A model generated the notes under the pieces. That model was given only the letters and a program-made list of their open reading frames with translations, ran no database searches and was not told where the DNA came from. Both the position numbers and the translations under genes were made by a program. Of a stretch of 64,000 nt of DNA, positions 1-64,000 are shown piece by piece. Numbering within the stretch: position 1 is the stretch's first letter; the number at the start of each line of letters is the position of its first letter. Origin of the DNA: Halocalculus aciditolerans (GTDB lineage Archaea; Halobacteriota; Halobacteria; Halobacteriales; Halobacteriaceae); assembly GCF_014647475.1 (NCBI RefSeq), contig NZ_BMPG01000001.1, positions 496,001-560,000 on the forward strand, in the 5' to 3' direction.

Positions 1-2
1 TC

Positions 3-1184
3 ATGAAACTCGCAATGATCGGGTTCGGCCAGGCGGGTGGGAAGATACTCGATAAGTTCATCGAGTACGACAAACGGACGAACGCCGGCATCGTTCGCTC
101 CGCTGTCGCCGTCAACACCGCTAAGGCCGACCTCATGGGCCTCGAACACGTCCCCGAATCGAACCGCGTCCTCATCGGGCAGTCCCGCGTCAAGGGCCAC
201 GGCGTCGGCGCGGACAACGAGCTCGGCGCGGAAATCGCCGAGGAAGACATCGACGAAGTCCAGGGGGCCATCGACAACATCCCCGTGCACGAAGTCGACG
301 CCTTCCTCGTTCTCGCGGGGCTCGGCGGCGGGACGGGGTCCGGCGGCTCACCGGTCGTCGCGAAACACCTCAAGCGCATCTACACCGAACCCGTCTACGG
401 GCTCGGCGTCCTCCCCGGCGGCGACGAGGGCGGCATCTACACGCTGAACGCCGCGCGCTCCTTCCAGACGTTCGTCCGCGAGGTCGACAACCTCCTCGTC
501 TTCGACAACGACGCCTGGCGGAAGACCGGCGAATCGGTCCAGGGCGGCTACGACGAGATCAACGAGGAGATCGTCACGCGCTTCGGCATCCTCTTCGGCG
601 CGGGCGAAGTCGACGAGGGCGGCGACGTCGCCGAATCCGTCGTCGACTCCTCGGAGATTATCAACACGCTCGCCGGGGGCGGCGTCTCCACCGTCGGCTA
701 CGCGGCCGAGACGGTCGAGAACGAGTCCTCGTCCGGCGGCCTCCTCTCGAAGTTCACGGGCGGCGGGCAGAAACAGCCCGAGGACACCGCGAACACGACG
801 AACCGAATCACGAGCCTCGTTCGGAAGGCGGCGCTCGGCCGCCTCACGCTCCCCTGTGAGATCGACGGCGCGGAGCGCGCGCTCCTCGTCACCGCGGGCC
901 CGCCCGCCTTCCTGAATCGGAAAGGCATCGAGCGCGGGCGGAAGTGGCTCGAGGAGCAGACCGGCTCGATGGAGGTCCGCGGCGGCGACTACCCCGTCCC
1001 CGGCTCGGACCGCGTCGCCGCCGTCGTGCTCCTCTCCGGCGTGACGAACGTCCCCCGCATCAAGGAGCTCCAGCAGATCGCGATCGAGGCGCAAGAGAAC
1101 ATCGACGAGATCCGCCAGGAGTCCGAAGATAACTTGCAGAACCTCGTCGAAGACGACGACGATGAACTTGAACCGCTCTTCTAA
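3..1184 (+). CDS. cetZ1: CetZ-family tubulin-like GTPase, CetZ1 type
   Basis: This is a cytoplasmic tubulin/FtsZ-superfamily GTPase that in haloarchaea controls cell shape and motility rather than division. The nucleotide-binding GQAGG loop is at residues 9-13 and the tubulin signature GLGGGTGSG at 106-114. The 393-residue length fits CetZ proteins, and the acidic, flexible tail ends in DDDDELEPLF. The ATG at 3 gives the usual MKLAMIGFGQAGG start, so the gene looks complete although it begins at the window edge; its promoter lies outside. The stop lies 23 bases inside the next gene. The neighbouring cofC and cofG resemble the setting I remember for Haloferax cetZ1 (recollection, not checked), so I call this the CetZ1 orthologue. 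The family is certain, the subtype likely. Confidence 0.93.
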   Translation: MKLAMIGFGQAGGKILDKFIEYDKRTNAGIVRSAVAVNTAKADLMGLEHVPESNRVLIGQSRVKGHGVGADNELGAEIAEEDIDEVQGAIDNIPVHEVDAFLVLAGLGGGTGSGGSPVVAKHLKRIYTEPVYGLGVLPGGDEGGIYTLNAARSFQTFVREVDNLLVFDNDAWRKTGESVQGGYDEINEEIVTRFGILFGAGEVDEGGDVAESVVDSSEIINTLAGGGVSTVGYAAETVENESSSGGLLSKFTGGGQKQPEDTANTTNRITSLVRKAALGRLTLPCEIDGAERALLVTAGPPAFLNRKGIERGRKWLEEQTGSMEVRGGDYPVPGSDRVAAVVLLSGVTNVPRIKELQQIAIEAQENIDEIRQESEDNLQNLVEDDDDELEPLF

Positions 1185-1950
1185 AGCGCTTTTCGTCCTC
1201 GTCGTCGTCGCCGTCGCCGCCGTCGCGCCGGCGGTCGCAGCGCCGACGGTGACCGGCGACGTACCGGACAGCGCGAAGGTCGGCGCACAGCAGGACGTCA
1301 CGTTCACCGTGCCGAGCGACGGGCTCTACTCGGACTACGACCAGTGGACGCTCGGCGGGCAGACGGAGCTGACGAACGTCTCCTGGACGGTGACCGCGTA
1401 CGACAACACGGACACGAAAATCGACCAGCAGACGTACACGGGCCAGTCCTTCGAGTACCAGGTCCGGTCCGACGAGGGCGTCAGCAAGCTGACGGTGCGC
1501 CTGCAGGGCGCGACGCCGGCGGTCGAGCAGTACCAGTACGAGCCGGCGCAGTCCTTCACGTTCGCGACGTTCACGCAGAGCCAGCAGGGCGGGTCGTCGA
1601 CCGTGCTGAAGGCGTGGCAGGACGTCCGGCCGTACACCGAGCAGTCCCAGGAGGCCCGGAACGCGATTGAGGCCGCCGAGCAGTCCATCAGCGACGCGCA
1701 GGCCGCGGGCGCTGACACGGGCGAGGCCGAACAGCTCGTCGGGAACGCCGTCAACGCGTACAACAAGGGCAACTTCGACAACGCCATCGACCTCGCGAAC
1801 CAGGCCGAGCAGAACGCCGAGAGCGCCCAGCAGTCGAACCAGCTGCTCACCTACGCGCTCATCGGCGTCGGCGTGCTCGTCCTGCTCGGCGTCGTCGTCG
1901 GCGGCGTCTGGTACTACCGGCAGAACCAGGGACCGAGCCAGCCGTTCTGA
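1162..1950 (+). CDS. secreted, C-terminally membrane-anchored protein overlapping cetZ1
   Basis: A 262-residue protein of unknown function. Residues 1-27 form a hydrophobic signal peptide ending in an AxA-like site (AVAAPTV). A beta-rich extracellular part follows (about 30-150), then an Ala/Glu/Gln-rich helical region (about 160-225) that resembles a short coiled coil or TPR-like pair. A single transmembrane helix near 229-251 is followed by a short cytoplasmic tail. The topology is thus outside-facing with a C-terminal anchor. The ATG at 1162 lies 23 bases before the end of cetZ1 in another frame, so translation is probably coupled. That tight linkage suggests a role with CetZ1 at the envelope, which is inference. 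No known domain is recognised. Confidence 0.85.
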   Translation: MNLNRSSKALFVLVVVAVAAVAPAVAAPTVTGDVPDSAKVGAQQDVTFTVPSDGLYSDYDQWTLGGQTELTNVSWTVTAYDNTDTKIDQQTYTGQSFEYQVRSDEGVSKLTVRLQGATPAVEQYQYEPAQSFTFATFTQSQQGGSSTVLKAWQDVRPYTEQSQEARNAIEAAEQSISDAQAAGADTGEAEQLVGNAVNAYNKGNFDNAIDLANQAEQNAESAQQSNQLLTYALIGVGVLVLLGVVVGGVWYYRQNQGPSQPF

Positions 1951-1953
1951 GGC

Positions 1954-2556
1954 GTGCGAACCCTCGTCCCTTTCGGTCCCAGTAACCCGCTCACCCGCCT
2001 CGCTGCTGTTCTCTCACCCGCGGAGCGCCGGCAGTTCGCCGACGCGATGCTCGCCGACGTCCTCAGGACCGTCCGCGCGGCGGGCGGCGACCCGGTCGTG
2101 CTCGCCACCGAGCCGGTGGACGCGGACGCCCCGGTCGTCGTGGACGACCGCGACCTCTCGACGGCCGTGGAAGCCGCAATCGGCGGGGAGACGGCGGTCG
2201 TGATGGCGGACCTCGCGCTCGCCACGCCCGACGCGCTGGAGCGGCTGTACGAGGCGCGCGGCGACGTCGTCGTCGCGCCCGGCCGGGGCGGCGGGACGAA
2301 CGCGCTCGTCGTCCGCCACGACGGCTTCGAACTCGACTACCACGGCGCGTCCTACCGCGCCCACCGGGAGAACGCCGCGCGCGTCGGCGCAACGGTCGAG
2401 GAGGTCGACTCGCTCCGCCTCGGCACGGACATCGACGAGCCGGGGGACCTCGTCGACCTCCTCCTCCTCGGGGACGGACGCGCGGTCGACTGGCTGCGCG
2501 ACGCGGGCTTTCGGGTGCGGGAGGCGGACGGGCGCGCGGTCGCCGAACGGGAGTGA
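1954..2556 (+). CDS. cofC: 2-phospho-L-lactate guanylyltransferase (F420 biosynthesis)
   Basis: CofC uses GTP to activate 2-phospho-L-lactate to lactyl-2-diphospho-5'-guanosine, the side-chain donor for coenzyme F420. The 200-residue protein starts with the nucleotidyltransferase strand MRTLVPFGPSNPLTRLA and has the family loop APGRGGGTNAL in the middle. The C-terminal stretch RLGTDIDEPGDL matches the end of the CofC fold. The start is a GTG at 1954, three bases after the preceding stop, with no better ATG nearby. cofG and cofH lie within 8 kb, while cofD and cofE are not in the window. It is probably cotranscribed with the cetZ1 pair. Confidence 0.92.
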   Translation: MRTLVPFGPSNPLTRLAAVLSPAERRQFADAMLADVLRTVRAAGGDPVVLATEPVDADAPVVVDDRDLSTAVEAAIGGETAVVMADLALATPDALERLYEARGDVVVAPGRGGGTNALVVRHDGFELDYHGASYRAHRENAARVGATVEEVDSLRLGTDIDEPGDLVDLLLLGDGRAVDWLRDAGFRVREADGRAVAERE

Positions 2557-2590
2557 AAACGCCTTAGCGGTTCCGCGACGAGACGCGAGT

Positions 2591-2992
2591 ATGGACACTC
2601 GCCGAGTCGTCGGGTTCTTCGCGACGCTGGTCGTCGTCGCCGTCTGCGCGCTCGTCTTGACGTTCGCGTTCGGCTGGCTCTTCGCCGTCCTCCCGGTGCC
2701 GTGGCCGTCGAGCGCGCCGGTCGGCGAGGGCGTCGGCATCGCGGTCGCGCTCGCGGTCGCGGATTCCCTCGCGCCGTGGGGGCGGACCATCGCGACCGAA
2801 CTCCAGTCGAAACCGCGCGAGGAGCTCGCCGTGGACGTCGCGGTCGACGCCCTGTTCGCCGTCGCGTCCGGCGGCGTCGTCGCGATGCTCACGACGAGCT
2901 GGGTGGCGATTATCGGCGTCAGCGTCCTCCTCGGCTACGGGAGCTTCGTCTACCGGAACCAGGCGGCGTACGGCAACCCCTCGGAAGAGTAG
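2591..2992 (+). CDS. small hypothetical membrane protein
   Basis: A 133-residue protein with about four hydrophobic segments: residues 7-32, 45-62, 83-100 and 103-120. It ends in a short hydrophilic tail. I recognise no family. It follows cofC by 34 bases on the same strand, has an ATG start and uses the same GC-rich codons as its neighbours, so it is probably a real gene of the same transcript. No function can be assigned from sequence. Confidence 0.75.
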   Translation: MDTRRVVGFFATLVVVAVCALVLTFAFGWLFAVLPVPWPSSAPVGEGVGIAVALAVADSLAPWGRTIATELQSKPREELAVDVAVDALFAVASGGVVAMLTTSWVAIIGVSVLLGYGSFVYRNQAAYGNPSEE

Positions 2993-3227
2993 GCAACGAT
3001 GGCCGCTTTTGGTGACGCGGTGAGGAGGCAGTGGTCGTTCTCACACCGCCGCGGCGAGCGCCGTCGTTGGGCTTTCCCGCCGACTCCGTCGTCACGCGCG
3101 GCGGAGAGAACCCGCGCTATCCGCGACCGCTGGCAGATGTCGCAGGCACGCGTGCACGTATGGCGGCGGGGAACACACACTCAGTGAGCGCCGAGTCGCG
3201 GCGTCCAGCCGCGCTCGGAGGACGACT

Positions 3228-4925
3228 ATGGTCAATCAGGTCGAGAAACACAAACAGGAGAAACACCCCCTCGACGTCGTCGACGACGTCTACGAGTACG
3301 CCGAGGAGGGCCTCTCCTTCGACGAAATCGAGGAGCGCGCCGGGGACGGCGAGTGGGAGCGACTGAAGTGGGCCGGGATGTACGCCCACGGGAAACAGCG
3401 CGGCTACTTCATGATGCGGACGAAAGCGCCCGGCGGATACCTCTCCCCCGAGCAGGCGGAGGTCATCGGGGAGGTCGCCGACGAGTACGCTCGCGCCCCC
3501 GAAGAACACGGCGGCGAGACGCAGAACGAGCTCTGGGGCGACGCCTACCTCGACATCACGACCCGTCAGGACATCCAGAAACACTGGGTCGAAGTCGAGG
3601 ACGTCCCCGACATCTGGGAGCGGTATGATGAAGTCGGTCTCACGACGATTCAGGGCTGCGGGGACTCCGCGCGGAACGTCCTCGGCTGCCCGGCCGCCGG
3701 CCTCGACGACCACGAGTGCTTCGACGCGCAGCCGGTCATCGAGGCGGTGTCGGACTTCTTCACGAACAACCGCGAGTACGCGAACCTCCCGCGGAAGTTC
3801 AAGATGACCATCACGGGCTGCAAGCACGACTGCGCGCAGTCCCAGATTAACGACATCGGCATGACGCCCGCGCGGAAGACCGTGGACGGCGAGGACCTCT
3901 ACGGCTTCCACGTCCGCGTCGGCGGCGGGCTCTCCGACGGCCCGCGGATGGGCTCCGACCTCGACGTCTTCGTCCGCCCGGAGGACGCCGTCGAGTTCAC
4001 GCGCGCCGTCGCGCAGGCGTTCAAGGAGCTCGGGGACCGCGAGAACCGCGGCGTCTGTCGGATGCGCTACCTCGTCCAGCAGATGGGCGCGGAGAAGTTC
4101 GAGCAAGCGGTCCGCGACCGCTGCAGCGTCGACCTCCCCGCTCGGGGCACCGACCTGACCGAGGGCTACCAGGGCGACCACGTCGGCGTCCACGACCAGA
4201 AGCAGGAGGGCCTCCAGTACGTCGGGTTCAACGTTATCACTGGTCGGATGGGCGGCGACGAGTTCGCGCAGGCCGCCCGCGCCGCACGGAAGTACGGCAC
4301 GGAGGAGTCGTCGATTCGCCTCGCGACGGACCAGAACTTCCTCGTCACGCACATCCCCGAGGAGAATGTGGACGACCTCCTCGCGGAGGACTTCGCGCAG
4401 GACTACCAGCCGAACCCCGGCCCGTTCTCCCGGGGCGCGGTCGGCTGCACGGGCAACGAGTTCTGCAACTACGCCATCATCGAGACGAAGAAACGCACGA
4501 AGCAGTGGGCGCGCGAACTCGACGAGCGCATCGACACGCCGGACGACCTCGAAGTCGTCCGCATGCACATGTCGGGCTGCTCGGCGTCCTGCGCACAGCC
4601 CCAGATCGCGGACATCGGCTTCCGCGGCGAGACGGTGAAACTCGGCGCGGGCGACGGCGAGAACGACGATATCGTCGAGGGCATGGACTTCGGGCTCGGC
4701 GGCTCGCTGGGCTCGGACAACGAGTTCCTCGACTGGGTGGAGAACGCCGTCCCCGCCGACGCCGTGATTCCCGCGCTCGAACAGCTCTTCGACGCCTACG
4801 CGGACGAGCGCCTCGACGACGAGCGGTTCTACGAGTGGTGCCGGCGCGTCGACAACCAACACCTCCGCGACGTGATGCAGGAGGCCGACGCGCCCGTCTC
4901 CACGGGGGTGGCGCACGGTGACTGA
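3228..4925 (+). CDS. siroheme [4Fe-4S] nitrite/sulfite reductase
   Basis: This is a cytoplasmic six-electron reductase that converts nitrite to ammonia or sulfite to sulfide using siroheme and a 4Fe-4S cluster. The 565-residue protein shows the two-fold repeat of the family. The cluster and siroheme ligands are the CX5C and CX3C pairs: C407/C413 (in GCTGNEFC) and C451/C455 (in CSASC). The matching first-half motif TGCKHDCAQ is at 197-203. The stop overlaps the start of the FrhB-like gene by 8 bases (GTGACTGA), so the two proteins are probably made together. I cannot tell nitrite from sulfite by eye. The F420 context favours an F420H2-fed reductase like methanogen Fsr over a ferredoxin-dependent NirA; this is inference. 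Confidence 0.93.
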   Translation: MVNQVEKHKQEKHPLDVVDDVYEYAEEGLSFDEIEERAGDGEWERLKWAGMYAHGKQRGYFMMRTKAPGGYLSPEQAEVIGEVADEYARAPEEHGGETQNELWGDAYLDITTRQDIQKHWVEVEDVPDIWERYDEVGLTTIQGCGDSARNVLGCPAAGLDDHECFDAQPVIEAVSDFFTNNREYANLPRKFKMTITGCKHDCAQSQINDIGMTPARKTVDGEDLYGFHVRVGGGLSDGPRMGSDLDVFVRPEDAVEFTRAVAQAFKELGDRENRGVCRMRYLVQQMGAEKFEQAVRDRCSVDLPARGTDLTEGYQGDHVGVHDQKQEGLQYVGFNVITGRMGGDEFAQAARAARKYGTEESSIRLATDQNFLVTHIPEENVDDLLAEDFAQDYQPNPGPFSRGAVGCTGNEFCNYAIIETKKRTKQWARELDERIDTPDDLEVVRMHMSGCSASCAQPQIADIGFRGETVKLGAGDGENDDIVEGMDFGLGGSLGSDNEFLDWVENAVPADAVIPALEQLFDAYADERLDDERFYEWCRRVDNQHLRDVMQEADAPVSTGVAHGD

Positions 4926-6504
4926 TTCGAACCCGGACCGCCGTCAGCCCCGCGTCCCCGGAACGCCCGGAGGAGAGACGGAAGACGCGGATGCGGACGC
5001 CGACGCGGCCTCCGCCTCCGCCGAGCGCGGCGGCTCCTGCGGGAGCGACGCGTGCACCTGCGGCGCACAGGACACCTCGCGGCAAGCGGTCGCCGACGGC
5101 GGTGAGGCGTCACACGCCGAACGACGTCGGGTCGCGAGAGCCGACGGCGGGACGAAGCCGGCGAACGTCGACGACCAGGGGAGCCTGGGCGACCTCGAGT
5201 TCACGAAGCCCGCGGAGAACGCGAGTCAGGACGTCGACTCGCCGGACGCGGACCCGGCGTCACATCCGAACGTGCCCGAGGGCGTCGACCTCGACACGCC
5301 CGGGTACGGCATCCGCGAGGAGATGAACGACATCGAGACGCCGGACTCGAAGACGTGGTTCATGGAGCTCGACGAGGCGGTCATTCAGGAGGACCGCTGT
5401 ATCCAGTGCGGGACGTGCGTCGCCGCCTGCCCGTCGGACTCCATCGGCATCGGCGACGACGGGAAGCCGAAGCTCGTGAAGATGTGCACGGGCTGTTCGA
5501 TGTGTTGGGACTTCTGCCCGCGCGGCGGGATGCGCTACGAGCGCCAGTGGAAGATTACCGGCGGCGACGACAACGTCACGGGCGCTGGCGACCCCATCAC
5601 GGAGTTCTCCGCGAAAGTCGAGGAGGACTGGCGGGAGGGCGCACAGGACGGCGGCGTCGTCACGTCCATCCTCTCACACCTCCTCGAATCCGGCGAGATC
5701 GACGGCGCGCTCGTCGCGACCGAGTCGGAGGACGAGCCGTGGAAGGCGGAGTCCTTCCTCGCGACGAGTACGGAAGAGCTCATCGAGAACGCGGGGTCGT
5801 TCTACAACCAGACGATGGCGCTCGGGAACCTCGACCTCGACCAGTGGGCGGACAAACTCCCCGACAAGCCGCGCGACGAGCTGAGCCTCGCGGCCGTCGG
5901 GACGCCCTGTGAGATCGAGGGGATTCGCGCGCTCCAGGACTTCGACTGGGACCTCCAGGCCCAAGAGCAGGGGCTGCGCGCGGTCGACTACCGCATCTCC
6001 TTGATGTGCACGAAGAACTTCAACTACGAGCGCCTCATCGGCGAGCAGTTGGAGGAGAAACGCGGAATCAGCCCCGACGAAATCGGGAAGATGGACGTGC
6101 TCGACGGCGAGATGCGCGTCTACGACCACGAGATGAACGAGCTCGTGAACGAGGACGTCACGGAGTTCCACGACGCCACCCTGAAGGGGTGTGACGAGTG
6201 CGCGGACTTCACCGGCTACACGTCGGACATCACCGTCGGCTCCGTCGGTTCCTCAGACGAGTACTCCTCCGTCATCGTCCGCACGGAGCAGGGCGTGAAG
6301 GCGTGGGAGGCCGCGGAACCCGACCTCGACTACCACGACCTCGAGTCGCGGAAGGCCGTCGGGAAGCTCCAGTCCTGGGACAAGAAGAAGGCGTTCGAGT
6401 CGCTCGAACGCCCCTTCGACCCGGACGCGCCGCGGTTCATCGACTACGAGGACCACGCCGAACACTACGGCGTCGAGCTGAACCCCCACGACGCCGACCA
6501 CTAA
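4918..6504 (+). CDS. FrhB-like F420 oxidoreductase subunit with 2x[4Fe-4S] ferredoxin domain
   Basis: A 528-residue protein of the coenzyme F420 hydrogenase/dehydrogenase beta-subunit family, expected to take electrons from F420H2 through a flavin and iron-sulfur clusters. Two classical ferredoxin motifs are visible: C161-x2-C164-x2-C167-x3-C171 and C190-x2-C193-x2-C196-x3-C200. The FrhB domain (about 225-510) contains the conserved GTPCEIEGIRAL. Residues 1-140 are a low-complexity acidic extension with an unusual cysteine knot (C41, C46, C48). The GTG start at 4918 overlaps the reductase stop. Methanogen Fsr carries the same two modules in one chain, so this is probably the electron-input subunit for the upstream reductase. 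The partner assignment is inferred. Confidence 0.92.
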   Translation: MTDSNPDRRQPRVPGTPGGETEDADADADAASASAERGGSCGSDACTCGAQDTSRQAVADGGEASHAERRRVARADGGTKPANVDDQGSLGDLEFTKPAENASQDVDSPDADPASHPNVPEGVDLDTPGYGIREEMNDIETPDSKTWFMELDEAVIQEDRCIQCGTCVAACPSDSIGIGDDGKPKLVKMCTGCSMCWDFCPRGGMRYERQWKITGGDDNVTGAGDPITEFSAKVEEDWREGAQDGGVVTSILSHLLESGEIDGALVATESEDEPWKAESFLATSTEELIENAGSFYNQTMALGNLDLDQWADKLPDKPRDELSLAAVGTPCEIEGIRALQDFDWDLQAQEQGLRAVDYRISLMCTKNFNYERLIGEQLEEKRGISPDEIGKMDVLDGEMRVYDHEMNELVNEDVTEFHDATLKGCDECADFTGYTSDITVGSVGSSDEYSSVIVRTEQGVKAWEAAEPDLDYHDLESRKAVGKLQSWDKKKAFESLERPFDPDAPRFIDYEDHAEHYGVELNPHDADH

Positions 6505-6631
6505 CCGGAATGGCCGTCCCACCCCGAGCGCACCGGGAGACGTCGGCGGCGTCGCCGAACGCCCCGCTCCGCGGGCGGCGTGGAAGCCACTCGCGGACCG
6601 GACGGGGAAGCCCTATCGGGGGCGGCCGCCA

Positions 6632-7774
6632 ATGACGGGTGTGATTCCGGGAGTCGACGCCTACGACGTGGACGTCTCCGTGGACGACGCGGCCGTCGAG
6701 GCCGCGCTGGACGTGACGCCGAGCGACGTGTCGGCGGCGTCCGAACTCTCCTTCGCGCGGAACGTTTTCGTCCCGTTGACGACGGCGTGCCGCTACACCT
6801 GCACGTACTGTACGTACTACGACGCGCCCGGAGAGGCGTCGCTCCTCTCTCTGGAGGAGGTCCGCGACATCTGTGCGCGCGGCGCGGACGCGGGCTGTAC
6901 GGAGGCGCTCTTCACGTTCGGGGACGACCCCGACGACCGCTACACGGCGATTCATGCGCAGCTCGACGAGTGGGGGTACGACTCCATCCACGACTACCTC
7001 GCGGCGGCCTGCGAGGTCGCCCTCGACGAGGGGCTCCTCCCGCACTCGAACCCGGGCGACCAGACCTACGAGGAGATGGAGCGGGTCGCCGACCTGAACG
7101 CCTCGATGGGCGTGATGTTGGAGACGACCGCCGAAGTCCGCGCGCACAGCGGGGGCTCCCGCGGGAAGAACCCCGGCCAGCGACTCAACACCATCGCGAA
7201 CGCCGGGAAGCTCGACGTGCCCTTCACGACGGGAATTCTCGTCGGTATCGGCGAGGACTGGCGCGACCGAGCCGAGAGCCTGCTGGCGATTCGCGACCTC
7301 CACGAGCAGTACGGACACGTCCAGGAAGTCATCGTCCAGCCGGTGTCGAACAACGAGCGCTGGCAGGCGGGGAGCCCGAGCGTCGACGACTACCGGCGGA
7401 CCGTGGCGATGGCGCGCGACGTCCTCCCCGGGTCAGTGTCGGTGCAGTCGCCGCCGAACCTCGCACCGGTCAGAGAGGTCCTCGACTGCGGCGTGGACGA
7501 TTTGGGGGGCGTGTCCCCGGTCACGGACGACCACGTGAACCCGGACTACGCGTGGCCCGCGCTCCGCGAACTCGAAGATATCGCCGACGAGGCGGGCGTT
7601 CCTCTCGTCGAGCGCCTGCCGACCTACGAGCGGTTCCTCGACGGCGAGCGCTGGGTGAGCGAGCGGATTCGTCGGGAGCTGGACGCCGACTCCGCGGCCG
7701 GCGAGCGCTACCGCGCGGTGCGCCGCGGGGACTCGCTCGCGGGCGCGAGCGCGGACCGCTCAGAGGCCGAGTAG
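6632..7774 (+). CDS. cofG: 7,8-didemethyl-8-hydroxy-5-deazariboflavin synthase subunit CofG
   Basis: CofG is the radical SAM half of FO synthase; with CofH it joins tyrosine and a ribitylamino-uracil into FO, the chromophore of F420. The radical SAM cysteines form CX3CX2C at C53, C57 and C60 (TTACRYTCTYCTYY). The 380-residue length is normal for a stand-alone archaeal CofG. The ATG at 6632 is preceded by an 127-base gap holding only weak AT-rich spots. The 3' end overlaps the convergent hydrolase-like gene by 15 bases. cofH lies just beyond on the opposite strand, so the two synthase halves are close but not in one transcript. Confidence 0.96.
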   Translation: MTGVIPGVDAYDVDVSVDDAAVEAALDVTPSDVSAASELSFARNVFVPLTTACRYTCTYCTYYDAPGEASLLSLEEVRDICARGADAGCTEALFTFGDDPDDRYTAIHAQLDEWGYDSIHDYLAAACEVALDEGLLPHSNPGDQTYEEMERVADLNASMGVMLETTAEVRAHSGGSRGKNPGQRLNTIANAGKLDVPFTTGILVGIGEDWRDRAESLLAIRDLHEQYGHVQEVIVQPVSNNERWQAGSPSVDDYRRTVAMARDVLPGSVSVQSPPNLAPVREVLDCGVDDLGGVSPVTDDHVNPDYAWPALRELEDIADEAGVPLVERLPTYERFLDGERWVSERIRRELDADSAAGERYRAVRRGDSLAGASADRSEAE

Positions 7775-8320
7775 CCAGTCGGGCGACCACTCGACGAGTC
7801 TCTTTCTGAGCGCCGTGTAGACGACGGAGACCGCGAACCCAGCGAGGAGGAGATTTCTGACCCAGCCGTCGAAGGCGACGACGCCGGGGAGCGTCGCGAG
7901 CGCGCAGAGAACGAGGTCGCGCGGCGAGCCGTCGTAGGGGATGATTCGCCGGGGCGGGAGCCAGCGCTGGCCGAGGTGGTAGTAGACGCCGCGGTCGTCG
8001 TCTTCGAGCCACGGGCGGAGGCCGAGGCCGCCGCCGAAGACCTCCGTGAGGCAGTGGAGGGCGGCGGCGAGGAGGAAGAACGCGACGCCGACGGACGCCG
8101 TGCTGGGGGCGAGCGCGGCGTACGCGAGCGCGGCGACGGCGAGGAGCGGGTAGAACTCGGGGAAGTGCAGGGTTTTCCGGTGTTCGACGACGGCGACGTC
8201 GAGGTCGGGGAAGAGTCCGCCAGCGTAGGCTGCGAGCGCCGCGGCGGGCGCGAGCGACGGCTCGACGGGGAGGAGGACGAGCGCGGTGAGCACGCCGAGC
8301 GCGGCGTGCGTCGTCGCCAT
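7760..8320 (-). CDS. YdjM-like membrane protein (metal-dependent hydrolase family)
   Basis: A 186-residue integral membrane protein with the N-terminal pattern MATTHAALG, an early HxxLG-type histidine and the later GGLFPDLD motif, typical of the YdjM/LexA-regulated membrane-bound metal-dependent hydrolase family. About four to five hydrophobic helices alternate with short polar loops. No substrate is known for haloarchaeal members. The ATG (8318-8320) shares one base with the TGA of cofH (TGATG), so translation is coupled to cofH. A longer upstream reading would run into cofH in another frame and is not used. The 3' end overlaps the convergent cofG. Confidence 0.82.
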   Translation of the reverse strand: MATTHAALGVLTALVLLPVEPSLAPAAALAAYAGGLFPDLDVAVVEHRKTLHFPEFYPLLAVAALAYAALAPSTASVGVAFFLLAAALHCLTEVFGGGLGLRPWLEDDDRGVYYHLGQRWLPPRRIIPYDGSPRDLVLCALATLPGVVAFDGWVRNLLLAGFAVSVVYTALRKRLVEWSPDWLLGL

Positions 8321-9699
8321 CACGGCCGCGGTCCCGGCCGCTCGCTCGCGCCGAGGAGCGGCGTGCCGTCCGCTTTCGGGCCGAGCGTCGGCCCGTAAGA
8401 CGCCTCGCCGAGGTCGATGCGGCGGCGCTGCTCGTAGTCCGTCGAGCGCTCCACGGGCGTGCGGCCGATGGCCGAAATCATCTCGACGTAGTCGTCGAAG
8501 CTCCGGAACTCGCCGTAGCCGCCGCCCGCGCGCTTCGTGATCTCCTCGGAGAGGATGGTGCCCATGAAGTCGTCCGCGCCGCAGTTCAGGAGCTTGAGGC
8601 CGAACTCGTCGCCGTACTTCACCCAGGAGGACTGGATGTGCTCGACGTTGTCGAGGAAGAGCCGGGCGACGGCGACGAGGAGTTCGTCCTCGGCCTTCGA
8701 CGGCCCGCCGGAGACGACGCCCTGCTCGTAGAGCGGCGTCTGCTGGTGGATGAAGGAGAGCGGAACGAACTCCGTGATGTTCCCGGTCTCGTCCTGGAGG
8801 TCGCGCAGGCGTTTCAGATGTTTCACTCGGTGCATCTCGTTCTCGACGTGCCCGTACATCATCGTCGCCGTCATCGGCAGGCCGACAGAGGCGGCGGCGC
8901 GCATCGAGTCCATCCACTCCTGCGTCGTGATTTTCCCGGGGCAGATGACGTCGCGGACTTCGTCGACGAGAATCTCCGCGGCCGTCCCCGGGACGGTGTC
9001 GAGGCCAACGTCAGCGAGCTCGCGGTAGACGTGCTCGTAGTCCCAGTCGACGCCGCGCTGGGCGTGGTGGACTTCCTCCGGCGTCATCGAGTGGACGTGC
9101 ACGCCGTCGACGCTCATCGCCGAAATCTGCTCCTCGTACGTCGTCGGGTCCGTCTCGTAGGTCTCGGGCGGCTTGTAGTTCGCCGTCGGGTCGTCCGGGT
9201 CGAGCGCCTCCCTGTGCGCTTCGTTCAGCCCCATCGCGGGGTGGAGCCCGGAGACCGAACACACCTCGTAGATGCCGCGCTCGACGGCGTCGGCGACGAT
9301 CTCGCGCGACTCCGCCGGCGTCTTCGTGAACCCCGCGTGCGACTCCTCGTGGGACTTCTCGAACTGGTGGGCGGTGTCCTTGAAGTTACAGAAGAGACAG
9401 CCGGTGTTGCACGCCGTGGTGACGTTGTTGTTGAGGTTCGCGACGAACGTCACCTCGTCGCCGACGACGTCGGCTCGCCGCCGGTCCGCCGCCTCCAACA
9501 CGAGTTCTTTTCGCTCCCTGTCGATCCCTCGACTCTCCGTCCCGGTCGTGATGAGCTCCACGCCGTCGGCGACGGTGAGCCGGTCGCCCGCCCGCGCCTT
9601 CGCGAGCGCGTTCTCGAAGGACTGCTCGGACGTCGGGAGGTAGTCGAAATCGAACGAGGAGGCGTCGAGAGACGCCGCGCGCGCGTCGGGATCCGCCAT
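8320..9699 (-). CDS. cofH: 5-amino-6-(D-ribitylamino)uracil-L-tyrosine 4-hydroxyphenyl transferase CofH
   Basis: CofH is the second radical SAM half of FO synthase and transfers the hydroxybenzyl group from tyrosine onto the ribitylamino-uracil. The radical SAM motif CX3CX2C is at C97, C101 and C104 (TTACNTGCLFC). Family blocks SVSGLHPAMG and ATMMYGHVEN are visible. At 459 residues it is of usual length with a slightly long N terminus. The ATG at 9699 begins MADPDARAASLD. It is cotranscribed with the membrane hydrolase-like gene through a one-base stop/start overlap. Confidence 0.96.
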   Translation of the reverse strand: MADPDARAASLDASSFDFDYLPTSEQSFENALAKARAGDRLTVADGVELITTGTESRGIDRERKELVLEAADRRRADVVGDEVTFVANLNNNVTTACNTGCLFCNFKDTAHQFEKSHEESHAGFTKTPAESREIVADAVERGIYEVCSVSGLHPAMGLNEAHREALDPDDPTANYKPPETYETDPTTYEEQISAMSVDGVHVHSMTPEEVHHAQRGVDWDYEHVYRELADVGLDTVPGTAAEILVDEVRDVICPGKITTQEWMDSMRAAASVGLPMTATMMYGHVENEMHRVKHLKRLRDLQDETGNITEFVPLSFIHQQTPLYEQGVVSGGPSKAEDELLVAVARLFLDNVEHIQSSWVKYGDEFGLKLLNCGADDFMGTILSEEITKRAGGGYGEFRSFDDYVEMISAIGRTPVERSTDYEQRRRIDLGEASYGPTLGPKADGTPLLGASERPGPRP

Positions 9700-9768
9700 G
9701 CACCGGGTTCGTCGCCGAGCGTGAAAAACGACCGGGCTCCGTCAGAGAACCGGGGCGGTCGATGACGT

Positions 9769-10107
9769 TCACGCGAGCCGCGTCGACCGACCCGTGTAGC
9801 GCTCGTAGACCATCGCGACGACGGACGAGACGCCGATCAGCGCGAACAGGACGGGGAGGATTGCGAGCCCCTCGGCCGCGAGCTGGGCGACGCCGATGGC
9901 ACCGAGGCAGACGGCGAAGACCCGATCGTACTCGGGCACCGCCTCGCGGCCGGCGACGGGGACGCCGACCGCGGCGACGACGGCGATGAGCGCGAACGCG
10001 AACGCCTCCACGAGCGGGGGGGATCCGAGCGCGAGCGTGCCGGTGCCCGCGAGGGCGATGATAGCGTAGACGGCGCTTCGCCAGTCGAACGCGTCACGGA
10101 GGGCCAT
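9769..10107 (-). CDS. small hypothetical membrane protein
   Basis: A 112-residue protein with four likely transmembrane helices (about 13-28, 32-53, 64-82 and 84-100) and short polar loops. No family is recognised. It has an ATG start and lies upstream of cofH on the same strand with a 69-base gap, so it may be in the same transcript. Composition is typical of a haloarchaeal membrane protein. No function is assigned. Confidence 0.7.
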   Translation of the reverse strand: MALRDAFDWRSAVYAIIALAGTGTLALGSPPLVEAFAFALIAVVAAVGVPVAGREAVPEYDRVFAVCLGAIGVAQLAAEGLAILPVLFALIGVSSVVAMVYERYTGRSTRLA

Positions 10108-10494
10108 ACCCGACAGGACGAGCGACGGAGAGAAAAGCGTTTCCGGGCCCGCGAGCCGCTCTCTCAGCCCGGACGAGGTCCTCGGCGTTCTGCGTAACCA
10201 CGTCGTAGTCGGCGGGTCGACGGAGCCCTCGGGGTCGAGGCCGCGGAGGACGCCGCGGACGCCGAGCGCGAGCGGCGTGTGCGGGTCGAACCACGGGAAC
10301 GGGCGACCGCGAGGAGGAGATAAATCGCGCTCCCCCGGTCGACGTGGCCGGCGCGTGTCCCGTCCGGTCGCACGCTGCTGGGGCTGATAACCACCGCTCC
10401 TGACAGCATAGTCGTGTATAGAATCACGAATCGTTCATCCTCGGTGAGCACGTCGATGGAAACTCCTTTGGTGGACGGGGCACCTCCCCTACGC
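10108..10494. other. 387-base gap between the small membrane protein gene and purC
   Basis: This gap holds the possible gene remnant (about 10135-10330) and the upstream region of purC. The last 100 bases before the purC ATG at 10495 are AT-richer than the surroundings and presumably carry the purC promoter. The start of the small membrane protein gene (ATG at 10107) has an AAAAGCG-containing segment upstream. Nothing else is recognisable. Confidence 0.4.
10135..10330 (-). pseudogene. possible frameshifted gene remnant
   Basis: On the minus strand one frame reads a protein-like stretch (GRPFPWFDPHTPLALGV then RGVLRGLDPEGSVD). At about 10215 the protein-like sequence moves to another frame (PADYDVVTQNAEDLVRAE). 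A two-base shift would join both parts into one peptide of about 50 residues. No start or complete domain can be found. I do not recognise the family. It may be the broken tail of a decayed gene, or chance coding character in GC-rich DNA. Confidence 0.25.
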
Positions 10495-11529
10495 ATGACG
10501 AGCGTGAAGGATGTCCGCGTGGACGCGGCGGCGACGCGCGACGCCCCCGGCCGCGGGCGGTTCGTGTTCTCCGACGACTACTCCGTCTTCGACTGGGGGC
10601 GGATGCCCGACGAACTCCCCGCGAAGGGCGCGGTGCTCTGCACGATGGGCGCGTTCAACTTCGAACGCCTCGAAGCAGAGGGCGTTCCGACGCACTACCG
10701 GGGCATCGTCCCGGCGGACGGTGACGCCGACGACCCCGTGCCGCTCCCGGAGGCCGAGACCGCGCCCCGCGAGATGGCGATCGACCTCGTTCGGGTCCCC
10801 GACCTCCCTCATACGCCTGACGCCGGCTACGACTACGACGCCTACCACGCCGGCGCGGGAGCGAACTATCTCGTCCCCCTCGAAATCGTCTTCCGGAACA
10901 CCGTCCCCGTCGGCTCCAGCCTCCGCTCCCGCGGCACTCCCGCCGAGTACGGCATCGACGCCGACGCGTGGCCGGACGAACCCGTCTCCCTCCCGGAGCC
11001 CGTCGTCGAGTTCTCCACGAAGTACGAAGAACGAGACCGCTACCTCTCTCGCGAAGAAGCCGACGAAATCGCCGGCGACGCGAGCATCGACGCGCTCGAA
11101 GCGCTCGCGCGCGACGTGAACCGCGTCGTCACTGAACACGCAGAGCAAACGGGCTTCGACCACCAGGACGGCAAAATCGAATGCGCCTACCTCGACGGCG
11201 AGGTCGTCGTCGCCGACGTCGCCGGCACCTTCGACGAGAACCGGTTCTCCTACGCCGGCCAGCAGGTCTCGAAGGAGGTCGTCCGCCAGTTCTACAAATC
11301 CTACGACCCCGACTGGGTCGCCGCCGTGAGCGACGCGAAAGCCGAGGCCGACGAGCGCGGCATCGCCGACTGGCGCACCCTCGTCGACGCGGACCCGAAG
11401 CCGCTCCCCGACAACGTCCTTCGGGCGGTCGCCGACCTCTACGCCGCGGGCGCGAACGCCTACACCGACGAGGCGTGGTTCGACGCGCCCGACATCGCCG
11501 ACGCCGTCGACGCCGTCCGCGACCTCTGA
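10495..11529 (+). CDS. purC: SAICAR synthetase (phosphoribosylaminoimidazole-succinocarboxamide synthase)
   Basis: PurC joins aspartate to CAIR using ATP to make SAICAR in purine biosynthesis. The 344-residue reading from the ATG at 10495 starts [12 protein letters not shown] and contains [17 protein letters not shown], the SAICAR-synthetase nucleotide-binding start, then [11 protein letters not shown] and the late [16 protein letters not shown] segment. Upstream in-frame starts would add unconserved residues. It is longer than the roughly 240-residue bacterial enzyme, as is usual in haloarchaea. Other purine genes (purS, purQ, purU) follow within 4 kb, but each appears to have its own unit. 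Confidence 0.92.
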
Positions 11530-11596
11530 CCGGCCCCTTCGAGATTCGGGGTTCCGGTGCGCCTACCTCTTTGTGCCCGGCGCGCGAACTCCGAGT

Positions 11597-12403
11597 ATGA
11601 TTGTCACGGAGTCGGCGGGCCGGTATCGGTTCGTGACGCAGCCGGACCACGGCGCGCTGTCGGGTCGGCTGGCGCGACACTGGGGGAACGACACGTTCGC
11701 GCGACCCGCGCGCCGGCACTCGGTGTTGGTCGCCGCCGAAGCGCACGACCAGGGCTGGGTGGACTACGACCTCCGCCCGCGCTTCGAGGACGGCGGGCCG
11801 GTGGACTTCACGCAGGTCCCCGACGAGGACTGGCACGACTTTTATGCCGACGGCGTGGAGACGGTCGCCGACCTCGACGCCTACGCCGGCCTGCTCACCT
11901 CGATGCACGCCGCCGGCCTCCGGTGTTCGGGGTACGGCGCGCGCCCCGCCATCCCCGACCGCCTCGACGAGCCGCGGTGCGCGGGCTTCGTCGCCCGCCA
12001 GGAAGCCCACCAGAAGAAGCTCGCCGACGACCTCGACCTCGATGACGGGGACCGCGCCGTCCTCGCCGACCTCCACGAGCGGAAGGAGACCGACGAGACG
12101 AGCCCGCTCTGGCGGAACTACCTCCGGCTCCAGGCGTTCGACGCGCTCTCCCTCTACGCCTGCACCGCCTCCACCTTCGGCGGCGACGAAATCGGCCCCG
12201 TCCCCGTCGACGACGACCGAACTGAGACTCTCTCGCTCGACCCGATCGGCCCCGCTGCGGTCCGCGTGGACCCGTGGCCGTTCGACTCAGACGTCGTCGC
12301 GCTCCCCGTCCGCCGCCGCGTCGTCCCGTCCGACGCCGACGACCCCGTCGAAGCCTACTACGCCGCGGACGTCGAGACGGTGACGTACACGCTCCACGCC
12401 TGA
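11597..12403 (+). CDS. DUF3891-family protein
   Basis: A 268-residue soluble protein that I place in the DUF3891 family because of the N-terminal pattern (VTQPDHGALSGRLARHWGN) and the AAEAHDQGWVDYD motif, which carries conserved His and Asp residues like a metal-dependent HD-type active site. The family has no established reaction. The ATG at 11597 is preferred over an ATG 24 bases upstream because it follows a short leader and matches the conserved start. It lies 67 bases after purC on the same strand. The purine context is only positional. Confidence 0.8.
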   Translation: MIVTESAGRYRFVTQPDHGALSGRLARHWGNDTFARPARRHSVLVAAEAHDQGWVDYDLRPRFEDGGPVDFTQVPDEDWHDFYADGVETVADLDAYAGLLTSMHAAGLRCSGYGARPAIPDRLDEPRCAGFVARQEAHQKKLADDLDLDDGDRAVLADLHERKETDETSPLWRNYLRLQAFDALSLYACTASTFGGDEIGPVPVDDDRTETLSLDPIGPAAVRVDPWPFDSDVVALPVRRRVVPSDADDPVEAYYAADVETVTYTLHA

Positions 12404-12494
12404 ACGGCGAAGAACAAGAGCGCAGCGCGAACGGAGACGTGTAGGAGACAAGAGCAGACGAAGACGAGAGTGAAGACGGCGAAGAGGGAGGGGG

Positions 12495-13499
12495 TTAGTC
12501 GTCGGTGTTGACTTCGAGGGGGTCGACGCGTTCGGCGTCGAGGCCGTCGTCGACGGGTTCGTGGGGGTTCGCGGCGCGGGCTTCGGGAGTGAGGCCGAGC
12601 TGGTAGTCTTCGGGGTCGCCGCGGAACTTCACGGTGCCGCGGTGGACGGCGACGTCGTCGTTCAGGTGGAGCCTGAGGGCCTCGAAGAGCACGGCGGCCT
12701 CCAGGGGTTGGCCGCGCGCCTTCATGTCGGGGACGGTGGCGTCGGGCGGGACGTCGAAGGCGCGCTGGGCGATGATGGGGCCCTGGTCGAGGTCCGTGGT
12801 GACGTAGTGCGCCGTCACGCCGGCGATGCGGACGCCGGCGTCGAGCGCCTGCCGGTAGGGCTGTGCGCCCGGGAAGGACGGCAGGAGGCTCGGGTGGACG
12901 TTGATGATGCGGCCCTCGTAGCGGAAGACGACGTCCGGGCTGAGGATGCGCATGTAGCGCGCGAGGCCGACGCAGTCGACGTCGTAGTCGTCGAGGAGGC
13001 GCAGGAGTTCGTCCTCGTCGGGCGTCCCGCCCTTCTCGCCGATGTCGTGGAAGGGGACGCCGTGGGCGTCGGCGACGGGTTCGAGGACGTCGTGGTTCCC
13101 GATGACGACGGCGATCTCCGCGTCGAGGGCGTCGCGGCGCTTCAGGAGGTACTCCAGCGGGTGGGACTCTTTCGTCACGAGGAGCGCGAGGCGTTTTCTG
13201 TCCGCCTCGTCGGGGAAGCGCACGCGGACGTCGACGCCGAGGTCGTCGCCGACGCCGTCGAGCGCGTCGCGGAGCGTCTCGCGCGTGCACACCATCTCGG
13301 AGACGTCCGCGTGGAGCGTCATCCGGAAGGTGCCGTCGCGGACGGCCTGGTCGATGTCCTCGATGTTGACGCCGCGTTCGAACAGCGCTCCGGTGACTTC
13401 GGCGACGATTCCCGTCCGGTCCCCTCCGACCACGGTGATCTCGGCGAAGTCACTACTCAACGCTGCCACCTCCGCTGCGTGTCGAACGCGGGCATACAC
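12495..13499 (-). CDS. purU: formyltetrahydrofolate deformylase
   Basis: PurU hydrolyses 10-formyl-tetrahydrofolate to formate and tetrahydrofolate; the formate can feed formate-dependent purine steps. The 334-residue protein has an N-terminal ACT domain (about 17-95, ITVVGGDRTGIVAEVTGALF) and a C-terminal formyltransferase fold with the catalytic segment INVHPSLLPSFPGAQPY and the late HYVTTDLDQGPII. The GTG at 13499 gives about 15 extra residues; a GTG near 13469, just after a GGAG, is a plausible alternative. It faces purS divergently across a 194-base gap. Confidence 0.92.
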   Translation of the reverse strand: MYARVRHAAEVAALSSDFAEITVVGGDRTGIVAEVTGALFERGVNIEDIDQAVRDGTFRMTLHADVSEMVCTRETLRDALDGVGDDLGVDVRVRFPDEADRKRLALLVTKESHPLEYLLKRRDALDAEIAVVIGNHDVLEPVADAHGVPFHDIGEKGGTPDEDELLRLLDDYDVDCVGLARYMRILSPDVVFRYEGRIINVHPSLLPSFPGAQPYRQALDAGVRIAGVTAHYVTTDLDQGPIIAQRAFDVPPDATVPDMKARGQPLEAAVLFEALRLHLNDDVAVHRGTVKFRGDPEDYQLGLTPEARAANPHEPVDDGLDAERVDPLEVNTDD

Positions 13500-13693
13500 C
13501 CACTCGGAGGGGGCGCGCAGTGAAAAACGTGGCCGTCTCGCCCGATATGACCCGGTTCGACAGACGGGTCAGTCCCGATATTGCACGACTCCGCGCGTGC
13601 CACGCTCTTCCACGGCCGCGTACGGACAGCACGTTCGTGTAAACCATGGCGTTTCCAGAAGCCTTTTTGACCACGGACGCGCAGTCTCCGGTG

Positions 13694-13948
13694 ATGACCG
13701 CGTACACGGCCACGGTGACCGTCCGACTCAAGCGGGGTGTCCTCGACCCCGAGGCCGAAACCACGAAGCGCGCCCTCGAACGCCTCGGCTTCGAACTCGA
13801 CGCCCTCCGCTCGGCCGACCGCTTCGAACTCGACCTCGACGCCGACGACGCCGACGACGCCGCCGAGCGCGCCACCGAGATGGCCGACCGCCTCCTCGCC
13901 AACCCCACCATCCACGACTACGACGTGGAGGTCGAAGCCCGCGAATGA
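13694..13948 (+). CDS. purS: phosphoribosylformylglycinamidine synthase subunit PurS
   Basis: PurS is the small dimeric subunit that bridges PurQ and PurL in FGAM synthase (step 4 of purine synthesis). The 84-residue protein starts MTAYTATVTVRLKRGVLDPE and has the family pattern (ALERLGFELDALRSADRFEL). The ATG at 13694 is chosen because the residues encoded upstream are not PurS-like. The stop codon overlaps the ATG of a 20-codon mini-ORF (ATGA at 13945-13948) that leads straight into purQ. purL is not in the window. Confidence 0.94.
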   Translation: MTAYTATVTVRLKRGVLDPEAETTKRALERLGFELDALRSADRFELDLDADDADDAAERATEMADRLLANPTIHDYDVEVEARE

Positions 13949-14007
13949 CGGATTCAGTCGCCATCAACGACGCCGCCTGTGAGCGTCACACGGAGGTGTC
14001 GCTGTGA
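13945..14007 (+). CDS. 20-codon mini-ORF coupling purS to purQ
   Basis: An ATG at 13945 overlaps the purS stop (ATGA), and the mini-ORF's own TGA at 14005-14007 overlaps the purQ GTG start (GTGA at 14004-14007). The encoded peptide is MTDSVAINDAACERHTEVSL. Both overlaps are the classic form for stop-restart translation, so the mini-ORF fills the 55-base gap between two subunit genes of one complex without a ribosome-free stretch. Whether the peptide itself does anything is unknown; the single Cys and His may be incidental. Confidence 0.55.
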   Translation: MTDSVAINDAACERHTEVSL

Positions 14008-14678
14008 CAGTCGCCGTCGTCCGCTTCGGCGGCTCGAACTGCGACCGCGACGCCGTCCGCGCGCTCGAACACTTCGGCGTCGACGCCGAAATCGCCTGGC
14101 ACGAAGACGGCCTCCCAGCGGAGGTTTCAGGAATCGTCCTCCCCGGCGGGTTCTCCTACGGCGACTACCTCCGCGCCGGCGCGATGGCCGCGCGCTCCCC
14201 CATCATGGACGACGTCCGCGACGCCGTCGCCGACGGCACGCCGCTCCTCGGCGTCTGTAACGGCGCACAAATCGGCTGCGAGGCCGAACTCACGCCTGGC
14301 GCGTTCACCACCAACGCCTCCGCGCGCTTCCAGTGCGAACCCGCCTCCCTCCGCGTCGAGAACGCGGAGACGCCTTGGACGGCCGCCTACGACGAGGGCG
14401 ACGTCGTCGAAATCCCCATCGCCCACGGCGAAGGCCGCTACGAACTCGACGAGGCGCACGTCGAGGAGCTCGAAAACGAGGACCGCGTCCTCTTCACGTA
14501 CTGCGACGAGAACGGCGAGGTCTCCCCGGACGCGAACCCGAACGGCTCCACCCACGCCATCGCGGGCGTGCTCGGCGACGAGGAGCACGTCGCCGTCATG
14601 ATGCCCCACCCCGAACGCGCGACCCTCCCCGACCTCGGCCGCACCGACGGCCAAGGAATTCTGAAGGCCTTCGCCTGA
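14004..14678 (+). CDS. purQ: phosphoribosylformylglycinamidine synthase, glutaminase subunit PurQ
   Basis: PurQ is the class I glutamine amidotransferase that supplies ammonia to PurL for FGAM synthesis. The 224-residue protein has the N-terminal FGGSNCDRD block and the nucleophile elbow GVCNGAQIG with the catalytic Cys near residue 88. The C-terminal MMPHPER carries the catalytic His, with the Glu two residues on. It starts with GTG at 14004 (MTVAVVRFGGSNCDRD). It is translationally linked to purS through the 20-codon mini-ORF. Confidence 0.96.
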   Translation: MTVAVVRFGGSNCDRDAVRALEHFGVDAEIAWHEDGLPAEVSGIVLPGGFSYGDYLRAGAMAARSPIMDDVRDAVADGTPLLGVCNGAQIGCEAELTPGAFTTNASARFQCEPASLRVENAETPWTAAYDEGDVVEIPIAHGEGRYELDEAHVEELENEDRVLFTYCDENGEVSPDANPNGSTHAIAGVLGDEEHVAVMMPHPERATLPDLGRTDGQGILKAFA

Positions 14679-14930
14679 GGAAAACCCGCTCGTGCTTCGC
14701 CAGCTACGAGTTCCCCGCGATTCAGCCGACCGACCAGCCGCCGTATCCGACCGACTCGGAAGTCGCTCCGGGTGGGGCATCGAAAGGGGCCGAGGCGTCG
14801 GCAGCGGTGGGCGGCCCCTATCGCGAACGAAGTGAGCGATATGCCGGCCACCGCCGTCGAGGCCGAGGGGGCTTTCGGAGACATCGAAAACAATGATTGC
14901 GCCGGACGCGCCGTCGGGGTTCCGCTCTCT
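14679..14930. other. intergenic region with one copy of the dispersed element
   Basis: The gap between purQ and the convergent RaSEA gene holds a member of a dispersed element (14771-14884, listed separately) and about 90 bases of unremarkable sequence on the purQ side. No coding sequence is evident. Confidence 0.5.
14771..14884 (-). repeat. dispersed intergenic element, copy 1
   Basis: Read on the minus strand this begins TCCGAAAGCCCCCTCGG, has a central CATATCGCTC with GCGATAGGGG shortly after, and ends CCCCTTTCGATGCCCCACC. The same order of blocks occurs at 26368-26534 and, with a diverged centre, at 50862-50993. The two ends contain the short inverted word CGAAAG. Length is about 114 bases. 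No coding sequence is present. Confidence 0.6.
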
Positions 14931-16010
14931 CTACTCTGCTAGCGGGAGGTTGTAGGTGGTCTCGCGTTCGACGACGGCGTCCCACGTGTGTTCGCACTCG
15001 CAGGTCACTTCGCTGAAGACGCTGGGGTCTTGGCGTTTGTCGAAGTCCTTGATGGCGAGCTGGACTTTGTCGTCGCATTCGCCGCAGTTGTGGGGGCCGC
15101 GGTCGCTGCCGTGGCCGACGGGGTCGGAGACGACGATGCAGTCGACGTCGGCGGTATCCTCTAACACTTCGGCGACGCTCCAGAGCCAGGGGGGGCGGTA
15201 GCCGCCGCGGAAGTGGAGGTCGTCGACCATCGTGTAGCGCTGGACGTTCGTCGGATTCATGGAGACGGTGTGGCAGCCGTCGACGTCGGCGCAGCGCCGG
15301 ACGGAGGCCTTCATGTCCTCGATGGCCTCGGATTCGGCGAGGAACGGCGGCTTCATGAGGAGGTAGGCCTTGATGCCCGCGCCCACGGATTCGGCTTCGG
15401 CGGCGGCGGCCTCGAAGTCCGCGAAGTCGAAGTACTTGTTCACGCAGTCGTGGCGCACGCGGTCCGTCGCCGTTTCGAGCCCCACGGCGACGTCCGTCTC
15501 CAGGCCGACGTCGACGAAGTCACTCACGCGGTCGGCCTGCACGAAGTCGGGCAGGCTCTCCACGACGATGCGCTTTCGGTCCGCGAACGTCTCGGCGATG
15601 CGCCGGCGGGCTTCCGCCTCGACCTCGCGCTCGTCGAGGAACGACCCGCTCGTGTAGATCTTCACGAGCGGCGACTCCTCGTCTGCTTCCTCCGCTTCGT
15701 GTTCGAGGCACGAGTCGATCTGGCTCATCAACGCGTCGACGCCGACGCTCCCGCCCTCGACGGATTCCGCGACGTACCCGCACATCGTACAGCCGCCGGC
15801 GCGCGCCCACCGACACCCGCCCGTGTTGAGGATGATCGTCAACGACTGCACGACGCCGTCCGGCGTGTTGTCCTCATCGATCCACACGCGCGTCGGCTCC
15901 TCCGGATCGTACTGCTTCGACCCCTTCTCCGCCCGCAACTCCCGCATCACCTGATTGTGGGCGTCCATCCCACGCCCCTCCTCGTAGACCTCCGGCGACG
16001 GCTGACTCAT
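14931..16010 (-). CDS. raSEA: archaeosine synthase radical SAM subunit RaSEA
   Basis: RaSEA acts with ArcS to turn the lysine-modified preQ0 base at tRNA position 15 into archaeosine. The 359-residue protein has the unusual cluster motif CX7CX2C at C66, C74 and C77 (GGCRWARAGGCTMCGY), characteristic of this family rather than canonical radical SAM CX3CX2C. A C-terminal zinc-type set of cysteines (CGEC and CECEH near 310-345) is also present. The ATG is at 16010. ArcS and TgtA are encoded 8-12 kb away in the same orientation, so the full late pathway is in this window. Confidence 0.93.
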   Translation of the reverse strand: MSQPSPEVYEEGRGMDAHNQVMRELRAEKGSKQYDPEEPTRVWIDEDNTPDGVVQSLTIILNTGGCRWARAGGCTMCGYVAESVEGGSVGVDALMSQIDSCLEHEAEEADEESPLVKIYTSGSFLDEREVEAEARRRIAETFADRKRIVVESLPDFVQADRVSDFVDVGLETDVAVGLETATDRVRHDCVNKYFDFADFEAAAAEAESVGAGIKAYLLMKPPFLAESEAIEDMKASVRRCADVDGCHTVSMNPTNVQRYTMVDDLHFRGGYRPPWLWSVAEVLEDTADVDCIVVSDPVGHGSDRGPHNCGECDDKVQLAIKDFDKRQDPSVFSEVTCECEHTWDAVVERETTYNLPLAE

Positions 16011-16049
16011 TACCCGAAACCAGCGGGTCAGCGGGGAAAGCGCCTTCGG

Positions 16050-16430
16050 TTACTCGGGTTCGTCGTCGTGTCTGTCTCTATGGACTGTTCCGCTCCCACA
16101 GTCACTCTCGGCGTCGAATCTTGGAGTGTAGCCGCTCCCGCGGTCGATCTCGGCGTCGACTCCTGAAAGCCCTCGCCGCCCTCGCGCACGCTGGCCGGCA
16201 TATAAAATTGTCACTTTTGGGACACATGAAAAATATATCGTTACTAATGAAGACACGAGAATACAAACGATGTAGCCCATAAGTTGGGTGGTCTGTGTAT
16301 GCTGTGGCCCCCCCAATCCAATAACCGAAAAAAGACCGAAAACCGCAATTGTTCCAATAATGACAAATGTGGAAAATGGGTGCCAGTACTGCTGCACCTG
16401 ATTCATTACTTCCCAGATCTCTGACTTCAT
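16050..16430 (-). CDS. hypothetical membrane protein in AT-rich islet
   Basis: A 126-residue protein with two clear transmembrane helices (about 20-40 and 48-70) and a polar tail. The helix-coding part is AT-rich, unlike the flanking genome, while the last 45 codons are GC-rich and encode an imperfect 14-residue duplication (DNA copies at 16091-16123 and 16133-16165, 27 of 33 bases alike). The tail may be read-through into host sequence after acquisition of the AT-rich part. The ATG at 16430 comes one base after the TAA of the repaired upstream mini-gene, so the two form an operon. Function is unknown; an immunity role is one guess. Confidence 0.55.
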   Translation of the reverse strand: MKSEIWEVMNQVQQYWHPFSTFVIIGTIAVFGLFSVIGLGGPQHTQTTQLMGYIVCILVSSLVTIYFSCVPKVTILYAGQRARGRRGLSGVDAEIDRGSGYTPRFDAESDCGSGTVHRDRHDDEPE

Positions 16431-16431
16431 C

Positions 16432-16694
16432 TTACCTTGATTCCAGCGCCACGTTTATCCCATTGGTTAATTTGAACTTCCGAGAGTCCGGGTCGTCATC
16501 TGTATCGATCCTCCGTGGTCTTCTTTCCAACCGGCGATAATTGAGAGCACTGTGTCTGTACTATTCTGATTACTCTTTGCCGAAACTAGAGTAGTACCAG
16601 TACCCAGTGCTAAAGCAGACCCGCCAACAGAGAGAAGGAATTTTCTCTTTGTTACAGGACTTCGACGGCCTTCACCACGGTCATCTGAGACCAT
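16432..16694 (-). pseudogene. frameshifted small Tat-signal secreted protein
   Basis: The open frame from the ATG at 16694 encodes 75 residues with a Tat-like signal (RRSPVTKRKFLLSVGGSALA, hydrophobic core, SAKS cleavage region). After GWKEDHGG the sequence loses protein character. One added base in the GGAGG run near 16505 would switch to a frame reading IDTDDDPDSRKFKLTNG and INVALESR, ending TAA at 16432, one base before the next ATG. That neat junction suggests a single-base deletion or a sequencing error. The repaired product would be 87 residues with a mature part of about 50. Signal position KR replaces RR. No family is recognised. Confidence 0.45.
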
Positions 16695-17039
16695 GGACTA
16701 ACGTATTTTGGAGAATATATATATATATATATATAATTTCCTACTAGATCGTGGTTCGTGTTCTCGATAGAAGAAGTTGAAGTTTGAACGACGAAATCCG
16801 GTTTTTCGACTGGTTCTGAGTCGGTATAATGGACTTATGGTGTGGATGCTCGCAGGATAACCGCTCATTTTACCGGAGCTTCAGGGAGAAACCGCGAGGT
16901 TGTTGAGTGCTACGGCTCACTAGCTGGTGCTATCCGTAGAACGCGCTGTGGAGTTAGCCGCGGTGCAGTGAACGCTACGCGTCAAGAAACCGCTTCAACG
17001 TACAGGTGGCTGTGTCATCGGCTGTTCTCGGTGGTTGGT
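16695..17039. other. 345-base AT-richer gap without recognisable gene
   Basis: The gap between the Tat-signal mini-gene and vanZ contains the AT promoter tract and about 300 bases that remain AT-richer than the genome until about 16870. From 16880 the sequence has weak coding character but no start, motif or conserved domain that I can name. It is probably the rest of an acquired islet that starts near 16200. Confidence 0.4.
16712..16737 (-). promoter_or_regulatory. (AT)n tract serving as TATA-type promoter
   Basis: An uninterrupted alternating AT run of about 21 bases (16715-16735) lies 20-40 bases upstream of the ATG at 16694, the right distance for an archaeal TATA box of a leaderless or short-leader transcript. 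In such GC-rich DNA a simple AT repeat is striking and could vary in length between strains. The assignment as promoter is by position only. Confidence 0.45.
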
Positions 17040-17435
17040 TCAGTTCTCGGGGTCGCCTTTGGGTCGAATCCTGGCGAGCCAGGGGTCGAGTGCGGCGGCG
17101 AGCAGCGCGCCGACGACGGCACCGAGGGCGTCGGCGGCCCAGTCGTAGAGGGAGGCGTCGCGGCCGACGACGCCCTGGACGATTTCGATCGCGCCGCCGT
17201 AGGCGGTGGCGACGCCGACGGCGAGCAGGACGGCGAGCCACGTCCGCCTGGTTCCTAGCGCGAACCCGAGCGCGCCGCCGAGGGCGACGTAGGCGAGCGC
17301 GTGCAGGTATTTGTCGAAGCCGACGAGGCCGAGCGGGCCGAGTTCGGGGCCTTGCGGCGCGCCCGAGGAGACCGAGGCGGCGAGCACGACGGCGGCGACG
17401 GCGAGCGCGGGTAGCCAGCGCAGGCGGCGGTCCAT
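17040..17435 (-). CDS. VanZ-family membrane protein
   Basis: A 131-residue membrane protein with four predicted helices. The VanZ-like signature GFDKYLHALAYVALGGALG (about 40-58) and the second motif GGAIEIVQGVVGRDASLYDW (about 79-98) match the family, in which the DK-H and E-Q-R-D residues are conserved. The biochemical role of VanZ in archaea is unknown. The ATG at 17435 is followed downstream by a short basic tail. A structured intergenic segment lies just upstream. Confidence 0.85.
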   Translation of the reverse strand: MDRRLRWLPALAVAAVVLAASVSSGAPQGPELGPLGLVGFDKYLHALAYVALGGALGFALGTRRTWLAVLLAVGVATAYGGAIEIVQGVVGRDASLYDWAADALGAVVGALLAAALDPWLARIRPKGDPEN

Positions 17436-17480
17436 GACCGTGTCTCACGGGAGCGAGGAGTAAGTGGTTTCGATGGGGAG

Positions 17481-17568
17481 GGCCAGTGTGTGCGGAACTC
17501 CGCTCAGGGGGTGGCTGTACACACTGGCCGGGGCTGGGTCCCCAAAGTGCTGCTTGGGGGTTGACAGC
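17481..17568. other. strongly structured intergenic segment, possible small RNA
   Basis: Between azlD and vanZ, GGCCAGTGTGT (17481-17491) pairs perfectly with ACACACTGGCC (17519-17529), enclosing a GCGG/CCGC mini-hairpin. Immediately after, CCCCAA (17540-17545) pairs with TTGGGG (17554-17559) inside a GCTG/CAGC clamp (17533-17536 with 17565-17568). Two adjacent stems with bulges suggest a folded RNA. I cannot decide strand or class; an H/ACA-like guide was considered but no ACA is placed convincingly. Confidence 0.35.
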
Positions 17569-17615
17569 AAAGAACGTTATCAATAATTCGAGGGGGAACC
17601 TCCCGCTCGAAAACG

Positions 17616-17945
17616 TCAGAACGGCCAGAAACGGACGGCCCAGAGGACGAGCATCCCGCTGGCGATGGTGGCGAGGACGTCCTCGGTGCGCCACGCGACG
17701 ACGGCGGCGACGAGGCCGCCGGCGAGCGCGTCCAGCGGGACGTTCCCGAGCGACCCGGACGGGGCGACGAACTCGGGGGCGACGAGCGCGGCGAGCACGG
17801 CCGCGGGCACGAAGCGGAGCGCGCGCTCCAGCGAGTCCGGGACGTCGTCGAGCCGGCCGAGCAGGCCGATGAAGGAGAACCGGACGAGGAACGTCGGAAT
17901 CCCGATAGCGAGGATGACGAGCCAAATCGTGAGCGCGTCCATCAC
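17616..17945 (-). CDS. azlD: AzlD-family branched-chain amino acid export subunit
   Basis: AzlD is the small partner of AzlC in an export system for branched-chain amino acids and analogues. The 109-residue protein has four hydrophobic segments and the family start (WLVILAIGIPTFLVRFSFI) with LDDVPDSLERALRFVPAAVL. The GTG at 17945 overlaps the azlC stop (GTGA); an ATG directly after it (17942) also fits. Substrate is inferred from the family. Confidence 0.88.
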   Translation of the reverse strand: MMDALTIWLVILAIGIPTFLVRFSFIGLLGRLDDVPDSLERALRFVPAAVLAALVAPEFVAPSGSLGNVPLDALAGGLVAAVVAWRTEDVLATIASGMLVLWAVRFWPF

Positions 17946-18709
17946 TCGCTCACCTCCTCGGTCGCGTCAGCGTCTCTCGGAGGTTCCCCGGCGGTCTCGC
18001 CGCCGGCGGCTGTTTCGTCGCCAGCGTCGTCTGTTTCGTCGGGATTGTCGACGAGGAGGCCGGCGGCGACGCCGCAGAGGCCGCCGGCGAGCAGGCCGAG
18101 GTGGAGGGGGAGGTAGACCGCGCCGAGCGTGCCGGCGACCGCGCCGACGGCGGCGGCGACGCCGGTCGCGCGGTCCTCGACGGCCGGGACGAGGAGCGCG
18201 AGGAAGACGAGCGGGACGGTAAACGAGAGCCCCCAGGACTCGGGGACGCCGCCGCCGACGACGAGGCCGACGACCGTCGCGGCCTGCCAGACGACCCAGA
18301 GCGTGAGGGCGACGCCGAGGTAGTACGGGCGCTTGTCGACGTCGCCGCCCCGGTAGCGCGCGACGCTGAGCGCGTACGCCTGGTCGGTCAGCACGTACGC
18401 CATGGCGGCCTTCCACCGCGTCGTGTACTCGCGGAAGTGGGGGGCGAGGCTCGCGGAGTACATCCCCATCCGGAGGTTGATGACGACGGCGGTGGCGACG
18501 ACGACGAGCGCGGGCGCGCCCTCCTGGACGAGCGAGAGCGCGGCGAGCTGGCTCGCGCCCGCGAACACGAAGACGGAGAGCCCCATCGCCTGCGCGAGAG
18601 AGAACCCGGCGTCGACGGCCGCGACGCCGGACACGAGGCCGAACGGCACGATTCCGAGGAGGAGCGGGAGGGCGTCGCGGACGCCCGCCCGGAACGCGTC
18701 ACGATTCAC
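17942..18709 (-). CDS. azlC: AzlC-family branched-chain amino acid exporter
   Basis: AzlC is the larger membrane subunit of the AzlCD exporter. The 255-residue protein opens with the family stretch ALPLLLGIVPFGLVSGVAA and has the conserved VFAGASQLAAL and NLRMGMYSASLAPH segments. About six transmembrane helices are visible. The last 35 residues are a cytoplasmic acidic Asp/Glu/Ala-rich tail, longer than usual and likely a halophilic addition. The start is a GTG at 18709 (MNRDAFRAGVRDALP). It is coupled to azlD. Confidence 0.9.
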   Translation of the reverse strand: MNRDAFRAGVRDALPLLLGIVPFGLVSGVAAVDAGFSLAQAMGLSVFVFAGASQLAALSLVQEGAPALVVVATAVVINLRMGMYSASLAPHFREYTTRWKAAMAYVLTDQAYALSVARYRGGDVDKRPYYLGVALTLWVVWQAATVVGLVVGGGVPESWGLSFTVPLVFLALLVPAVEDRATGVAAAVGAVAGTLGAVYLPLHLGLLAGGLCGVAAGLLVDNPDETDDAGDETAAGGETAGEPPRDADATEEVSE

Positions 18710-18770
18710 ACGTTGTGTGTCGCCGCCGCCCTAAAAGACTCCGCGGAAACCGGCCGGCGTCGTGGCCCGC

Positions 18771-19628
18771 TCAGAGCCGGTCGTACTCGTAGTCGCCGAC
18801 GCGCCGGTAGCGGTGCGCGAGGAACGCCGCACAGAGCGCGACGACGAGGACGCCGCCGACCCACGGCAGGAACGACCCGAGACCCGCGCTCTCCCGGACG
18901 TCGCGGTCGTCGGCGTTCGTCGTGTTCCCGTCTCTGTTCGCCGCGGCCGTGGTCGACGTCGACCCGCCGACCGCGTCCTCGCCGCTTGACGTCGTCGTGC
19001 TCTCGGCCGGCGCGCTCTCGCCGTCCGACTCACCGCTCGAAGGGGACGTCGACGCCGCGTCCGTGGGCGTCTCGGTGGTCGTCGCGTTCGTCTCCGTACT
19101 CGTCGCCTGCGTCGTGGTTGACGGACTCGAACCCCCGTCCGAGCCGCCGTCGGAACCACCGGACCCGCCGGTAGCTCCGCTGCCGCCGGTGTCGCCGCTA
19201 TCAGAACCGCCGCCGGTATCTCCGCCGGCGCTGCCGTCGGAACCGCCGCTAGAGCCGCTGTCGGGTGCGGCGACGACGAAGTCGACCTGCGTGGAGCCGG
19301 CGGGCTCCCAGGTGGCGCTCGCGGTGTCGTTCGCCGCGGTGAGGACCACCCGTTCGTTCGTCCGAGTGTCGGTCGGGTCGTCGACGTAGACGTCGTAGTA
19401 GCCGGTGGCGTTCGTCGTGGTGGTGTTCAGGGTCGCGCCGTCGTAGGCGACGGTGACCGTGACGCCGCTCGCGGCGGTGCCGTTCGCGTAGGTCGCGTGC
19501 CCGAAGTAGCGCTGCGGGGGCTGTGGCGGGCCGCCGGCGTCGTGCGTGGCGACGGCGAGCGCGGGGGCGGCCGCGCCGAGCACGGCCGCGGTCGCGAGGA
19601 GGACGGCGAGGAGTGCGCGACGCATCAC
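18771..19628 (-). CDS. surface protein with Ser/Gly/Thr-rich stalk and C-terminal anchor
   Basis: A 285-residue secreted protein. A signal peptide (about 1-25) precedes a small beta domain (about 40-120, FGHATYANGTAASGVTVTVAYDG) like a carboxypeptidase-regulatory or Ig-type fold. A roughly 130-residue low-complexity Ser/Gly/Thr stalk with several N-glycosylation sequons follows, then a transmembrane helix (about 255-272) and a short basic tail. The start codons GTG-ATG at 19628/19625 overlap the TGA of the giant upstream gene, so the two surface proteins are co-translated. Function is likely structural or adhesive. Confidence 0.85.
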   Translation of the reverse strand: MMRRALLAVLLATAAVLGAAAPALAVATHDAGGPPQPPQRYFGHATYANGTAASGVTVTVAYDGATLNTTTTNATGYYDVYVDDPTDTRTNERVVLTAANDTASATWEPAGSTQVDFVVAAPDSGSSGGSDGSAGGDTGGGSDSGDTGGSGATGGSGGSDGGSDGGSSPSTTTQATSTETNATTTETPTDAASTSPSSGESDGESAPAESTTTSSGEDAVGGSTSTTAAANRDGNTTNADDRDVRESAGLGSFLPWVGGVLVVALCAAFLAHRYRRVGDYEYDRL

Positions 19629-22600
19629 GCGTCACCCCCCGCGGCCGTGGCGTTGCCGGACGCCGGCTCGTAGGTCTGCGTGCCGTCGGAGACGTACACC
19701 CAGTAGGCGTGGCCGGCGCGGAAGTCGTCCGCGCCGTCGGCGGCGAGCATCGACTGGCCGCTCGCGGTCCGCACGCGCGTCACGTTCTCGACGGAGTCGA
19801 GCGCGACGCCGACGGACTGCCTGTCCTCCTGGTAGTGGCCGACGAGGTTCCAGCCCTCGTCGAGCGTCACGTTCGACTCCGCGCGCTCGGGGACGGTGTT
19901 CTCGACGGCGAACCCGATGCTGCGGTTCTCCTCGGCGACGAAGACGTAGCCGTTCCCGCCTTCGAGGCGGTCGAGGGTGTTGTTCTCGGCGCGCGGGTCG
20001 AAGGACTGCCACATCCCGTGGTCGTACGTCCAGACCGACTGGACGCCGGAGAGGTCGACGTCGGCGAGGTCGACGTGCCCGGACTCAGCGGGGATGGAGA
20101 CGTAGTTCCGGCCCTCGTGGAGGTCGCGGACGGTCGCGTAGACGGGCGCGGCGGCGTCACTGCTCGCCGTGCCGTCTCCGGCGGCCTCCGTCACGCTCCC
20201 GTCACTGAGGGAGACGACTGGCGACTGCGAGGTGTCGAGGCTCCCCGCGACGGTGACGTCGACGCGGTCGGTGGCGTTCCCGCCGTCGAGCCGCGTCGCC
20301 GTCACACTCGTGACGTTCGCGTCGGAGACGGTCACGTCGCCCGCGCCGAGACCGCCGGCGTTCACGGGCTCGGTGAACTCGACCGCGACGGTGGTGTTCG
20401 CGCCGCCGGCCGACACGTCCGTGATTTCGGCGCTGGCGATGGCGGGGGCGTGGGCGTCCACGGTCGCCGTCGCGCTCGCGCCGCCGGCGTCGTGGCCGCC
20501 GTAGTCGACGGCGTGCCGGAGCGACACCGCGTAGTCGTTGTCCGCGGGGACGCGGTAGTCGGCGCTGTACCGGTACGCGCCATCGGATTCGGTGACGGTG
20601 AAGTCGCCGGCGGTGAGCGTCGCCGATTCGTTTCCGTACGCGGCGGCGACGGTGGCTTCGACGCGGTCGAGCGGTTCGTCGCTCTCGAAGGCGACGGTGA
20701 CGGTGCCGTAGTCGGTCGTCGCGTCGAGCGTGTCGACTTGCACGCCGTCGGTGTCGGCGACCGCGCGCGTGGCCGCGGGGAGAGACCGCCCGGCGGTGTT
20801 CACGACCGCGTCGGCGTCGTAGCCGAGCGTGTCGTTCCCGAGGTCGCCGGGGGCGACGGGCGCGTCGAGCGTCAGCGTCGCCGTCGCCCCGTCCGCCGCG
20901 TGCTTGACGCTCGTGATCGCGGTGGAGCCGTTCGCGTGCGCGTCGGTGTAGGTGAAGTCGTCAGCGGTGAGCGCGCCGCCGTCGCTCGCGGCGACGGGAC
21001 CGTTGAACGTCACCGTGACCCGTGTGCTGTCGACGGTGGCGTCGACGCCGGCGAGCGCCGTCGCGCCGGCGTGGAGCGGCTCGCCCGACGCGTTCGCGGC
21101 GGCGTGCGTGCCGACGGGGTCGGTCGCGGCTTCGGTGAGCGCGACCGTGGCGTTCGGATTCTTGATGCTCGACTCGCTCACGGCGCGGTCGAGCGTCAGC
21201 GCGTAGAGACCATCGTGCCGGGCGTCGACGCTCGTGACGGAGCCGTCGCCGGTCCACGCGAACGCGGCGGCGTCGGCGGCCGCGAGCGCTTCGCTCGTCG
21301 AGACGAACACCGTCTCGTCGCCCGCGGCGGTGTTCGCGGACTCGACGGCCGGCCGGGCGGTGTCCTTCGCCACGACCGTCGCGCCCGGCGTCGTGTCCGG
21401 GGCGGCGTTCCCGGCGGCGTCGGACGCCGTGACGTCGACGCCGACCGTGCCGTCGGGGAGCGCGGACGCGTTCACGCGAACCGTCGTCGCGTCCGTGTCA
21501 CTCCCCGCCGTCTTCTGCGCGCTCACGGACTCGTTGCCGGCGGTGAGCGTGGCGGTGACGGTCGTCCCCGCGACGTTCGACACCGGCACGGCGTAGGCGT
21601 CCGCGGCGTCAGCAGTCACGTTCCCGAGCGCGCCGACCGTCGGCTGCTCCGGCGGAACCGTATCGAGGCGGAGCGCGTCCGTGTCGGCGGTCGCGGTGTT
21701 GTTCGCGGTGTCGACCGCGGTCACCGGAACCGTGAGCGAGCGGTCGACCGCGCGGTCGACGCCGACGGTGACGGTCGATTCGTACGTGTCGTTCACGCCG
21801 CGGTCGAGGCGCTGTACGCCCGCGCCGAGCGCCGTCAGGTCGGCGGACACGGCGTCGAAGTGCGGGTCGGTCGCTTCGGCTTCGACGCGCACGCGGTCAC
21901 CGCTCGTGACGGCCCGGTCGCCGTCGACCGGTGTCACCGTGACGTTCGAGAGCGCGGGCGGGGTGTCGTCGACGGCGAACGCGAACGTCTTCGTCGCCGC
22001 GTTCCCGTCCACGTCGCTCGCCTGCACGAGCACGGTCGTCTGCCCGTCGACGAGCGTCGCGTCGGCCGCGGAGAGGTTCACGGCGAGGGTGTCGTTCTCG
22101 TAGGTCGCGGCGGTCGTGTTCCCGACCGTGCCCGCGAAGACCGCGCCGCCGTCGTTCGTCACCGTGACGGTGACGTTCTCCGCGTCGAGCGGGCTGCCGG
22201 TCGCGTTCAGCGGCACCGACACCGTCGGCTGGGAGTCGGAGACGACGCCGCTCGGCGAGCCCTCGCCGTACGTCGGCGGCGTCACGTCCACGGCGAGCGT
22301 GTCGACGGGGAACGTGTAGCTGTTCCCGGCGTCGTCGCCCGCGGTCAGGACGACCGTGTGATTCCCGGGGACGGCGTCCCGTCTGACCGCGACGGTGCGG
22401 CCGAGCGTGGTGTTCGCCGTGCTGCCGAGGCGGACCCAGCCCGTGCCGAACCCGGTCATGTTCGCGCGGACCGTGCCGAGGTGGCGGTCGGAGACGTTCG
22501 CGATGATGGAGACGTCCGTGCCGGGCGCGACGATGCCGTTCTGCGTCCCCGTCTCCTCGACGGAGACCGTGTGGAACACCGGTTTGACGGTGTCAACGAT

Positions 22601-24292
22601 GAACTGCGTGCGCCGCGTGCGCTCGTTCCCTTCGCCGTCCTCGCCCGTCATCGTGATCGTGACGGGGCCTTCGGCGAGCGGCCGCGTGTCGTTCCCGCCG
22701 ATAGCGACGTCGAGCTGCCCATTCTCGAAGGAGACGCGCTTCGCGCTGCGGTCGCCGTCGACGAGCGTGCCGTCCGAGTCTTCGACGGTGACGTGGAGGG
22801 AGTCGAGCGTGTTCGCCTCGGTCACTGTCGCGGTGACGTCGGTCGTGTTCCCGTTCACGAACGTGTTGTTCGCGGGGGAGACGTCCGAGATTGCGGGCGC
22901 GCTCGTGTCGAGCGTCAGCGTGCCGGCGTCGACCGGCATGTGGTTGTCCGCGGCGTCCGCGGCGACGACCGTGAGCGTGCGGTCGCCGTCCGCGAGGCCG
23001 GGGGCGTCGTCGACGGTGACGTTCGCCGCGAAGGTGTCCGTGTCGTTCACGCGTTCGAGGGCGACCGTGCCCGCGCCGAACGCGCTCGCGTCCACCGTCA
23101 CCGCGTCGAGGTGCGCGTCCGTCACGGTGGCTTCGAGCGAGACGACGTCGCCGTCGGCGACGATGCCGTTCTCGTTCCCGGTGTCGCTCGCGGACGCGTC
23201 AGTCACCTCGGGGGCGACGCTGTCCACGATGAACCCCCACGTCCGGTTCGCGTGGTTCGCCGGGGCGTCCGTGTCGTTCGCCGTGACCGTCACGGACGCC
23301 GGTCCCTGCGCGAGGTCGAATCCGGCTTTCGCGGGGTCGACCGTGACGTGCGTGCCGTTGTAGGAGACGCCGGCGTGCGCGGTGGAGGACGCGTTCAGGT
23401 AGGTCGCGTTTGCCTGCGTGAGCGTCACCGCGATGGAGGACTCCTCGACGTGGAGGGTGTCGTCGGTCGCGCCGACCACGATGGTCGGCGTCGTCGCGTT
23501 CGCGTAGCCCGTCGGCGCGGGACTGGAGAGGTTCGGCGCGTGCGTGTCCACCGTCACGCGCGTCGCGGGCAGCGTGCGCTCCGGCACGGCGTTCCCCGCG
23601 CCGTCGGTCGCGTTCGTCAGCGAGACCGTGTAGTTCCCGTCGACGGGAACGGACGCGTTCACGGCGTACGTCGTTTCGTTCCACGCGAGCGAGCTGTTCG
23701 CCGTGAAGTCGTCGTTCGTGAGGACGACGCGGCGCGGGCCTTCGAGCGTGACGTTCAGCCGGTCGAGTCGCTCGTAGTTCGTGACGTCGTCCGCGGCGGT
23801 GACGGTGAGGCCGGCGTGCTGGTCGGGCGTCTCGCTCCCCGTGAGCGTCACCGCGGGGGCCGTGTCGTCGAGTTCGCTCCGGTTGATGGCGCGCGAGGTC
23901 GTCGACCCGCCCCACCAGGAGGACGTCGTCGTCGTCGCGCTGAAGTTGTACCATCCCTCCCTCGTGATGTTGTACTCGGTCGGCGTGAAGCGGAGGGTGG
24001 CGACGCCGTCGTCGCCGGCGGTCGCGGTGCCGACGACGGTTTCGACCTTCGAATCGCCGTCGCTGTTGACGGCGAAGGTGACGTTGTTCCCGGCGTCGAC
24101 GTTGCGGGCGACGAGCGTCGCCTCCTCGCCGGACTGGACGGACGGCTCGCCGGTCTGGACGGCGAGACCGACGCCGAAGACGGTGCCGGAGAAGTAGACG
24201 ACGCCGGCGACGACGGAGACGACGACGAGCAGGGCGGCCGCGACGGCGGGAACCTTGGCTCGAAGCGCGCTTCCGTTGCTCCGAGCAGTCAC
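19625..24292 (-). CDS. giant cell-surface protein with tandem Ig-like domains
   Basis: A 1555-residue extracellular protein. An N-terminal transmembrane helix (about 13-36) acts as signal or anchor. About ten Ig/cadherin-like beta units follow, joined at repeated VDxxxP junctions (VDSVAPEVTD, VDTVKPVFHT, VDDTPPALSN). Dozens of NxS/T sequons suggest heavy N-glycosylation. A separate C-terminal domain (about 1370-1545) begins LHEGRNYVSIPAESG and contains GGNGYVFVAEENRSIGF. No C-terminal helix or PGF-CTERM signal is seen. The GTG at 24292 is supported by GGAGGTG at 24301-24307. It probably functions with the stalked protein downstream. Confidence 0.9.
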   Translation of the reverse strand: MTARSNGSALRAKVPAVAAALLVVVSVVAGVVYFSGTVFGVGLAVQTGEPSVQSGEEATLVARNVDAGNNVTFAVNSDGDSKVETVVGTATAGDDGVATLRFTPTEYNITREGWYNFSATTTTSSWWGGSTTSRAINRSELDDTAPAVTLTGSETPDQHAGLTVTAADDVTNYERLDRLNVTLEGPRRVVLTNDDFTANSSLAWNETTYAVNASVPVDGNYTVSLTNATDGAGNAVPERTLPATRVTVDTHAPNLSSPAPTGYANATTPTIVVGATDDTLHVEESSIAVTLTQANATYLNASSTAHAGVSYNGTHVTVDPAKAGFDLAQGPASVTVTANDTDAPANHANRTWGFIVDSVAPEVTDASASDTGNENGIVADGDVVSLEATVTDAHLDAVTVDASAFGAGTVALERVNDTDTFAANVTVDDAPGLADGDRTLTVVAADAADNHMPVDAGTLTLDTSAPAISDVSPANNTFVNGNTTDVTATVTEANTLDSLHVTVEDSDGTLVDGDRSAKRVSFENGQLDVAIGGNDTRPLAEGPVTITMTGEDGEGNERTRRTQFIVDTVKPVFHTVSVEETGTQNGIVAPGTDVSIIANVSDRHLGTVRANMTGFGTGWVRLGSTANTTLGRTVAVRRDAVPGNHTVVLTAGDDAGNSYTFPVDTLAVDVTPPTYGEGSPSGVVSDSQPTVSVPLNATGSPLDAENVTVTVTNDGGAVFAGTVGNTTAATYENDTLAVNLSAADATLVDGQTTVLVQASDVDGNAATKTFAFAVDDTPPALSNVTVTPVDGDRAVTSGDRVRVEAEATDPHFDAVSADLTALGAGVQRLDRGVNDTYESTVTVGVDRAVDRSLTVPVTAVDTANNTATADTDALRLDTVPPEQPTVGALGNVTADAADAYAVPVSNVAGTTVTATLTAGNESVSAQKTAGSDTDATTVRVNASALPDGTVGVDVTASDAAGNAAPDTTPGATVVAKDTARPAVESANTAAGDETVFVSTSEALAAADAAAFAWTGDGSVTSVDARHDGLYALTLDRAVSESSIKNPNATVALTEAATDPVGTHAAANASGEPLHAGATALAGVDATVDSTRVTVTFNGPVAASDGGALTADDFTYTDAHANGSTAITSVKHAADGATATLTLDAPVAPGDLGNDTLGYDADAVVNTAGRSLPAATRAVADTDGVQVDTLDATTDYGTVTVAFESDEPLDRVEATVAAAYGNESATLTAGDFTVTESDGAYRYSADYRVPADNDYAVSLRHAVDYGGHDAGGASATATVDAHAPAIASAEITDVSAGGANTTVAVEFTEPVNAGGLGAGDVTVSDANVTSVTATRLDGGNATDRVDVTVAGSLDTSQSPVVSLSDGSVTEAAGDGTASSDAAAPVYATVRDLHEGRNYVSIPAESGHVDLADVDLSGVQSVWTYDHGMWQSFDPRAENNTLDRLEGGNGYVFVAEENRSIGFAVENTVPERAESNVTLDEGWNLVGHYQEDRQSVGVALDSVENVTRVRTASGQSMLAADGADDFRAGHAYWVYVSDGTQTYEPASGNATAAGGDA

Positions 24293-24300
24293 CGTCGGAC

Positions 24301-24307
24301 CACCTCC
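24301..24307 (-). promoter_or_regulatory. Shine-Dalgarno site of the giant surface gene
   Basis: GGAGGTG on the minus strand ends 8 bases before the GTG at 24292 and fixes this start. Further upstream, an AT-rich box around 24354-24366 (AATAATTTATC) is a plausible TATA element, giving a leadered transcript, which is less usual in haloarchaea. Confidence 0.6.
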
Positions 24308-24442
24308 GTTCGGCGGACTGGCAGCATCATACCGTCGTTACAGACCCCAGGTTGATAAATTATTTCGCCGAAGAACTAATTGAAATAAATTCTCGGTCGG
24401 GCGGTTCCCCGACTTTCCGAACGCGTGAAGGGGCGTTCGGTC

Positions 24443-24472
24443 ACCCGCTCGTTCGCTGAACGAAAATCGGGT
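24443..24472 (-). other. hairpin abutting the arcS stop codon
   Basis: TCGTTC (24449-24454), a three-base GCT loop and GAACGA (24458-24463) form a perfect hairpin; ACCCG (24443-24447) and CGGGT (24468-24472) close it. The closing stem touches the arcS stop codon (24472-24474). It has the same placement and loop size as hairpins at other gene ends in this window. Confidence 0.4.
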
Positions 24473-26226
24473 TAGCGCTCCTCGACGTGCCGCACTTCGA
24501 CCGCCATCCCGCGGGTCGCGTCCGCCATCGCCGCGCCGTGCGTCGTCGCGCGTCCGACCGCGAACGCCTTCGGCCCTTCGACGACGACCTCGTCGCCCGG
24601 CCGAATCGACTCGTCCGCGGCGAGCACGCCCGGCGCGAGCACGCTCCCCTGCGGGACGAACCCGTCGATCTCGACCGTCTTCGTCGGCGTGTCGCTCGCC
24701 ACCCAGCGCTTCCCGCCCGCGAGCGTCAGCGAGAACGTCCCGTACTGCGGCACGAGCGCGCCCAGCTGCTCGCCGTCCGGCGCGATGGCCTGCAGCTTCG
24801 GATACCGCCCGCGCAGGTCGAACTCCCCGAGGAACTCGTCGCCCGCTCCCTGCCCGAACTGGAAGTCCGCGACCGCCCGCAGCGTCGCCTCCTCCTTCTC
24901 CGAGACGCGAATCTGGGACTCGCCCTTCAGCGTCTCCCGGAGGTTCACCAGGCTCTCGTCCGCCGTCGGGTGGTCCTCGACCGTGTACTCGAACGGCACG
25001 TCCACCTGCGCCTCGACGCGCTCACAGATCTCCCGGTAGCCTTCCTCCGGGACGTGCGCGATGACCCGCGGATACTCCGTCTGCTCCAGATACCGGGACA
25101 GGACGTCCACGACGAACGAGATCTCGTTCTCCGTCCACCGCCCCGTCACCACCGTGTCGTAATGCTGGGCGGGGTAGGTGAGTTCGAGCTCCTGCGGGAC
25201 GACGCCGATGGGCGACGTCATCGACGCGAGGTGCGCGCGGTACTTCGCCGCGTCCTGGAACTGCCGGTGGCTCTGACTCTCCGAGTAGGGTTTCGCCGCC
25301 GAACAAGGTACAAGAAGGAGCGGGTGGTCCGTGATGCGCTGCGTGAATCGCTCCGTCGCTCGCTGCGCGAACCGCTGAATCTCCGGCCGCCGAATCGTAT
25401 CCTCCGTCGCCGCGAGCAGGAGCGATTCGCGCATCATCGGCGTGCGCTCCTCCAGATAGCCGTACTGCTGGTCGAGGCCCCTGAGGACGCCCGTTCCGAA
25501 CGCCTCGTGCCGCGCCTGCCCCTCCAAGTAATCCCGCAAGCGACCGTCGCCGATGCGCCGCCGCACCCGCGACAGCTCCGCCCGCAGCGCGTTCAGGTTG
25601 TGCTCTGCGCAGTCCTCCCGGTCGAAGGACTCGACGCTCGTCTGACACGCCGGACACGCACAGGGGAGTTCGTCGAGGTCGTCGACGTCGTACTCGCCCT
25701 CCGTCGTCAGATACGTCCCCTGCGTCCCGCGGACGACGGCGCGATGCCCGTCCACGAGGTCCACGCCCGCGTACACGAGCGACGCCACGTTCCGCGGCGT
25801 CGCCACCCCCGAGAGGTAGAGCGCCGAATCCTCCGGAATCGCCTCCCGCGTCTCCACGACCTCCTCCACGAACGCGCTCGCGTAATCCACCAGCGCCGGC
25901 GACCCCGACAGCGCGTACACGTCCGCCCCGTAGTCCTCCGCCGTCTCCGGCGACACCACCGCGCCGTTCGGATAGTCGACATCCGGATACGTCACCGCGA
26001 ACGACTCCTGCACGCGCTCGTCCGTCCCCCGCGGGAACCCCCTGTGCGGCAGCATCGTCACCACCGACTCGTCCCCCTCCGGGACGTCGCGCTCCGCCGC
26101 CCACAGACTCCCCGCGTCCTCCACGAACTCGTCCGCCACGCACGGCGTCCGCACCGACTCCGACAGCCGAAGCTCGCCCACGCGCGCCGCGCCGTCCCGC
26201 GCGTGCACCTCGAAATACTCGGTCAT
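24472..26226 (-). CDS. arcS: archaeosine synthase ArcS (TgtA2)
   Basis: ArcS attaches lysine to preQ0 at tRNA position 15; RaSEA then cleaves the adduct to archaeosine. The 584-residue protein has a degenerate TGT-like N-terminal half, a zinc site (C189, C191, C194, H209) and the ArcS-specific motif PCSAAKPYSESQSH at 307-320, then a C-terminal PUA domain (about 505-584). The catalytic Asp context of true TGTs (TDSGSFQ) is missing, which separates it from tgtA next door. The ATG at 26226 gives MTEYFEVHARDG. tgtA follows upstream in the same direction after a 374-base gap that holds a dispersed element. Confidence 0.94.
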   Translation of the reverse strand: MTEYFEVHARDGAARVGELRLSESVRTPCVADEFVEDAGSLWAAERDVPEGDESVVTMLPHRGFPRGTDERVQESFAVTYPDVDYPNGAVVSPETAEDYGADVYALSGSPALVDYASAFVEEVVETREAIPEDSALYLSGVATPRNVASLVYAGVDLVDGHRAVVRGTQGTYLTTEGEYDVDDLDELPCACPACQTSVESFDREDCAEHNLNALRAELSRVRRRIGDGRLRDYLEGQARHEAFGTGVLRGLDQQYGYLEERTPMMRESLLLAATEDTIRRPEIQRFAQRATERFTQRITDHPLLLVPCSAAKPYSESQSHRQFQDAAKYRAHLASMTSPIGVVPQELELTYPAQHYDTVVTGRWTENEISFVVDVLSRYLEQTEYPRVIAHVPEEGYREICERVEAQVDVPFEYTVEDHPTADESLVNLRETLKGESQIRVSEKEEATLRAVADFQFGQGAGDEFLGEFDLRGRYPKLQAIAPDGEQLGALVPQYGTFSLTLAGGKRWVASDTPTKTVEIDGFVPQGSVLAPGVLAADESIRPGDEVVVEGPKAFAVGRATTHGAAMADATRGMAVEVRHVEER

Positions 26227-26600
26227 ACCCCAGAATCAGGCGGCGGGAGGGAACTATCTTCCCTTCCACACCCGCTAGAACGAGGGTTCAATTATTCAGG
26301 CGACGACACCGTTTTCGACGCCTCCGAAAGCCTCCTCTCGAACGGTGACTGTCTCGCCTTCGACGCTTCCGAAAGCCCCCTCCTTCTCGCGCCGGCTCTG
26401 CGACATATCGCTCGTTACACTCGCGATAGGGGTCGCAGACCTCGACGCGAGAACTCGGCCACGGCGGGACCGCCGGCCCCGCTTGCTCTCACTCGCCCCT
26501 TCGGGGCTCGCGAGAACCCTTTCGATTTCCCACCCGAAGTGAGTGTGTCGTCGGCCGGTTCGCGTGGTCGGTGTCGTCGCCGAAACAGGCGTCTGTTGGG
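26227..26600. other. 374-base gap with dispersed element between arcS and tgtA
   Basis: The gap contains a dispersed-element copy (26368-26534) and, just before it, a partial second copy of that element's start: TTCGACGCCTCCGAAAGCC near 26314-26332 against TTCGACGCTTCCGAAAGCC near 26359-26377. The last 60 bases before tgtA include AACAG/CTGTT as a weak hairpin. No gene is seen. Confidence 0.5.
26368..26534 (+). repeat. dispersed intergenic element, copy 2
   Basis: It begins TTCCGAAAGCCCCCTCC, continues with GACATATCGCTCG and CGCGATAGGGGTCGC, and ends ACCCTTTCGATTTCCCACC. It is about 50 bases longer than copy 1 because of an inserted GC-rich segment that contains a CGCCCCTTCGGGGCTCG hairpin. 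It is non-coding. Confidence 0.6.
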
Positions 26601-28103
26601 TTACTCGCCGTCGCCGTCTCCGCCGTTGTCGTCGCGGTCGGCGTCGATGTCGTAGAGTTCGACGCGTTCGGGGACGGCGGCGAGAGCGGTGTCGGGCCAG
26701 TCGTAGTGGGCGAGCGTGAAGTCGGTGTCGGGGTTGGCGTCGGCGAGCGCGGCGATTCCGCGCGCGGCGGCCGCATAGGCCTCGTCGTCGAGGCGGTCCG
26801 GGACCTCGCCCGTCACCGGGTAGGTCGTCGCGAGCGCCGTCGGGTACGGGCCGAACGGCGGTTTCACGCGGTATATCTCGTCGAAGTCGTCCGAGCCAGC
26901 GCCGGATTCGGAGAGGAGCACTTCGTCCGCCGTGTCGAGGCGGGGGAGGCGGGCGTGGTGGCGTTCGACCTCCGGTCGGCGGGCGGACTCGCCGGAGACG
27001 TAGAAGAAGGTGTCCTTGCTCGCGGGGTCGGAGCGCTCGTACTGGTCGGCGTGGTCGAGGAAGGCGCGGTAGCCGTCGAGCATCTCCGGGTGGCTGCGCG
27101 CGCGGGACTCCACGAGCTCCATCAGGCGGCCGCGCTTGATGGCGTGTTTCACGCGGCGGAGCTCCGCGAAGGAGACGTGGAGGTTGTGCTCCGCGAGCAG
27201 TTCCTCGCGCGCGGGGTCCGCGAGCGCCCGCACTTCGTCCGGCGAGTGCTCGCTGCACACCGCACACGAACACGGGAAGTGGTCGATGTCCGCGAGGTGC
27301 TCCGTTCCGCGCACCGTCATGTAGCGGTCGTCGCGGGCGTAGATGGCGTACGCCGCCGAGTCGAAGAGGTCACACCCGAGGGCCGCCGCGAGCGCGAACA
27401 TCATCGGGTGGCCCGCGCCGAAGAGGTGCACGGGCGCGTCGCTCCCGAGGCCGCGCTTCGCCGCCGCGACGACGTCCGCCATGTCCGCGTAGCGGTAGTC
27501 GTTCAGGAGCGGCACCACCGCGCCGACCGGGAAGACGTCGAGGTCCGTCCCGTACGCGTGTTCGGCCGCCGCCTCCCGCAGGTCGACGTGCGTCGACCCC
27601 TGCACCGGCGCGTTCACCAGCATCTCGCCGACGTCCATCCCCTCCGCCAGCGCCAGCGCCTCCTCCGTCTCGCCCAACTGAATCTCCGCCGACTCCCGCG
27701 ACGCGTCCGGCGGCGTCGGAATGTCCACTGGCGTGCCGATGTCGCTCCCGATGTCGCGCTGGAACTCGATGATGTCCTCGGTGTCCGTGTCGATTTCGCC
27801 GTACTCCGCGAGCTGGAACGACCCCGAGTCCGTCATGATCGCGCCGTCGAACCCCAGCATCTCGTGGAGCCCCTTCTCCAGCGCTTCCTCCCGGAGGTCG
27901 TCGTCGGACTTGATGATGTAGGAGTTCGTGATGAGCATCTCCGCGCCGAACTCCGTGAACGTCGACGGCTCGATGGTGATGAGGTTCGGGTTCACCACCG
28001 GCATCAGCGTCGGCGTCTCCACCGTCACGCCCGCGCGCGGCACCCGGAGTTCGCCGATACGCCCGCCCGCGTCCTGCCGCCGAATCTCGAAGATATCCCG
28101 CAT
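26601..28103 (-). CDS. tgtA: archaeosine tRNA-guanine transglycosylase
   Basis: TgtA swaps guanine-15 of archaeal tRNA for preQ0, the first tRNA-level step to archaeosine. The 500-residue enzyme carries the substrate-binding TDSGSFQ at 91-97, the [13 protein letters not shown] segment and a zinc site around CSCAVCSEH (near 279-287) with a later HNLHV. The C-terminal extension is shorter than in ArcS. The ATG at 28103 starts [20 protein letters not shown], aligned with the ArcS N terminus (both contain a GELR block), showing their common origin. Confidence 0.95.
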
Positions 28104-28167
28104 TACCTCTATCCTAATGGTCCGACCGGTAAAACCGCGCGATTGCGCGTCGACTCGCGACGGCCGC

Positions 28168-28647
28168 TCAGAGAATCGGCTCGGACTGCCCGTAGGCGGC
28201 GACGACCACCGCGGAGGCGTACTCGCCGGGGTCGGCGTCGACGCTCACCGTCCGCACTTCTTCATCCTCGAAGTCCCAGTCCCGGAGGTCGCGGCCGGCG
28301 TCGAGCCCCTCGCGCACGCGCCGCTCGATGTCGTCGGCGTCGGTTTCGTCGGCGACTTCGTAGAAGAGCCCGGGGTCGCCGTTCGCGCTCGTCGCCCAGC
28401 CGAGGCCGGCGGTGACGTGCCGGGGGCCTGCCGTGCTCGCGTGCGCCTCGACGACCGTGAGGCGGTTCCCGGCCGGGCCGAGGTCGGGCGCGGTCCCGAC
28501 GGCCTCGACGGCCGCGCCGCCCGGAACCACGGAGGAGACGGCGACGAGGTTGTAGTTGTGGAGGTTCGCGTCCGCGAGCGCGGCGTCGTACGCGCTCATC
28601 GCCGTCGGCCCCGTCCCCGTGCCCCACGCGACTCGAATCGTCTGCAT
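28168..28647 (-). CDS. pdaD: pyruvoyl-dependent arginine decarboxylase
   Basis: PdaD makes agmatine from arginine. In archaea agmatine feeds polyamines and, through TiaS, the agmatidine of isoleucine tRNA. The 159-residue proenzyme cleaves itself between two serines; here the site is Ser38-Ser39 in [13 protein letters not shown], and the second serine would become the pyruvoyl group. The YNLVAVSS context and [11 protein letters not shown] later match the family. The ATG at 28647 starts [15 protein letters not shown]. It lies 64 bases upstream of tgtA and is probably cotranscribed, a theme of tRNA modification. Confidence 0.93.
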
Positions 28648-28689
28648 ACCCGAGGCGAGGCGACTGTCTCGGTAAGGGCCTTCGGTTCG

Positions 28690-29433
28690 CTACACGAGCG
28701 AGAGCGCGATTGTCACGACTGCGACGATACCGGCGGCGACGGCGGCGTCGGAGACGCGGAGCGAGCGCGCGTGCGCCAGGCCGTGCGTCCAGATGTACGC
28801 CTGCCAGACGCCGGCGACGAGCCCGCCGACGGCCGCCCACGCGTTGCCGGTGGACGAAGAGAGCGTGCGGAGCTGCTGGACGAGCACCTCGGGGTCGTTC
28901 GAGAACGCCGTCCCGCGGACGAGGAGCGTGAACCCGACGAGCGCGAACGCGGCCTGCACGATAGTCGGGACGACCGCCCATCCGGCGACGGTGAGCGTCC
29001 CGGCGAACGACCCCTCGCCCCCGAGGAGCCACGTGGCGGCGTGGAGCGCGGCCGCGACGAGCACCCAGCCGAGCAGTGAGGCGACGAAGACGAACGGGAG
29101 GCGGCCGACGAACGCCGACCAGACTTTCGCGCCGACGGACACCTGCTTCGTCTGCGGCTCGTCAATCGTGCAGGGCTCCGGCGTCGAGTTCATCTCCGCG
29201 AACGACTCGCAGGTCGCGTCCGACCACGGCTCCATCGTCGTCACCGTCACCGTCGCGTCGATGTTCGAGGTGAACAGCCATCCCATCGCCGCGACGGCGG
29301 CCGTCGTCACCGCGCTCACCGCGAGCACGACGCCGAACGCGCGGCCGAGCGACCACGCGCCGTCACGCTCGAAGAACGCATCGGGGCGAACGAGGAGGTC
29401 GAAGAGGGCGTGGAGGGACTGTCGGAACTGCAT
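28690..29433 (-). CDS. Yip1-domain membrane protein
   Basis: A 247-residue membrane protein with five or six hydrophobic segments and the Yip1-like start (MQFRQSLHALFDLLVRPDAFF). A roughly 50-residue extracytoplasmic loop after the first helix contains two cysteines that could form a disulfide. The ATG at 29433 is preferred over one 36 bases upstream because it starts at the conserved LLxRPxxFF region. It lies 42 bases upstream of pdaD. Function in archaea is unknown. Confidence 0.8.
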   Translation of the reverse strand: MQFRQSLHALFDLLVRPDAFFERDGAWSLGRAFGVVLAVSAVTTAAVAAMGWLFTSNIDATVTVTTMEPWSDATCESFAEMNSTPEPCTIDEPQTKQVSVGAKVWSAFVGRLPFVFVASLLGWVLVAAALHAATWLLGGEGSFAGTLTVAGWAVVPTIVQAAFALVGFTLLVRGTAFSNDPEVLVQQLRTLSSSTGNAWAAVGGLVAGVWQAYIWTHGLAHARSLRVSDAAVAAGIVAVVTIALSLV

Positions 29434-29499
29434 ACGGGGGTCGCTATCCCGCGCGTCCGGAATAAACACTCGGACTGCCGTCAGGACGAATAGTCACTT

Positions 29500-30522
29500 T
29501 CACTCCACGGCCTTCCGGAGCGTGAGTCGGTAGCGCTCGCCGTCTATTTCGACGTAGGCGATGCGGCCGAGGTCCCGCGGCGGGAGGTCGCGGAGGAGGC
29601 GTTCGCGCGCGTGAATCGCCGCCGTGACGTTCTGCCGGTCGCCCGACCACTCGATGGTCCCGTTCTCCACGACGTCGACGAGCAGCCGGCGCTCCCGGTC
29701 GGTGAGGTTCGACGCGGAGAGGTTCGTCACGTAGTCGTCCCGAATCGACGCGGCGAACGCCGACGCGTTCGGCGCGACCTCGCTGAACGCGTAGCGGGTC
29801 GTGTAGCGCTCGACGCGCTGGCGCTCGTCGAGCGACGCCGCGAAGTACTGCCCCTCGTACGCGACGAAGTGGACGTCTCCGTCGAGGAGCGTCGCGCTCG
29901 CGGGCGCGGTGTCGTTCGCGTAGAAGACGAAACACCCCGCCGAGAACGCCCCCTCGCCCGCGTCGGGGACGTCGCCGTCCGCGGGGAGGCACTCGGAGAA
30001 CGCGCGCCGGTCGGCCGCGGAGAGATTCCCGACCGCCGTCGCCTCCGCCGCCGCGCGCTCCACGTCGTACTCCGAGGCCGGCGACGCGACCGGCCCGGAG
30101 AGGTCGAACCGGAACGCCTCCCGCGTCTCCCTCTCTACCGTCGTCGCGCTCACCCGGTAGTACGTCCCGTTCACCCGGAGAGAGTCGCCGTCGTCGAACG
30201 GCCCGTCCGCCCCGACGTGCCTCACCGTGACCGTTCCGTTCGCCGCCGCCTCCCGGGCGAGCGCCGGCCGCTCTCCGTGCGTCGGCTCCGGCGCGACGTC
30301 ACGCGCCATCTCCGCCGCCGAAACCTCGCTCGCGCGGAACGTGAACGACCGATACCACCCGTCAGCGCCCATCCCCGCGTACGTCGTCGACGTCGTCGTC
30401 TCCGCCGGCGTCGAAGTCGTTTCCGTCGGCTGCGTCGACGTCGTCTGCGGCGACCCGCCGACGCAGCCGGCGGCGACCACCACGACGAGCAGGAGGGCGA
30501 GCGTCGCGTGCGAACGCGCCAT
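29500..30522 (-). CDS. hypothetical lipoprotein
   Basis: A 340-residue exported protein. The signal ends in a lipobox (VVVAAGCVGG), so the mature N-terminal Cys is probably lipidated. A Thr/Ser-rich linker follows, then about 270 residues without a recognised domain; two later cysteines and several N-glycosylation sequons are present. The ATG at 30522 is chosen over a GTG six bases upstream. It is separated from the Yip1 gene by 66 bases on the same strand. Confidence 0.85.
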   Translation of the reverse strand: MARSHATLALLLVVVVAAGCVGGSPQTTSTQPTETTSTPAETTTSTTYAGMGADGWYRSFTFRASEVSAAEMARDVAPEPTHGERPALAREAAANGTVTVRHVGADGPFDDGDSLRVNGTYYRVSATTVERETREAFRFDLSGPVASPASEYDVERAAAEATAVGNLSAADRRAFSECLPADGDVPDAGEGAFSAGCFVFYANDTAPASATLLDGDVHFVAYEGQYFAASLDERQRVERYTTRYAFSEVAPNASAFAASIRDDYVTNLSASNLTDRERRLLVDVVENGTIEWSGDRQNVTAAIHARERLLRDLPPRDLGRIAYVEIDGERYRLTLRKAVE

Positions 30523-30595
30523 ACCCACCGCTACCGACGGCCTCAGTAAATGTCTTCTGCGAGAAAAATCCGATTCCAGTTACCGGAGCGCCCGT

Positions 30596-31822
30596 CTAGT
30601 GGAGGTACGTCGCGTACGTCGACGTCCCGTCCTCGGACTCCTGTTCGAGCTTCGCGCGGGCGTCCTCGAAGTCCTGCATCGTGACCTCGTTCCGGCCGTC
30701 GCGGATGGCGAACATCCCCGCCTCCGTCGTGAGGGATTCGAGCTGCGCGCCGCTGAAGCCCTCCGTCTTCTCTGCGAGCGTCGCGTAATCCACCGCCTCG
30801 GCGAGGTTCATGTCCTTCGTGTGGATCTCGAGGATGCGTTCGCGCGCCGCCTGCTCGGGGTTCGGCACCTCGATGAGGCGGTCGAAGCGCCCCGGGCGGA
30901 GAATCGCCGAATCGAGCATGTCGAAGCGGTTCGTCGCCGCGATGATGCGGACGTCGCCGCGCTCGTCGAAGCCGTCCATCTCGGAGAGGAGCTGCATCAT
31001 CGTCCGCTGAACCTCGGCGTCACCCGACGTCTTCGAGTCCGTGCGCTCCGCCGCCACGGCGTCGATCTCGTCGATGAAGACGATGGCCGGCTCCTTCTGC
31101 TCCGCGAGGTCGAAGAGGTCGCGGACGAGCCGCGACCCCTCGCCGATGAACTTCTGGACGAGCTCGCTGCCGGCCATCTTGATGAACGTCGCGTCTGTCT
31201 CGTTCGCGACGGCCTTCGCCATCATCGTCTTTCCTGTACCTGGCGGCCCGTGGAGGAGCACGCCGCTCGGCGGCTCGACGCCCACCTGCTCGAACTGCTC
31301 CGGATTCACGAGCGGGTCCTCGACCGCCTCGCGGACCTCCGTCAGCTCCTCTTCCAGACCGCCGATGTCCGCGTACTCGACGCTCGGCGACTCGTCGACC
31401 TCCATCGCCTGCGCGCGAGCGTCCGTCTCGGCGTCCAGAATCCGCTGCACCGCGAAGGAGTCGTTGATGGCGACGCGGTCGCCGACCTCGATGTCCTCGC
31501 GGATGCGGTCGGAGAGCTCCGTCAAGACCTCCTGGTTGTTCCCGTGTTGCTTGATGACCGCGCCGTCCTCCGAGAGGTCCTCGACGGTCGCGACGTAGAG
31601 CGACGCCGTCTTCAGCGTCTCGTTCTCCCGCTGCAGGCGGTCGACGTCCTCGCGGAGGTCCTCGCGGTGGTCGCGAACGGACTCGAGCTGCGCTTCGAGC
31701 TGCTCGCGCACGTCCACGAGGTCCGCGTAGTGGTCTTCGAGCGCTGCGAGGTGTTCTGTAGGCGTAGATTCCGGGTCGAGATCCAGCGTAGGCCGGTCCG
31801 GTAAAGATGGGCTCCGGGACAT
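30596..31822 (-). CDS. pan: proteasome-activating nucleotidase (PAN AAA ATPase)
   Basis: PAN is the hexameric AAA ATPase that unfolds substrates for the archaeal 20S proteasome. The 408-residue protein has an N-terminal coiled coil (about 22-72), an OB domain (about 75-135), Walker A GPPGTGKT at 192-199, Walker B IVFIDEID at 247-254 and the second region RPGRFDR. The C terminus is TYATYLH: the last Tyr is third from the end rather than second, so the usual HbYX gate-opening motif is not in its standard register. The start is the ATG at 31822. It is divided from pepF by 59 bases. Confidence 0.95.
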   Translation of the reverse strand: MSRSPSLPDRPTLDLDPESTPTEHLAALEDHYADLVDVREQLEAQLESVRDHREDLREDVDRLQRENETLKTASLYVATVEDLSEDGAVIKQHGNNQEVLTELSDRIREDIEVGDRVAINDSFAVQRILDAETDARAQAMEVDESPSVEYADIGGLEEELTEVREAVEDPLVNPEQFEQVGVEPPSGVLLHGPPGTGKTMMAKAVANETDATFIKMAGSELVQKFIGEGSRLVRDLFDLAEQKEPAIVFIDEIDAVAAERTDSKTSGDAEVQRTMMQLLSEMDGFDERGDVRIIAATNRFDMLDSAILRPGRFDRLIEVPNPEQAARERILEIHTKDMNLAEAVDYATLAEKTEGFSGAQLESLTTEAGMFAIRDGRNEVTMQDFEDARAKLEQESEDGTSTYATYLH

Positions 31823-31881
31823 CCTGTTACTCCACGTGTATGCCCCGGACAAAGAAGTTCCTTTGGGTCACGTACCCCCGA

Positions 31882-33681
31882 TCAGACGAGGTCCGCGACC
31901 GTGTCGAGGTGGTCGTCGTACGCGTCGATAGCCGCCTCAACGGGGTCTGACGACCGCATGTCGACGCCCGCGATATCGAGGAGCTCCATCGGGTACTGCG
32001 TGCTCCCGGACGCCAGGAAGTCGAGGTAGTCCGACGCCGCCGACTCGCCCTCGTCGAGAATGCGGTCGACGATGGCGACCGCCGCCGAGATGCCTGTCGC
32101 GTACTGGTAGACGTAGTAGTTGTAGTAGAAGTGCGGGATGCGCATCCACTCACGCGCGATGTGCTCGTCGACGTTCATCGGGTCGTAGTACTTCCCCTTC
32201 AGGTCGCCGTACGCCTCGTCCAGCACGTCCGGCGTGAGCGGCTGTCCCTCCTCCTCCATCGTGTGAATCTGGTGTTCGAAGTCCGCGAAGAGCGTCTGCC
32301 GGAAGAGCGTCGACCGGAAGCGCTCTAAGTACTCGTTCAGCACGTGCAGGCGGAACTCCTCGTCCTCCACGACGTCGAGCAAGTGATGGGTGAGCAGCGC
32401 CTCGTTCACCGTCGACGCCACCTCGGCGACGAAGATCTCGTAGTTCGAGTAGACGTACGGCTGGCTCTCGCTCGTCAGCTGGCTGTGGAGGCTGTGCCCG
32501 AGCTCGTGCGCGAGCGTGTACATCGACGGGATGTCCTGCTGGTAGTTCATCAAGATGAACGGCTGCGTGTCGTACGTCCCACCAGAGTACGCGCCCGAGC
32601 GCTTCCCCCGGTTCTCGTAGACGTCCACCCACCGCGACTCCAGCCCCGCCGAGACGCGCTCCTGGTACTCCTCGCCCAGCGGAGCCATCGCTTCGACGAC
32701 GTAGGACGCCGCGCGGTCGTAGTCGAGCTCCGGGCTCTCCGACTCCACGAGCGGCATGTAGAGGTCCCACGGCTGCAGCTCGTCGACGCCGAGCGCCTCC
32801 CGCTTCAGCTTCGCGTGCCGATGCAGCACGTGGAGGTTCTCGTCCACCGTGTCCACGAGGTTGTCGTAGACTTCGACGGGGACGTTCGGCCCGTCGAGCG
32901 CCGCCTCTCGCGCCGTCTCGTAGAACCGCGCGTCCGCCGACTTCACGTCACCTTTTACCGAGTACTGCAGGCTCGTCCCGATCGTGTTCCGCACGCCCTC
33001 CAACTCCTCGAAGAACGACTCGTGCACCGTCTGTCGGAACTCTCTGTCCTGGTTCTTCAGGAGCTTCGTGAAGTTCGACTGCGTGATCTCCACCTCGCTC
33101 CCGTCCGGCTTCTCGACCGTGGGGAAGGTCACGTCCGCGTTCGTCAGCTTCCCGTAGATGTCGCTCGGCGCGCCCATGACCTCACCGAGGTCCGAGAGCA
33201 GCTCCTCGACCTCCGCGCTCCGCGTGTGCGCCTTCATCCGCAGCACGTCGTCGAGGTAGTGATCGTACTCCTCCAGCCCCTCCGTCTCCTCGACCATCGC
33301 GTCGAGCGCGTCAGCGTCGAGCGACTGGACTTCCGGCTCGATGAACGACGCCGCCGCCGACGCCTCCGACGCCAGCGCGGACGCCCGCGCCGACATCCCC
33401 TGGTACTCTTGGTCGCGCGTGTCCTCGTCGCTCCGCATCCGCGCGTACGCCGACACCGTCGACACCTCCCGCATAATCTCGTCCCGCAGCCGGAGGAGTT
33501 CGAGGAGCGTCTCGCCGTCCGCGACCGCCTCGCCCTCGTAGGCTTCGAGCTCCGAGAGGCGTTCCTGGACGGCGTCGAACGCCGCCTCCCACTCCTCGTC
33601 GCTCCCGTAGATACTCTCCAAGTCCCACTTGTACTCGCTCTCGATCTCGCCTCGCTCCGGCACGCCGGACTCGCTACTCAT
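31882..33681 (-). CDS. pepF: oligoendopeptidase F (M3 metallopeptidase)
   Basis: PepF hydrolyses short peptides in the cytoplasm. The 599-residue enzyme has the zinc motif HELGH at about 392-396 with the downstream Glu in the VAEVASTVNEALL helix, and the family's helical N-terminal lid. The ATG at 33681 is preferred over the GTG nine bases upstream. It probably cooperates with PAN and the M28 peptidase next door in peptide recycling, since these genes are neighbours. Confidence 0.94.
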   Translation of the reverse strand: MSSESGVPERGEIESEYKWDLESIYGSDEEWEAAFDAVQERLSELEAYEGEAVADGETLLELLRLRDEIMREVSTVSAYARMRSDEDTRDQEYQGMSARASALASEASAAASFIEPEVQSLDADALDAMVEETEGLEEYDHYLDDVLRMKAHTRSAEVEELLSDLGEVMGAPSDIYGKLTNADVTFPTVEKPDGSEVEITQSNFTKLLKNQDREFRQTVHESFFEELEGVRNTIGTSLQYSVKGDVKSADARFYETAREAALDGPNVPVEVYDNLVDTVDENLHVLHRHAKLKREALGVDELQPWDLYMPLVESESPELDYDRAASYVVEAMAPLGEEYQERVSAGLESRWVDVYENRGKRSGAYSGGTYDTQPFILMNYQQDIPSMYTLAHELGHSLHSQLTSESQPYVYSNYEIFVAEVASTVNEALLTHHLLDVVEDEEFRLHVLNEYLERFRSTLFRQTLFADFEHQIHTMEEEGQPLTPDVLDEAYGDLKGKYYDPMNVDEHIAREWMRIPHFYYNYYVYQYATGISAAVAIVDRILDEGESAASDYLDFLASGSTQYPMELLDIAGVDMRSSDPVEAAIDAYDDHLDTVADLV

Positions 33682-33790
33682 GTCCGACACGTTTCACGCG
33701 CCGAGGTTAAGCGTTCCTCAACCCACCGCGCGCTTCCGGCGGCCGCCGCCGACGCCGACAGTTAAGGCCGTCCCGTCCCCTCTTTCCGCT

Positions 33791-35116
33791 ATGTTCGACG
33801 ACACGCTCGCCGCGGCGCTCGGCCGCGCCTGGGCCGACGACCGGCCGTGGCAGGTGCTCAGCGACCTCACGCAGTACGACCGGATGGCCGGCGGCCCCGG
33901 CGAGCGCGCCGCCGCCGAAACCGTCGCCGACGCCCTCGACGACATCGGCTGCCGCGACGTGACCGTCGACGGCTTCCCGATGCGCGCCTGGCGGCGCGGC
34001 CGCACCGAACTCGCCGTCACCAGCCCCGTCGAACGCGACTTCCCCGCCATCGCGCTCCCCTACTCGCCGAGCGGCGACGTTCACGCCGAACTCGTCGACG
34101 TCGGCCACGGCACCCCCGCCGAAATCGAGGCCGCCGACCTCGCCGGGAAGGTCGCGCTCGCCGCCACCGACTCCCCGCCCGAGAGCGAGCGGTTCATCCA
34201 CCGCATGGAGAAGTTCGGGCACGCCGCCGCCGCGGGCGCGGAAGCCTTCGTCTTCCACAACCACCTCGACGGCCAACTCCCGCCCACGGGCAGCCTCCGC
34301 TTCAATCAGGAGGCCGCCGTCCCCGGCGTCGGCGTGTCGAAGGAGACGGGCGCGTGGCTCACCGAGTACGCCGCCGACGGCGGCGAACTCTCCCTCACCG
34401 TCGACGCCGAGACGAGAGCCGGAGAGAGCCACAACGTCCACGGCGTCCTCGGCCCCGACACGGCAGAAGAAATCGTCGTCTGCGCGCACATCGACGCGCA
34501 CGACATCGCGGAGGGCGCGCTCGACAACGGCTGCGGCGTCGCCACCGTCGTCGCCGCCGCGAGCGTTCTGAGCGAGATCGAGGACGACCTCGACTGCCGC
34601 GTCCGCGTCGCGGGCGTCGGCAGCGAGGAAGTCGGCCTCCTCGGCGCGGACGCACTCGCCGACGAACTCGCTCTCGACACCGTGAAGGCTGTCGTGAACG
34701 TCGACGGCGCGGGTCGCGCCCGCGGCCTCCGCGTCTTCCCGCACGGCACCGACGCCTTCGCCGACCTCGCCGCAGCCGTCGCCGACGCCGCGAACCGACC
34801 CGTCGACGTTCAGGAGAACCTCCATCCCTACAGCGACCACTGGCCGTTCGTCCGCCGCGGCGTCCCCGCCCTCCAACTCTACTCCGCCACGGGCTCGCGG
34901 GACCGAGGCTGGGGACACACCGCGGCCGACACGCGCGACAAAGCCGACGCCCGCGACATCCGCGAACACGGCCTGCTCGCCGCGCTCCTCGTCCGCGAAC
35001 TCAGCGGCCGAGACGTCGACCGCCTCGACGCCGACGGCGTCCGCGAGCGCCTCCACGACCGCGACCTGAAACCCGGGATGGAGGCCGCCGAAATCTGGCC
35101 GGCCGACTGGGACTAG
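33791..35116 (+). CDS. M28-family zinc aminopeptidase with PA domain
   Basis: A 441-residue peptidase. Zinc ligands are visible: the His-Asp pair in AHIDAHD, Asp in GALDNGCG, Glu-Glu in GSEEVGLLGAD, Asp in VVNVDGAG and the late His in HPYSDHWPF. A PA-type insertion (about 105-215) precedes the catalytic second half. No signal peptide is seen, so it is probably cytoplasmic. The ATG at 33791 is chosen because upstream in-frame sequence overlaps the pepF 5' end on the other strand. Its stop overlaps the truA stop by four bases (convergent). Confidence 0.9.
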   Translation: MFDDTLAAALGRAWADDRPWQVLSDLTQYDRMAGGPGERAAAETVADALDDIGCRDVTVDGFPMRAWRRGRTELAVTSPVERDFPAIALPYSPSGDVHAELVDVGHGTPAEIEAADLAGKVALAATDSPPESERFIHRMEKFGHAAAAGAEAFVFHNHLDGQLPPTGSLRFNQEAAVPGVGVSKETGAWLTEYAADGGELSLTVDAETRAGESHNVHGVLGPDTAEEIVVCAHIDAHDIAEGALDNGCGVATVVAAASVLSEIEDDLDCRVRVAGVGSEEVGLLGADALADELALDTVKAVVNVDGAGRARGLRVFPHGTDAFADLAAAVADAANRPVDVQENLHPYSDHWPFVRRGVPALQLYSATGSRDRGWGHTAADTRDKADARDIREHGLLAALLVRELSGRDVDRLDADGVRERLHDRDLKPGMEAAEIWPADWD

Positions 35117-35916
35117 GTGATCTGCGCGATGCGGCCGTAGACGCGGCTCCGCGTCCGCGCGTCGCTCGACGCGGTCTCGAAGGCCTCGCGGGCGTCCCGG
35201 AGCGCGCGCTCGTCGACCGTGAACTCGACGTCGTAGGCGACGTCCGCGAGGAAGAGCGGGAACGCCGGCGCGGGCGGCACGCCGAGCCGTCCGTCCACCG
35301 GCTCCGCGCCGAGGATGGCGTCGACGCGGTCGAGCGGGGCCGCACCCGACGCCACGCTCTGCACGAGCGTCGTCGCCCGCCGCACGAGCGCTCGCGGGAA
35401 CCCGCTCGCCTCGAAGGAGAGCACGAAGTAGTCGCCGTCGACGACGAGGCCGCAGTCGAGGTCGCGCACCGTCCCCGCGTCGTCCGGCGTGAGGTTGTGG
35501 AAGTCGTGCTCCCCGCGCAGCCGGTCGAGCGCGGCCGCCGCGAGCTCTGCATCGCTCTCGGGAGCGTAGAGATGATACTCGTACGACCGGGAGCGCGCGT
35601 GATGCGTCGCGTGGAAGTCACCCGGAACGTCCGCGCTCGCGTACGCGTAAATCGACTCCGGGAGGTAGCCGTTGAACGCTCGCGGCGTCAACCACTCGGG
35701 ACAGTCGAACGCCACCGTCTGCGCCCGCGCCGACACGCCGGCGTCCGTCCGTCCGGCCGCCGCGTACCCCGACGGCGCGCCCTCTCCGTCGTCGAGCACG
35801 CCGTGCTTCCGCAGCGCGTCGAACATCGCGTCCTCCACCGTCGACACCGACGGCTGCCGCTGGAAGCCGTAGTACGGCCGCCCGTCGTACGCCACGCGGA
35901 ACGCACGCCGCAACAT
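35113..35916 (-). CDS. truA: tRNA pseudouridine(38-40) synthase TruA
   Basis: TruA makes pseudouridine at positions 38-40 of the tRNA anticodon arm. The 267-residue enzyme has the catalytic Asp in AAAGRTDAGVSA and the start FRVAYDGRPYYGFQRQP, both standard for TruA. The C-terminal FPLFLADVAYDVEF strand completes the fold. The ATG at 35916 is used; upstream in-frame residues are not conserved. It converges on the M28 peptidase gene with a four-base stop overlap. Confidence 0.95.
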   Translation of the reverse strand: MLRRAFRVAYDGRPYYGFQRQPSVSTVEDAMFDALRKHGVLDDGEGAPSGYAAAGRTDAGVSARAQTVAFDCPEWLTPRAFNGYLPESIYAYASADVPGDFHATHHARSRSYEYHLYAPESDAELAAAALDRLRGEHDFHNLTPDDAGTVRDLDCGLVVDGDYFVLSFEASGFPRALVRRATTLVQSVASGAAPLDRVDAILGAEPVDGRLGVPPAPAFPLFLADVAYDVEFTVDERALRDAREAFETASSDARTRSRVYGRIAQIT

Positions 35917-36256
35917 ACACGGAAGAACGAGACCCGGCGTCTTCCCTCGTTCGCTTGGGGCTGACAGGCGACGACCCCCGAACACCGGACGGCTGTCGCA
36001 CTCCCGCGGACGCCCGGCGGTACACAGTCACGGCATACGCGCTCCTCGCCGCCCCATCACACTTGAACCCTCGGCGCAACGCGACGTCGACCCTCTCGGA
36101 ACGCGCGCACTCGCGGTTCTCGCACGAGCGCTAGCGAGTGCGAGCAGGGGGGAGCTCGCTTCCGACCGTGCTCAGTCGCGCTGGCTCACGGCTCGCTCTG
36201 CTCGCCGTTCGCCTTTTCCGCGGTTCTCGGCCGCCTTCGGCGGCCTCTGGACCGCG
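35917..36256. other. 340-base gap between hisS and truA with 3'-end hairpin
   Basis: The truA side is GC-rich without features. Near 36109-36142 the inverted words CGCACTCGC and GCGAGTGCG can pair over about 16 bases. The hisS side ends in a strong stem-loop (36219-36256, listed separately). No gene or known RNA is seen. Confidence 0.45.
36219..36256 (-). other. stem-loop directly abutting the hisS stop codon
   Basis: GGCCGCC (36229-36235), loop TTC and GGCGGCC (36239-36245) form a perfect hairpin. An outer stem, CGCGGTTC (36219-36226) with GGACCGCG (36249-36256), closes it with one G-T pair. The outer stem ends at the base next to the hisS stop codon (36257-36259), so it would be the first structure in the hisS 3' UTR. 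Confidence 0.5.
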
Positions 36257-37555
36257 TTACTCGTAATCCTCGATGGTCGGCCGTTCGTAGTCGGGGAAGT
36301 CGTCGACGGGGACGGCGACCTGATTCCCGGTCTCCATATCTTTGAGGGTGAGCTCGTCGTCTTCGAGGTCGCGTTCGCCGACGATGACGACGGTTTCGGC
36401 GTTGATGGAGTCGGCGTAGTTCATCTGGGAGCCGAAGCTGCGGTCGGACACGTCGGTCTCGACGGTGTGGCCCTTCGCGCGGAGGTCGCGGGCGACGTCG
36501 AGGGCGACGGGGCGGACGTCGCCGACGGAGAGGACGTAGTAATCAGTCCGGAGTTCTTCGTCGGGCCAGACGCCGGCGCGCTGGAGGAGGAGGGAGAGGG
36601 TGGAGTAGCCGGCGGCGACGCCGACTGCGGGGGTGGGCTGGCCGCCGAAGGACTCGATGAGGTCGTCGTAGCGGCCGCCGCCGAAGACGGCGCGGTTCAC
36701 GTCGCCCGTGCGGTCGAAGCATTCGAAGACGACGCCGGTGTAGTAGTCGAGGCCGCGGGCGGTGGAGAGGGAGACGGTGCAGTCCTCTCTGACGCCGTAG
36801 TCCTCGGCGGCGGCGAGGACGTTCCGGAGGTTCTCCACGGCGCTCTGGACGTTCTCCCCGGCGAAGTCGACGAGTTCGTCGAGGTCGTTCTCGCCGGCGT
36901 CGAGGAGGTCGTCGAACCGAACGGCCTGCGAGTCTGTGAGACCGGCGTCCCGGAGGAGGCGGTGGAACTCGTCGGCGTCGATTTTCTCGGATTTGTCGAC
37001 GGCGCGGATGGCCGCGCGGACGTCGACGTCGGCGTCGAAGGAGCGGAGGAGGCCGCCGAGGATGTCGCGGTGGCTGACGCGGAACTCGAAGTCCGAGCTC
37101 CCCAGGCCGAGATTCCGGAGGGCGTCGGAGGTGACGGCGAGCACTTCGGCGTCCGACGCCGGCTCGCTCGACCCGAAGATGTCGACGTTCGTCTGGTAGA
37201 ACTCCCGATTCCGGCCCGACTGGGGTTCCTCGTACCGCCAGAACTTCCGCGTCGAGTACCACTTGATGGGCTTGCTGAGCGCCTGCCCCTTCGCGACGAC
37301 CATGCGGGCGACGGTCGGCGTGAGCTCGGGGGTGAGCGCGACGTCGCGTCCGCCCTGGTCGGTGAAGGAGTAGAGCTCGTCGGCGATTTCTTCCCCTGAT
37401 TTATCGACGTACATCTGCATCCGTTCGAGGGCGGGCGTGTCGATTTCGCGGAAGCCGTAGCCGGCGGCGGACGCCTCCACGGCGTCCATCGCCTCGCGGC
37501 GCGCCCGCATCTTGCCGGGGTAGAAGTCACGGAACCCCTTGAGTCGGTCGTACAT
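36257..37555 (-). CDS. hisS: histidyl-tRNA synthetase
   Basis: HisRS charges tRNA-His. The 432-residue class II synthetase has motif 1 context at DTPALERMQMYVDKSGEEI, motif 2 in KWYSTRKFWRYEEPQSGRNREFYQTN (split by the typical loop), and the histidine-binding RGLDYYTGVVFE. The ATG at 37555 begins MYDRLKGFRDFYPG. It is followed upstream by a transporter gene after 60 bases. A stem-loop lies at its 3' end. Confidence 0.96.
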   Translation of the reverse strand: MYDRLKGFRDFYPGKMRARREAMDAVEASAAGYGFREIDTPALERMQMYVDKSGEEIADELYSFTDQGGRDVALTPELTPTVARMVVAKGQALSKPIKWYSTRKFWRYEEPQSGRNREFYQTNVDIFGSSEPASDAEVLAVTSDALRNLGLGSSDFEFRVSHRDILGGLLRSFDADVDVRAAIRAVDKSEKIDADEFHRLLRDAGLTDSQAVRFDDLLDAGENDLDELVDFAGENVQSAVENLRNVLAAAEDYGVREDCTVSLSTARGLDYYTGVVFECFDRTGDVNRAVFGGGRYDDLIESFGGQPTPAVGVAAGYSTLSLLLQRAGVWPDEELRTDYYVLSVGDVRPVALDVARDLRAKGHTVETDVSDRSFGSQMNYADSINAETVVIVGERDLEDDELTLKDMETGNQVAVPVDDFPDYERPTIEDYE

Positions 37556-37615
37556 ACTCTCGTCTTCTGCCGGCGGGCGTTTGAACCCTTCCGTTTCCGG
37601 GCTCTCCGCCCGCGC

Positions 37616-38482
37616 TCAGAGGGCGATGAGGCCGACGCCGGCGACGGCGAGCGCGGCGGCGACGAGGCGCGTGCGGAGGTGTTCTTCGCCGAGGACGATG
37701 CCGCCGAGGACGACCGCGACGACCGCCTGGAGGTTGATGACGGTGGAGGCGACGCTCGCGGACGTGACGGCGAACGTCACGGCCGTCGTCTGCTGGGCGA
37801 GCGCGACGACGCCGGCCGCGACGAGGAACTTCGGCAGGTCGGCGGCGACGCCGCTCGGCCAGTGGCGGAGCGCGAGCGGGAGGACCAGTAGGGCGATGCC
37901 GCCGAGTTGGAGCGGCACCCACACTCGAACCGGGACGCCGGCGTCTTGGAGGACGACGCGTTTCGCGAGGTCGCTCACGGCGTAGCACGCCGCCGACGCG
38001 AGCGCGAACTGCACCGCGCGCGACGACACGAGGTTTTCGAGCGGCGTGAGCACGCCGCCGCCCCGGTAGTTCGCGAGGTACACGCCCGCCGTCACCACGA
38101 CGATACCCGCCACCTGGAGCGGCCCGAAGAACTCGTCGAAGAAGAGCACTTCCAGCGGGAGGACGAACACCGGCACCGTCTTCGAGACGGGCGCGACGAG
38201 CGAGACGTCGCCGCCCGAGAGCGCGCGCAGGAACGTGAGGAAGCCGAGCGCCGCGAGCGCGATTGCCGCGACGACCAGTACCGCCGCCTCCACGCCGAAC
38301 GCCGGCACGTCCGGGACGCCGCCGATAGCCGTCGAGACGGGGAGGTAGAGGCAGAGCGCGAGCCCGTCGACGAGCACGATGACGACCGGCCCGGGGTAGT
38401 CGTCGAAGTACCGCTTCAGCCCGAAGAGATACGCCCCCCAGAGGAACGCCGCGGCGAGCGCGTAGAAGAGCCCGGCAGCCAT
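37616..38482 (-). CDS. DMT-superfamily (EamA) transporter
   Basis: A 288-residue membrane protein with ten predicted helices arranged as two EamA repeats. The N-terminal MAAGLFYALAAAFLWGAY and the repeat-two VQFALASAACYAVSDLA are typical. Substrate cannot be inferred. The ATG at 38482 is preferred over a start 21 bases upstream, since MAAGLFYALAAAFLWG is the conserved beginning. It is upstream of hisS on the same strand. Confidence 0.88.
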   Translation of the reverse strand: MAAGLFYALAAAFLWGAYLFGLKRYFDDYPGPVVIVLVDGLALCLYLPVSTAIGGVPDVPAFGVEAAVLVVAAIALAALGFLTFLRALSGGDVSLVAPVSKTVPVFVLPLEVLFFDEFFGPLQVAGIVVVTAGVYLANYRGGGVLTPLENLVSSRAVQFALASAACYAVSDLAKRVVLQDAGVPVRVWVPLQLGGIALLVLPLALRHWPSGVAADLPKFLVAAGVVALAQQTTAVTFAVTSASVASTVINLQAVVAVVLGGIVLGEEHLRTRLVAAALAVAGVGLIAL

Positions 38483-38600
38483 ATCCGGAGAGAGTCGAAG
38501 CATCCCGAAGAGGCGTTCGATTCACCGCCGTCCACGGGAGTACGCCGCACGCGCGGACACCGAGGACCGCCGAGGTTCGGCTCGCGCGGGGCGTGACGCT

Positions 38601-39188
38601 TCAGCGCCGTCCGGTCACGCGCGTCTGCTCGTGCGCCGGGAAGACCTCTGCGACGCTCCCCTCTTCTCGGTCCTCGATGAGCGCGCGCAACTCCGTCTCG
38701 TAGTCGCCCTTCGGAACCTCCTCGCTCGGTCCCGACTCCACGACGAGCTCCTGCTCCACGAGGTCGTCGATAGCGCCGCGCCCGAAGCCCGTGAGCGGCG
38801 AGAGGTAATCCACGCCGTGGCGGTCCTCCAGGCTCTGCGCGCTCGCCCGCGAGACCGTCGGAACGCGGTCGTCGCGCCGCGTCCCGTCCGCGACCGCGTC
38901 GTACTTCCGCTCGGCGACGACCTCCAGCGCGTGCTCGTGCACCGCCTGAATCCCGTTCCGCGGGAACCCGTCGTCGACCATCGTCTCGACGGCGTCCGCC
39001 GCCACCGACTCGTCGAGCACGACGCGCTCGAACGCGAACCCGAGGTCGTCCGCCGCCGCCCGCGCGTGCTCCCAGTCGTCCGTCACGCCGAACCCGGCCG
39101 TGACGAGCGTCACGTCGTAGAAATCCTCCAGTACTAACGCGGCGAGCGTCGAATCCTTCCCGCCGCTGAAGAGCACCCCGCAGTCCAT
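38601..39188 (-). CDS. PP-loop ATPase-like protein (asparagine synthase/alpha-hydrolase type)
   Basis: A 195-residue protein with the N-terminal PP-loop SGGKDSTLAAL (residues 8-18), which binds ATP in adenylating enzymes such as tRNA thiolases and NAD synthetase. The remainder (DGTRRDDRVPTVSRASAQSL and DYLSPLTGFGRGAID) fits the archaeal group beside PDCD5 often annotated as alpha hydrolase. The natural substrate is unknown; a tRNA or nucleotide adenylation is likely from the motif. It starts four bases downstream of the PDCD5 gene stop. Confidence 0.82.
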   Translation of the reverse strand: MDCGVLFSGGKDSTLAALVLEDFYDVTLVTAGFGVTDDWEHARAAADDLGFAFERVVLDESVAADAVETMVDDGFPRNGIQAVHEHALEVVAERKYDAVADGTRRDDRVPTVSRASAQSLEDRHGVDYLSPLTGFGRGAIDDLVEQELVVESGPSEEVPKGDYETELRALIEDREEGSVAEVFPAHEQTRVTGRR

Positions 39189-39192
39189 CGAG

Positions 39193-39552
39193 CTACCGCC
39201 GCGAGATGTCGAAGGACTTCGACTCCGGCTTCAGCTCGCGGAGCAGCTCCTTCATCTGCTCTTCGTCGATCTGCCCCTGCAGCCGCCCGGACTTCCCGAG
39301 CGCGAGCACCTGCTGTTCGACCTTCTCCGCGAACTGCGGCTTCGTCATCCGCACCGAGTTCAGCCGCTGGCGCGCGTCGTCGCTGAGGTACTGCCGCAGC
39401 ATCGCCTTCTTCTGCTGCTCCGCCTGCTGTTGGGCTTGCTGTTGGGCCTCCGCCTGCCCCTGGCCCTGCCCGCCGCCCTGCTGCTCTTTCAACTGCTCCA
39501 TCTTCTGCTGGCGAATCTCGTCCAGTCGGTCCTCGTCGGAGTTCCCACTCAT
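39193..39552 (-). CDS. PDCD5-family DNA-binding protein
   Basis: A 119-residue homologue of the eukaryotic PDCD5/TFAR19 protein. The first third is a Gln-rich helix ([18 protein letters not shown]), and the compact three-helix core ([20 protein letters not shown]) matches the family. Role in archaea is uncertain: nucleic-acid binding or chaperone-related. The usual archaeal neighbourhood with eS19 and the PP-loop protein is kept here. Confidence 0.93.
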
Positions 39553-39861
39553 AGTGGTTCAATCTACCCACTGAAGCGTCAAAATTCCTTCGCAGGCGGT
39601 AGCTCGCGCATCCCGAACGACCGCCTCGCTCGCCAGCAGCCACGTCGACGACCACACAACCGAGACGCGACAGACCACGCGTCGAGCATCCGCGAGCGAG
39701 CGGTTCGAAGAACCCGAGCGAAGCGGTTCACTCGCGTGAGCCAGCGGCGAGCGCGAGGCCGACGACTGAGGGGAGCGAGTGGAACGAGCGAACCGAAGGA
39801 GAAGTGCTTTTGGTCGAGCTTTTACCGAGCGCGCCGGAGGCGCGCGTAGCGTAAAAGGTCG
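39553..39861. other. 309-base gap between pdcd5 and eS19 genes
   Basis: The gap includes several small inverted repeats: GGTTC-GAA-GAACC near 39702-39714 and GGTTCAC/GTGAGCC near 39725-39742. The strongest is the stem-loop against the eS19 stop codon (39819-39857, listed separately). Gene order eS19-PDCD5 is common in archaea but a gap this long with structure is unusual. No gene is seen. Confidence 0.45.
39819..39857 (-). other. stem-loop just past the eS19 stop codon
   Basis: CTTTTAC (39819-39825) pairs with GTAAAAG (39851-39857) as outer stem; inside, GCGCGCC (39829-39835), loop GGA and GGCGCGC (39839-39845) form a perfect hairpin. The eS19 stop codon starts at 39862. Architecture is one outer stem and one inner hairpin with a three-base loop. 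Confidence 0.5.
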
Positions 39862-40317
39862 TTAGGCGTAGCGCTCGAGTTCGGGGCGGTCGAGCTGTTC
39901 GAGGACGTCGGCGGCGGTGTTGTCGAGGAGGCTGCGGCCGTCACCGGTGACGACGCGGCCGTCGCTGCCTTTCTCCTGGACGAGGCCTTCGTCTTCGAGC
40001 TGCTGGACGATGGTGCGGATGACCGCGCCGGAGGCGTCGGAGCGCTTGGACGGGGCGACCTGGTAGCGGATGCTGCCGTCGCGGGTGTTCCCGTACTCGG
40101 TGGTGAGGCGCTGCACGCCGACGGGGCCGTTCGTCGCGATTTTGCGGAGGACGCTGGCGGCGCGGACGTGCCAGAAGTCCTCTTGCTCGGGCGGGAGTTC
40201 GCGGCCCGCGCCGGTCTTCGCGAAGTTCGCCCAGTCCGGGGCGTCGAATCGGTCCTCGAGGTCCGCGGCGACCTCCTCGATGAGGTCGTCGGCGGGGGCG
40301 TCGTAGAGGGTTACCAT
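39862..40317 (-). CDS. rps19e: 30S ribosomal protein eS19
   Basis: A 151-residue small-subunit ribosomal protein found in archaea and eukaryotes. Conserved stretches ELPPEQEDFWHVRAASVLRKIA and GSIRYQVAPSKRSDASGAVIR are present. The ATG at 40317 has a TATA-like TTTAAA at 40341-40346, about 25-30 bases upstream, which predicts a leaderless transcript. It precedes pdcd5 in the usual order. Confidence 0.97.
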   Translation of the reverse strand: MVTLYDAPADDLIEEVAADLEDRFDAPDWANFAKTGAGRELPPEQEDFWHVRAASVLRKIATNGPVGVQRLTTEYGNTRDGSIRYQVAPSKRSDASGAVIRTIVQQLEDEGLVQEKGSDGRVVTGDGRSLLDNTAADVLEQLDRPELERYA

Positions 40318-40340
40318 GTTCCCGAATTCTCGGCGGCGAA

Positions 40341-40350
40341 GTTTAAAGCC
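40341..40350 (-). promoter_or_regulatory. TATA element of the eS19 gene
   Basis: GGCTTTAAAC on the minus strand lies 24-33 bases before the eS19 ATG, the classical distance for an archaeal TATA box of a leaderless mRNA. Confidence 0.55.
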
Positions 40351-40414
40351 ATCGTTAGTAACTCTGGTCCGCGCGAACGAGCGGGTCGGTGGGGAGTTGT
40401 GGGGTTCGGGCGGA

Positions 40415-41440
40415 CTATCGGTGGGTTCGTCCTTGGAGGAGGGCGGCGCAGAGGCCGCCGATGATGGTGGGAGACCAGTAGGTCGCGCCGCGGTAGACGA
40501 TGGCGGCGGCGGAGGCGGTGGCGGCGTCGATGCCGGTCGTCGGGACGAGCAGGAGGACGATGGCGAACTCGACGCCGCCCGCGCCGCCGGGGAGCGGGGT
40601 GATGGAGGCGATGGTGGCGACGGGGACGACGACGAGGACGACGAAGCCGGGGAAGGCGCTGTCGGGGGCGAGCGCGCGGAGGGAGAGGTAGAGGGCGAGG
40701 CACATGCAGAGCCAGCCGACGGCGGAGAAGCCGAGGGAGATGGCGATGTCGCGGCGGCTGGTGGCGACGCGTTCGATGGAGGTGAAGAAGGAGGCGACGC
40801 GGTCGCGGATGGCGGGGGGTTTCACGGTGTCCATGCTGGGGACGACGCGGGCGAGCGTGGTGACGACGGGCGTGATCGCGCCGGCGATGGCGTGCTGGAG
40901 GCGCGTGCGGAAGCGCCACGCGAGGTAGCCGACGGTGGGAACGAGGACGGCGAGGCCGACGACGACGCCGAGGACGAGGAGGACGTTGTTTCCGACGGCG
41001 ACGGTGGCGATGTAGTAGGTGAGGCCGATGAGGGCGATGACGATGCTGGGGACGAAGTTGAGGGAGTCGACGCTGGCGATGGCGGCGAGGCCGCGTTCGT
41101 ACTCTGAGTTCGTGGCGCGGGAGATGAGGAGGGCGGAGAAGGGTTCGCCGCCGGCCTGCCCGAAGGGCGTGACGTTGTTCGCGAACGCGGCGGCGGCGTA
41201 GAGGAGGAAGCCGTCGGTGATCGAGGCGTCGATGCCGAGGGCGGCGAGGACGCGGCGGAGCGCCATTCCCCAGGCGGCGAGCCAGGCGAGGCCGGCGAGG
41301 AGGATGAGGGCGAGAGAGGTCGCAGAGAGCATACGGAACGCGGCGGTGAGGTCGCCGACGCCGACGTACCAGACGAGTACGGCGAGCACGGCGGCGGCAC
41401 CGACGAAGCCGAGCGCGATACCCCGCGTGTCGAAATCCAT
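40415..41440 (-). CDS. lysylphosphatidylglycerol synthase TM-region/flippase-like protein
   Basis: A 341-residue membrane protein with about eight helices of the UPF0104 (LPG synthase transmembrane or AglD-like) family. The conserved FANNVTPFGQAGGEPFSA (about 88-105) and TPLPGGAGGVEFA (about 285-297) motifs are clear. In haloarchaea such proteins lack the synthase domain and may translocate lipids or glycan carriers. The ATG at 41440 is preferred over one 36 bases upstream. It is divergent from thiL. Confidence 0.88.
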   Translation of the reverse strand: MDFDTRGIALGFVGAAAVLAVLVWYVGVGDLTAAFRMLSATSLALILLAGLAWLAAWGMALRRVLAALGIDASITDGFLLYAAAAFANNVTPFGQAGGEPFSALLISRATNSEYERGLAAIASVDSLNFVPSIVIALIGLTYYIATVAVGNNVLLVLGVVVGLAVLVPTVGYLAWRFRTRLQHAIAGAITPVVTTLARVVPSMDTVKPPAIRDRVASFFTSIERVATSRRDIAISLGFSAVGWLCMCLALYLSLRALAPDSAFPGFVVLVVVPVATIASITPLPGGAGGVEFAIVLLLVPTTGIDAATASAAAIVYRGATYWSPTIIGGLCAALLQGRTHR

Positions 41441-41538
41441 TACGTGGCCGGACTCGCGCCGCGAGGGTAAACCCACCGACCGACGACGAATCAGCCCGTC
41501 CCGCGGGGTTTTTACTCGTTCACGGGGAGTCGGAGTGT

Positions 41539-42405
41539 ATGGACGAACGGGCGGCGCTCTCCGTCGTCGGCGGGCTGGTGGACGCGGCGGGCGACGACGC
41601 GGCCGTCGTCGGCGATACCGTCATCACGATTGATATGCTGCACGAGCGGACGGATTTCCCGGCGGGGACGTCCTACTACGCGATGGGGTGGCGGTCCGTC
41701 GGGGCGTCGCTCTCGGACGTCGCGGCGATGGGCGCGGCGGCGACGGCGGCGGTCGCCGTGTACGGCGCGCCGCGGTTCGAAGAGGGAGAGATCACGGCGT
41801 TCGTCGAGGGAGCGACCGACGTCTGCGAGGCCGTGAACACCGAATACGTGGGCGGCGACCTCGACGACACGCAGGAGGTGACGGCGTCCACGGCCGCCAT
41901 CGGCGAGACCGACCGGCCGGTCGGGCGGGACGGCGCGACGCCCGGCGAGGTCGTCGCGGTCACGGGGACGCTCGGCCGCTCCGCGGCGGCGCTCGACGCT
42001 TTCGACGCCGGCGACACCGAACTCGCGAACGACTTGTTCTGCTTCACGCCGCGCGTCGCGGCGGGCCGCGTCCTCGCCGACGACGCGGGCGCGATGATGG
42101 ACTCGAGCGACGGCCTCGCGCGCTCGCTCCACCAACTCGCCGAAGCGAGCGACGTCGGGTTCGCCGTCGACTCGACCCGGGTTCCCGTCGCCGACGAACT
42201 CTCGAACGGTGACCGACTCCGGCGCGCGCTCACGTTCGGCGAGGACTTCGAACTCGTCGTCACCCTCCCCGAGGACGCCGTTAATGCAGTCGAAAAGCGC
42301 CTCGACGTCCCGCTCTCCGTCGTCGGCGACGTCACCGACCGAGACGTCACGCTCGACGGCGACCCGCTCCCCGACGAGGGCTACACCCACACCGGCGTCG
42401 AGTGA
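41539..42405 (+). CDS. thiL: thiamine-monophosphate kinase
   Basis: ThiL phosphorylates thiamine monophosphate to the diphosphate cofactor. The 288-residue protein has the metal-binding GDDAAVVGDTVITIDMLHE start and YYAMGWRSVGASLSDVAAMGA, then the C-terminal DSSDGLARSLHQLA block. The ATG at 41539 follows a TTTTTAC-containing promoter about 30 bases upstream. The N terminus is about 15 residues shorter than in bacteria, which is common in haloarchaea. Confidence 0.94.
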   Translation: MDERAALSVVGGLVDAAGDDAAVVGDTVITIDMLHERTDFPAGTSYYAMGWRSVGASLSDVAAMGAAATAAVAVYGAPRFEEGEITAFVEGATDVCEAVNTEYVGGDLDDTQEVTASTAAIGETDRPVGRDGATPGEVVAVTGTLGRSAAALDAFDAGDTELANDLFCFTPRVAAGRVLADDAGAMMDSSDGLARSLHQLAEASDVGFAVDSTRVPVADELSNGDRLRRALTFGEDFELVVTLPEDAVNAVEKRLDVPLSVVGDVTDRDVTLDGDPLPDEGYTHTGVE

Positions 42406-42537
42406 GGCCGCGGACACCGCCGCCGATGCCTATCACTCAGCTACGTCGGAGGGGTATCGAGAACTCGCGAGGACGAGCGCTTTCGGAGGTGTCGTCTCTG
42501 TCACTCCGACAGGAGCAACTCCCTCTAAACCGCCCGC

Positions 42538-43665
42538 TTAGAGCGGTGTTATCTGGATGGGAACGGGAACGAAGCAGAGCGCGCCGAGGACGAAGGTGAG
42601 GACGCCGACGGCGAAGCGTCTGCGGTCGAGCGGCTGGTCGTCCATGGTGGGGACGGAGCCGCGCCACGCCATGAAGAGGCCGATGACGCCCCAGAGCACC
42701 CAGACGAAGGCGGCTTGGCCGGCGTCGGTGAAGGCGTAGAGGTAGCCGGCGAGCGCGAAGAGCGCGGCGGGGACGAGGCCGGCGACGCGCGCGTGAGCGT
42801 CGCCGAGCATGGCGCTGAGGACGTGGCCGCCGTCGAGTTGGCCGACGGGGATGAGGTTCAGGAGGGTGACGAACATCCCGACCCACGCGCCGATGACGAC
42901 GGGGTTGACGGCTTTCGTCGGGTCGTTCGGGTAGGCGAGCGGCTCGCCGAGCGCCCACGCGATGCCGTGCATGAGGAGCGGGTAGTGGAACTCGATGTTC
43001 ACGGCGTTCCCGCTCGCCGCGGCGTCGAGGAGCGCCTGCGGGACGGTGATGGGGCCGAGGAGGAGACCGACGGCGGCGGTGAGTATGGTGGCGGCGAGGC
43101 CGGCGAGCGGCCCGGCGACGCCGATGTCGAAGAGCGCTCTCCGGCTCGGGATGCGGCCCCTCATCCGGATGACCGCGCCCATCGTCCCGATGAGCGTCGG
43201 CACGGGGATGAAGTAGGGGAGGGTGGCGTCGACGTCGTGGTATTTCGAGGCGGCGTAGTGGCCGAACTCGTGGATGCCGAGCACGCCCATCACGGCGAGC
43301 GTGAACGGCACCGCCCGAAGGATGTCGGCGGAGAGCGGGTCGGAGACGTAGTACCACATCGAGCCGGCGTAGAGCGTGGAGACGATGGTCGCGAGCGCGA
43401 GCGCGACGTTCGTCCACGGGAACCCCTCCGTGGCTTCCGCCTGCGGCTCGGCGACGAGGACGAACTCGCCCGTCCGGTAGTTCAACTGCACGTCGTAGCC
43501 GGCGTCGTCGAAGAGCGGCGCGACGGCGCGGTAGAGTTCGCGTTCGTCGACGAGGGGCTCGCCGTAGTAGACGGCACCGCCGTCCTCGCGCTCGTGGACT
43601 TCGTACGTCGAGAAGACGGACGCGAACGCCTCCGGGGCGGGCGCGTCACCGGCCTCGCCAGTCAT
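42538..43665 (-). CDS. site-2-type intramembrane metalloprotease (M50)
   Basis: A 375-residue membrane protein with a soluble N-terminal domain (about 1-80) and six to seven helices. The zinc motif HEFGH is at 132-136 and the second motif GQLDGGH near 275-281, as in site-2 proteases. Substrates are unknown; homologues cleave membrane-bound anti-sigma or regulatory proteins. The ATG at 43665 has a TATA-like ATAAATC a few bases beyond it. A second unrelated M50 protease gene lies at 49 kb. Confidence 0.93.
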   Translation of the reverse strand: MTGEAGDAPAPEAFASVFSTYEVHEREDGGAVYYGEPLVDERELYRAVAPLFDDAGYDVQLNYRTGEFVLVAEPQAEATEGFPWTNVALALATIVSTLYAGSMWYYVSDPLSADILRAVPFTLAVMGVLGIHEFGHYAASKYHDVDATLPYFIPVPTLIGTMGAVIRMRGRIPSRRALFDIGVAGPLAGLAATILTAAVGLLLGPITVPQALLDAAASGNAVNIEFHYPLLMHGIAWALGEPLAYPNDPTKAVNPVVIGAWVGMFVTLLNLIPVGQLDGGHVLSAMLGDAHARVAGLVPAALFALAGYLYAFTDAGQAAFVWVLWGVIGLFMAWRGSVPTMDDQPLDRRRFAVGVLTFVLGALCFVPVPIQITPL

Positions 43666-43690
43666 TGTCCGATTTATGCCTCGCCGGCGG

Positions 43691-44665
43691 TTATATTCCT
43701 AGCACTCCGGATTCGAGGACGGCGATGGCGGCGGCGACGGTGGCGACGCTGAGGACGGTGGTGACGAAGATGACGCTGCTGACGTATTCGGGCGGGCTGA
43801 GTCCGCCGATGTCGGCGTCGCGCGCGAACTCGACGGTGAGGACGAGCGGGGTGACGGCCGCCGGGGTCGCCCACTCGAGGACGAACGCGCGGCCGATGGC
43901 TGAGTCGGTGAATCCGAAGCCGACGCGGGTGAACGCGACGGCGACCGCGGCGGCGATAGCGGGCGCGACGGCGAGTTTCACGGTCGTTGGCGTGGCGACG
44001 CGGCGGAGGGACGCGCCGGCGTCGGTGTTCGCGAGCTGGATGCCGAGCACGAGGAGCATGACGGGAATCGCGGCGTCGCCGACCATCGAGATGGCGTCCA
44101 TGAGCGAGGAGCCGCTCGGCGGGACGAGGTCGAGCGCGCGGGCGAGCGCGGCGGCGACGACGGCGTAGAGCAAGGGGAGCTTGAAGACTTCGCGGACGGC
44201 GGCCAGCCCGCGGCCGCCGCCGGCGCGCGAGGCGATCCAGACGCCGAGCGTGTAGACGACGACGGACTGGACGGTGACGAAGATTACGGCGGTCGTGCGG
44301 CCGACCGCGCCGAACGCGAACGCGCAGAGCGGGATGCCGTAGTTCCCGCAGTTCGGGAACGCGGACGTGAGCACGAGCGCGCTCCGCTCGCCGACGGAGC
44401 GCCCGCGGAGCCGCCCGAGGGCTTCGACGAGCACGGCGAGCGCGGCGACCACGACGACGAACCCGACGGCGATGCGGGCGATGGAGCCGCCGCCGAGGTC
44501 GGTCGTGGCGAGCGAGTCGAAGACGAGCGCGGGCGTGAGAATGTAGACCGCGACCGTGCCGAGGCCGTCGACGTCGATGTCGCGCACGGACGCGAGGAGG
44601 TAGCCGACGCTCGCGATCAGCAGCACCGGGAGTACGGCGGTCGTCACTGCGGCGGCGAAAGACAC
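43691..44665 (-). CDS. auxin efflux carrier (AEC) family transporter
   Basis: A 324-residue membrane protein with ten helices in two halves of five. Family blocks LIASVGYLLASVRDIDVDGL and SAFPNCGNYGIPLCAFAFG are present. The substrate, perhaps a small organic acid, cannot be told. The start is a GTG at 44665. It sits 26 bases upstream of the M50 protease gene and may share its transcript. Confidence 0.9.
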   Translation of the reverse strand: MSFAAAVTTAVLPVLLIASVGYLLASVRDIDVDGLGTVAVYILTPALVFDSLATTDLGGGSIARIAVGFVVVVAALAVLVEALGRLRGRSVGERSALVLTSAFPNCGNYGIPLCAFAFGAVGRTTAVIFVTVQSVVVYTLGVWIASRAGGGRGLAAVREVFKLPLLYAVVAAALARALDLVPPSGSSLMDAISMVGDAAIPVMLLVLGIQLANTDAGASLRRVATPTTVKLAVAPAIAAAVAVAFTRVGFGFTDSAIGRAFVLEWATPAAVTPLVLTVEFARDADIGGLSPPEYVSSVIFVTTVLSVATVAAAIAVLESGVLGI

Positions 44666-44766
44666 GTCTCAGCGCAATCGACGGCCGGAGAAAGGTGTGT
44701 CGGAACGGACAGTCGAGCCGGTCGGGCTCGCTGGAGACGGGGAGTTCTCAGGGCGATTCAGGGTGT

Positions 44767-45018
44767 TCAGGCCGACTCGACGCGCCACGTGGTCGCGGAC
44801 GTGTACGACCACTTCTCGATGGTGAGGTCGGTGGCGCTCTCCGAGAGCTTCACCATCAGCGCGCCGATCTCCTTCGTGGAGAGGTCGACGTCGTCGGCGA
44901 TGAACTTGCTCTTGAAGTAGAGCTCGCCGTCCGCCGCCCGCTCGCGCAGGTACGCGAGGAGGCGGGCTTCTTTCGACTCGGGCTGAACGGCGTCGGTGGA
45001 GGATACGGTTGCGCTCAT
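44767..45018 (-). CDS. small winged-helix-like DUF7123 protein
   Basis: An 83-residue protein that resembles haloarchaeal DUF7123: the pattern ARLLAYLRERAADGELYFKSKFIADDVDLSTKEIGALM reads as a helix-turn-helix (split by a wing), with no other domain. A DNA-binding regulator is likely but unproved. The ATG at 45018 is preferred over a GTG nine bases upstream because GAGGTG ends about 8 bases before it. A TATA box lies further upstream. Confidence 0.8.
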   Translation of the reverse strand: MSATVSSTDAVQPESKEARLLAYLRERAADGELYFKSKFIADDVDLSTKEIGALMVKLSESATDLTIEKWSYTSATTWRVESA

Positions 45019-45053
45019 CTGTGACACCTCACTCCCTCGTACCGGCCGCCGGG

Positions 45054-45064
45054 GGATATAAAGG
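45054..45064 (-). promoter_or_regulatory. TATA element of the DUF7123 gene
   Basis: CCTTTATATCC on the minus strand lies 36-46 bases before the ATG at 45018. With the GAGGTG ribosome site between, this predicts a short-leader transcript. Confidence 0.55.
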
Positions 45065-45300
45065 GGTGAACGCTAGGGTCGTTTCGACACAATTCACCCG
45101 GCGTCTGACGTTTCACGGACCTTTTACGAACCACTGAGAGACGTTTAGACTTTTTATCGAGCTATCAGGGGCGGTAATTCCTGTTTTCGACGCGGGGTTC
45201 GGAGCGGTGTGTTCGGGCCGCGAAATCGGCGGTGAATCGCGGATCCGACGGGGTCGCGGCGGGCCGGTCGGCGGCGCGCGCGGTCCGAAGCGGGGCGCGG

Positions 45301-46077
45301 TCAGCGGTCGTGGACCCAGAACTCGTCGCCGACCGTGACCTCCTTTTTGAATATCGGGACCTCGCCTTTGAGGCGGTCGATGCCGTCCTCGACGGCGCGG
45401 AACGCTTCTCTCCTGTGCGCGGCGAGCACGGCGACGTAGACGATGTCGTCGCCGTAGGGAATGGGCCCGACGCGGTGGTGGAAAGCCACTTCGATGACGC
45501 CCTCGCGGTCGGTGAGGTCGTCGCGGATGGCGTCGAGGCGGTCGGCGGCGACGCCCGCGTACTTCTCGAACGTCAACTCCGTCGTCGGGTCGTCGTCAGG
45601 GCCTTCTTTCGCGCGGACGCGTCCCGTGAAGGTCGCGACCGCGCCGGCGTATTCGGCGTCCGGGTGACGTTTCAGGTCGGCGACGAGGGAGTCGAGCGTC
45701 TCCAGCGGCTCGGTGTCGTCGAGCGCGTCCACGACGCTCGCGGGGTCGAGGTCGTCGAGCGCGTCGGCGTCGACGAGGGGGTCGTCGACGTCGGTGTCGG
45801 CTCCGACGCTCACCGTCGGGAACCGCGTGTCCGGGAAGCCGACGAGGAGCGCGTAGTCGTGGTCGCGAGCGAGCCGGTCGAGCGCGTCGGTGAGGCCGCC
45901 GCCCGATCCGCTCCCGCGCCACGCTGCGCCGTCGACCGTGTAGGTGTCGTGGTCGGGCGTCTCCAGCGAGCCGGCGGTGACGACGCCGACTCGGCCCGCC
46001 TCCGCGAGCGCGTCTCGGAGCGTGGCCGCCGCGGCGTCCCGACTCTCACTGGGGGCCGCGAGCGCGAGCACGTGCAT
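45301..46077 (-). CDS. moaE: molybdopterin synthase catalytic subunit MoaE fused to MobB-like domain
   Basis: MoaE with MoaD inserts sulfur into precursor Z to make molybdopterin. The 258-residue protein has a C-terminal MoaE domain (about 130-258) with the active-site segment LKGEVPIFKKE, and an N-terminal domain (about 1-110) resembling a MobB GTPase module without a visible Walker A. The ATG at 46077 begins MHVLALAAPSES. In-frame sequence further upstream is not conserved. The fusion length is typical of haloarchaeal molybdopterin synthases as I recall them. Confidence 0.9.
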   Translation of the reverse strand: MHVLALAAPSESRDAAAATLRDALAEAGRVGVVTAGSLETPDHDTYTVDGAAWRGSGSGGGLTDALDRLARDHDYALLVGFPDTRFPTVSVGADTDVDDPLVDADALDDLDPASVVDALDDTEPLETLDSLVADLKRHPDAEYAGAVATFTGRVRAKEGPDDDPTTELTFEKYAGVAADRLDAIRDDLTDREGVIEVAFHHRVGPIPYGDDIVYVAVLAAHRREAFRAVEDGIDRLKGEVPIFKKEVTVGDEFWVHDR

Positions 46078-46124
46078 ACGGGACGGGACGTGAGCCGCGA
46101 GTATGTCGGTTTCGCCTCCCGCCG

Positions 46125-46409
46125 TCAGACGGTCACGCGGTCCGAGCGAACCGCGTCGAGCGCGAACCCGACGCCCGCGAGGAGCAAGAGCGCGGCGAAG
46201 ACGAGCGCGGTCGTTCGAAGCCGCGGCGAGAGACGCGGGGCGGTCGTCGCCGTGCGGCCCGCGGCGGCCGCGAGCGCGACGACGACGACGCCACCGAGGA
46301 AGCGCGTCGGTCGCCGCCCCCGCCCGTACCGCACGAGACCGACGACGACGGCGGCGACGAGCGCCAGCCCCAGCATCGCCTTCAGCGCGGGTGCCGACAC
46401 CTGAATCAT
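46125..46409 (-). CDS. small hypothetical membrane protein
   Basis: A 94-residue protein with three hydrophobic segments (about 8-25, 38-52 and 66-83). No family is recognised. The ATG at 46409 is preferred over one 12 bases upstream. It precedes moaE on the same strand by 47 bases. Confidence 0.65.
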   Translation of the reverse strand: MIQVSAPALKAMLGLALVAAVVVGLVRYGRGRRPTRFLGGVVVVALAAAAGRTATTAPRLSPRLRTTALVFAALLLLAGVGFALDAVRSDRVTV

Positions 46410-46539
46410 AGTCGAGTGCACTGGCTCCCGACGGGAAAACCCCCGCGTCCACCGTCACCCCTTGGGGCGCGTGAAGCCGTGTCGGTGGGGCGTGGATGTG
46501 AGAACCCTTATGGCCGCCTCGCCGGTATCCGGAGTAAGA

Positions 46540-47256
46540 ATGCGAGTCGTGATTTCAATCGGCGGGAGCGTGCTCGCGCCCGACTTACAGCACGAGCGAG
46601 TGAACGAGCACGCGGCCGTCGTCGAGCGTCTCGACGACGAAGGTATCGACGTCGGCACCGTCGTCGGCGGCGGCGGCGTCGCGCGCCAGTACATCCGGGC
46701 CGCGCGAGAGCTCGGCGCGAACGAGATCCAACTGGACGACATCGGCATCGCCGTCACGCGCCTGAACGCGCGCCTCCTCATCTCCGCGCTCGGCGACGTC
46801 GCCGCGCCGAGCCCGGCCGAGGACTACGAGACCGCGGGCGCGGCGATGCGCCGCGGCGACGTCACCGTCATGGGCGGCGTCGTCGCCGGGCAGACGACCG
46901 ACGCGGTCGCCGCCGCGTTCGCCGAGTACGTCGACGCCGACCTCCTCGTCTTCGCCACGAGCGTCCCCGGCGTCTTCAGCGCCGACCCGAAGAAGGACGA
47001 CACGGCCCAGCGCTTCGACCAGATCACGCCCGGCGACCTCGTCGACGTCATCGCCGACATCGAGATGGCGGCCGGCGCGAACGCTCCCGTCGACCTGCTC
47101 GCCGCGAAACTCATCGAGCGCTCCGGGATGCGCACCATCGTCCTCGACGGCACCGACCCCGAACGCATCGAACGCGCCGTCCTCGACGGCGAGCACGAGG
47201 GCACCGACATCGTCCCCGCCGGCACCGAGGACGACGTCTCCTACTGGGCGCGCTAA
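46540..47256 (+). CDS. pyrH: uridylate kinase
   Basis: The archaeal UMP kinase phosphorylates UMP to UDP. The 238-residue protein starts RVVISIGGSVLAPD and contains VGGGGVARQYI, the amino-acid-kinase-fold nucleotide loop, then VTVMGGVVAGQTTDAVAAAFA. The ATG at 46540 is the conserved start. lysS begins one base after its stop, so both are cotranscribed. Confidence 0.95.
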   Translation: MRVVISIGGSVLAPDLQHERVNEHAAVVERLDDEGIDVGTVVGGGGVARQYIRAARELGANEIQLDDIGIAVTRLNARLLISALGDVAAPSPAEDYETAGAAMRRGDVTVMGGVVAGQTTDAVAAAFAEYVDADLLVFATSVPGVFSADPKKDDTAQRFDQITPGDLVDVIADIEMAAGANAPVDLLAAKLIERSGMRTIVLDGTDPERIERAVLDGEHEGTDIVPAGTEDDVSYWAR

Positions 47257-47257
47257 C

Positions 47258-48928
47258 ATGACGGACGCCGACGCCGACGCCGACGTGGACGTGGACGACC
47301 CCTACATCCTCCGGGACACCGGCGACCACGTCTTCTGGGCGGACACCGTCGCCGACGTCGTCGAATCCCGCGACCCGGACGACCCCGTCGTCATCAAGGG
47401 CGGCATCTCCCCGTCCGGCGTCCCGCACCTCGGCAACATGAACGAGATTCTCCGCGGGTTCTTCGTCGCCGAAGTCCTCAGAGAGCGCGGCCACGACGTC
47501 CGCCAGATCTTCACTTCCGACGACCGCGACCCGCTCCGCGGCCTCCCGCGGAAACTCGCAGACTTAGATGGGAACGTCGTCGACCTCGGCGACGTGAACG
47601 CGGGCGCGCTCGGCCGGAACCTCGGGAAACCCTACACGGATATCCCGGACCCCTTCGGCTGCTGTGACTCCTACGGCGACCACTTCGCGACGCTCATCGT
47701 GGAGTCCGCGCGGCTCCTCGACGTCGACGTCGAGATGGTGTCGAACACCGCGCTCTACGAGGACGGCGACTTCGAGGGCGTCACCGAGTTCCTCCTCGAC
47801 CACCAGGCGGAGGCCGCCGCCGTCCTGAGCGAGTACCAGGACTCCGCGGGCGACGACTACGTCCCCTTCAACCCCATCTGCGAGTCGTGCGGGAAGGTCA
47901 CGGGGGCGGTGACGGACATCGACCTCGACCGGGGCGTCGTCGCCTACGAATGCACGGACCTCGAAGCCGGCGACCAGACCATCGAGGGCTGCGGGCACGA
48001 GGGCGAAGCCGGACTGCGAGACGGCAAGCTCCCGTGGCGGTTCGAGTGGCCGGCGCAGTGGGACGTCCTCGACGTGGACTTCGAGCCGTTCGGGAAGGAC
48101 CACGCGGAGGGGTCGTGGCCGTCGGGCGTCGACATCTCCCGGAACGTCCTCGGCGAGGAACCGCCGGTGCCGATGGTCTACGAGTGGTTCACGCTGAACG
48201 GCGAGCCCTTCTCGTCGTCCGCCGGGAACGTCATCCTCGTGCAGGACGTGCTGCGGATGCTCGAAACTCCCGTCCTCAGATACTTCTTCGCGAAGGACCC
48301 GACGAAGGCGCGTGACTTCGACGTCTCGCGGCTCGACCAGCTCGTCGACGAGTTCGACCAGCTCGAAGCCCGCTACTACGGGGAGCAGGACGGCACGGAG
48401 CGAGAGCTGGCGTTCGCAGAGCGCGTCTACCCCCTCCTCGTCGAGGACACCGAGGAGCGCCCGATTCGCCTGCCGTTCACGTTCGCGGCCGTGCTCGGGA
48501 TGTTCGACGACCCGGCGCTCCGGGAGGCGACCGCGCGCCGCGAAGGCCACATCCCCGAGGACGCGAGCGAGGACGCCGTCGACGCCGCGCTCCAGCGCGT
48601 CGAACTCGCCCGCGAGTGGGCGGAGCGCACCGACAACCAGTACAACTACACGCTCGCGCGCTCCCACCTCCCCGACCACGACTTCGACGAGCGCGTGGAA
48701 GACGCGCTCGACGACCTCGCGGACTTCGTCGCAGCCGAGGAGCCCGACGGCGAGACGCTCCAGGGCGAAATCTACGAGACGGCGAAACGCCACGACGTCG
48801 ACATCGGGGACTTCTTCACCGCCGGCTACCGGCTCTTCTTCGACGAGAACGAAGGCCCGAAGCTCGGGCAGTTCCTCGCCGACCTCGACACCGAATTCGT
48901 CGTCGACCGCCTCCGCCGCGACGCCTGA
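47258..48928 (+). CDS. lysS: lysyl-tRNA synthetase, class I
   Basis: This is the class I LysRS typical of many archaea. The 556-residue protein has the HIGH-like motif HLGN in GVPHLGNMNE, the KMSKS-like PFSSSAGNVI and a zinc-like CESCGK block (about 208). The start is an ATG at 47258. It forms an operon with pyrH. Confidence 0.96.
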   Translation: MTDADADADVDVDDPYILRDTGDHVFWADTVADVVESRDPDDPVVIKGGISPSGVPHLGNMNEILRGFFVAEVLRERGHDVRQIFTSDDRDPLRGLPRKLADLDGNVVDLGDVNAGALGRNLGKPYTDIPDPFGCCDSYGDHFATLIVESARLLDVDVEMVSNTALYEDGDFEGVTEFLLDHQAEAAAVLSEYQDSAGDDYVPFNPICESCGKVTGAVTDIDLDRGVVAYECTDLEAGDQTIEGCGHEGEAGLRDGKLPWRFEWPAQWDVLDVDFEPFGKDHAEGSWPSGVDISRNVLGEEPPVPMVYEWFTLNGEPFSSSAGNVILVQDVLRMLETPVLRYFFAKDPTKARDFDVSRLDQLVDEFDQLEARYYGEQDGTERELAFAERVYPLLVEDTEERPIRLPFTFAAVLGMFDDPALREATARREGHIPEDASEDAVDAALQRVELAREWAERTDNQYNYTLARSHLPDHDFDERVEDALDDLADFVAAEEPDGETLQGEIYETAKRHDVDIGDFFTAGYRLFFDENEGPKLGQFLADLDTEFVVDRLRRDA

Positions 48929-49018
48929 CGGCCTCTCCGCCGCGACGCCTGACGGGCTCTCCGTCGCGTTCGGCGCAGAGGACAATGCCTTTCCCGAGTC
49001 CACGCGTTACGCCGAGTA

Positions 49019-50794
49019 ATGGATACGTGGCTGTGGGTGGCGGTCGGTCTGGGTCTCTACTGGCTGGTCGTCGCGACCCTCCGGAACCGCGGCGTCCTCC
49101 CGGACTCCGTGGGGACGATGGGGCCGCTCCTCACGATTCACACGCAACGCGGGAAGGACCTCCTCGACTGGCTCGCCCGGCCGAAGCGCGCGTGGCGCGC
49201 CTGGGGGAACTTCGGGCTGGGCCTCGCGCTCGTCGTCGGCGTCGGCGCGTTCGTCCTCCTCGTCGTGCAGGCGGTGATGATTCTCCTCAATCCGCCGGAG
49301 CCGAGCGCGGTGACGCAGCCGCGGAACGTCCTCGTCATCCCCGGCGTGAACGACTTCCTGCCGCTCTCCGTCGCCCCCGAAATCGTCCTCGGCCTCCTCA
49401 TCGGCATGGTCGTCCACGAGGGCGGCCACGGCGTGCTGAGCCGCGTCGGGAACATCGGCGTCGAATCGATGGGCGTCGTCCTCCTCGCCGTCATCCCGAT
49501 GGGCGCGTTCGTCGAACCCGACGAGGAAGAACAGCGGAACGCCGACCGCGGGAGTCGCGCGCGGATGTTCGCCGCGGGCGTGACGAACAACTTCCTCGTC
49601 ACCGTCCTCGCGTTCGCGCTCCTCATGGGCCCGGTCGTCGGCGCAATCGCCGTCGCGCCCGGCGCGGCCGTCGGCGGCACGATTCCCGGGTCGCCCGCCG
49701 ACCGCGCCGGCATCGACCAGGGCGACCGCATCACCGCCGTCGGCGGCGTCGACGTCGCGAACAACTCCGAACTCGACCGCGTCCTCTCCGCCACTCGCGC
49801 CGAAACCGTCTCCGTCACGCTCGCCGGCGGCGAGTCGACCACCGTCGACCGCGACCTCCTCGTCACCGGCGTCGTCGAGAACGTCTCGCCGTTCGCCGCG
49901 TTCAGCGTGAACTCGACCGTCGAGCGCGTCAACGGCACCGCCGTCAACACCGAACCCGAGTTCCGCGACGCCCTCCAGAACCGCACCGTCGCCACCATCA
50001 CGACCACGAACGCCTCCGGCACGACCACCGCGACCGGGCCCGTCGGCGCGCTCGCCGTCGTCGCCCCCGATGGCCCGTTCGCCCGTGACACCGCGCTCAC
50101 CGCGAACCAGCACGTCGTCATCACGCACCTCGACGGCGACCGCGTCGTCACCGGCGGCGACGTCTCCACCGCCCTCGCCGACACCCACCCCGGCGACGAC
50201 GTCACCGTCGAAGCCTACGTCGACGGCACCAAACAGACCTACACCGTCACGCTCGGCGAGAACCCCAACACGAACACCCAGACCGGCTTCCTCGGCGTCA
50301 CCAGCTACGTCGGCGTCTCCGGCCTCGACACGAGCGACTTCGGCGTCGACCTCTACCCCGCCGCCACCTTCCTCGACATCGTCGGCGGCGACCTCGACGT
50401 CAACTTCGCCCAGCAGGGCCTCTACCTCCTCCTCCTCCCGTTCCTCGGCGCGGTCGCCGCCGGCTTCGGCTACAACTTCGCCGGTTTCGTCGACGTGAAC
50501 GCGAACTTCTACACCGTCACCGGCCCGCTCTCCGGCTTCGAACCCCTCGTCTTCATCCTCGCGAACGTCCTCTTCTGGACCGGCTGGATCAACCTCAACC
50601 TCGGCGCGTTCAACTGCATCCCCGCCTTCCCCCTCGACGGCGGCCACCTCCTCCGCACCAGCACCGAAGCCGTCGTCTCACGCCTCCCCGTCGACGACAA
50701 ACCCAGCGCCGTCCGCACCGTCACCACCACCGTCGGCCTCACCATGCTCGTCAGCCTCCTCATCATGGTCTTCGGCCCGCAATTATTGTCGTAA
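49019..50794 (+). CDS. site-2-type metalloprotease with PDZ domains (M50)
   Basis: A 591-residue multi-pass membrane protease. The zinc motif HEGGH is at 133-137 and the second motif FPLDGGH near 536-542. Between them are one or two PDZ-like domains (about 215-290 and 340-420), and several helices. It resembles RseP-like intramembrane proteases of haloarchaea. The ATG at 49019 follows a 90-base gap after lysS. The mRNA ends in a short hairpin on the stop codon. Confidence 0.93.
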   Translation: MDTWLWVAVGLGLYWLVVATLRNRGVLPDSVGTMGPLLTIHTQRGKDLLDWLARPKRAWRAWGNFGLGLALVVGVGAFVLLVVQAVMILLNPPEPSAVTQPRNVLVIPGVNDFLPLSVAPEIVLGLLIGMVVHEGGHGVLSRVGNIGVESMGVVLLAVIPMGAFVEPDEEEQRNADRGSRARMFAAGVTNNFLVTVLAFALLMGPVVGAIAVAPGAAVGGTIPGSPADRAGIDQGDRITAVGGVDVANNSELDRVLSATRAETVSVTLAGGESTTVDRDLLVTGVVENVSPFAAFSVNSTVERVNGTAVNTEPEFRDALQNRTVATITTTNASGTTTATGPVGALAVVAPDGPFARDTALTANQHVVITHLDGDRVVTGGDVSTALADTHPGDDVTVEAYVDGTKQTYTVTLGENPNTNTQTGFLGVTSYVGVSGLDTSDFGVDLYPAATFLDIVGGDLDVNFAQQGLYLLLLPFLGAVAAGFGYNFAGFVDVNANFYTVTGPLSGFEPLVFILANVLFWTGWINLNLGAFNCIPAFPLDGGHLLRTSTEAVVSRLPVDDKPSAVRTVTTTVGLTMLVSLLIMVFGPQLLS

Positions 50795-50810
50795 GCAGCT
50801 TTTGGCTGCT
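50794..50810 (+). other. hairpin on the stop codon of the M50 protease gene
   Basis: AGCAGC (50794-50799), loop TTTTG and GCTGCT (50805-50810) pair, starting on the last base of the TAA stop. It is small but placed like the other 3'-end hairpins in the window. Confidence 0.4.
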
Positions 50811-51115
50811 GTGGCTGTCGCCGCCGTCCCGCTTCTGCAGCTAACTCCGCCGTCGGTGTCCCCGAAAGCCCCGGCCGGCTGCGGCCCGGTCGTCGGCATC
50901 CCGCTTCGCGGGAACCCTGCCGACGACCGCGTCCCGCTCGCTCGCCGGTGGCTCGCTCACCCGCAGCCGACCGCCCCTTTCGATTTCCCACCTAGAGGCA
51001 TCGTCCGGCCGGCCGTCGCCGGCGGTCGTCGCGCGGACTTTCGACACGTAAACGTCTCACCGGTCGATACCTGCGGCGGCCCAGTTTGTTCGACCGTCGA
51101 AAATCCGGAAATTCG
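50795..51115. other. 321-base gap between the M50 protease and PadR genes
   Basis: The gap between the converging genes holds the 3'-end hairpin, a dispersed-element copy (50862-50993) and about 120 bases of GC-rich sequence with a GGCCGGCCGTCGCCGGCGG palindrome-like stretch near 51008. No gene is seen. Confidence 0.45.
50862..50993 (+). repeat. dispersed intergenic element, copy 3
   Basis: It begins CCCCGAAAGCCCCGGCC and ends GCCCCTTTCGATTTCCCACC. The centre contains CCCGCTTCGCGGGAACC (a hairpin) in place of the CATATCGCTC core of copies 1 and 2. The end blocks and total length (about 132 bases) still fit the same family. Confidence 0.5.
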
Positions 51116-51637
51116 CTAGTCGTCGTAGTCGACGCCCATGCGTTCGTAGAACTCCTCGGGGGTGTCCTCGATGCGCTCGAAGACGTCGAACTTCCAGTCG
51201 TGGTGGCGGACCATCTGCTCGACGATCCACGCGGAGAAGGTCTCGTCGAACTGCCAGCCGTCCTCGGGGTTCTCTATCTGGAAGCGGTCGTCGGTCGCGA
51301 GCGCCATGAAGACGTGGTAGAACCCGAGGATGACGTCGGCGAAATCCCGCCCGGTGCCGCCGACCTCCTTCCGTTTCTCCGCGAGTTCGTCCTCGCCGGC
51401 CTCGGTGAGCGCGAAGTACTTCCGGTCGGGTTCGTCCTCGCGTTCGACGCGCTCCGCCCAGCCGTTGTCCTCGAACTTGTAGAGGATGGGGTAGACGGAA
51501 CCGTAGGAGGGTTCCCAGTGGCCGCCGCTGATCTCCGTGATCTCCTTCAGTATCTCGTAGCCGTATCTCGGGCGTTCCGCGAGGAGTTCGAGGACGAGGT
51601 ACGAGACGAGGCCTTTAGGCGGTCCGCTCTTCCGCAT
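51116..51637 (-). CDS. PadR-family transcriptional regulator
   Basis: A 173-residue PadR-type repressor. The winged helix (residues 5-80, GLVSYLVLELLAERPRYGYE and SYGSVYPILYKFEDNGW) is standard and is followed by a C-terminal helical domain of about 80 residues. The ATG at 51637 gives MRKSGPPKGL; longer upstream in-frame sequence lies opposite pitA and is ignored. It diverges from pitA across about 100 bases, so pitA is its most likely target. The ligand is unknown. Confidence 0.92.
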   Translation of the reverse strand: MRKSGPPKGLVSYLVLELLAERPRYGYEILKEITEISGGHWEPSYGSVYPILYKFEDNGWAERVEREDEPDRKYFALTEAGEDELAEKRKEVGGTGRDFADVILGFYHVFMALATDDRFQIENPEDGWQFDETFSAWIVEQMVRHHDWKFDVFERIEDTPEEFYERMGVDYDD

Positions 51638-51739
51638 TCGTCCGAACCTCCCACGCGCGTCGGGAAAGCGTTTCGGGTCACGGAGCGGCGGTTCGACGAA
51701 CTGGAAAAACCCTTGGCGGACGCCCTCCAAGAACGAGAT

Positions 51740-53278
51740 ATGGTTGAAGCTCCGGAGACGGCGGAAGGCTGGTACGCGCTCCACGACTTCCGTAGCGTCG
51801 ACTGGGACGCCTGGCGGGACGCCCCCGAACGCGACCGCGAGGCGGCCGTCGAATCCGCCGAACAGTTCCAGAACCACCGCGAACGCCTCGCCGGAAGCGA
51901 CGACGGCGACTCCGCGGTCTTCACCGTCACGGGGAACAAGGCCGACCTCCTCTTCGTCCACTTCCGCCCCACGCTCGACGAACTCGACCAGATTCAGCGC
52001 TCCTTCGAAGCCACCGAGTTCGCCGGCTACACGGAGCGCGAGTACTCCTACGTCTCCGTCACGGAGGTCTCCGGCTACGTCTCCGACGAGTACTTCACCG
52101 ACCCCGAAGCCGTCGACGAGGGCCTCCGCCGCTACATCGAGGGGAAGCTCACCCCGGAAATCCCCGACGACACCTACGTCTCCTTCTACCCGATGAGCAA
52201 GCGCCGCGACCCCGAGTACAACTGGTACGACCTCGACTTCGACGAGCGCGCCGACCTCATGGCCGGCCACGGCGACGTCGGCCGCGAGTACGCCGGCAAG
52301 ATCAAACAGGTCATCGCGTCCAGCGTCGGCCTCGACGACTGGGAGTGGGGGGTCACCCTCTTCAGCGACGACCCCACCCACCTGAAGGACATCGTCTACG
52401 AGATGCGCTTCGACGAGGCTTCGTCTAAATACGGCGAGTTCGGCTCCTTCTACGTCGGCCGCCGCTTCCCGCCCGAGGACTTCCACGCGTACATGGCCGG
52501 CGACGCCGTCCCCGTCCCCGACGAGGAGAAGGCGACCGGGGAACACCACGGCCACCACAACGACCGCGCGCACGGTGAGAGCGGACACGACCACGGCGAG
52601 GGCGGTCACCACGGCAACGACCGCGCGCACGGCGAGAGCGGACACGACCACGGCGGCGATTCGGAGGGGTCTGAGGACGGAGACGGCGAGGCGTCCCTCC
52701 GCGAGGAACTCGCCGACCTCGACGTCTACGCCGGGAAACCCCACGGCGAGGACGTCTACGCCGTCGGCCTCTACTCGGAGGCCGACCTCGACGAGCTCGA
52801 AGAAGAGGTCGCGGGGCTCGCGGAATCCTTCGACCACTACGACACCCACGAGGGAACCGACGTCTACGCGCCCGTCGACGGCGACGGCCCCGCCGCCGTC
52901 GTCTCCCTCTGGGAGACCCAGAGCGCCGCCGACACCGCCGCCGGCTTCCTCGCCGACCTCCCCGACGTCACCAGCCGCGTCGCCGACCCCGACGACGGCT
53001 GGGGCACCATGGGCATGTTCTACACCGTCAAACCCGACTACCGCGAGGACTTCGTCGAGAAGTTCGACGCCGTCGGCGACGCCCTCGCCGGCCAGGACGG
53101 CCACGACGAAACCCGACTCCTCCAGGACACCGACGACGAGAACGCCTTCTTCATCGACTCCCGCTGGCAGTCCAAAGCGGACGCCATGGCCTTCTTCCGC
53201 TCCGACGCCTTCCGCGACACCGTCCAGTGGGGCCGCGACGTCCTCGCGGACCGCCCGCGACACGTATTCTTGGCCTGA
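51740..53278 (+). CDS. pitA: PitA: chlorite dismutase-like/HemQ domain fused to ABM domain
   Basis: A 512-residue haloarchaeal fusion. The N-terminal half (about 1-250) is a chlorite-dismutase/HemQ-family heme domain (VSFYPMSKRRDPEYNWYDLD region), used in related organisms for coproheme decarboxylation. A His-rich linker (about 270-312) holds two near-identical copies of NDRAHGESGHDHG. The C-terminal part (about 325-512) has antibiotic-biosynthesis-monooxygenase-like strands. The ATG at 51740 is supported by homology to the PitA start. The PadR gene diverges upstream. Confidence 0.92.
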   Translation: MVEAPETAEGWYALHDFRSVDWDAWRDAPERDREAAVESAEQFQNHRERLAGSDDGDSAVFTVTGNKADLLFVHFRPTLDELDQIQRSFEATEFAGYTEREYSYVSVTEVSGYVSDEYFTDPEAVDEGLRRYIEGKLTPEIPDDTYVSFYPMSKRRDPEYNWYDLDFDERADLMAGHGDVGREYAGKIKQVIASSVGLDDWEWGVTLFSDDPTHLKDIVYEMRFDEASSKYGEFGSFYVGRRFPPEDFHAYMAGDAVPVPDEEKATGEHHGHHNDRAHGESGHDHGEGGHHGNDRAHGESGHDHGGDSEGSEDGDGEASLREELADLDVYAGKPHGEDVYAVGLYSEADLDELEEEVAGLAESFDHYDTHEGTDVYAPVDGDGPAAVVSLWETQSAADTAAGFLADLPDVTSRVADPDDGWGTMGMFYTVKPDYREDFVEKFDAVGDALAGQDGHDETRLLQDTDDENAFFIDSRWQSKADAMAFFRSDAFRDTVQWGRDVLADRPRHVFLA

Positions 53279-53279
53279 G

Positions 53280-53374
53280 CCGCGAGCGAGGAACGAGCGA
53301 GCCATCACCAGAAATCGGAGATTTCTGGTTGGCGAACGAGACGGCAAAGCCGTCTCGTTAACGCTCGCTCGCGG
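53280..53374 (+). other. three-way-junction structured element after pitA
   Basis: Outer stem: CCGCGAGCGAG (53280-53290) or, alternatively, CGAGCGAGC (53294-53302) pairs with the CTCGCTCGCGG/GCTCGCTCG region at 53363-53374. Inside are two perfect hairpins separated by five bases: ACCAGAAATC-GGA-GATTTCTGGT (53307-53329) and AACGAGACGGC-AAA-GCCGTCTCGTT (53335-53359). Both loops have three bases. It starts one base after the pitA stop. Nothing here encodes protein. Confidence 0.65.
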
Positions 53375-53506
53375 AACGCTCGTGGCGGTTTGGCCTTCTG
53401 AGTGTTCGCGGTGGATAGTCGGTCGTCCACCGACTGCGGTGGCCGTTCGACTCTCGCTTCGTAGTCGGGCGGAATATTCAACTGTCGAGCGGGCGACGCG
53501 TCGCGT

Positions 53507-53770
53507 ATGGATTTCGCTGTGCTTCGCGCGTACGTGGATTACTTCCTCCCGCGGGAGATCCTCGGACCGGTCGTCATCGTGTTCTCGCTGGAGAGCGTCG
53601 TCGACGGCATCTTCAACCTCTACGTCCCCGACGAGTACGCGCTCCTCGGCTGGAGCGTCATCTTCCTCGCCTCCGTCGTCGGCGTCGCCTACTGGGGCGC
53701 ACGCGACGCGGACGTCGAGGAACTCCGCGACGAACTCGAAGAGCTCCGCGACGAAACGGACGACCAGTAG
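53507..53770 (+). CDS. small hypothetical membrane protein
   Basis: An 87-residue protein. Two hydrophobic helices (about 18-36 and 46-63) are followed by an acidic coiled-coil tail with heptad-like DVEELRDELEELRDE. No family is recognised. An AT-rich box (GGAATATTCAAC) 30 bases upstream is a plausible promoter. Confidence 0.75.
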   Translation: MDFAVLRAYVDYFLPREILGPVVIVFSLESVVDGIFNLYVPDEYALLGWSVIFLASVVGVAYWGARDADVEELRDELEELRDETDDQ

Positions 53771-53828
53771 CTCTCGCTTTCGTCGGGAGTAACGCGAACC
53801 GCGTGAAAAACGGTGTGTCGGGTGACGC

Positions 53829-53867
53829 TTAGTCGGCGGTGCCGACGAGGCCGGCGTCGCGGAGGTC
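53829..53867 (-). repeat. duplicated 3' end of the aldo/keto reductase gene
   Basis: These 39 bases match 53971-54009, the last 13 codons and stop of the aldo/keto reductase gene, at 37 of 39 positions. Between the copies lie 103 bases of structured insert. It looks like a target duplication or slippage product, not a second gene. Confidence 0.7.
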
Positions 53868-53891
53868 AAGTCGCGTGAATTTTTCCCGTCG

Positions 53892-53965
53892 GGTTTCCTC
53901 GGCCTTCGGCCTGCGGGAACCGCTCCGGCAAAAAGTAACTTAAAAAGGCGCGCCTGCGGCGCGTT
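53892..53965 (-). other. structured insert after the aldo/keto reductase gene
   Basis: Two hairpins: GGTTTCC (53892-53898) with GGGAACC (53915-53921), carrying an inner GGCC-TTC-GGCC; and GGCGCGCC (53947-53954), loop TGC, GGCGCGTT (53958-53965). The second ends six bases before the reductase stop codon. The outer closure is imperfect. It lies between the two copies of the gene's 3' end. Confidence 0.5.
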
Positions 53966-53970
53966 CGCGG

Positions 53971-55026
53971 TTAGTCGGCGGTGCCGACGAGGCCGGCGTC
54001 CCGCAGGTCGTCGCCGTCGACGCTCGTGCGGTAGTCCTCCTTCGACATGCCGTCGAAGCGGTCGACGCCGAAGTTGTCCGCGTAGAGTTCGGCGATGCGC
54101 TCTCGTTCCTCGTCGCTGAGGCGCGGCGTGTCGGGGGTGCGCGCCCACTCGTCGACGTCGGCCTTCGAGCGGAACGTCGGCGTGACGGACGCGACTTCGT
54201 CGAAGGAGAGGAGCCACTGGATGGCGGCCTGCCCCATCGTCCGCTCGCCGTCGCGTTCGAGGAAGCGGAGGGCGTCGACTTTCTCCCAGCCCGTCTCGTA
54301 CCACTCGTCCGGGCGGAAGCCGCGGTGGTCGCCCGCTTCGAGTTCGGTCTCCGGCGTCACCTGCTCGTTCAGGAGGCCGGAGGAGTGCGGGACGCGCGGG
54401 ATGAGGCTCGTCGACGCGCCCGACTCGCGGACGGAGTCGACGAAGTGCTGGTGGATGTCCTGTTCGAGGAGGTTCCCGACGTACTGGACGCCGTCGAACT
54501 CCTGCTCGATGGCGAAGTCGCCCTCGGCGAGCCAGCCGATGGAGGGGCCGAGCGCGAGGCCGAGCGCGTCGAAGCGGTCCTCCTCGCGGAGCTCGTCGAG
54601 GACCTCGAGGACGTCCGGCGTGATCTCCTCCACGTTCGCGTTGTGGAGTTGGAGGTACTCCACGTGGTCCGTTCCTAATCGTTCGAGGGAGCCTTCGACG
54701 GCGTCGCGAATGTACGCCGGCGAGAGGTTCTTCGGGAGTTCGCCGTGGCCGGCCTGCGGATTATCGTAGAAGTCGTAGCCGACCTTCGTCGCGACGACCA
54801 TGTCGTCGTGCTCGGCGAGCACTTTCCCCACTAACTCCTCGCTGCGGCCGTGACCGTAGACGTCGCCGGTGTCGAAGTACGTGATGCCCTGTTCGAGCGC
54901 GTACTCCATCATCTCGATGGCGTCGGACTCGTCGCGGTCACCCCACCAGTCGGTGCCGACGGTCCACGCGCCGAAGCCAACCTCGCTCACGTCGATACCG
55001 GAATCCGCGAGTTCCCGATACTGCAT
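53971..55026 (-). CDS. aldo/keto reductase
   Basis: A 351-residue NAD(P)H-dependent aldo/keto reductase. The fold start is MQYRELADSGIDVSEVGFGAWTVG; the catalytic Asp/Tyr pair is in YFDTGDVYGHGRSEE and the Lys in VVATKVGYD. Homologues act on sugars or aldehydes; the substrate is unknown. The ATG is at 55026. The last 39 bases of the gene are duplicated beyond its stop. Confidence 0.93.
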   Translation of the reverse strand: MQYRELADSGIDVSEVGFGAWTVGTDWWGDRDESDAIEMMEYALEQGITYFDTGDVYGHGRSEELVGKVLAEHDDMVVATKVGYDFYDNPQAGHGELPKNLSPAYIRDAVEGSLERLGTDHVEYLQLHNANVEEITPDVLEVLDELREEDRFDALGLALGPSIGWLAEGDFAIEQEFDGVQYVGNLLEQDIHQHFVDSVRESGASTSLIPRVPHSSGLLNEQVTPETELEAGDHRGFRPDEWYETGWEKVDALRFLERDGERTMGQAAIQWLLSFDEVASVTPTFRSKADVDEWARTPDTPRLSDEERERIAELYADNFGVDRFDGMSKEDYRTSVDGDDLRDAGLVGTAD

Positions 55027-55151
55027 ATCTGGAGGTTGCGTGTAGAGCCACTTAGCCCGACCGGTACGCGCGTCGAATCCGCCGACGCCGCCTTCGCGAC
55101 GCGAAAAAACGGAGGAGATTGCTCGAACGAGCGATACGGTCGAACGAACCT

Positions 55152-55175
55152 GCCGACGAGGCGAGGTCGTGGATT
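55152..55175 (-). repeat. third, partial copy of the icd 3' end
   Basis: GCCGACGAGGCGAGGTCGTGGA and the following bases resemble the second icd-end copy (55185-55211), with changes that remove the stop codon. It lies 11 bases beyond that copy, suggesting repeated events at this gene end. Confidence 0.5.
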
Positions 55176-55184
55176 CAGCGAGCG

Positions 55185-55211
55185 TCGCCGATTAGGCGAG
55201 GTCGTGGATGT
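55185..55211 (-). repeat. second copy of the icd 3' end
   Basis: These 27 bases match 55272-55298, the end of icd including its stop codon, with one difference (A to G). The 60 bases between the copies hold two perfect hairpins. The copy again ends in DLA-stop on the minus strand. Confidence 0.7.
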
Positions 55212-55276
55212 CGTCGGAAAGCTTTGCTTTCCGACTGCTAACGGGAGATCTCTGATCTCCCGTGAACGATCTCGCC
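55195..55276 (-). other. three-way-junction structured element after icd
   Basis: Outer stem: GGCGAGGTCGT (55195-55205) with ACGATCTCGCC (55266-55276), one G-T-type pair. Inside, five bases apart, are two perfect hairpins with three-base loops: GTCGGAAAGC-TTT-GCTTTCCGAC (55213-55235) and ACGGGAGATC-TCT-GATCTCCCGT (55241-55263). The design is the same as after pitA with unrelated sequence. ACGATCTCGCC can also pair with GGCGAGATCGT (55282-55292) inside icd, looping out the stop codon. Confidence 0.65.
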
Positions 55277-55278
55277 GA

Positions 55279-56541
55279 TTAGGCGAGATCGTGGATGTTC
55301 TCGACGATTTCCTCGGCGTACTCGCTGGCTGCGAGTTTCTCGCCGCCTTCGACCTGACGTTCGAGGTCGTAGGTGACGCGCTTCGAGGAGATCTGCTGTT
55401 CGACGGCGTCGTGGACGAGGTCCGCGGCGTCGTCCCAGCCGAGCTGTTCGAGGAGGATGCGGCCGGAGAGAATCATCGCGCTCGGGTTCGCTTTGTCCTT
55501 GCCGGCGTGCTTCGGCGCGCTGCCGTGCACGGGCTCTGCGAGGACGCGGCCGTCGCCGAGGTTCGCACCGGGGGCGATGCCGAGGCCGCCGATCTGCGCG
55601 CCGGCGGCGTCGGAGAGGTAGTCGCCGTTGAGGTTCGGCATCGCGAGGACGTCGTAGTCGCCCGTGCGGGTGAGGAGCTGCTGGAGCATGTTGTCGGCGA
55701 TGCGGTCCTTGACGACGACCTTGCCCTCGGGGGCTTCGCCGTCGTACTCCTCCCAGAGCGTGTCCTCGTCGATGGTCTCCTCGGGGAACTCCTCCTCGGC
55801 GAGCTCGTAGCCCCAGTCGCGGAAGGCCCCCTCGGTGAACTTCATGATGTTGCCCTTGTGGACGAGGGTGACGGAGTCACGGTCGTTCTCGATGGCGTAC
55901 TCGATGGCCTGGCGGACGAGGCGCTTCGTGCCGAACTCCGTGACGGGCTTCACGCCGATGCCGACGGGGCCGTCGTGGATGGTGGAGTCGAAGCCCATTT
56001 CGTCCTCGACGAACTCGCGGACCTGCTCGACTTCGTCCGTGCCGGCTTCCCACTCGATGCCGGCGTAGACGTCTTCCGTGTTCTCGCGGAAGTTGACCAT
56101 GTCCATCTCCTCGGGGGCTTTGACCGGGGAGGGGACGCCTTCGAGGTAGTAGGTCGGCCGCATGTTCGTGTAGAGGTCGAGCTTCTTGCGGAGCGCGACG
56201 TTCAGGCTGCGGAAGCCGGAGCCGACCGGCGTCGTGAGCGGGCCCTTGATGGACGTGCGGAACTCGCGGAGCGCCTCGACGGTGTCGTCCGGGAGGTTCT
56301 CGCCGTACTTGTCTCGCGCGCTCTCGCCGGCGTAGACGCGCATCCAGGAGATGTCGCGGCCCGTGGCTTCGGCGGCGGCGTCGAGGACTTTCTGCGCGAC
56401 GGGCGCGACGTCCTTCCCGATGCCGTCCCCGTAGATGATGGGGACGATGGGGTTGTCGGGGACGACGAGTTCCTCCGCGTCCTCGTCGTACGTTACTTTC
56501 TCTCCGTCGGGAACGTCGACCTGCTCGTAGTCGTGGCTCAT
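55279..56541 (-). CDS. icd: isocitrate dehydrogenase (NADP)
   Basis: Icd oxidises isocitrate to 2-oxoglutarate with NADP in the citric acid cycle. The 420-residue protein shows the early PIIYGDGIGKDVAP, substrate-binding SIKGPLTTPVGSGFRSLNVALRK, and LNGDYLSDAAGAQIGGLG in the metal/cofactor region. The ATG at 56541 is preferred over a GTG six bases upstream because GGTG sits just before it. The 3' end is duplicated downstream around hairpins. Confidence 0.96.
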   Translation of the reverse strand: MSHDYEQVDVPDGEKVTYDEDAEELVVPDNPIVPIIYGDGIGKDVAPVAQKVLDAAAEATGRDISWMRVYAGESARDKYGENLPDDTVEALREFRTSIKGPLTTPVGSGFRSLNVALRKKLDLYTNMRPTYYLEGVPSPVKAPEEMDMVNFRENTEDVYAGIEWEAGTDEVEQVREFVEDEMGFDSTIHDGPVGIGVKPVTEFGTKRLVRQAIEYAIENDRDSVTLVHKGNIMKFTEGAFRDWGYELAEEEFPEETIDEDTLWEEYDGEAPEGKVVVKDRIADNMLQQLLTRTGDYDVLAMPNLNGDYLSDAAGAQIGGLGIAPGANLGDGRVLAEPVHGSAPKHAGKDKANPSAMILSGRILLEQLGWDDAADLVHDAVEQQISSKRVTYDLERQVEGGEKLAASEYAEEIVENIHDLA

Positions 56542-56697
56542 AATCACCTAGGCCCACTCGACAAGTCACTAAAAGGCCTGCTGTTTCCACGCGTCTCTCC
56601 CGAAACTGGTCGAAACCGGGGTTCGACGCGTGACGACTATCTGGGCCGAGCGGCGGAACCGTCGGGATTTATCCTGTGGCCCGGCGACGGCGTGGGC

Positions 56698-57549
56698 ATG
56701 AAGGTCATCGTGCACGGCGGCGCGGGCGGCGCGCCCGACGAACCCGGACCCCGACAGGACACGCTCGACGAGGCCGCGGCCGCCGGCGCGGACGCCGACA
56801 CGCCCGTGGACGCCGTCGAAGACGCCGTCCGCGTGCTCGAAGCCGACGCGCGATTCAACGCCGGCCGCGGCGGCGCGGTCCAGTCCGACGGCGTCGTCCG
56901 AACGGACGCGGGCGTGATGACGAGCGACCGCGAGACGGGCGCGGCCACCTCGATGCCCGGCGTCGAACACGCCGTCACGGTCGCCCGCCACGTCATGACG
57001 GACACGCCGCACATCCAGCTCGCCGGCGTCCACGCCGTCGACTTCGCCGCCGACGTCGGCGTCGAGACCGAGTGCGACCTCTGGACGGAACAGTCGAAAG
57101 CGCGCTGGGACGACCTCGACACCCACCCCGAGGGCACGCCCCTCGACCACGTGGAGTGGCTGGAGGAGAAATTCGGCGGGCACGACACCGTCGGCGCGGT
57201 CGCCTTCGACGGTGACGACTTCGCCGTCGCCACCTCCACGGGCGGGCGGTGGCTCGCGCTCGCCGGCCGCGTCGGCGACGTCCCACAGGTCGGCTCGGGC
57301 TTCTACGCCTCCCCGGCGGGCGCGGCGAGCGCCACCGGCGCGGGCGAAGACATCGCGAAAACCACGCTCACCCGCCGCGCCGTCCGCCACCTCGAATCCG
57401 GCCACGACGCCCAGGACGCCGCCCGCCTCGCCGTCGAGGAGTTCGCCGAACTCACGGGCTCCACCGCCGGCGTCATCGTCCTCGACGCCGACGGCAACGC
57501 CGGCGAAGCCTTCAACGCCGAAGCGATGCAGACCGCCGTTGACGAGTAA
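56698..57549 (+). CDS. isoaspartyl peptidase/L-asparaginase (Ntn hydrolase)
   Basis: A 283-residue Ntn-hydrolase precursor of the plant-type asparaginase family. It starts MKVIVHGGAGGAPDEPG; the autocleavage site is Asp-Thr in GHDTVGAVAFD (Thr about residue 166), giving the catalytic N-terminal Thr. The following STGGRWLALAGRVGD and GTGAGEDI-like segment bind substrate. It would clear beta-aspartyl peptides or asparagine. The ATG at 56698 is used; upstream in-frame sequence lies opposite icd. Confidence 0.92.
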   Translation: MKVIVHGGAGGAPDEPGPRQDTLDEAAAAGADADTPVDAVEDAVRVLEADARFNAGRGGAVQSDGVVRTDAGVMTSDRETGAATSMPGVEHAVTVARHVMTDTPHIQLAGVHAVDFAADVGVETECDLWTEQSKARWDDLDTHPEGTPLDHVEWLEEKFGGHDTVGAVAFDGDDFAVATSTGGRWLALAGRVGDVPQVGSGFYASPAGAASATGAGEDIAKTTLTRRAVRHLESGHDAQDAARLAVEEFAELTGSTAGVIVLDADGNAGEAFNAEAMQTAVDE

Positions 57550-57564
57550 CCACCCGGCCCCCGC

Positions 57565-59856
<2,292 letters not shown>

Positions 59857-59899
59857 AGCTCCCCCCTGGCCGCGACCGCTCCGCGTTGCTTCGGCCGGT

Positions 59900-60592
59900 T
59901 CAGGCGACCGTCGGCGGCGTCACGACCTTCGACGCGCTCCGGTCCTCGTGGACCTCCGACGGGCGGATGGCGAGGTAGGAGTCGTCGCGGAGGTCGTACG
60001 CCGTGAGCGACCCGCCGTAGACGCAGCCCGTGTCCAGCCCGACGGCCGAATCGAGGTCGACGGGCTCGTCGTGGACGGTGTGCCCGAAGAAGACGCGGGC
60101 GTCCCCCTCGTACGCCTCGTACCAGAACGGGCCGTCGTAGCCGTCGCCGTTCGGCGACCGCATGTTGAGCAGGTCGTCGATAGCGTGGTCGGCGAGCGGG
60201 CGCGTCGGGTCGACGCCGCCGTGCACGACCATCCCGCCGTCCCACGTCACCACGACCGGGAGCGACTCGAAGAACTCGCGGTCGCCCGGCCGCAGCCAGT
60301 CGGGGTCTTTCCGCCCCTCGATGATCTTCTGCTCGTTGTTCCCGCGGACGCTCACGAGCCGGTCGTCGCCGCGGACGCGGTCGACGACGCCCGTGTTGTC
60401 CGGGCCTTTCCGGACGAGGTCGCCGACGAAGAGAACGAGGTCGGACGGGCCGAGCGCGAGCCGGTCGAGGAGGCGGTCGAGCTCCGCTCGACACCCGTGG
60501 ACGTCGCCGACGACGTAGACGTCGTCGTAGGCGTCGATGTCGATCCGTCGGTGGTGCGGGGCGACCGCGTCGTGGAACGTGTGAGTGGACAT
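59900..60592 (-). CDS. PPP-family metallophosphoesterase (diadenosine/protein phosphatase-like)
   Basis: A 230-residue calcineurin-like phosphoesterase. The metal motifs are GDVHG (29-33), GDLVRKG (57-63), then GNNE where GNHE is usual, and HGG later with GHTVHDEP. The missing His in the third motif is the normal proton donor, so activity may be altered. It is directly upstream of ppk1 in the same direction, suggesting a role in polyphosphate or dinucleotide turnover. Start ATG 60592. Confidence 0.9.
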   Translation of the reverse strand: MSTHTFHDAVAPHHRRIDIDAYDDVYVVGDVHGCRAELDRLLDRLALGPSDLVLFVGDLVRKGPDNTGVVDRVRGDDRLVSVRGNNEQKIIEGRKDPDWLRPGDREFFESLPVVVTWDGGMVVHGGVDPTRPLADHAIDDLLNMRSPNGDGYDGPFWYEAYEGDARVFFGHTVHDEPVDLDSAVGLDTGCVYGGSLTAYDLRDDSYLAIRPSEVHEDRSASKVVTPPTVA

Positions 60593-60691
60593 AGTCTCGT
60601 TCGGAGGCCGCTCGCCGCCGGCCGGCGCGCTCCCCCGCGCTGTCGAGTAGAGAGAGGACGCGAGCGGCTTAATCGGTTACTAATAGCGGTG

Positions 60692-60703
60692 TATAGGCCT
60701 ATA
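60692..60703. promoter_or_regulatory. perfect palindrome TATAGGCCTATA between divergent genes
   Basis: The 12-base palindrome sits between the phosphatase gene (start 60592, minus) and map (start 60779, plus). It holds TATA-like halves in both directions and could be a shared promoter core or operator. Distances to both starts are longer than for leaderless genes. Confidence 0.4.
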
Positions 60704-60778
60704 TAGTGTTTGGCCGGCGGTGGCGCGCGGGCGCGGTGTAGCGCAAGACCTTTCGGCGGTTCGAGTGAATCTCGGAGT

Positions 60779-61675
60779 ATGACGGACACCGTCGAACTCG
60801 GCAGTGAGGCGTACGAGCAGTACGTGGAAGCCGGCGAGATTCTCGTCGAAGTGATGGACGAAGCCGAAGCCCGCGTCGAGGTCGGCGCGACCCACCTCGA
60901 GGTCGCCGAGTTCGCCGAGGAGAAGATCGAGGAACTCGGCGGGGAGCCCGCGTTCCCCGTGAACATCAGCGTGAACGAGGAAGCGAGCCACGCCTCCCCG
61001 GGCGCGGACGACGACACCGAGTTCGGCGAGGACGTCGTCTGCCTCGACGTCGGCGTCCACGTGGATGGCTACATCGCCGACGCCGCGCGCACCGTCGACC
61101 TCACCGGCGAGCAGACCGAACTCGTCGAAGCCGCCGAGGAAGCCCTCGAAGCCGGCCTCGACGTCGTCGAAGCCGGCGTGCACACCGGCGAAATCGGCGC
61201 GGAAGTCGAGGACGTCATCCGCGCGTACGGCTACAACCCCATCATCAACCTCACCGGCCACGGCCTCGCGCACTGGGACGCCCACACCGGCCCGAACGTC
61301 CCGAACCGCGGCACGGAGGAGGGAACCGTCCTCGAAGCCGGCGACGTCCTCGCCATCGAGCCGTTCGCCACCACCGGCTCCGGCCGCGTGACCGAGGGGT
61401 CGAAGACCGAGATTTACTCGCTCAAGTCCACGCGCGGCGTCCGCAACCGCCAGGCCCGCCAGATTCTCGACACCGTCGAAGACGAGTACCGCGAGCTCCC
61501 GTTCGCCGCGCGCTGGCTCGACGGCGGCCGCACCGAGATGGCGCTCCGCCGCCTCGTCATGAACGACAGCCTCCGCTCCTACCCCGTGCTGAAAGAAGAC
61601 GACGGCGAACTCGTCAGTCAGGCCGAACACACCATCATCGTCACCGAAGACGGCCACGAACGAACGACGGAGTGA
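60779..61675 (+). CDS. map: methionine aminopeptidase, type II
   Basis: Map removes the initiator Met from nascent proteins. The 298-residue type II enzyme has its metal ligands in LDVGVHVDGYIADAARTVDL, the His in NLTGHGLAHWDAH and the late Glu residues in AIEPFATTG and the C terminus. The ATG at 60779 begins MTDTVELGSEAYEQY. No signal or anchor is seen. Confidence 0.96.
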   Translation: MTDTVELGSEAYEQYVEAGEILVEVMDEAEARVEVGATHLEVAEFAEEKIEELGGEPAFPVNISVNEEASHASPGADDDTEFGEDVVCLDVGVHVDGYIADAARTVDLTGEQTELVEAAEEALEAGLDVVEAGVHTGEIGAEVEDVIRAYGYNPIINLTGHGLAHWDAHTGPNVPNRGTEEGTVLEAGDVLAIEPFATTGSGRVTEGSKTEIYSLKSTRGVRNRQARQILDTVEDEYRELPFAARWLDGGRTEMALRRLVMNDSLRSYPVLKEDDGELVSQAEHTIIVTEDGHERTTE

Positions 61676-61787
61676 GCTAGTCGGTCGCGCGGCTGCTTTC
61701 CGGTATCAGGATCGGTCGCAGCCCCGCGCGAAGGGGGAATAAATTGAGGGGAATCGACGGCAGCGAGTGCCTCTGGATGAACCGCCG

Positions 61788-61988
61788 TTAGGCGTTGTTC
61801 ATCCGCGTGCTGGTTTCGTCGCCGCACATCCGGCACTGGGAAACCCGGTAGGGTTCCCGCGAGAATTCGGCGTTCTCGGATTTCGAGCTCTCAGTTTTGA
61901 GCTCGACGGAGACCTCGTGAGGGGTCTCGCGGCCGCACTTCTCGCACTGCTCAGTCATACCGTCGGAATGCGGTGTTTTGCTTGCCAT
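61788..61988 (-). CDS. small zinc-ribbon protein (DUF7835 type)
   Basis: A 66-residue protein with two CxxC knuckles (CEKC near 15 and CRMC near 52), forming a zinc beta-ribbon. Between them is a Ser/Glu-rich linker. The ATG at 61988 is used; an internal Met at residue 11 is an alternative start. Such haloarchaeal proteins are common and their role is unknown. Longer in-frame upstream sequence lies opposite the HIT gene and is not used. Confidence 0.8.
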   Translation of the reverse strand: MASKTPHSDGMTEQCEKCGRETPHEVSVELKTESSKSENAEFSREPYRVSQCRMCGDETSTRMNNA

Positions 61989-62129
61989 CGGAACCACCCT
62001 CGTAATCACACACGGACTCCCTCTACAAAAACCCAACCCTTGGTCACTCCGTAAGGAAGTGGCCACGGGCGTCGTCGACCCCCGTGACGACCGAACGGTT
62101 CTTGCGCGCGGCGGCCGCAGAGTCGGCGT

Positions 62130-62675
62130 ATGGAGCAGGTGTTCGCGCCGTGGCGCATCGAGTGGGTGGAACGGGAGAACAAGAACCCCGACGTCGATTC
62201 CTGCGTGTTCTGCGAACTCCCCGAGCGGGGCGACGACCGGGAGAACCTCGTCGTCGCGCGCGCCGACGAGGCGTTCGTCCTCCTCAACAACGCACCCTAC
62301 AACCCCGGGCACGCGATGGTGATCCCGTTCGCGCACGGCGGCGACTTCACCGGCCTCGACGACGACGCCCTGCTGGCGTGCGCGCGACTGAAGCAGGTGA
62401 CGCTCGACGCGCTCGACGAAGCGATGGGCGCGGACGCGTACAACACCGGCATGAACCTCGGCGGCGGCCCCGCCGGCGGGAGCATCGAGGACCACCTCCA
62501 CGAGCACGTCGTCCCGCGCTGGGGCGGGGACACGAACTTCATGCCGGTCGTCTCCGACACGAAAGTCATCGTCGAGGGCCTCGGGGACTCCTACGACGCG
62601 ATTCACGACGCGTTCGCCGACCACGACGCCGCGACCGGCGTCGCCGAGAGCGGTGCCGTCACCCTCGACCTCTAG
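62130..62675 (+). CDS. HIT-family nucleotide hydrolase/phosphorylase
   Basis: A 181-residue histidine-triad protein. The triad HLHEHVVPRW (about 132-141) carries the catalytic His residues, with NTGMNLGGGPAGGSIEDH before. Two early cysteines (CVFC, about 28-31) probably bind zinc. It likely cleaves AMP conjugates or dinucleotides. The ATG at 62130 follows a gap of about 140 bases from the divergent zinc-ribbon gene. Confidence 0.93.
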   Translation: MEQVFAPWRIEWVERENKNPDVDSCVFCELPERGDDRENLVVARADEAFVLLNNAPYNPGHAMVIPFAHGGDFTGLDDDALLACARLKQVTLDALDEAMGADAYNTGMNLGGGPAGGSIEDHLHEHVVPRWGGDTNFMPVVSDTKVIVEGLGDSYDAIHDAFADHDAATGVAESGAVTLDL

Positions 62676-62676
62676 C

Positions 62677-64000
62677 TCACTCGAGGAGCTCGTAGTCGCG
62701 GTCCTCGTGCTGGACGCTGATCCACTTCGGCTCGGTGAGCTCTTCGACGATCCACTCGCCGTTGTACCGGCCGAGGCCGGAGGCCTTCACCCCGCCGAAC
62801 GGCGCGTTCGGCTCGTCCTGAATCGGGTGGTCGTTCACGTGCACCATCCCGGCGTCGATGCGGTCGGCGAGCGCGCGCCCCGCGTCGACGTCGGCGGCGA
62901 ACACGCCCGCGGATAACCCGTACTCGGTGTCGTTCGCCAGCTCGACCGCTTCGTCCTCGCTCTCGACGGGGATGACGGGCGCGATGGGGCCGAAGTGCTC
63001 GTTGCACGCCGCGGACATCTCGTTCGTCGCGCCGGAGAGCACCGTCGGCTCGAAGAACAGGCCGTCGTACTCTCCGCCCGTCTCCACGGTCGCGCCCTCG
63101 GCGACGGTGGATTCGACGAAGTCCGCGAGCTTGTCGCGCTGACTCTCGTTCACGATGGGGCCGAAGTCCACCTCGCCAGCCGAGGGGTCGCCGACGTCGA
63201 GCGACTCCGCGTGCTCGACCAGCGCCTCGACGTACTCGTCGTAGACGTCCTCGTGGACGAGGTGGCGGTTGATACTGATGCAGACCTGACCCTGGTGGGT
63301 GAAGGAGCCGACCGCGCCCGCGGCCGCGGCCTGTTCGACGTCCGCGTCGCCCGTGACGACGAACGGGCCGTTCCCGCCGAGTTCGAGCGCCGGGAGCGTG
63401 ATCTGTTCGCCCGCGTGCTTCGCAACCGACCGGCCGACCTGCGTGCTCCCCGTGAAGGAGAGGACGCGCGGCGTCGGATGCCCCGCGAAGTGGTCGCCGA
63501 TTTCGGAGCCCTTCCCGGTGACGACGTTCAGGACGCCGTCGGGGACGCCGACCGAGTCCGCGACGTCCGCGAGCAACAGCGCGCCCGTGATGGGCGTGTC
63601 GCTCGCCGGCTTCAACACGACCGTGTTCCCGAGCGCGAGCGCCGGCGCGAGCGCGCGCGTCGACAGATGCAGGGGGTAGTTCCACGGCGAGATGATGCCC
63701 ACCACGCCCACCGGCTCGTGCACGATGTGGTGTCGCTTCCCGCCGACGAACGCCGAGTCACGCACGTCCTCCTCCGGCGGCTCCTCGGAGAGCGCCGTCT
63801 TGAAGTCCGAGAGCGCGATACCGACCTCGCCCGTCGCCTTCCCGGACGCGCTCCCACTCTCCCGTGCGAGCAGGCCCGCGATTTCACCGAACCGGTCTTT
63901 CAGCTCGTCGTGCATCGCCTCGACGTACTCCAGGCGCTCCGCGCGCGACAGCGCCGCCCACTCCGACTGCGCGTCCGCCGCCGCCGCGTAGGCGTCGTCG
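62677..64000 (-). CDS. aldehyde dehydrogenase, 5' end cut by window
   Basis: An NAD(P)-dependent aldehyde dehydrogenase. The reading stays open to the window edge without a start, so the N terminus is missing; internal Met codons (as at 63915) are not the start. The catalytic Glu is in LELGGNGPFVV and the nucleophile Cys in GQVCISINR. The C terminus NDHPIQDEPNAPFGGVKASG is normal. About 440 residues are visible. The exact substrate cannot be told. It ends one base after the HIT stop, convergent. Confidence 0.94.
   Translation of the reverse strand, partial: DDAYAAAADAQSEWAALSRAERLEYVEAMHDELKDRFGEIAGLLARESGSASGKATGEVGIALSDFKTALSEEPPEEDVRDSAFVGGKRHHIVHEPVGVVGIISPWNYPLHLSTRALAPALALGNTVVLKPASDTPITGALLLADVADSVGVPDGVLNVVTGKGSEIGDHFAGHPTPRVLSFTGSTQVGRSVAKHAGEQITLPALELGGNGPFVVTGDADVEQAAAAGAVGSFTHQGQVCISINRHLVHEDVYDEYVEALVEHAESLDVGDPSAGEVDFGPIVNESQRDKLADFVESTVAEGATVETGGEYDGLFFEPTVLSGATNEMSAACNEHFGPIAPVIPVESEDEAVELANDTEYGLSAGVFAADVDAGRALADRIDAGMVHVNDHPIQDEPNAPFGGVKASGLGRYNGEWIVEELTEPKWISVQHEDRDYELLE

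Follow-up and report, generated by a model that had tools for sequence, protein, structure and literature searches.

Two overlapping genes of the haloarchaeon Halocalculus aciditolerans probably encode a two-subunit F420H2:sulfite oxidoreductase, the enzyme predicted earlier as 'aFsr'. They lie in a window of 64,000 nucleotides, by which we mean the whole stretch of DNA analysed, and both open reading frames are found where a first-pass annotation had read them (Table 1). Its claim of an 8-base overlap between a siroheme reductase gene and an FrhB-like gene, in a cluster with cofC, cofG and cofH, agrees with the coordinates and with the domain profiles: Pfam and NCBIfam give two NIR_SIR and several NIR_SIR_ferr matches for the first product, and FrhB_FdhB_N, FrhB_FdhB_C and two 4Fe-4S motifs for the second. 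The host genome counts one NIR_SIR protein and one FrhB_FdhB_C protein, and these are the window pair. Upstream of cofC, window positions 3-1184 hold an FtsZ/CetZ-like gene with a close relative in a Halarchaeum locus (L035).

Table 1. Features of the gene pair and its neighbours, in window coordinates
Feature	Position	Strand	Basis or conservation
cofC, F420 biosynthesis, neighbour	1954..2556	+	NCBIfam
Siroheme/[4Fe-4S] reductase, NirA/aSir type (aFsr-alpha), 565 aa	3228..4925	+	Domain matches, PDB matches, type A clade
Tyr52, signature position 1 (Phe in NasA-type enzymes)	3381..3383	+	Signature alignments
Cys144, signature position 2 (Gly in NasA-type enzymes)	3657..3659	+	Signature alignments
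Lys190-Phe-Lys192; Lys192 is signature position 3 (Asn in NasA-type and plant nitrite reductases)	3795..3803	+	Alignments
Reductase stretch	4446..4592	+	Invariant in all alignment rows
Reductase/FrhB gene overlap, 8 bases	4918..4925	+	ORF coordinates; relatives with similar overlaps
FrhB/Fsr-N-type putative F420H2 oxidase subunit (aFsr-beta), 528 aa, GTG start	4918..6504	+	Domains, PDB matches
Cys41/Cys46/Cys48 motif (C-x4-C-x-C), N-terminal extension	5038..5061	+	Conserved in 86-91% of type A
CX2CX2CX3C, first [4Fe-4S] motif of ferredoxin-like domain	5398..5430	+	100% in type A
CX2CX2CX3C, second [4Fe-4S] motif	5485..5517	+	100% in type A
PCX32CX60CX2C, counterpart of Fsr cluster 1, next to flavin	5908..6201	+	Type A alignment; Fsr motif in PMC10229431
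cofG, F420 biosynthesis, neighbour	6632..7774	+	NCBIfam
cofH, F420 biosynthesis, neighbour	8320..9699	-	NCBIfam

Among 394 genomes sampled from the class, 126, from 47 of 86 genera, match the FrhB_FdhB_C profile and 344 the NIR_SIR profile. Haloferax volcanii is without an FrhB match. The reductase gene stands immediately 5' of the FrhB gene, on the same strand, in 78 of 80 FrhB loci from about 65 haloarchaeal genomes, and in 79 of 80 named loci from a second sample that shares part of its species with the first. The first-pass annotation had named a lack of conserved adjacency across haloarchaea as one result that would refute its reading; the counts in both samples run the other way and uphold a two-gene unit found across the group. 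Many genomes show a similar overlap, 8 or 11 bases long, with the exact starts as chosen by our script. What surrounds the pair varies by lineage: it lies among housekeeping genes such as SRP54- and prefoldin-like ones, in a cof region, or on plasmids, as in the cultured species Haloferax mediterranei (E6P09_RS15580/15575 on pHME505). Its commonest neighbours, named by eye from sequence, are SRP54-, prefoldin-, L31e- and eIF6-like genes, and none of the recurrent neighbours in the fetched loci is a sulfur or nitrate gene in operon with the pair.

Three FrhB copies (L055, L087 and L222) have no reductase nearby. These lone genes (L055, L087/L170, L222) share 66-74% identity with the window FrhB; the genomes of L055 and L087 each contain a complete pair elsewhere, and L170 is the lone copy on Halopiger xanaduensis pHALXA01, with no listed gene at it. 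Beyond Halobacteria, the same phylum yielded 20 NirA-like genes, some of them on short contigs, and no FrhB neighbour was found at any. Open frames of 905 aa in three genomes, considered as candidate reductase-FrhB fusions, proved to be upstream extensions of the frame. One FrhB-adjacent reductase frame (L097:6993-8153, genome G324) is only 386 aa long, possibly through a sequencing error or gene decay, and Halorubrum laminariae shows two FrhB matches of equal identity about 41 kb apart on one contig (L238 and L239), perhaps a recent duplication.

The pairs fall into two classes. In type A, to which the window pair belongs, the reductase is about 565 aa long and shares 69-85% identity with that of the window, and the FrhB subunit carries a long extension. 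In type B two rhodanese domains precede the siroheme part, which brings the reductase to about 800 aa, and the FrhB subunit is shorter, at about 415 aa. A tree of 83 reductases (quick search, SH-aLRT support) makes the FrhB-partnered enzymes, A and B, sister groups (99%) and sets the two together apart from the unlinked enzymes (clade U) and from another clade, marked by Asn at position 192, in which two members adjoin NasA. The FrhB subunits also split A from B, with two orphan copies on the A side. Type B pairs were seen on Natronococcus occultus plasmid 2 (L165:5263-8901) and at 21 loci from genomes; on that plasmid nosZ and nosD directly follow the pair (L165:7663-11079), and neither recurs as a neighbour at the other type B loci. 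The cysteine of the second rhodanese domain is conserved in 14 of 14 sequences, and such a domain on the sister class ties the clade to sulfur. A single type B complex might convert thiosulfate or sulfane sulfur to sulfide, and the type B rhodanese domains would place the steps from thiosulfate to sulfite and from sulfite to sulfide in one chain. Rhodanese-NirA fusions in Halobacteria are listed in a fusion survey (PMC11237513), the portion of which available to us makes no mention of an FrhB link.

Against the PDB, the window reductase best matches plant nitrite reductase (E ~1e-84), followed by M. tuberculosis NirA (2e-68), whereas Fsr aligns over one part only (5e-11); NCBIfam PRK09566 scores 405 bits, below its curated cut-off of 594 bits. 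The protein is a double-repeat reductase of the NirA/assimilatory (aSir) type without an inserted ferredoxin domain. The first-pass annotation saw both modules joined in Fsr; this is not supported for the reductase, and the FrhB module alone is closely shared. The anion-binding residues Arg113, Arg149, Lys190 and Lys192 and the four cluster cysteines are invariant in type A, and Tyr52, Cys144 and Lys192 are found in 59 of 59 type A rows and in all 77 readable named rows. At these three positions the Asn clade has Phe, Gly and Asn (8 of 8 rows), as does tobacco nitrite reductase. U enzymes carry Tyr/Cys/Lys in 40 of 40 cases, and type B keeps Tyr and Lys, with the signature Cys in only 11 of 23. 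M. tuberculosis NirA is described as a sulfite reductase with a Cys-Tyr bond. Its Cys and Lys (PDB 1zj8) align with Cys144 and Lys192 of the window, and the same alignment excludes Cys154 as the cross-link residue. Its cross-linked tyrosine is presumably the counterpart of Tyr52. Sulfite reductases commonly reduce nitrite as well. Moreover, the Fsr of M. thermolithotrophicus prefers nitrite (PMC10229431), which, with the former point, tempers the preference for sulfite that the signature suggests. Of the earlier designation 'sulfite/nitrite reductase', the siroheme reductase stands, and the substrate is narrowed by an active-site signature that is that of sulfite reductases.

The reading of the second gene as an F420 module, of the FrhB/Fsr-N type, is supported by its Pfam domains and by its best PDB matches, which are Fsr chains (E ~1e-41). 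Twelve cluster-ligand cysteines are fully conserved in the 57 rows of type A, eight of them in the two ferredoxin motifs and four in PCX32CX60CX2C, the counterpart of the Fsr cluster 1 motif PCX40CX54CX2C (PMC10229431); by comparison with the Fsr of that paper, the ligands for Fsr clusters 1-3 are all present in the window subunit. The N-terminal extension of type A, missing from the shorter type B subunits, includes a well-conserved stretch ahead of the first cluster (ANVD..G.LGD.EFT.PAE..SQDV, window ~5160-5360). It is presumably disordered and may possibly serve as a docking arm or a metal site. An AlphaFold model of the subunit reached a mean pLDDT of 48, too poor for use.

On our reading, F420H2 would pass a hydride to the flavin of the FrhB-type subunit. 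Electrons would then run from the flavin-proximal [4Fe-4S] cluster by way of the pair of ferredoxin-like [4Fe-4S] clusters to the reductase, whose siroheme-[4Fe-4S] centre would carry out the six-electron reduction of sulfite to sulfide. Such a complex of the two proteins would let the ferredoxin-like domain of the FrhB subunit replace both the external ferredoxin of the plant enzymes and the inserted ferredoxin domain of Fsr. Clusters 4 and 5 of Fsr reside in that insert in the reductase, and maize ferredoxin docks at the same place on its sulfite reductase (PMC10229431); by analogy, the ferredoxin domain of the FrhB subunit may dock at this site of the siroheme reductase.

Is F420 the electron donor? 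The family, the likeness to Fsr and the cof linkage suggest so. The cof genes stand beside the pair in 8 of 80 named loci (Halarchaeum, Halegenticoccus, Halogranum, Salinigranum and one MAG), so that this neighbourhood is real yet local, not general. Its occurrence in two families and in more than one gene order speaks for F420; the order is cofC-reductase-FrhB-cofG in the window, and cofC-cofG-reductase-FrhB in Halarchaeum and some Haloferacaceae (L210, L214, L257), cofG preceding the pair in all four named genera and following it in the window. A reductase fed by ferredoxin, with an FrhB partner that either depends on ferredoxin too or delivers its electrons elsewhere, and with no part for F420, would suit the three lone FrhB copies and the many pairs, the majority, that lie away from cof genes. 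FrhB-family relatives in phototrophs are ferredoxin-dependent and the family has a match in Synechococcus elongatus, so membership alone is no proof of F420 use. We nevertheless hold this reading to be rather improbable in view of the near-perfect linkage and co-inheritance of the two genes, of Fsr being the closest solved relative of the FrhB subunit, and of the cof linkage in two families. It is still harder to believe that the two genes are chance or operon-convenience neighbours of unrelated function. Haloarchaeal genes often lie close together or overlap, but this pair persists in wholly different surroundings, from the SRP54/prefoldin region to the cof region and plasmids, and the adjacency counts in both samples strongly disfavour this very remote explanation: the pairing is beyond chance.

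The substrate deserves a separate discussion. An F420H2-fed, ammonium-forming nitrite reductase, assimilatory or detoxifying, would accord with the RefSeq name 'ferredoxin--nitrite reductase' in named records and with plant nitrite reductases as the closest PDB relatives of the reductase. An Fsr homologue of ANME-2c is an F420H2 nitrite reductase (PMC9295563), and Natrinema sp. J7-2, which lacks nas, grows on nitrite and has two NirA-type genes (PMC3402447). The sulfite reading is also weakened by the source of sulfite, as the host lacks a sulfate-assimilation pathway: no ATP sulfurylase was found in its genome, and the sulfate-activation route was absent in the haloarchaea sequenced at the time of the Natrinema paper (PMC3402447). 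Nitrite nonetheless appears to us an unlikely main substrate, since the signature differs from Phe/Gly/Asn at all three positions, the recurrent neighbours of the pair are non-nitrate genes, and the host has no orthologue-level NasA (best match 32-38%, against 61% between two haloarchaeal NasA). Furthermore, of the 118 genomes with type A, 39 carry a NasD-scoring gene as well but lack the U-type enzyme. In 19 others both are missing. With reductase classes set by an E-value gap and kinship uncorrected, the U enzyme is rarer in genomes with FrhB (67 of 126) than in those without (201 of 268; p 3e-5), which, together with the type A genomes devoid of U, would be consistent with A and U standing in for one another as enzymes of the sulfite type. 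Neither NasD nor a U enzyme was found in the host genome. The distribution of PAPS reductase by PF01507 was uninformative, 389 of 394 genomes matching, mostly weakly.

If sulfite is the main substrate of the F420H2-dependent pair, as we consider probable, it may be reached by a route cited in PMC3402447, in which a sulfurtransferase converts thiosulfate to sulfite and NP4004A, a proposed sulfite reductase, converts sulfite to sulfide; the host genome encodes several rhodanese domains. It is tempting to hypothesize, although we hold it only tentatively, that in haloarchaea without sulfate activation the F420H2-fed enzyme is the route from sulfite to sulfide, the rhodanese-bearing type B starting from thiosulfate or sulfane sulfur. 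Sulfur metabolism in haloarchaea would then be a major task of coenzyme F420. According to a 2021 review (PMC8305020), a single F420-dependent reaction has been reported from halophilic archaea and the importance of the cofactor to them is enigmatic, and the Natrinema paper states that little is known of haloarchaeal hydrogen sulfide formation (PMC3402447); a pair working as we read it, with its FrhB subunit in about a third of the sampled haloarchaeal genomes, would answer part of both questions with one enzyme. The best reading is also that the window reductase is misannotated as a ferredoxin-nitrite reductase, a RefSeq name that would mislead pathway reconstructions.

The two-gene idea is not new. 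A haloarchaeal enzyme of two genes was proposed in 2012 as 'aFsr', a putative F420H2-dependent assimilatory-type sulfite reductase (Susanti and Mukhopadhyay 2012, PMC3448663), and aFsr-beta was included in an alignment by Heryakusuma 2022; we found no experimental test of the prediction in the open-licence literature, and subscription journals might hold one. The window pair likewise joins an aSir-type alpha to an Fsr-N-type beta (FrhB plus two N-terminal [4Fe-4S] motifs) in linked genes, and nothing sets it apart from aFsr save its place between cofC and cofG. To judge by their locus numbers, NP_4004A/NP_4006A of Natronomonas pharaonis are presumably the same kind of pair; NP_4006A was described as a 27% relative of the Fsr MJ0870, too distant to assume the same function (PMC8305020). 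Haloarchaeal NasD belongs to the same family, with the same cofactor set by its ligands and ~39-43% identity to the window reductase, but forms a separate, NasA-linked clade with Phe/Gly/Asn. No FrhB partner accompanies it in the two NasA-linked loci examined, and neither NasA nor a nitrate transporter is among the recurrent neighbours of the window-type pair. M. tuberculosis NirA shares the double repeat and the Cys and Lys at corresponding positions, but is bacterial and named ferredoxin-dependent in its PDB record. Fsr (PDB 7np8, 7npa) resembles the pair in its F420H2-oxidase module, two ferredoxin-type clusters, flavin-proximal cluster and siroheme acceptor. It is, however, a single chain with the F420 module first and a Dsr-type, single-repeat reductase holding an inserted two-cluster ferredoxin domain, whereas the window has two chains, the reductase gene first, a double repeat, no insert and a long N-terminal FrhB extension. 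The reversed order and separate chains noted in the first-pass annotation are confirmed by the ORF coordinates, with no fusion in the fetched loci. New here are the near-complete linkage of the pair in haloarchaea, its two classes, one of them rhodanese-bearing, the three-residue signature pointing to sulfite, the cof linkage in two families, and a reductase that is not Fsr's own module.
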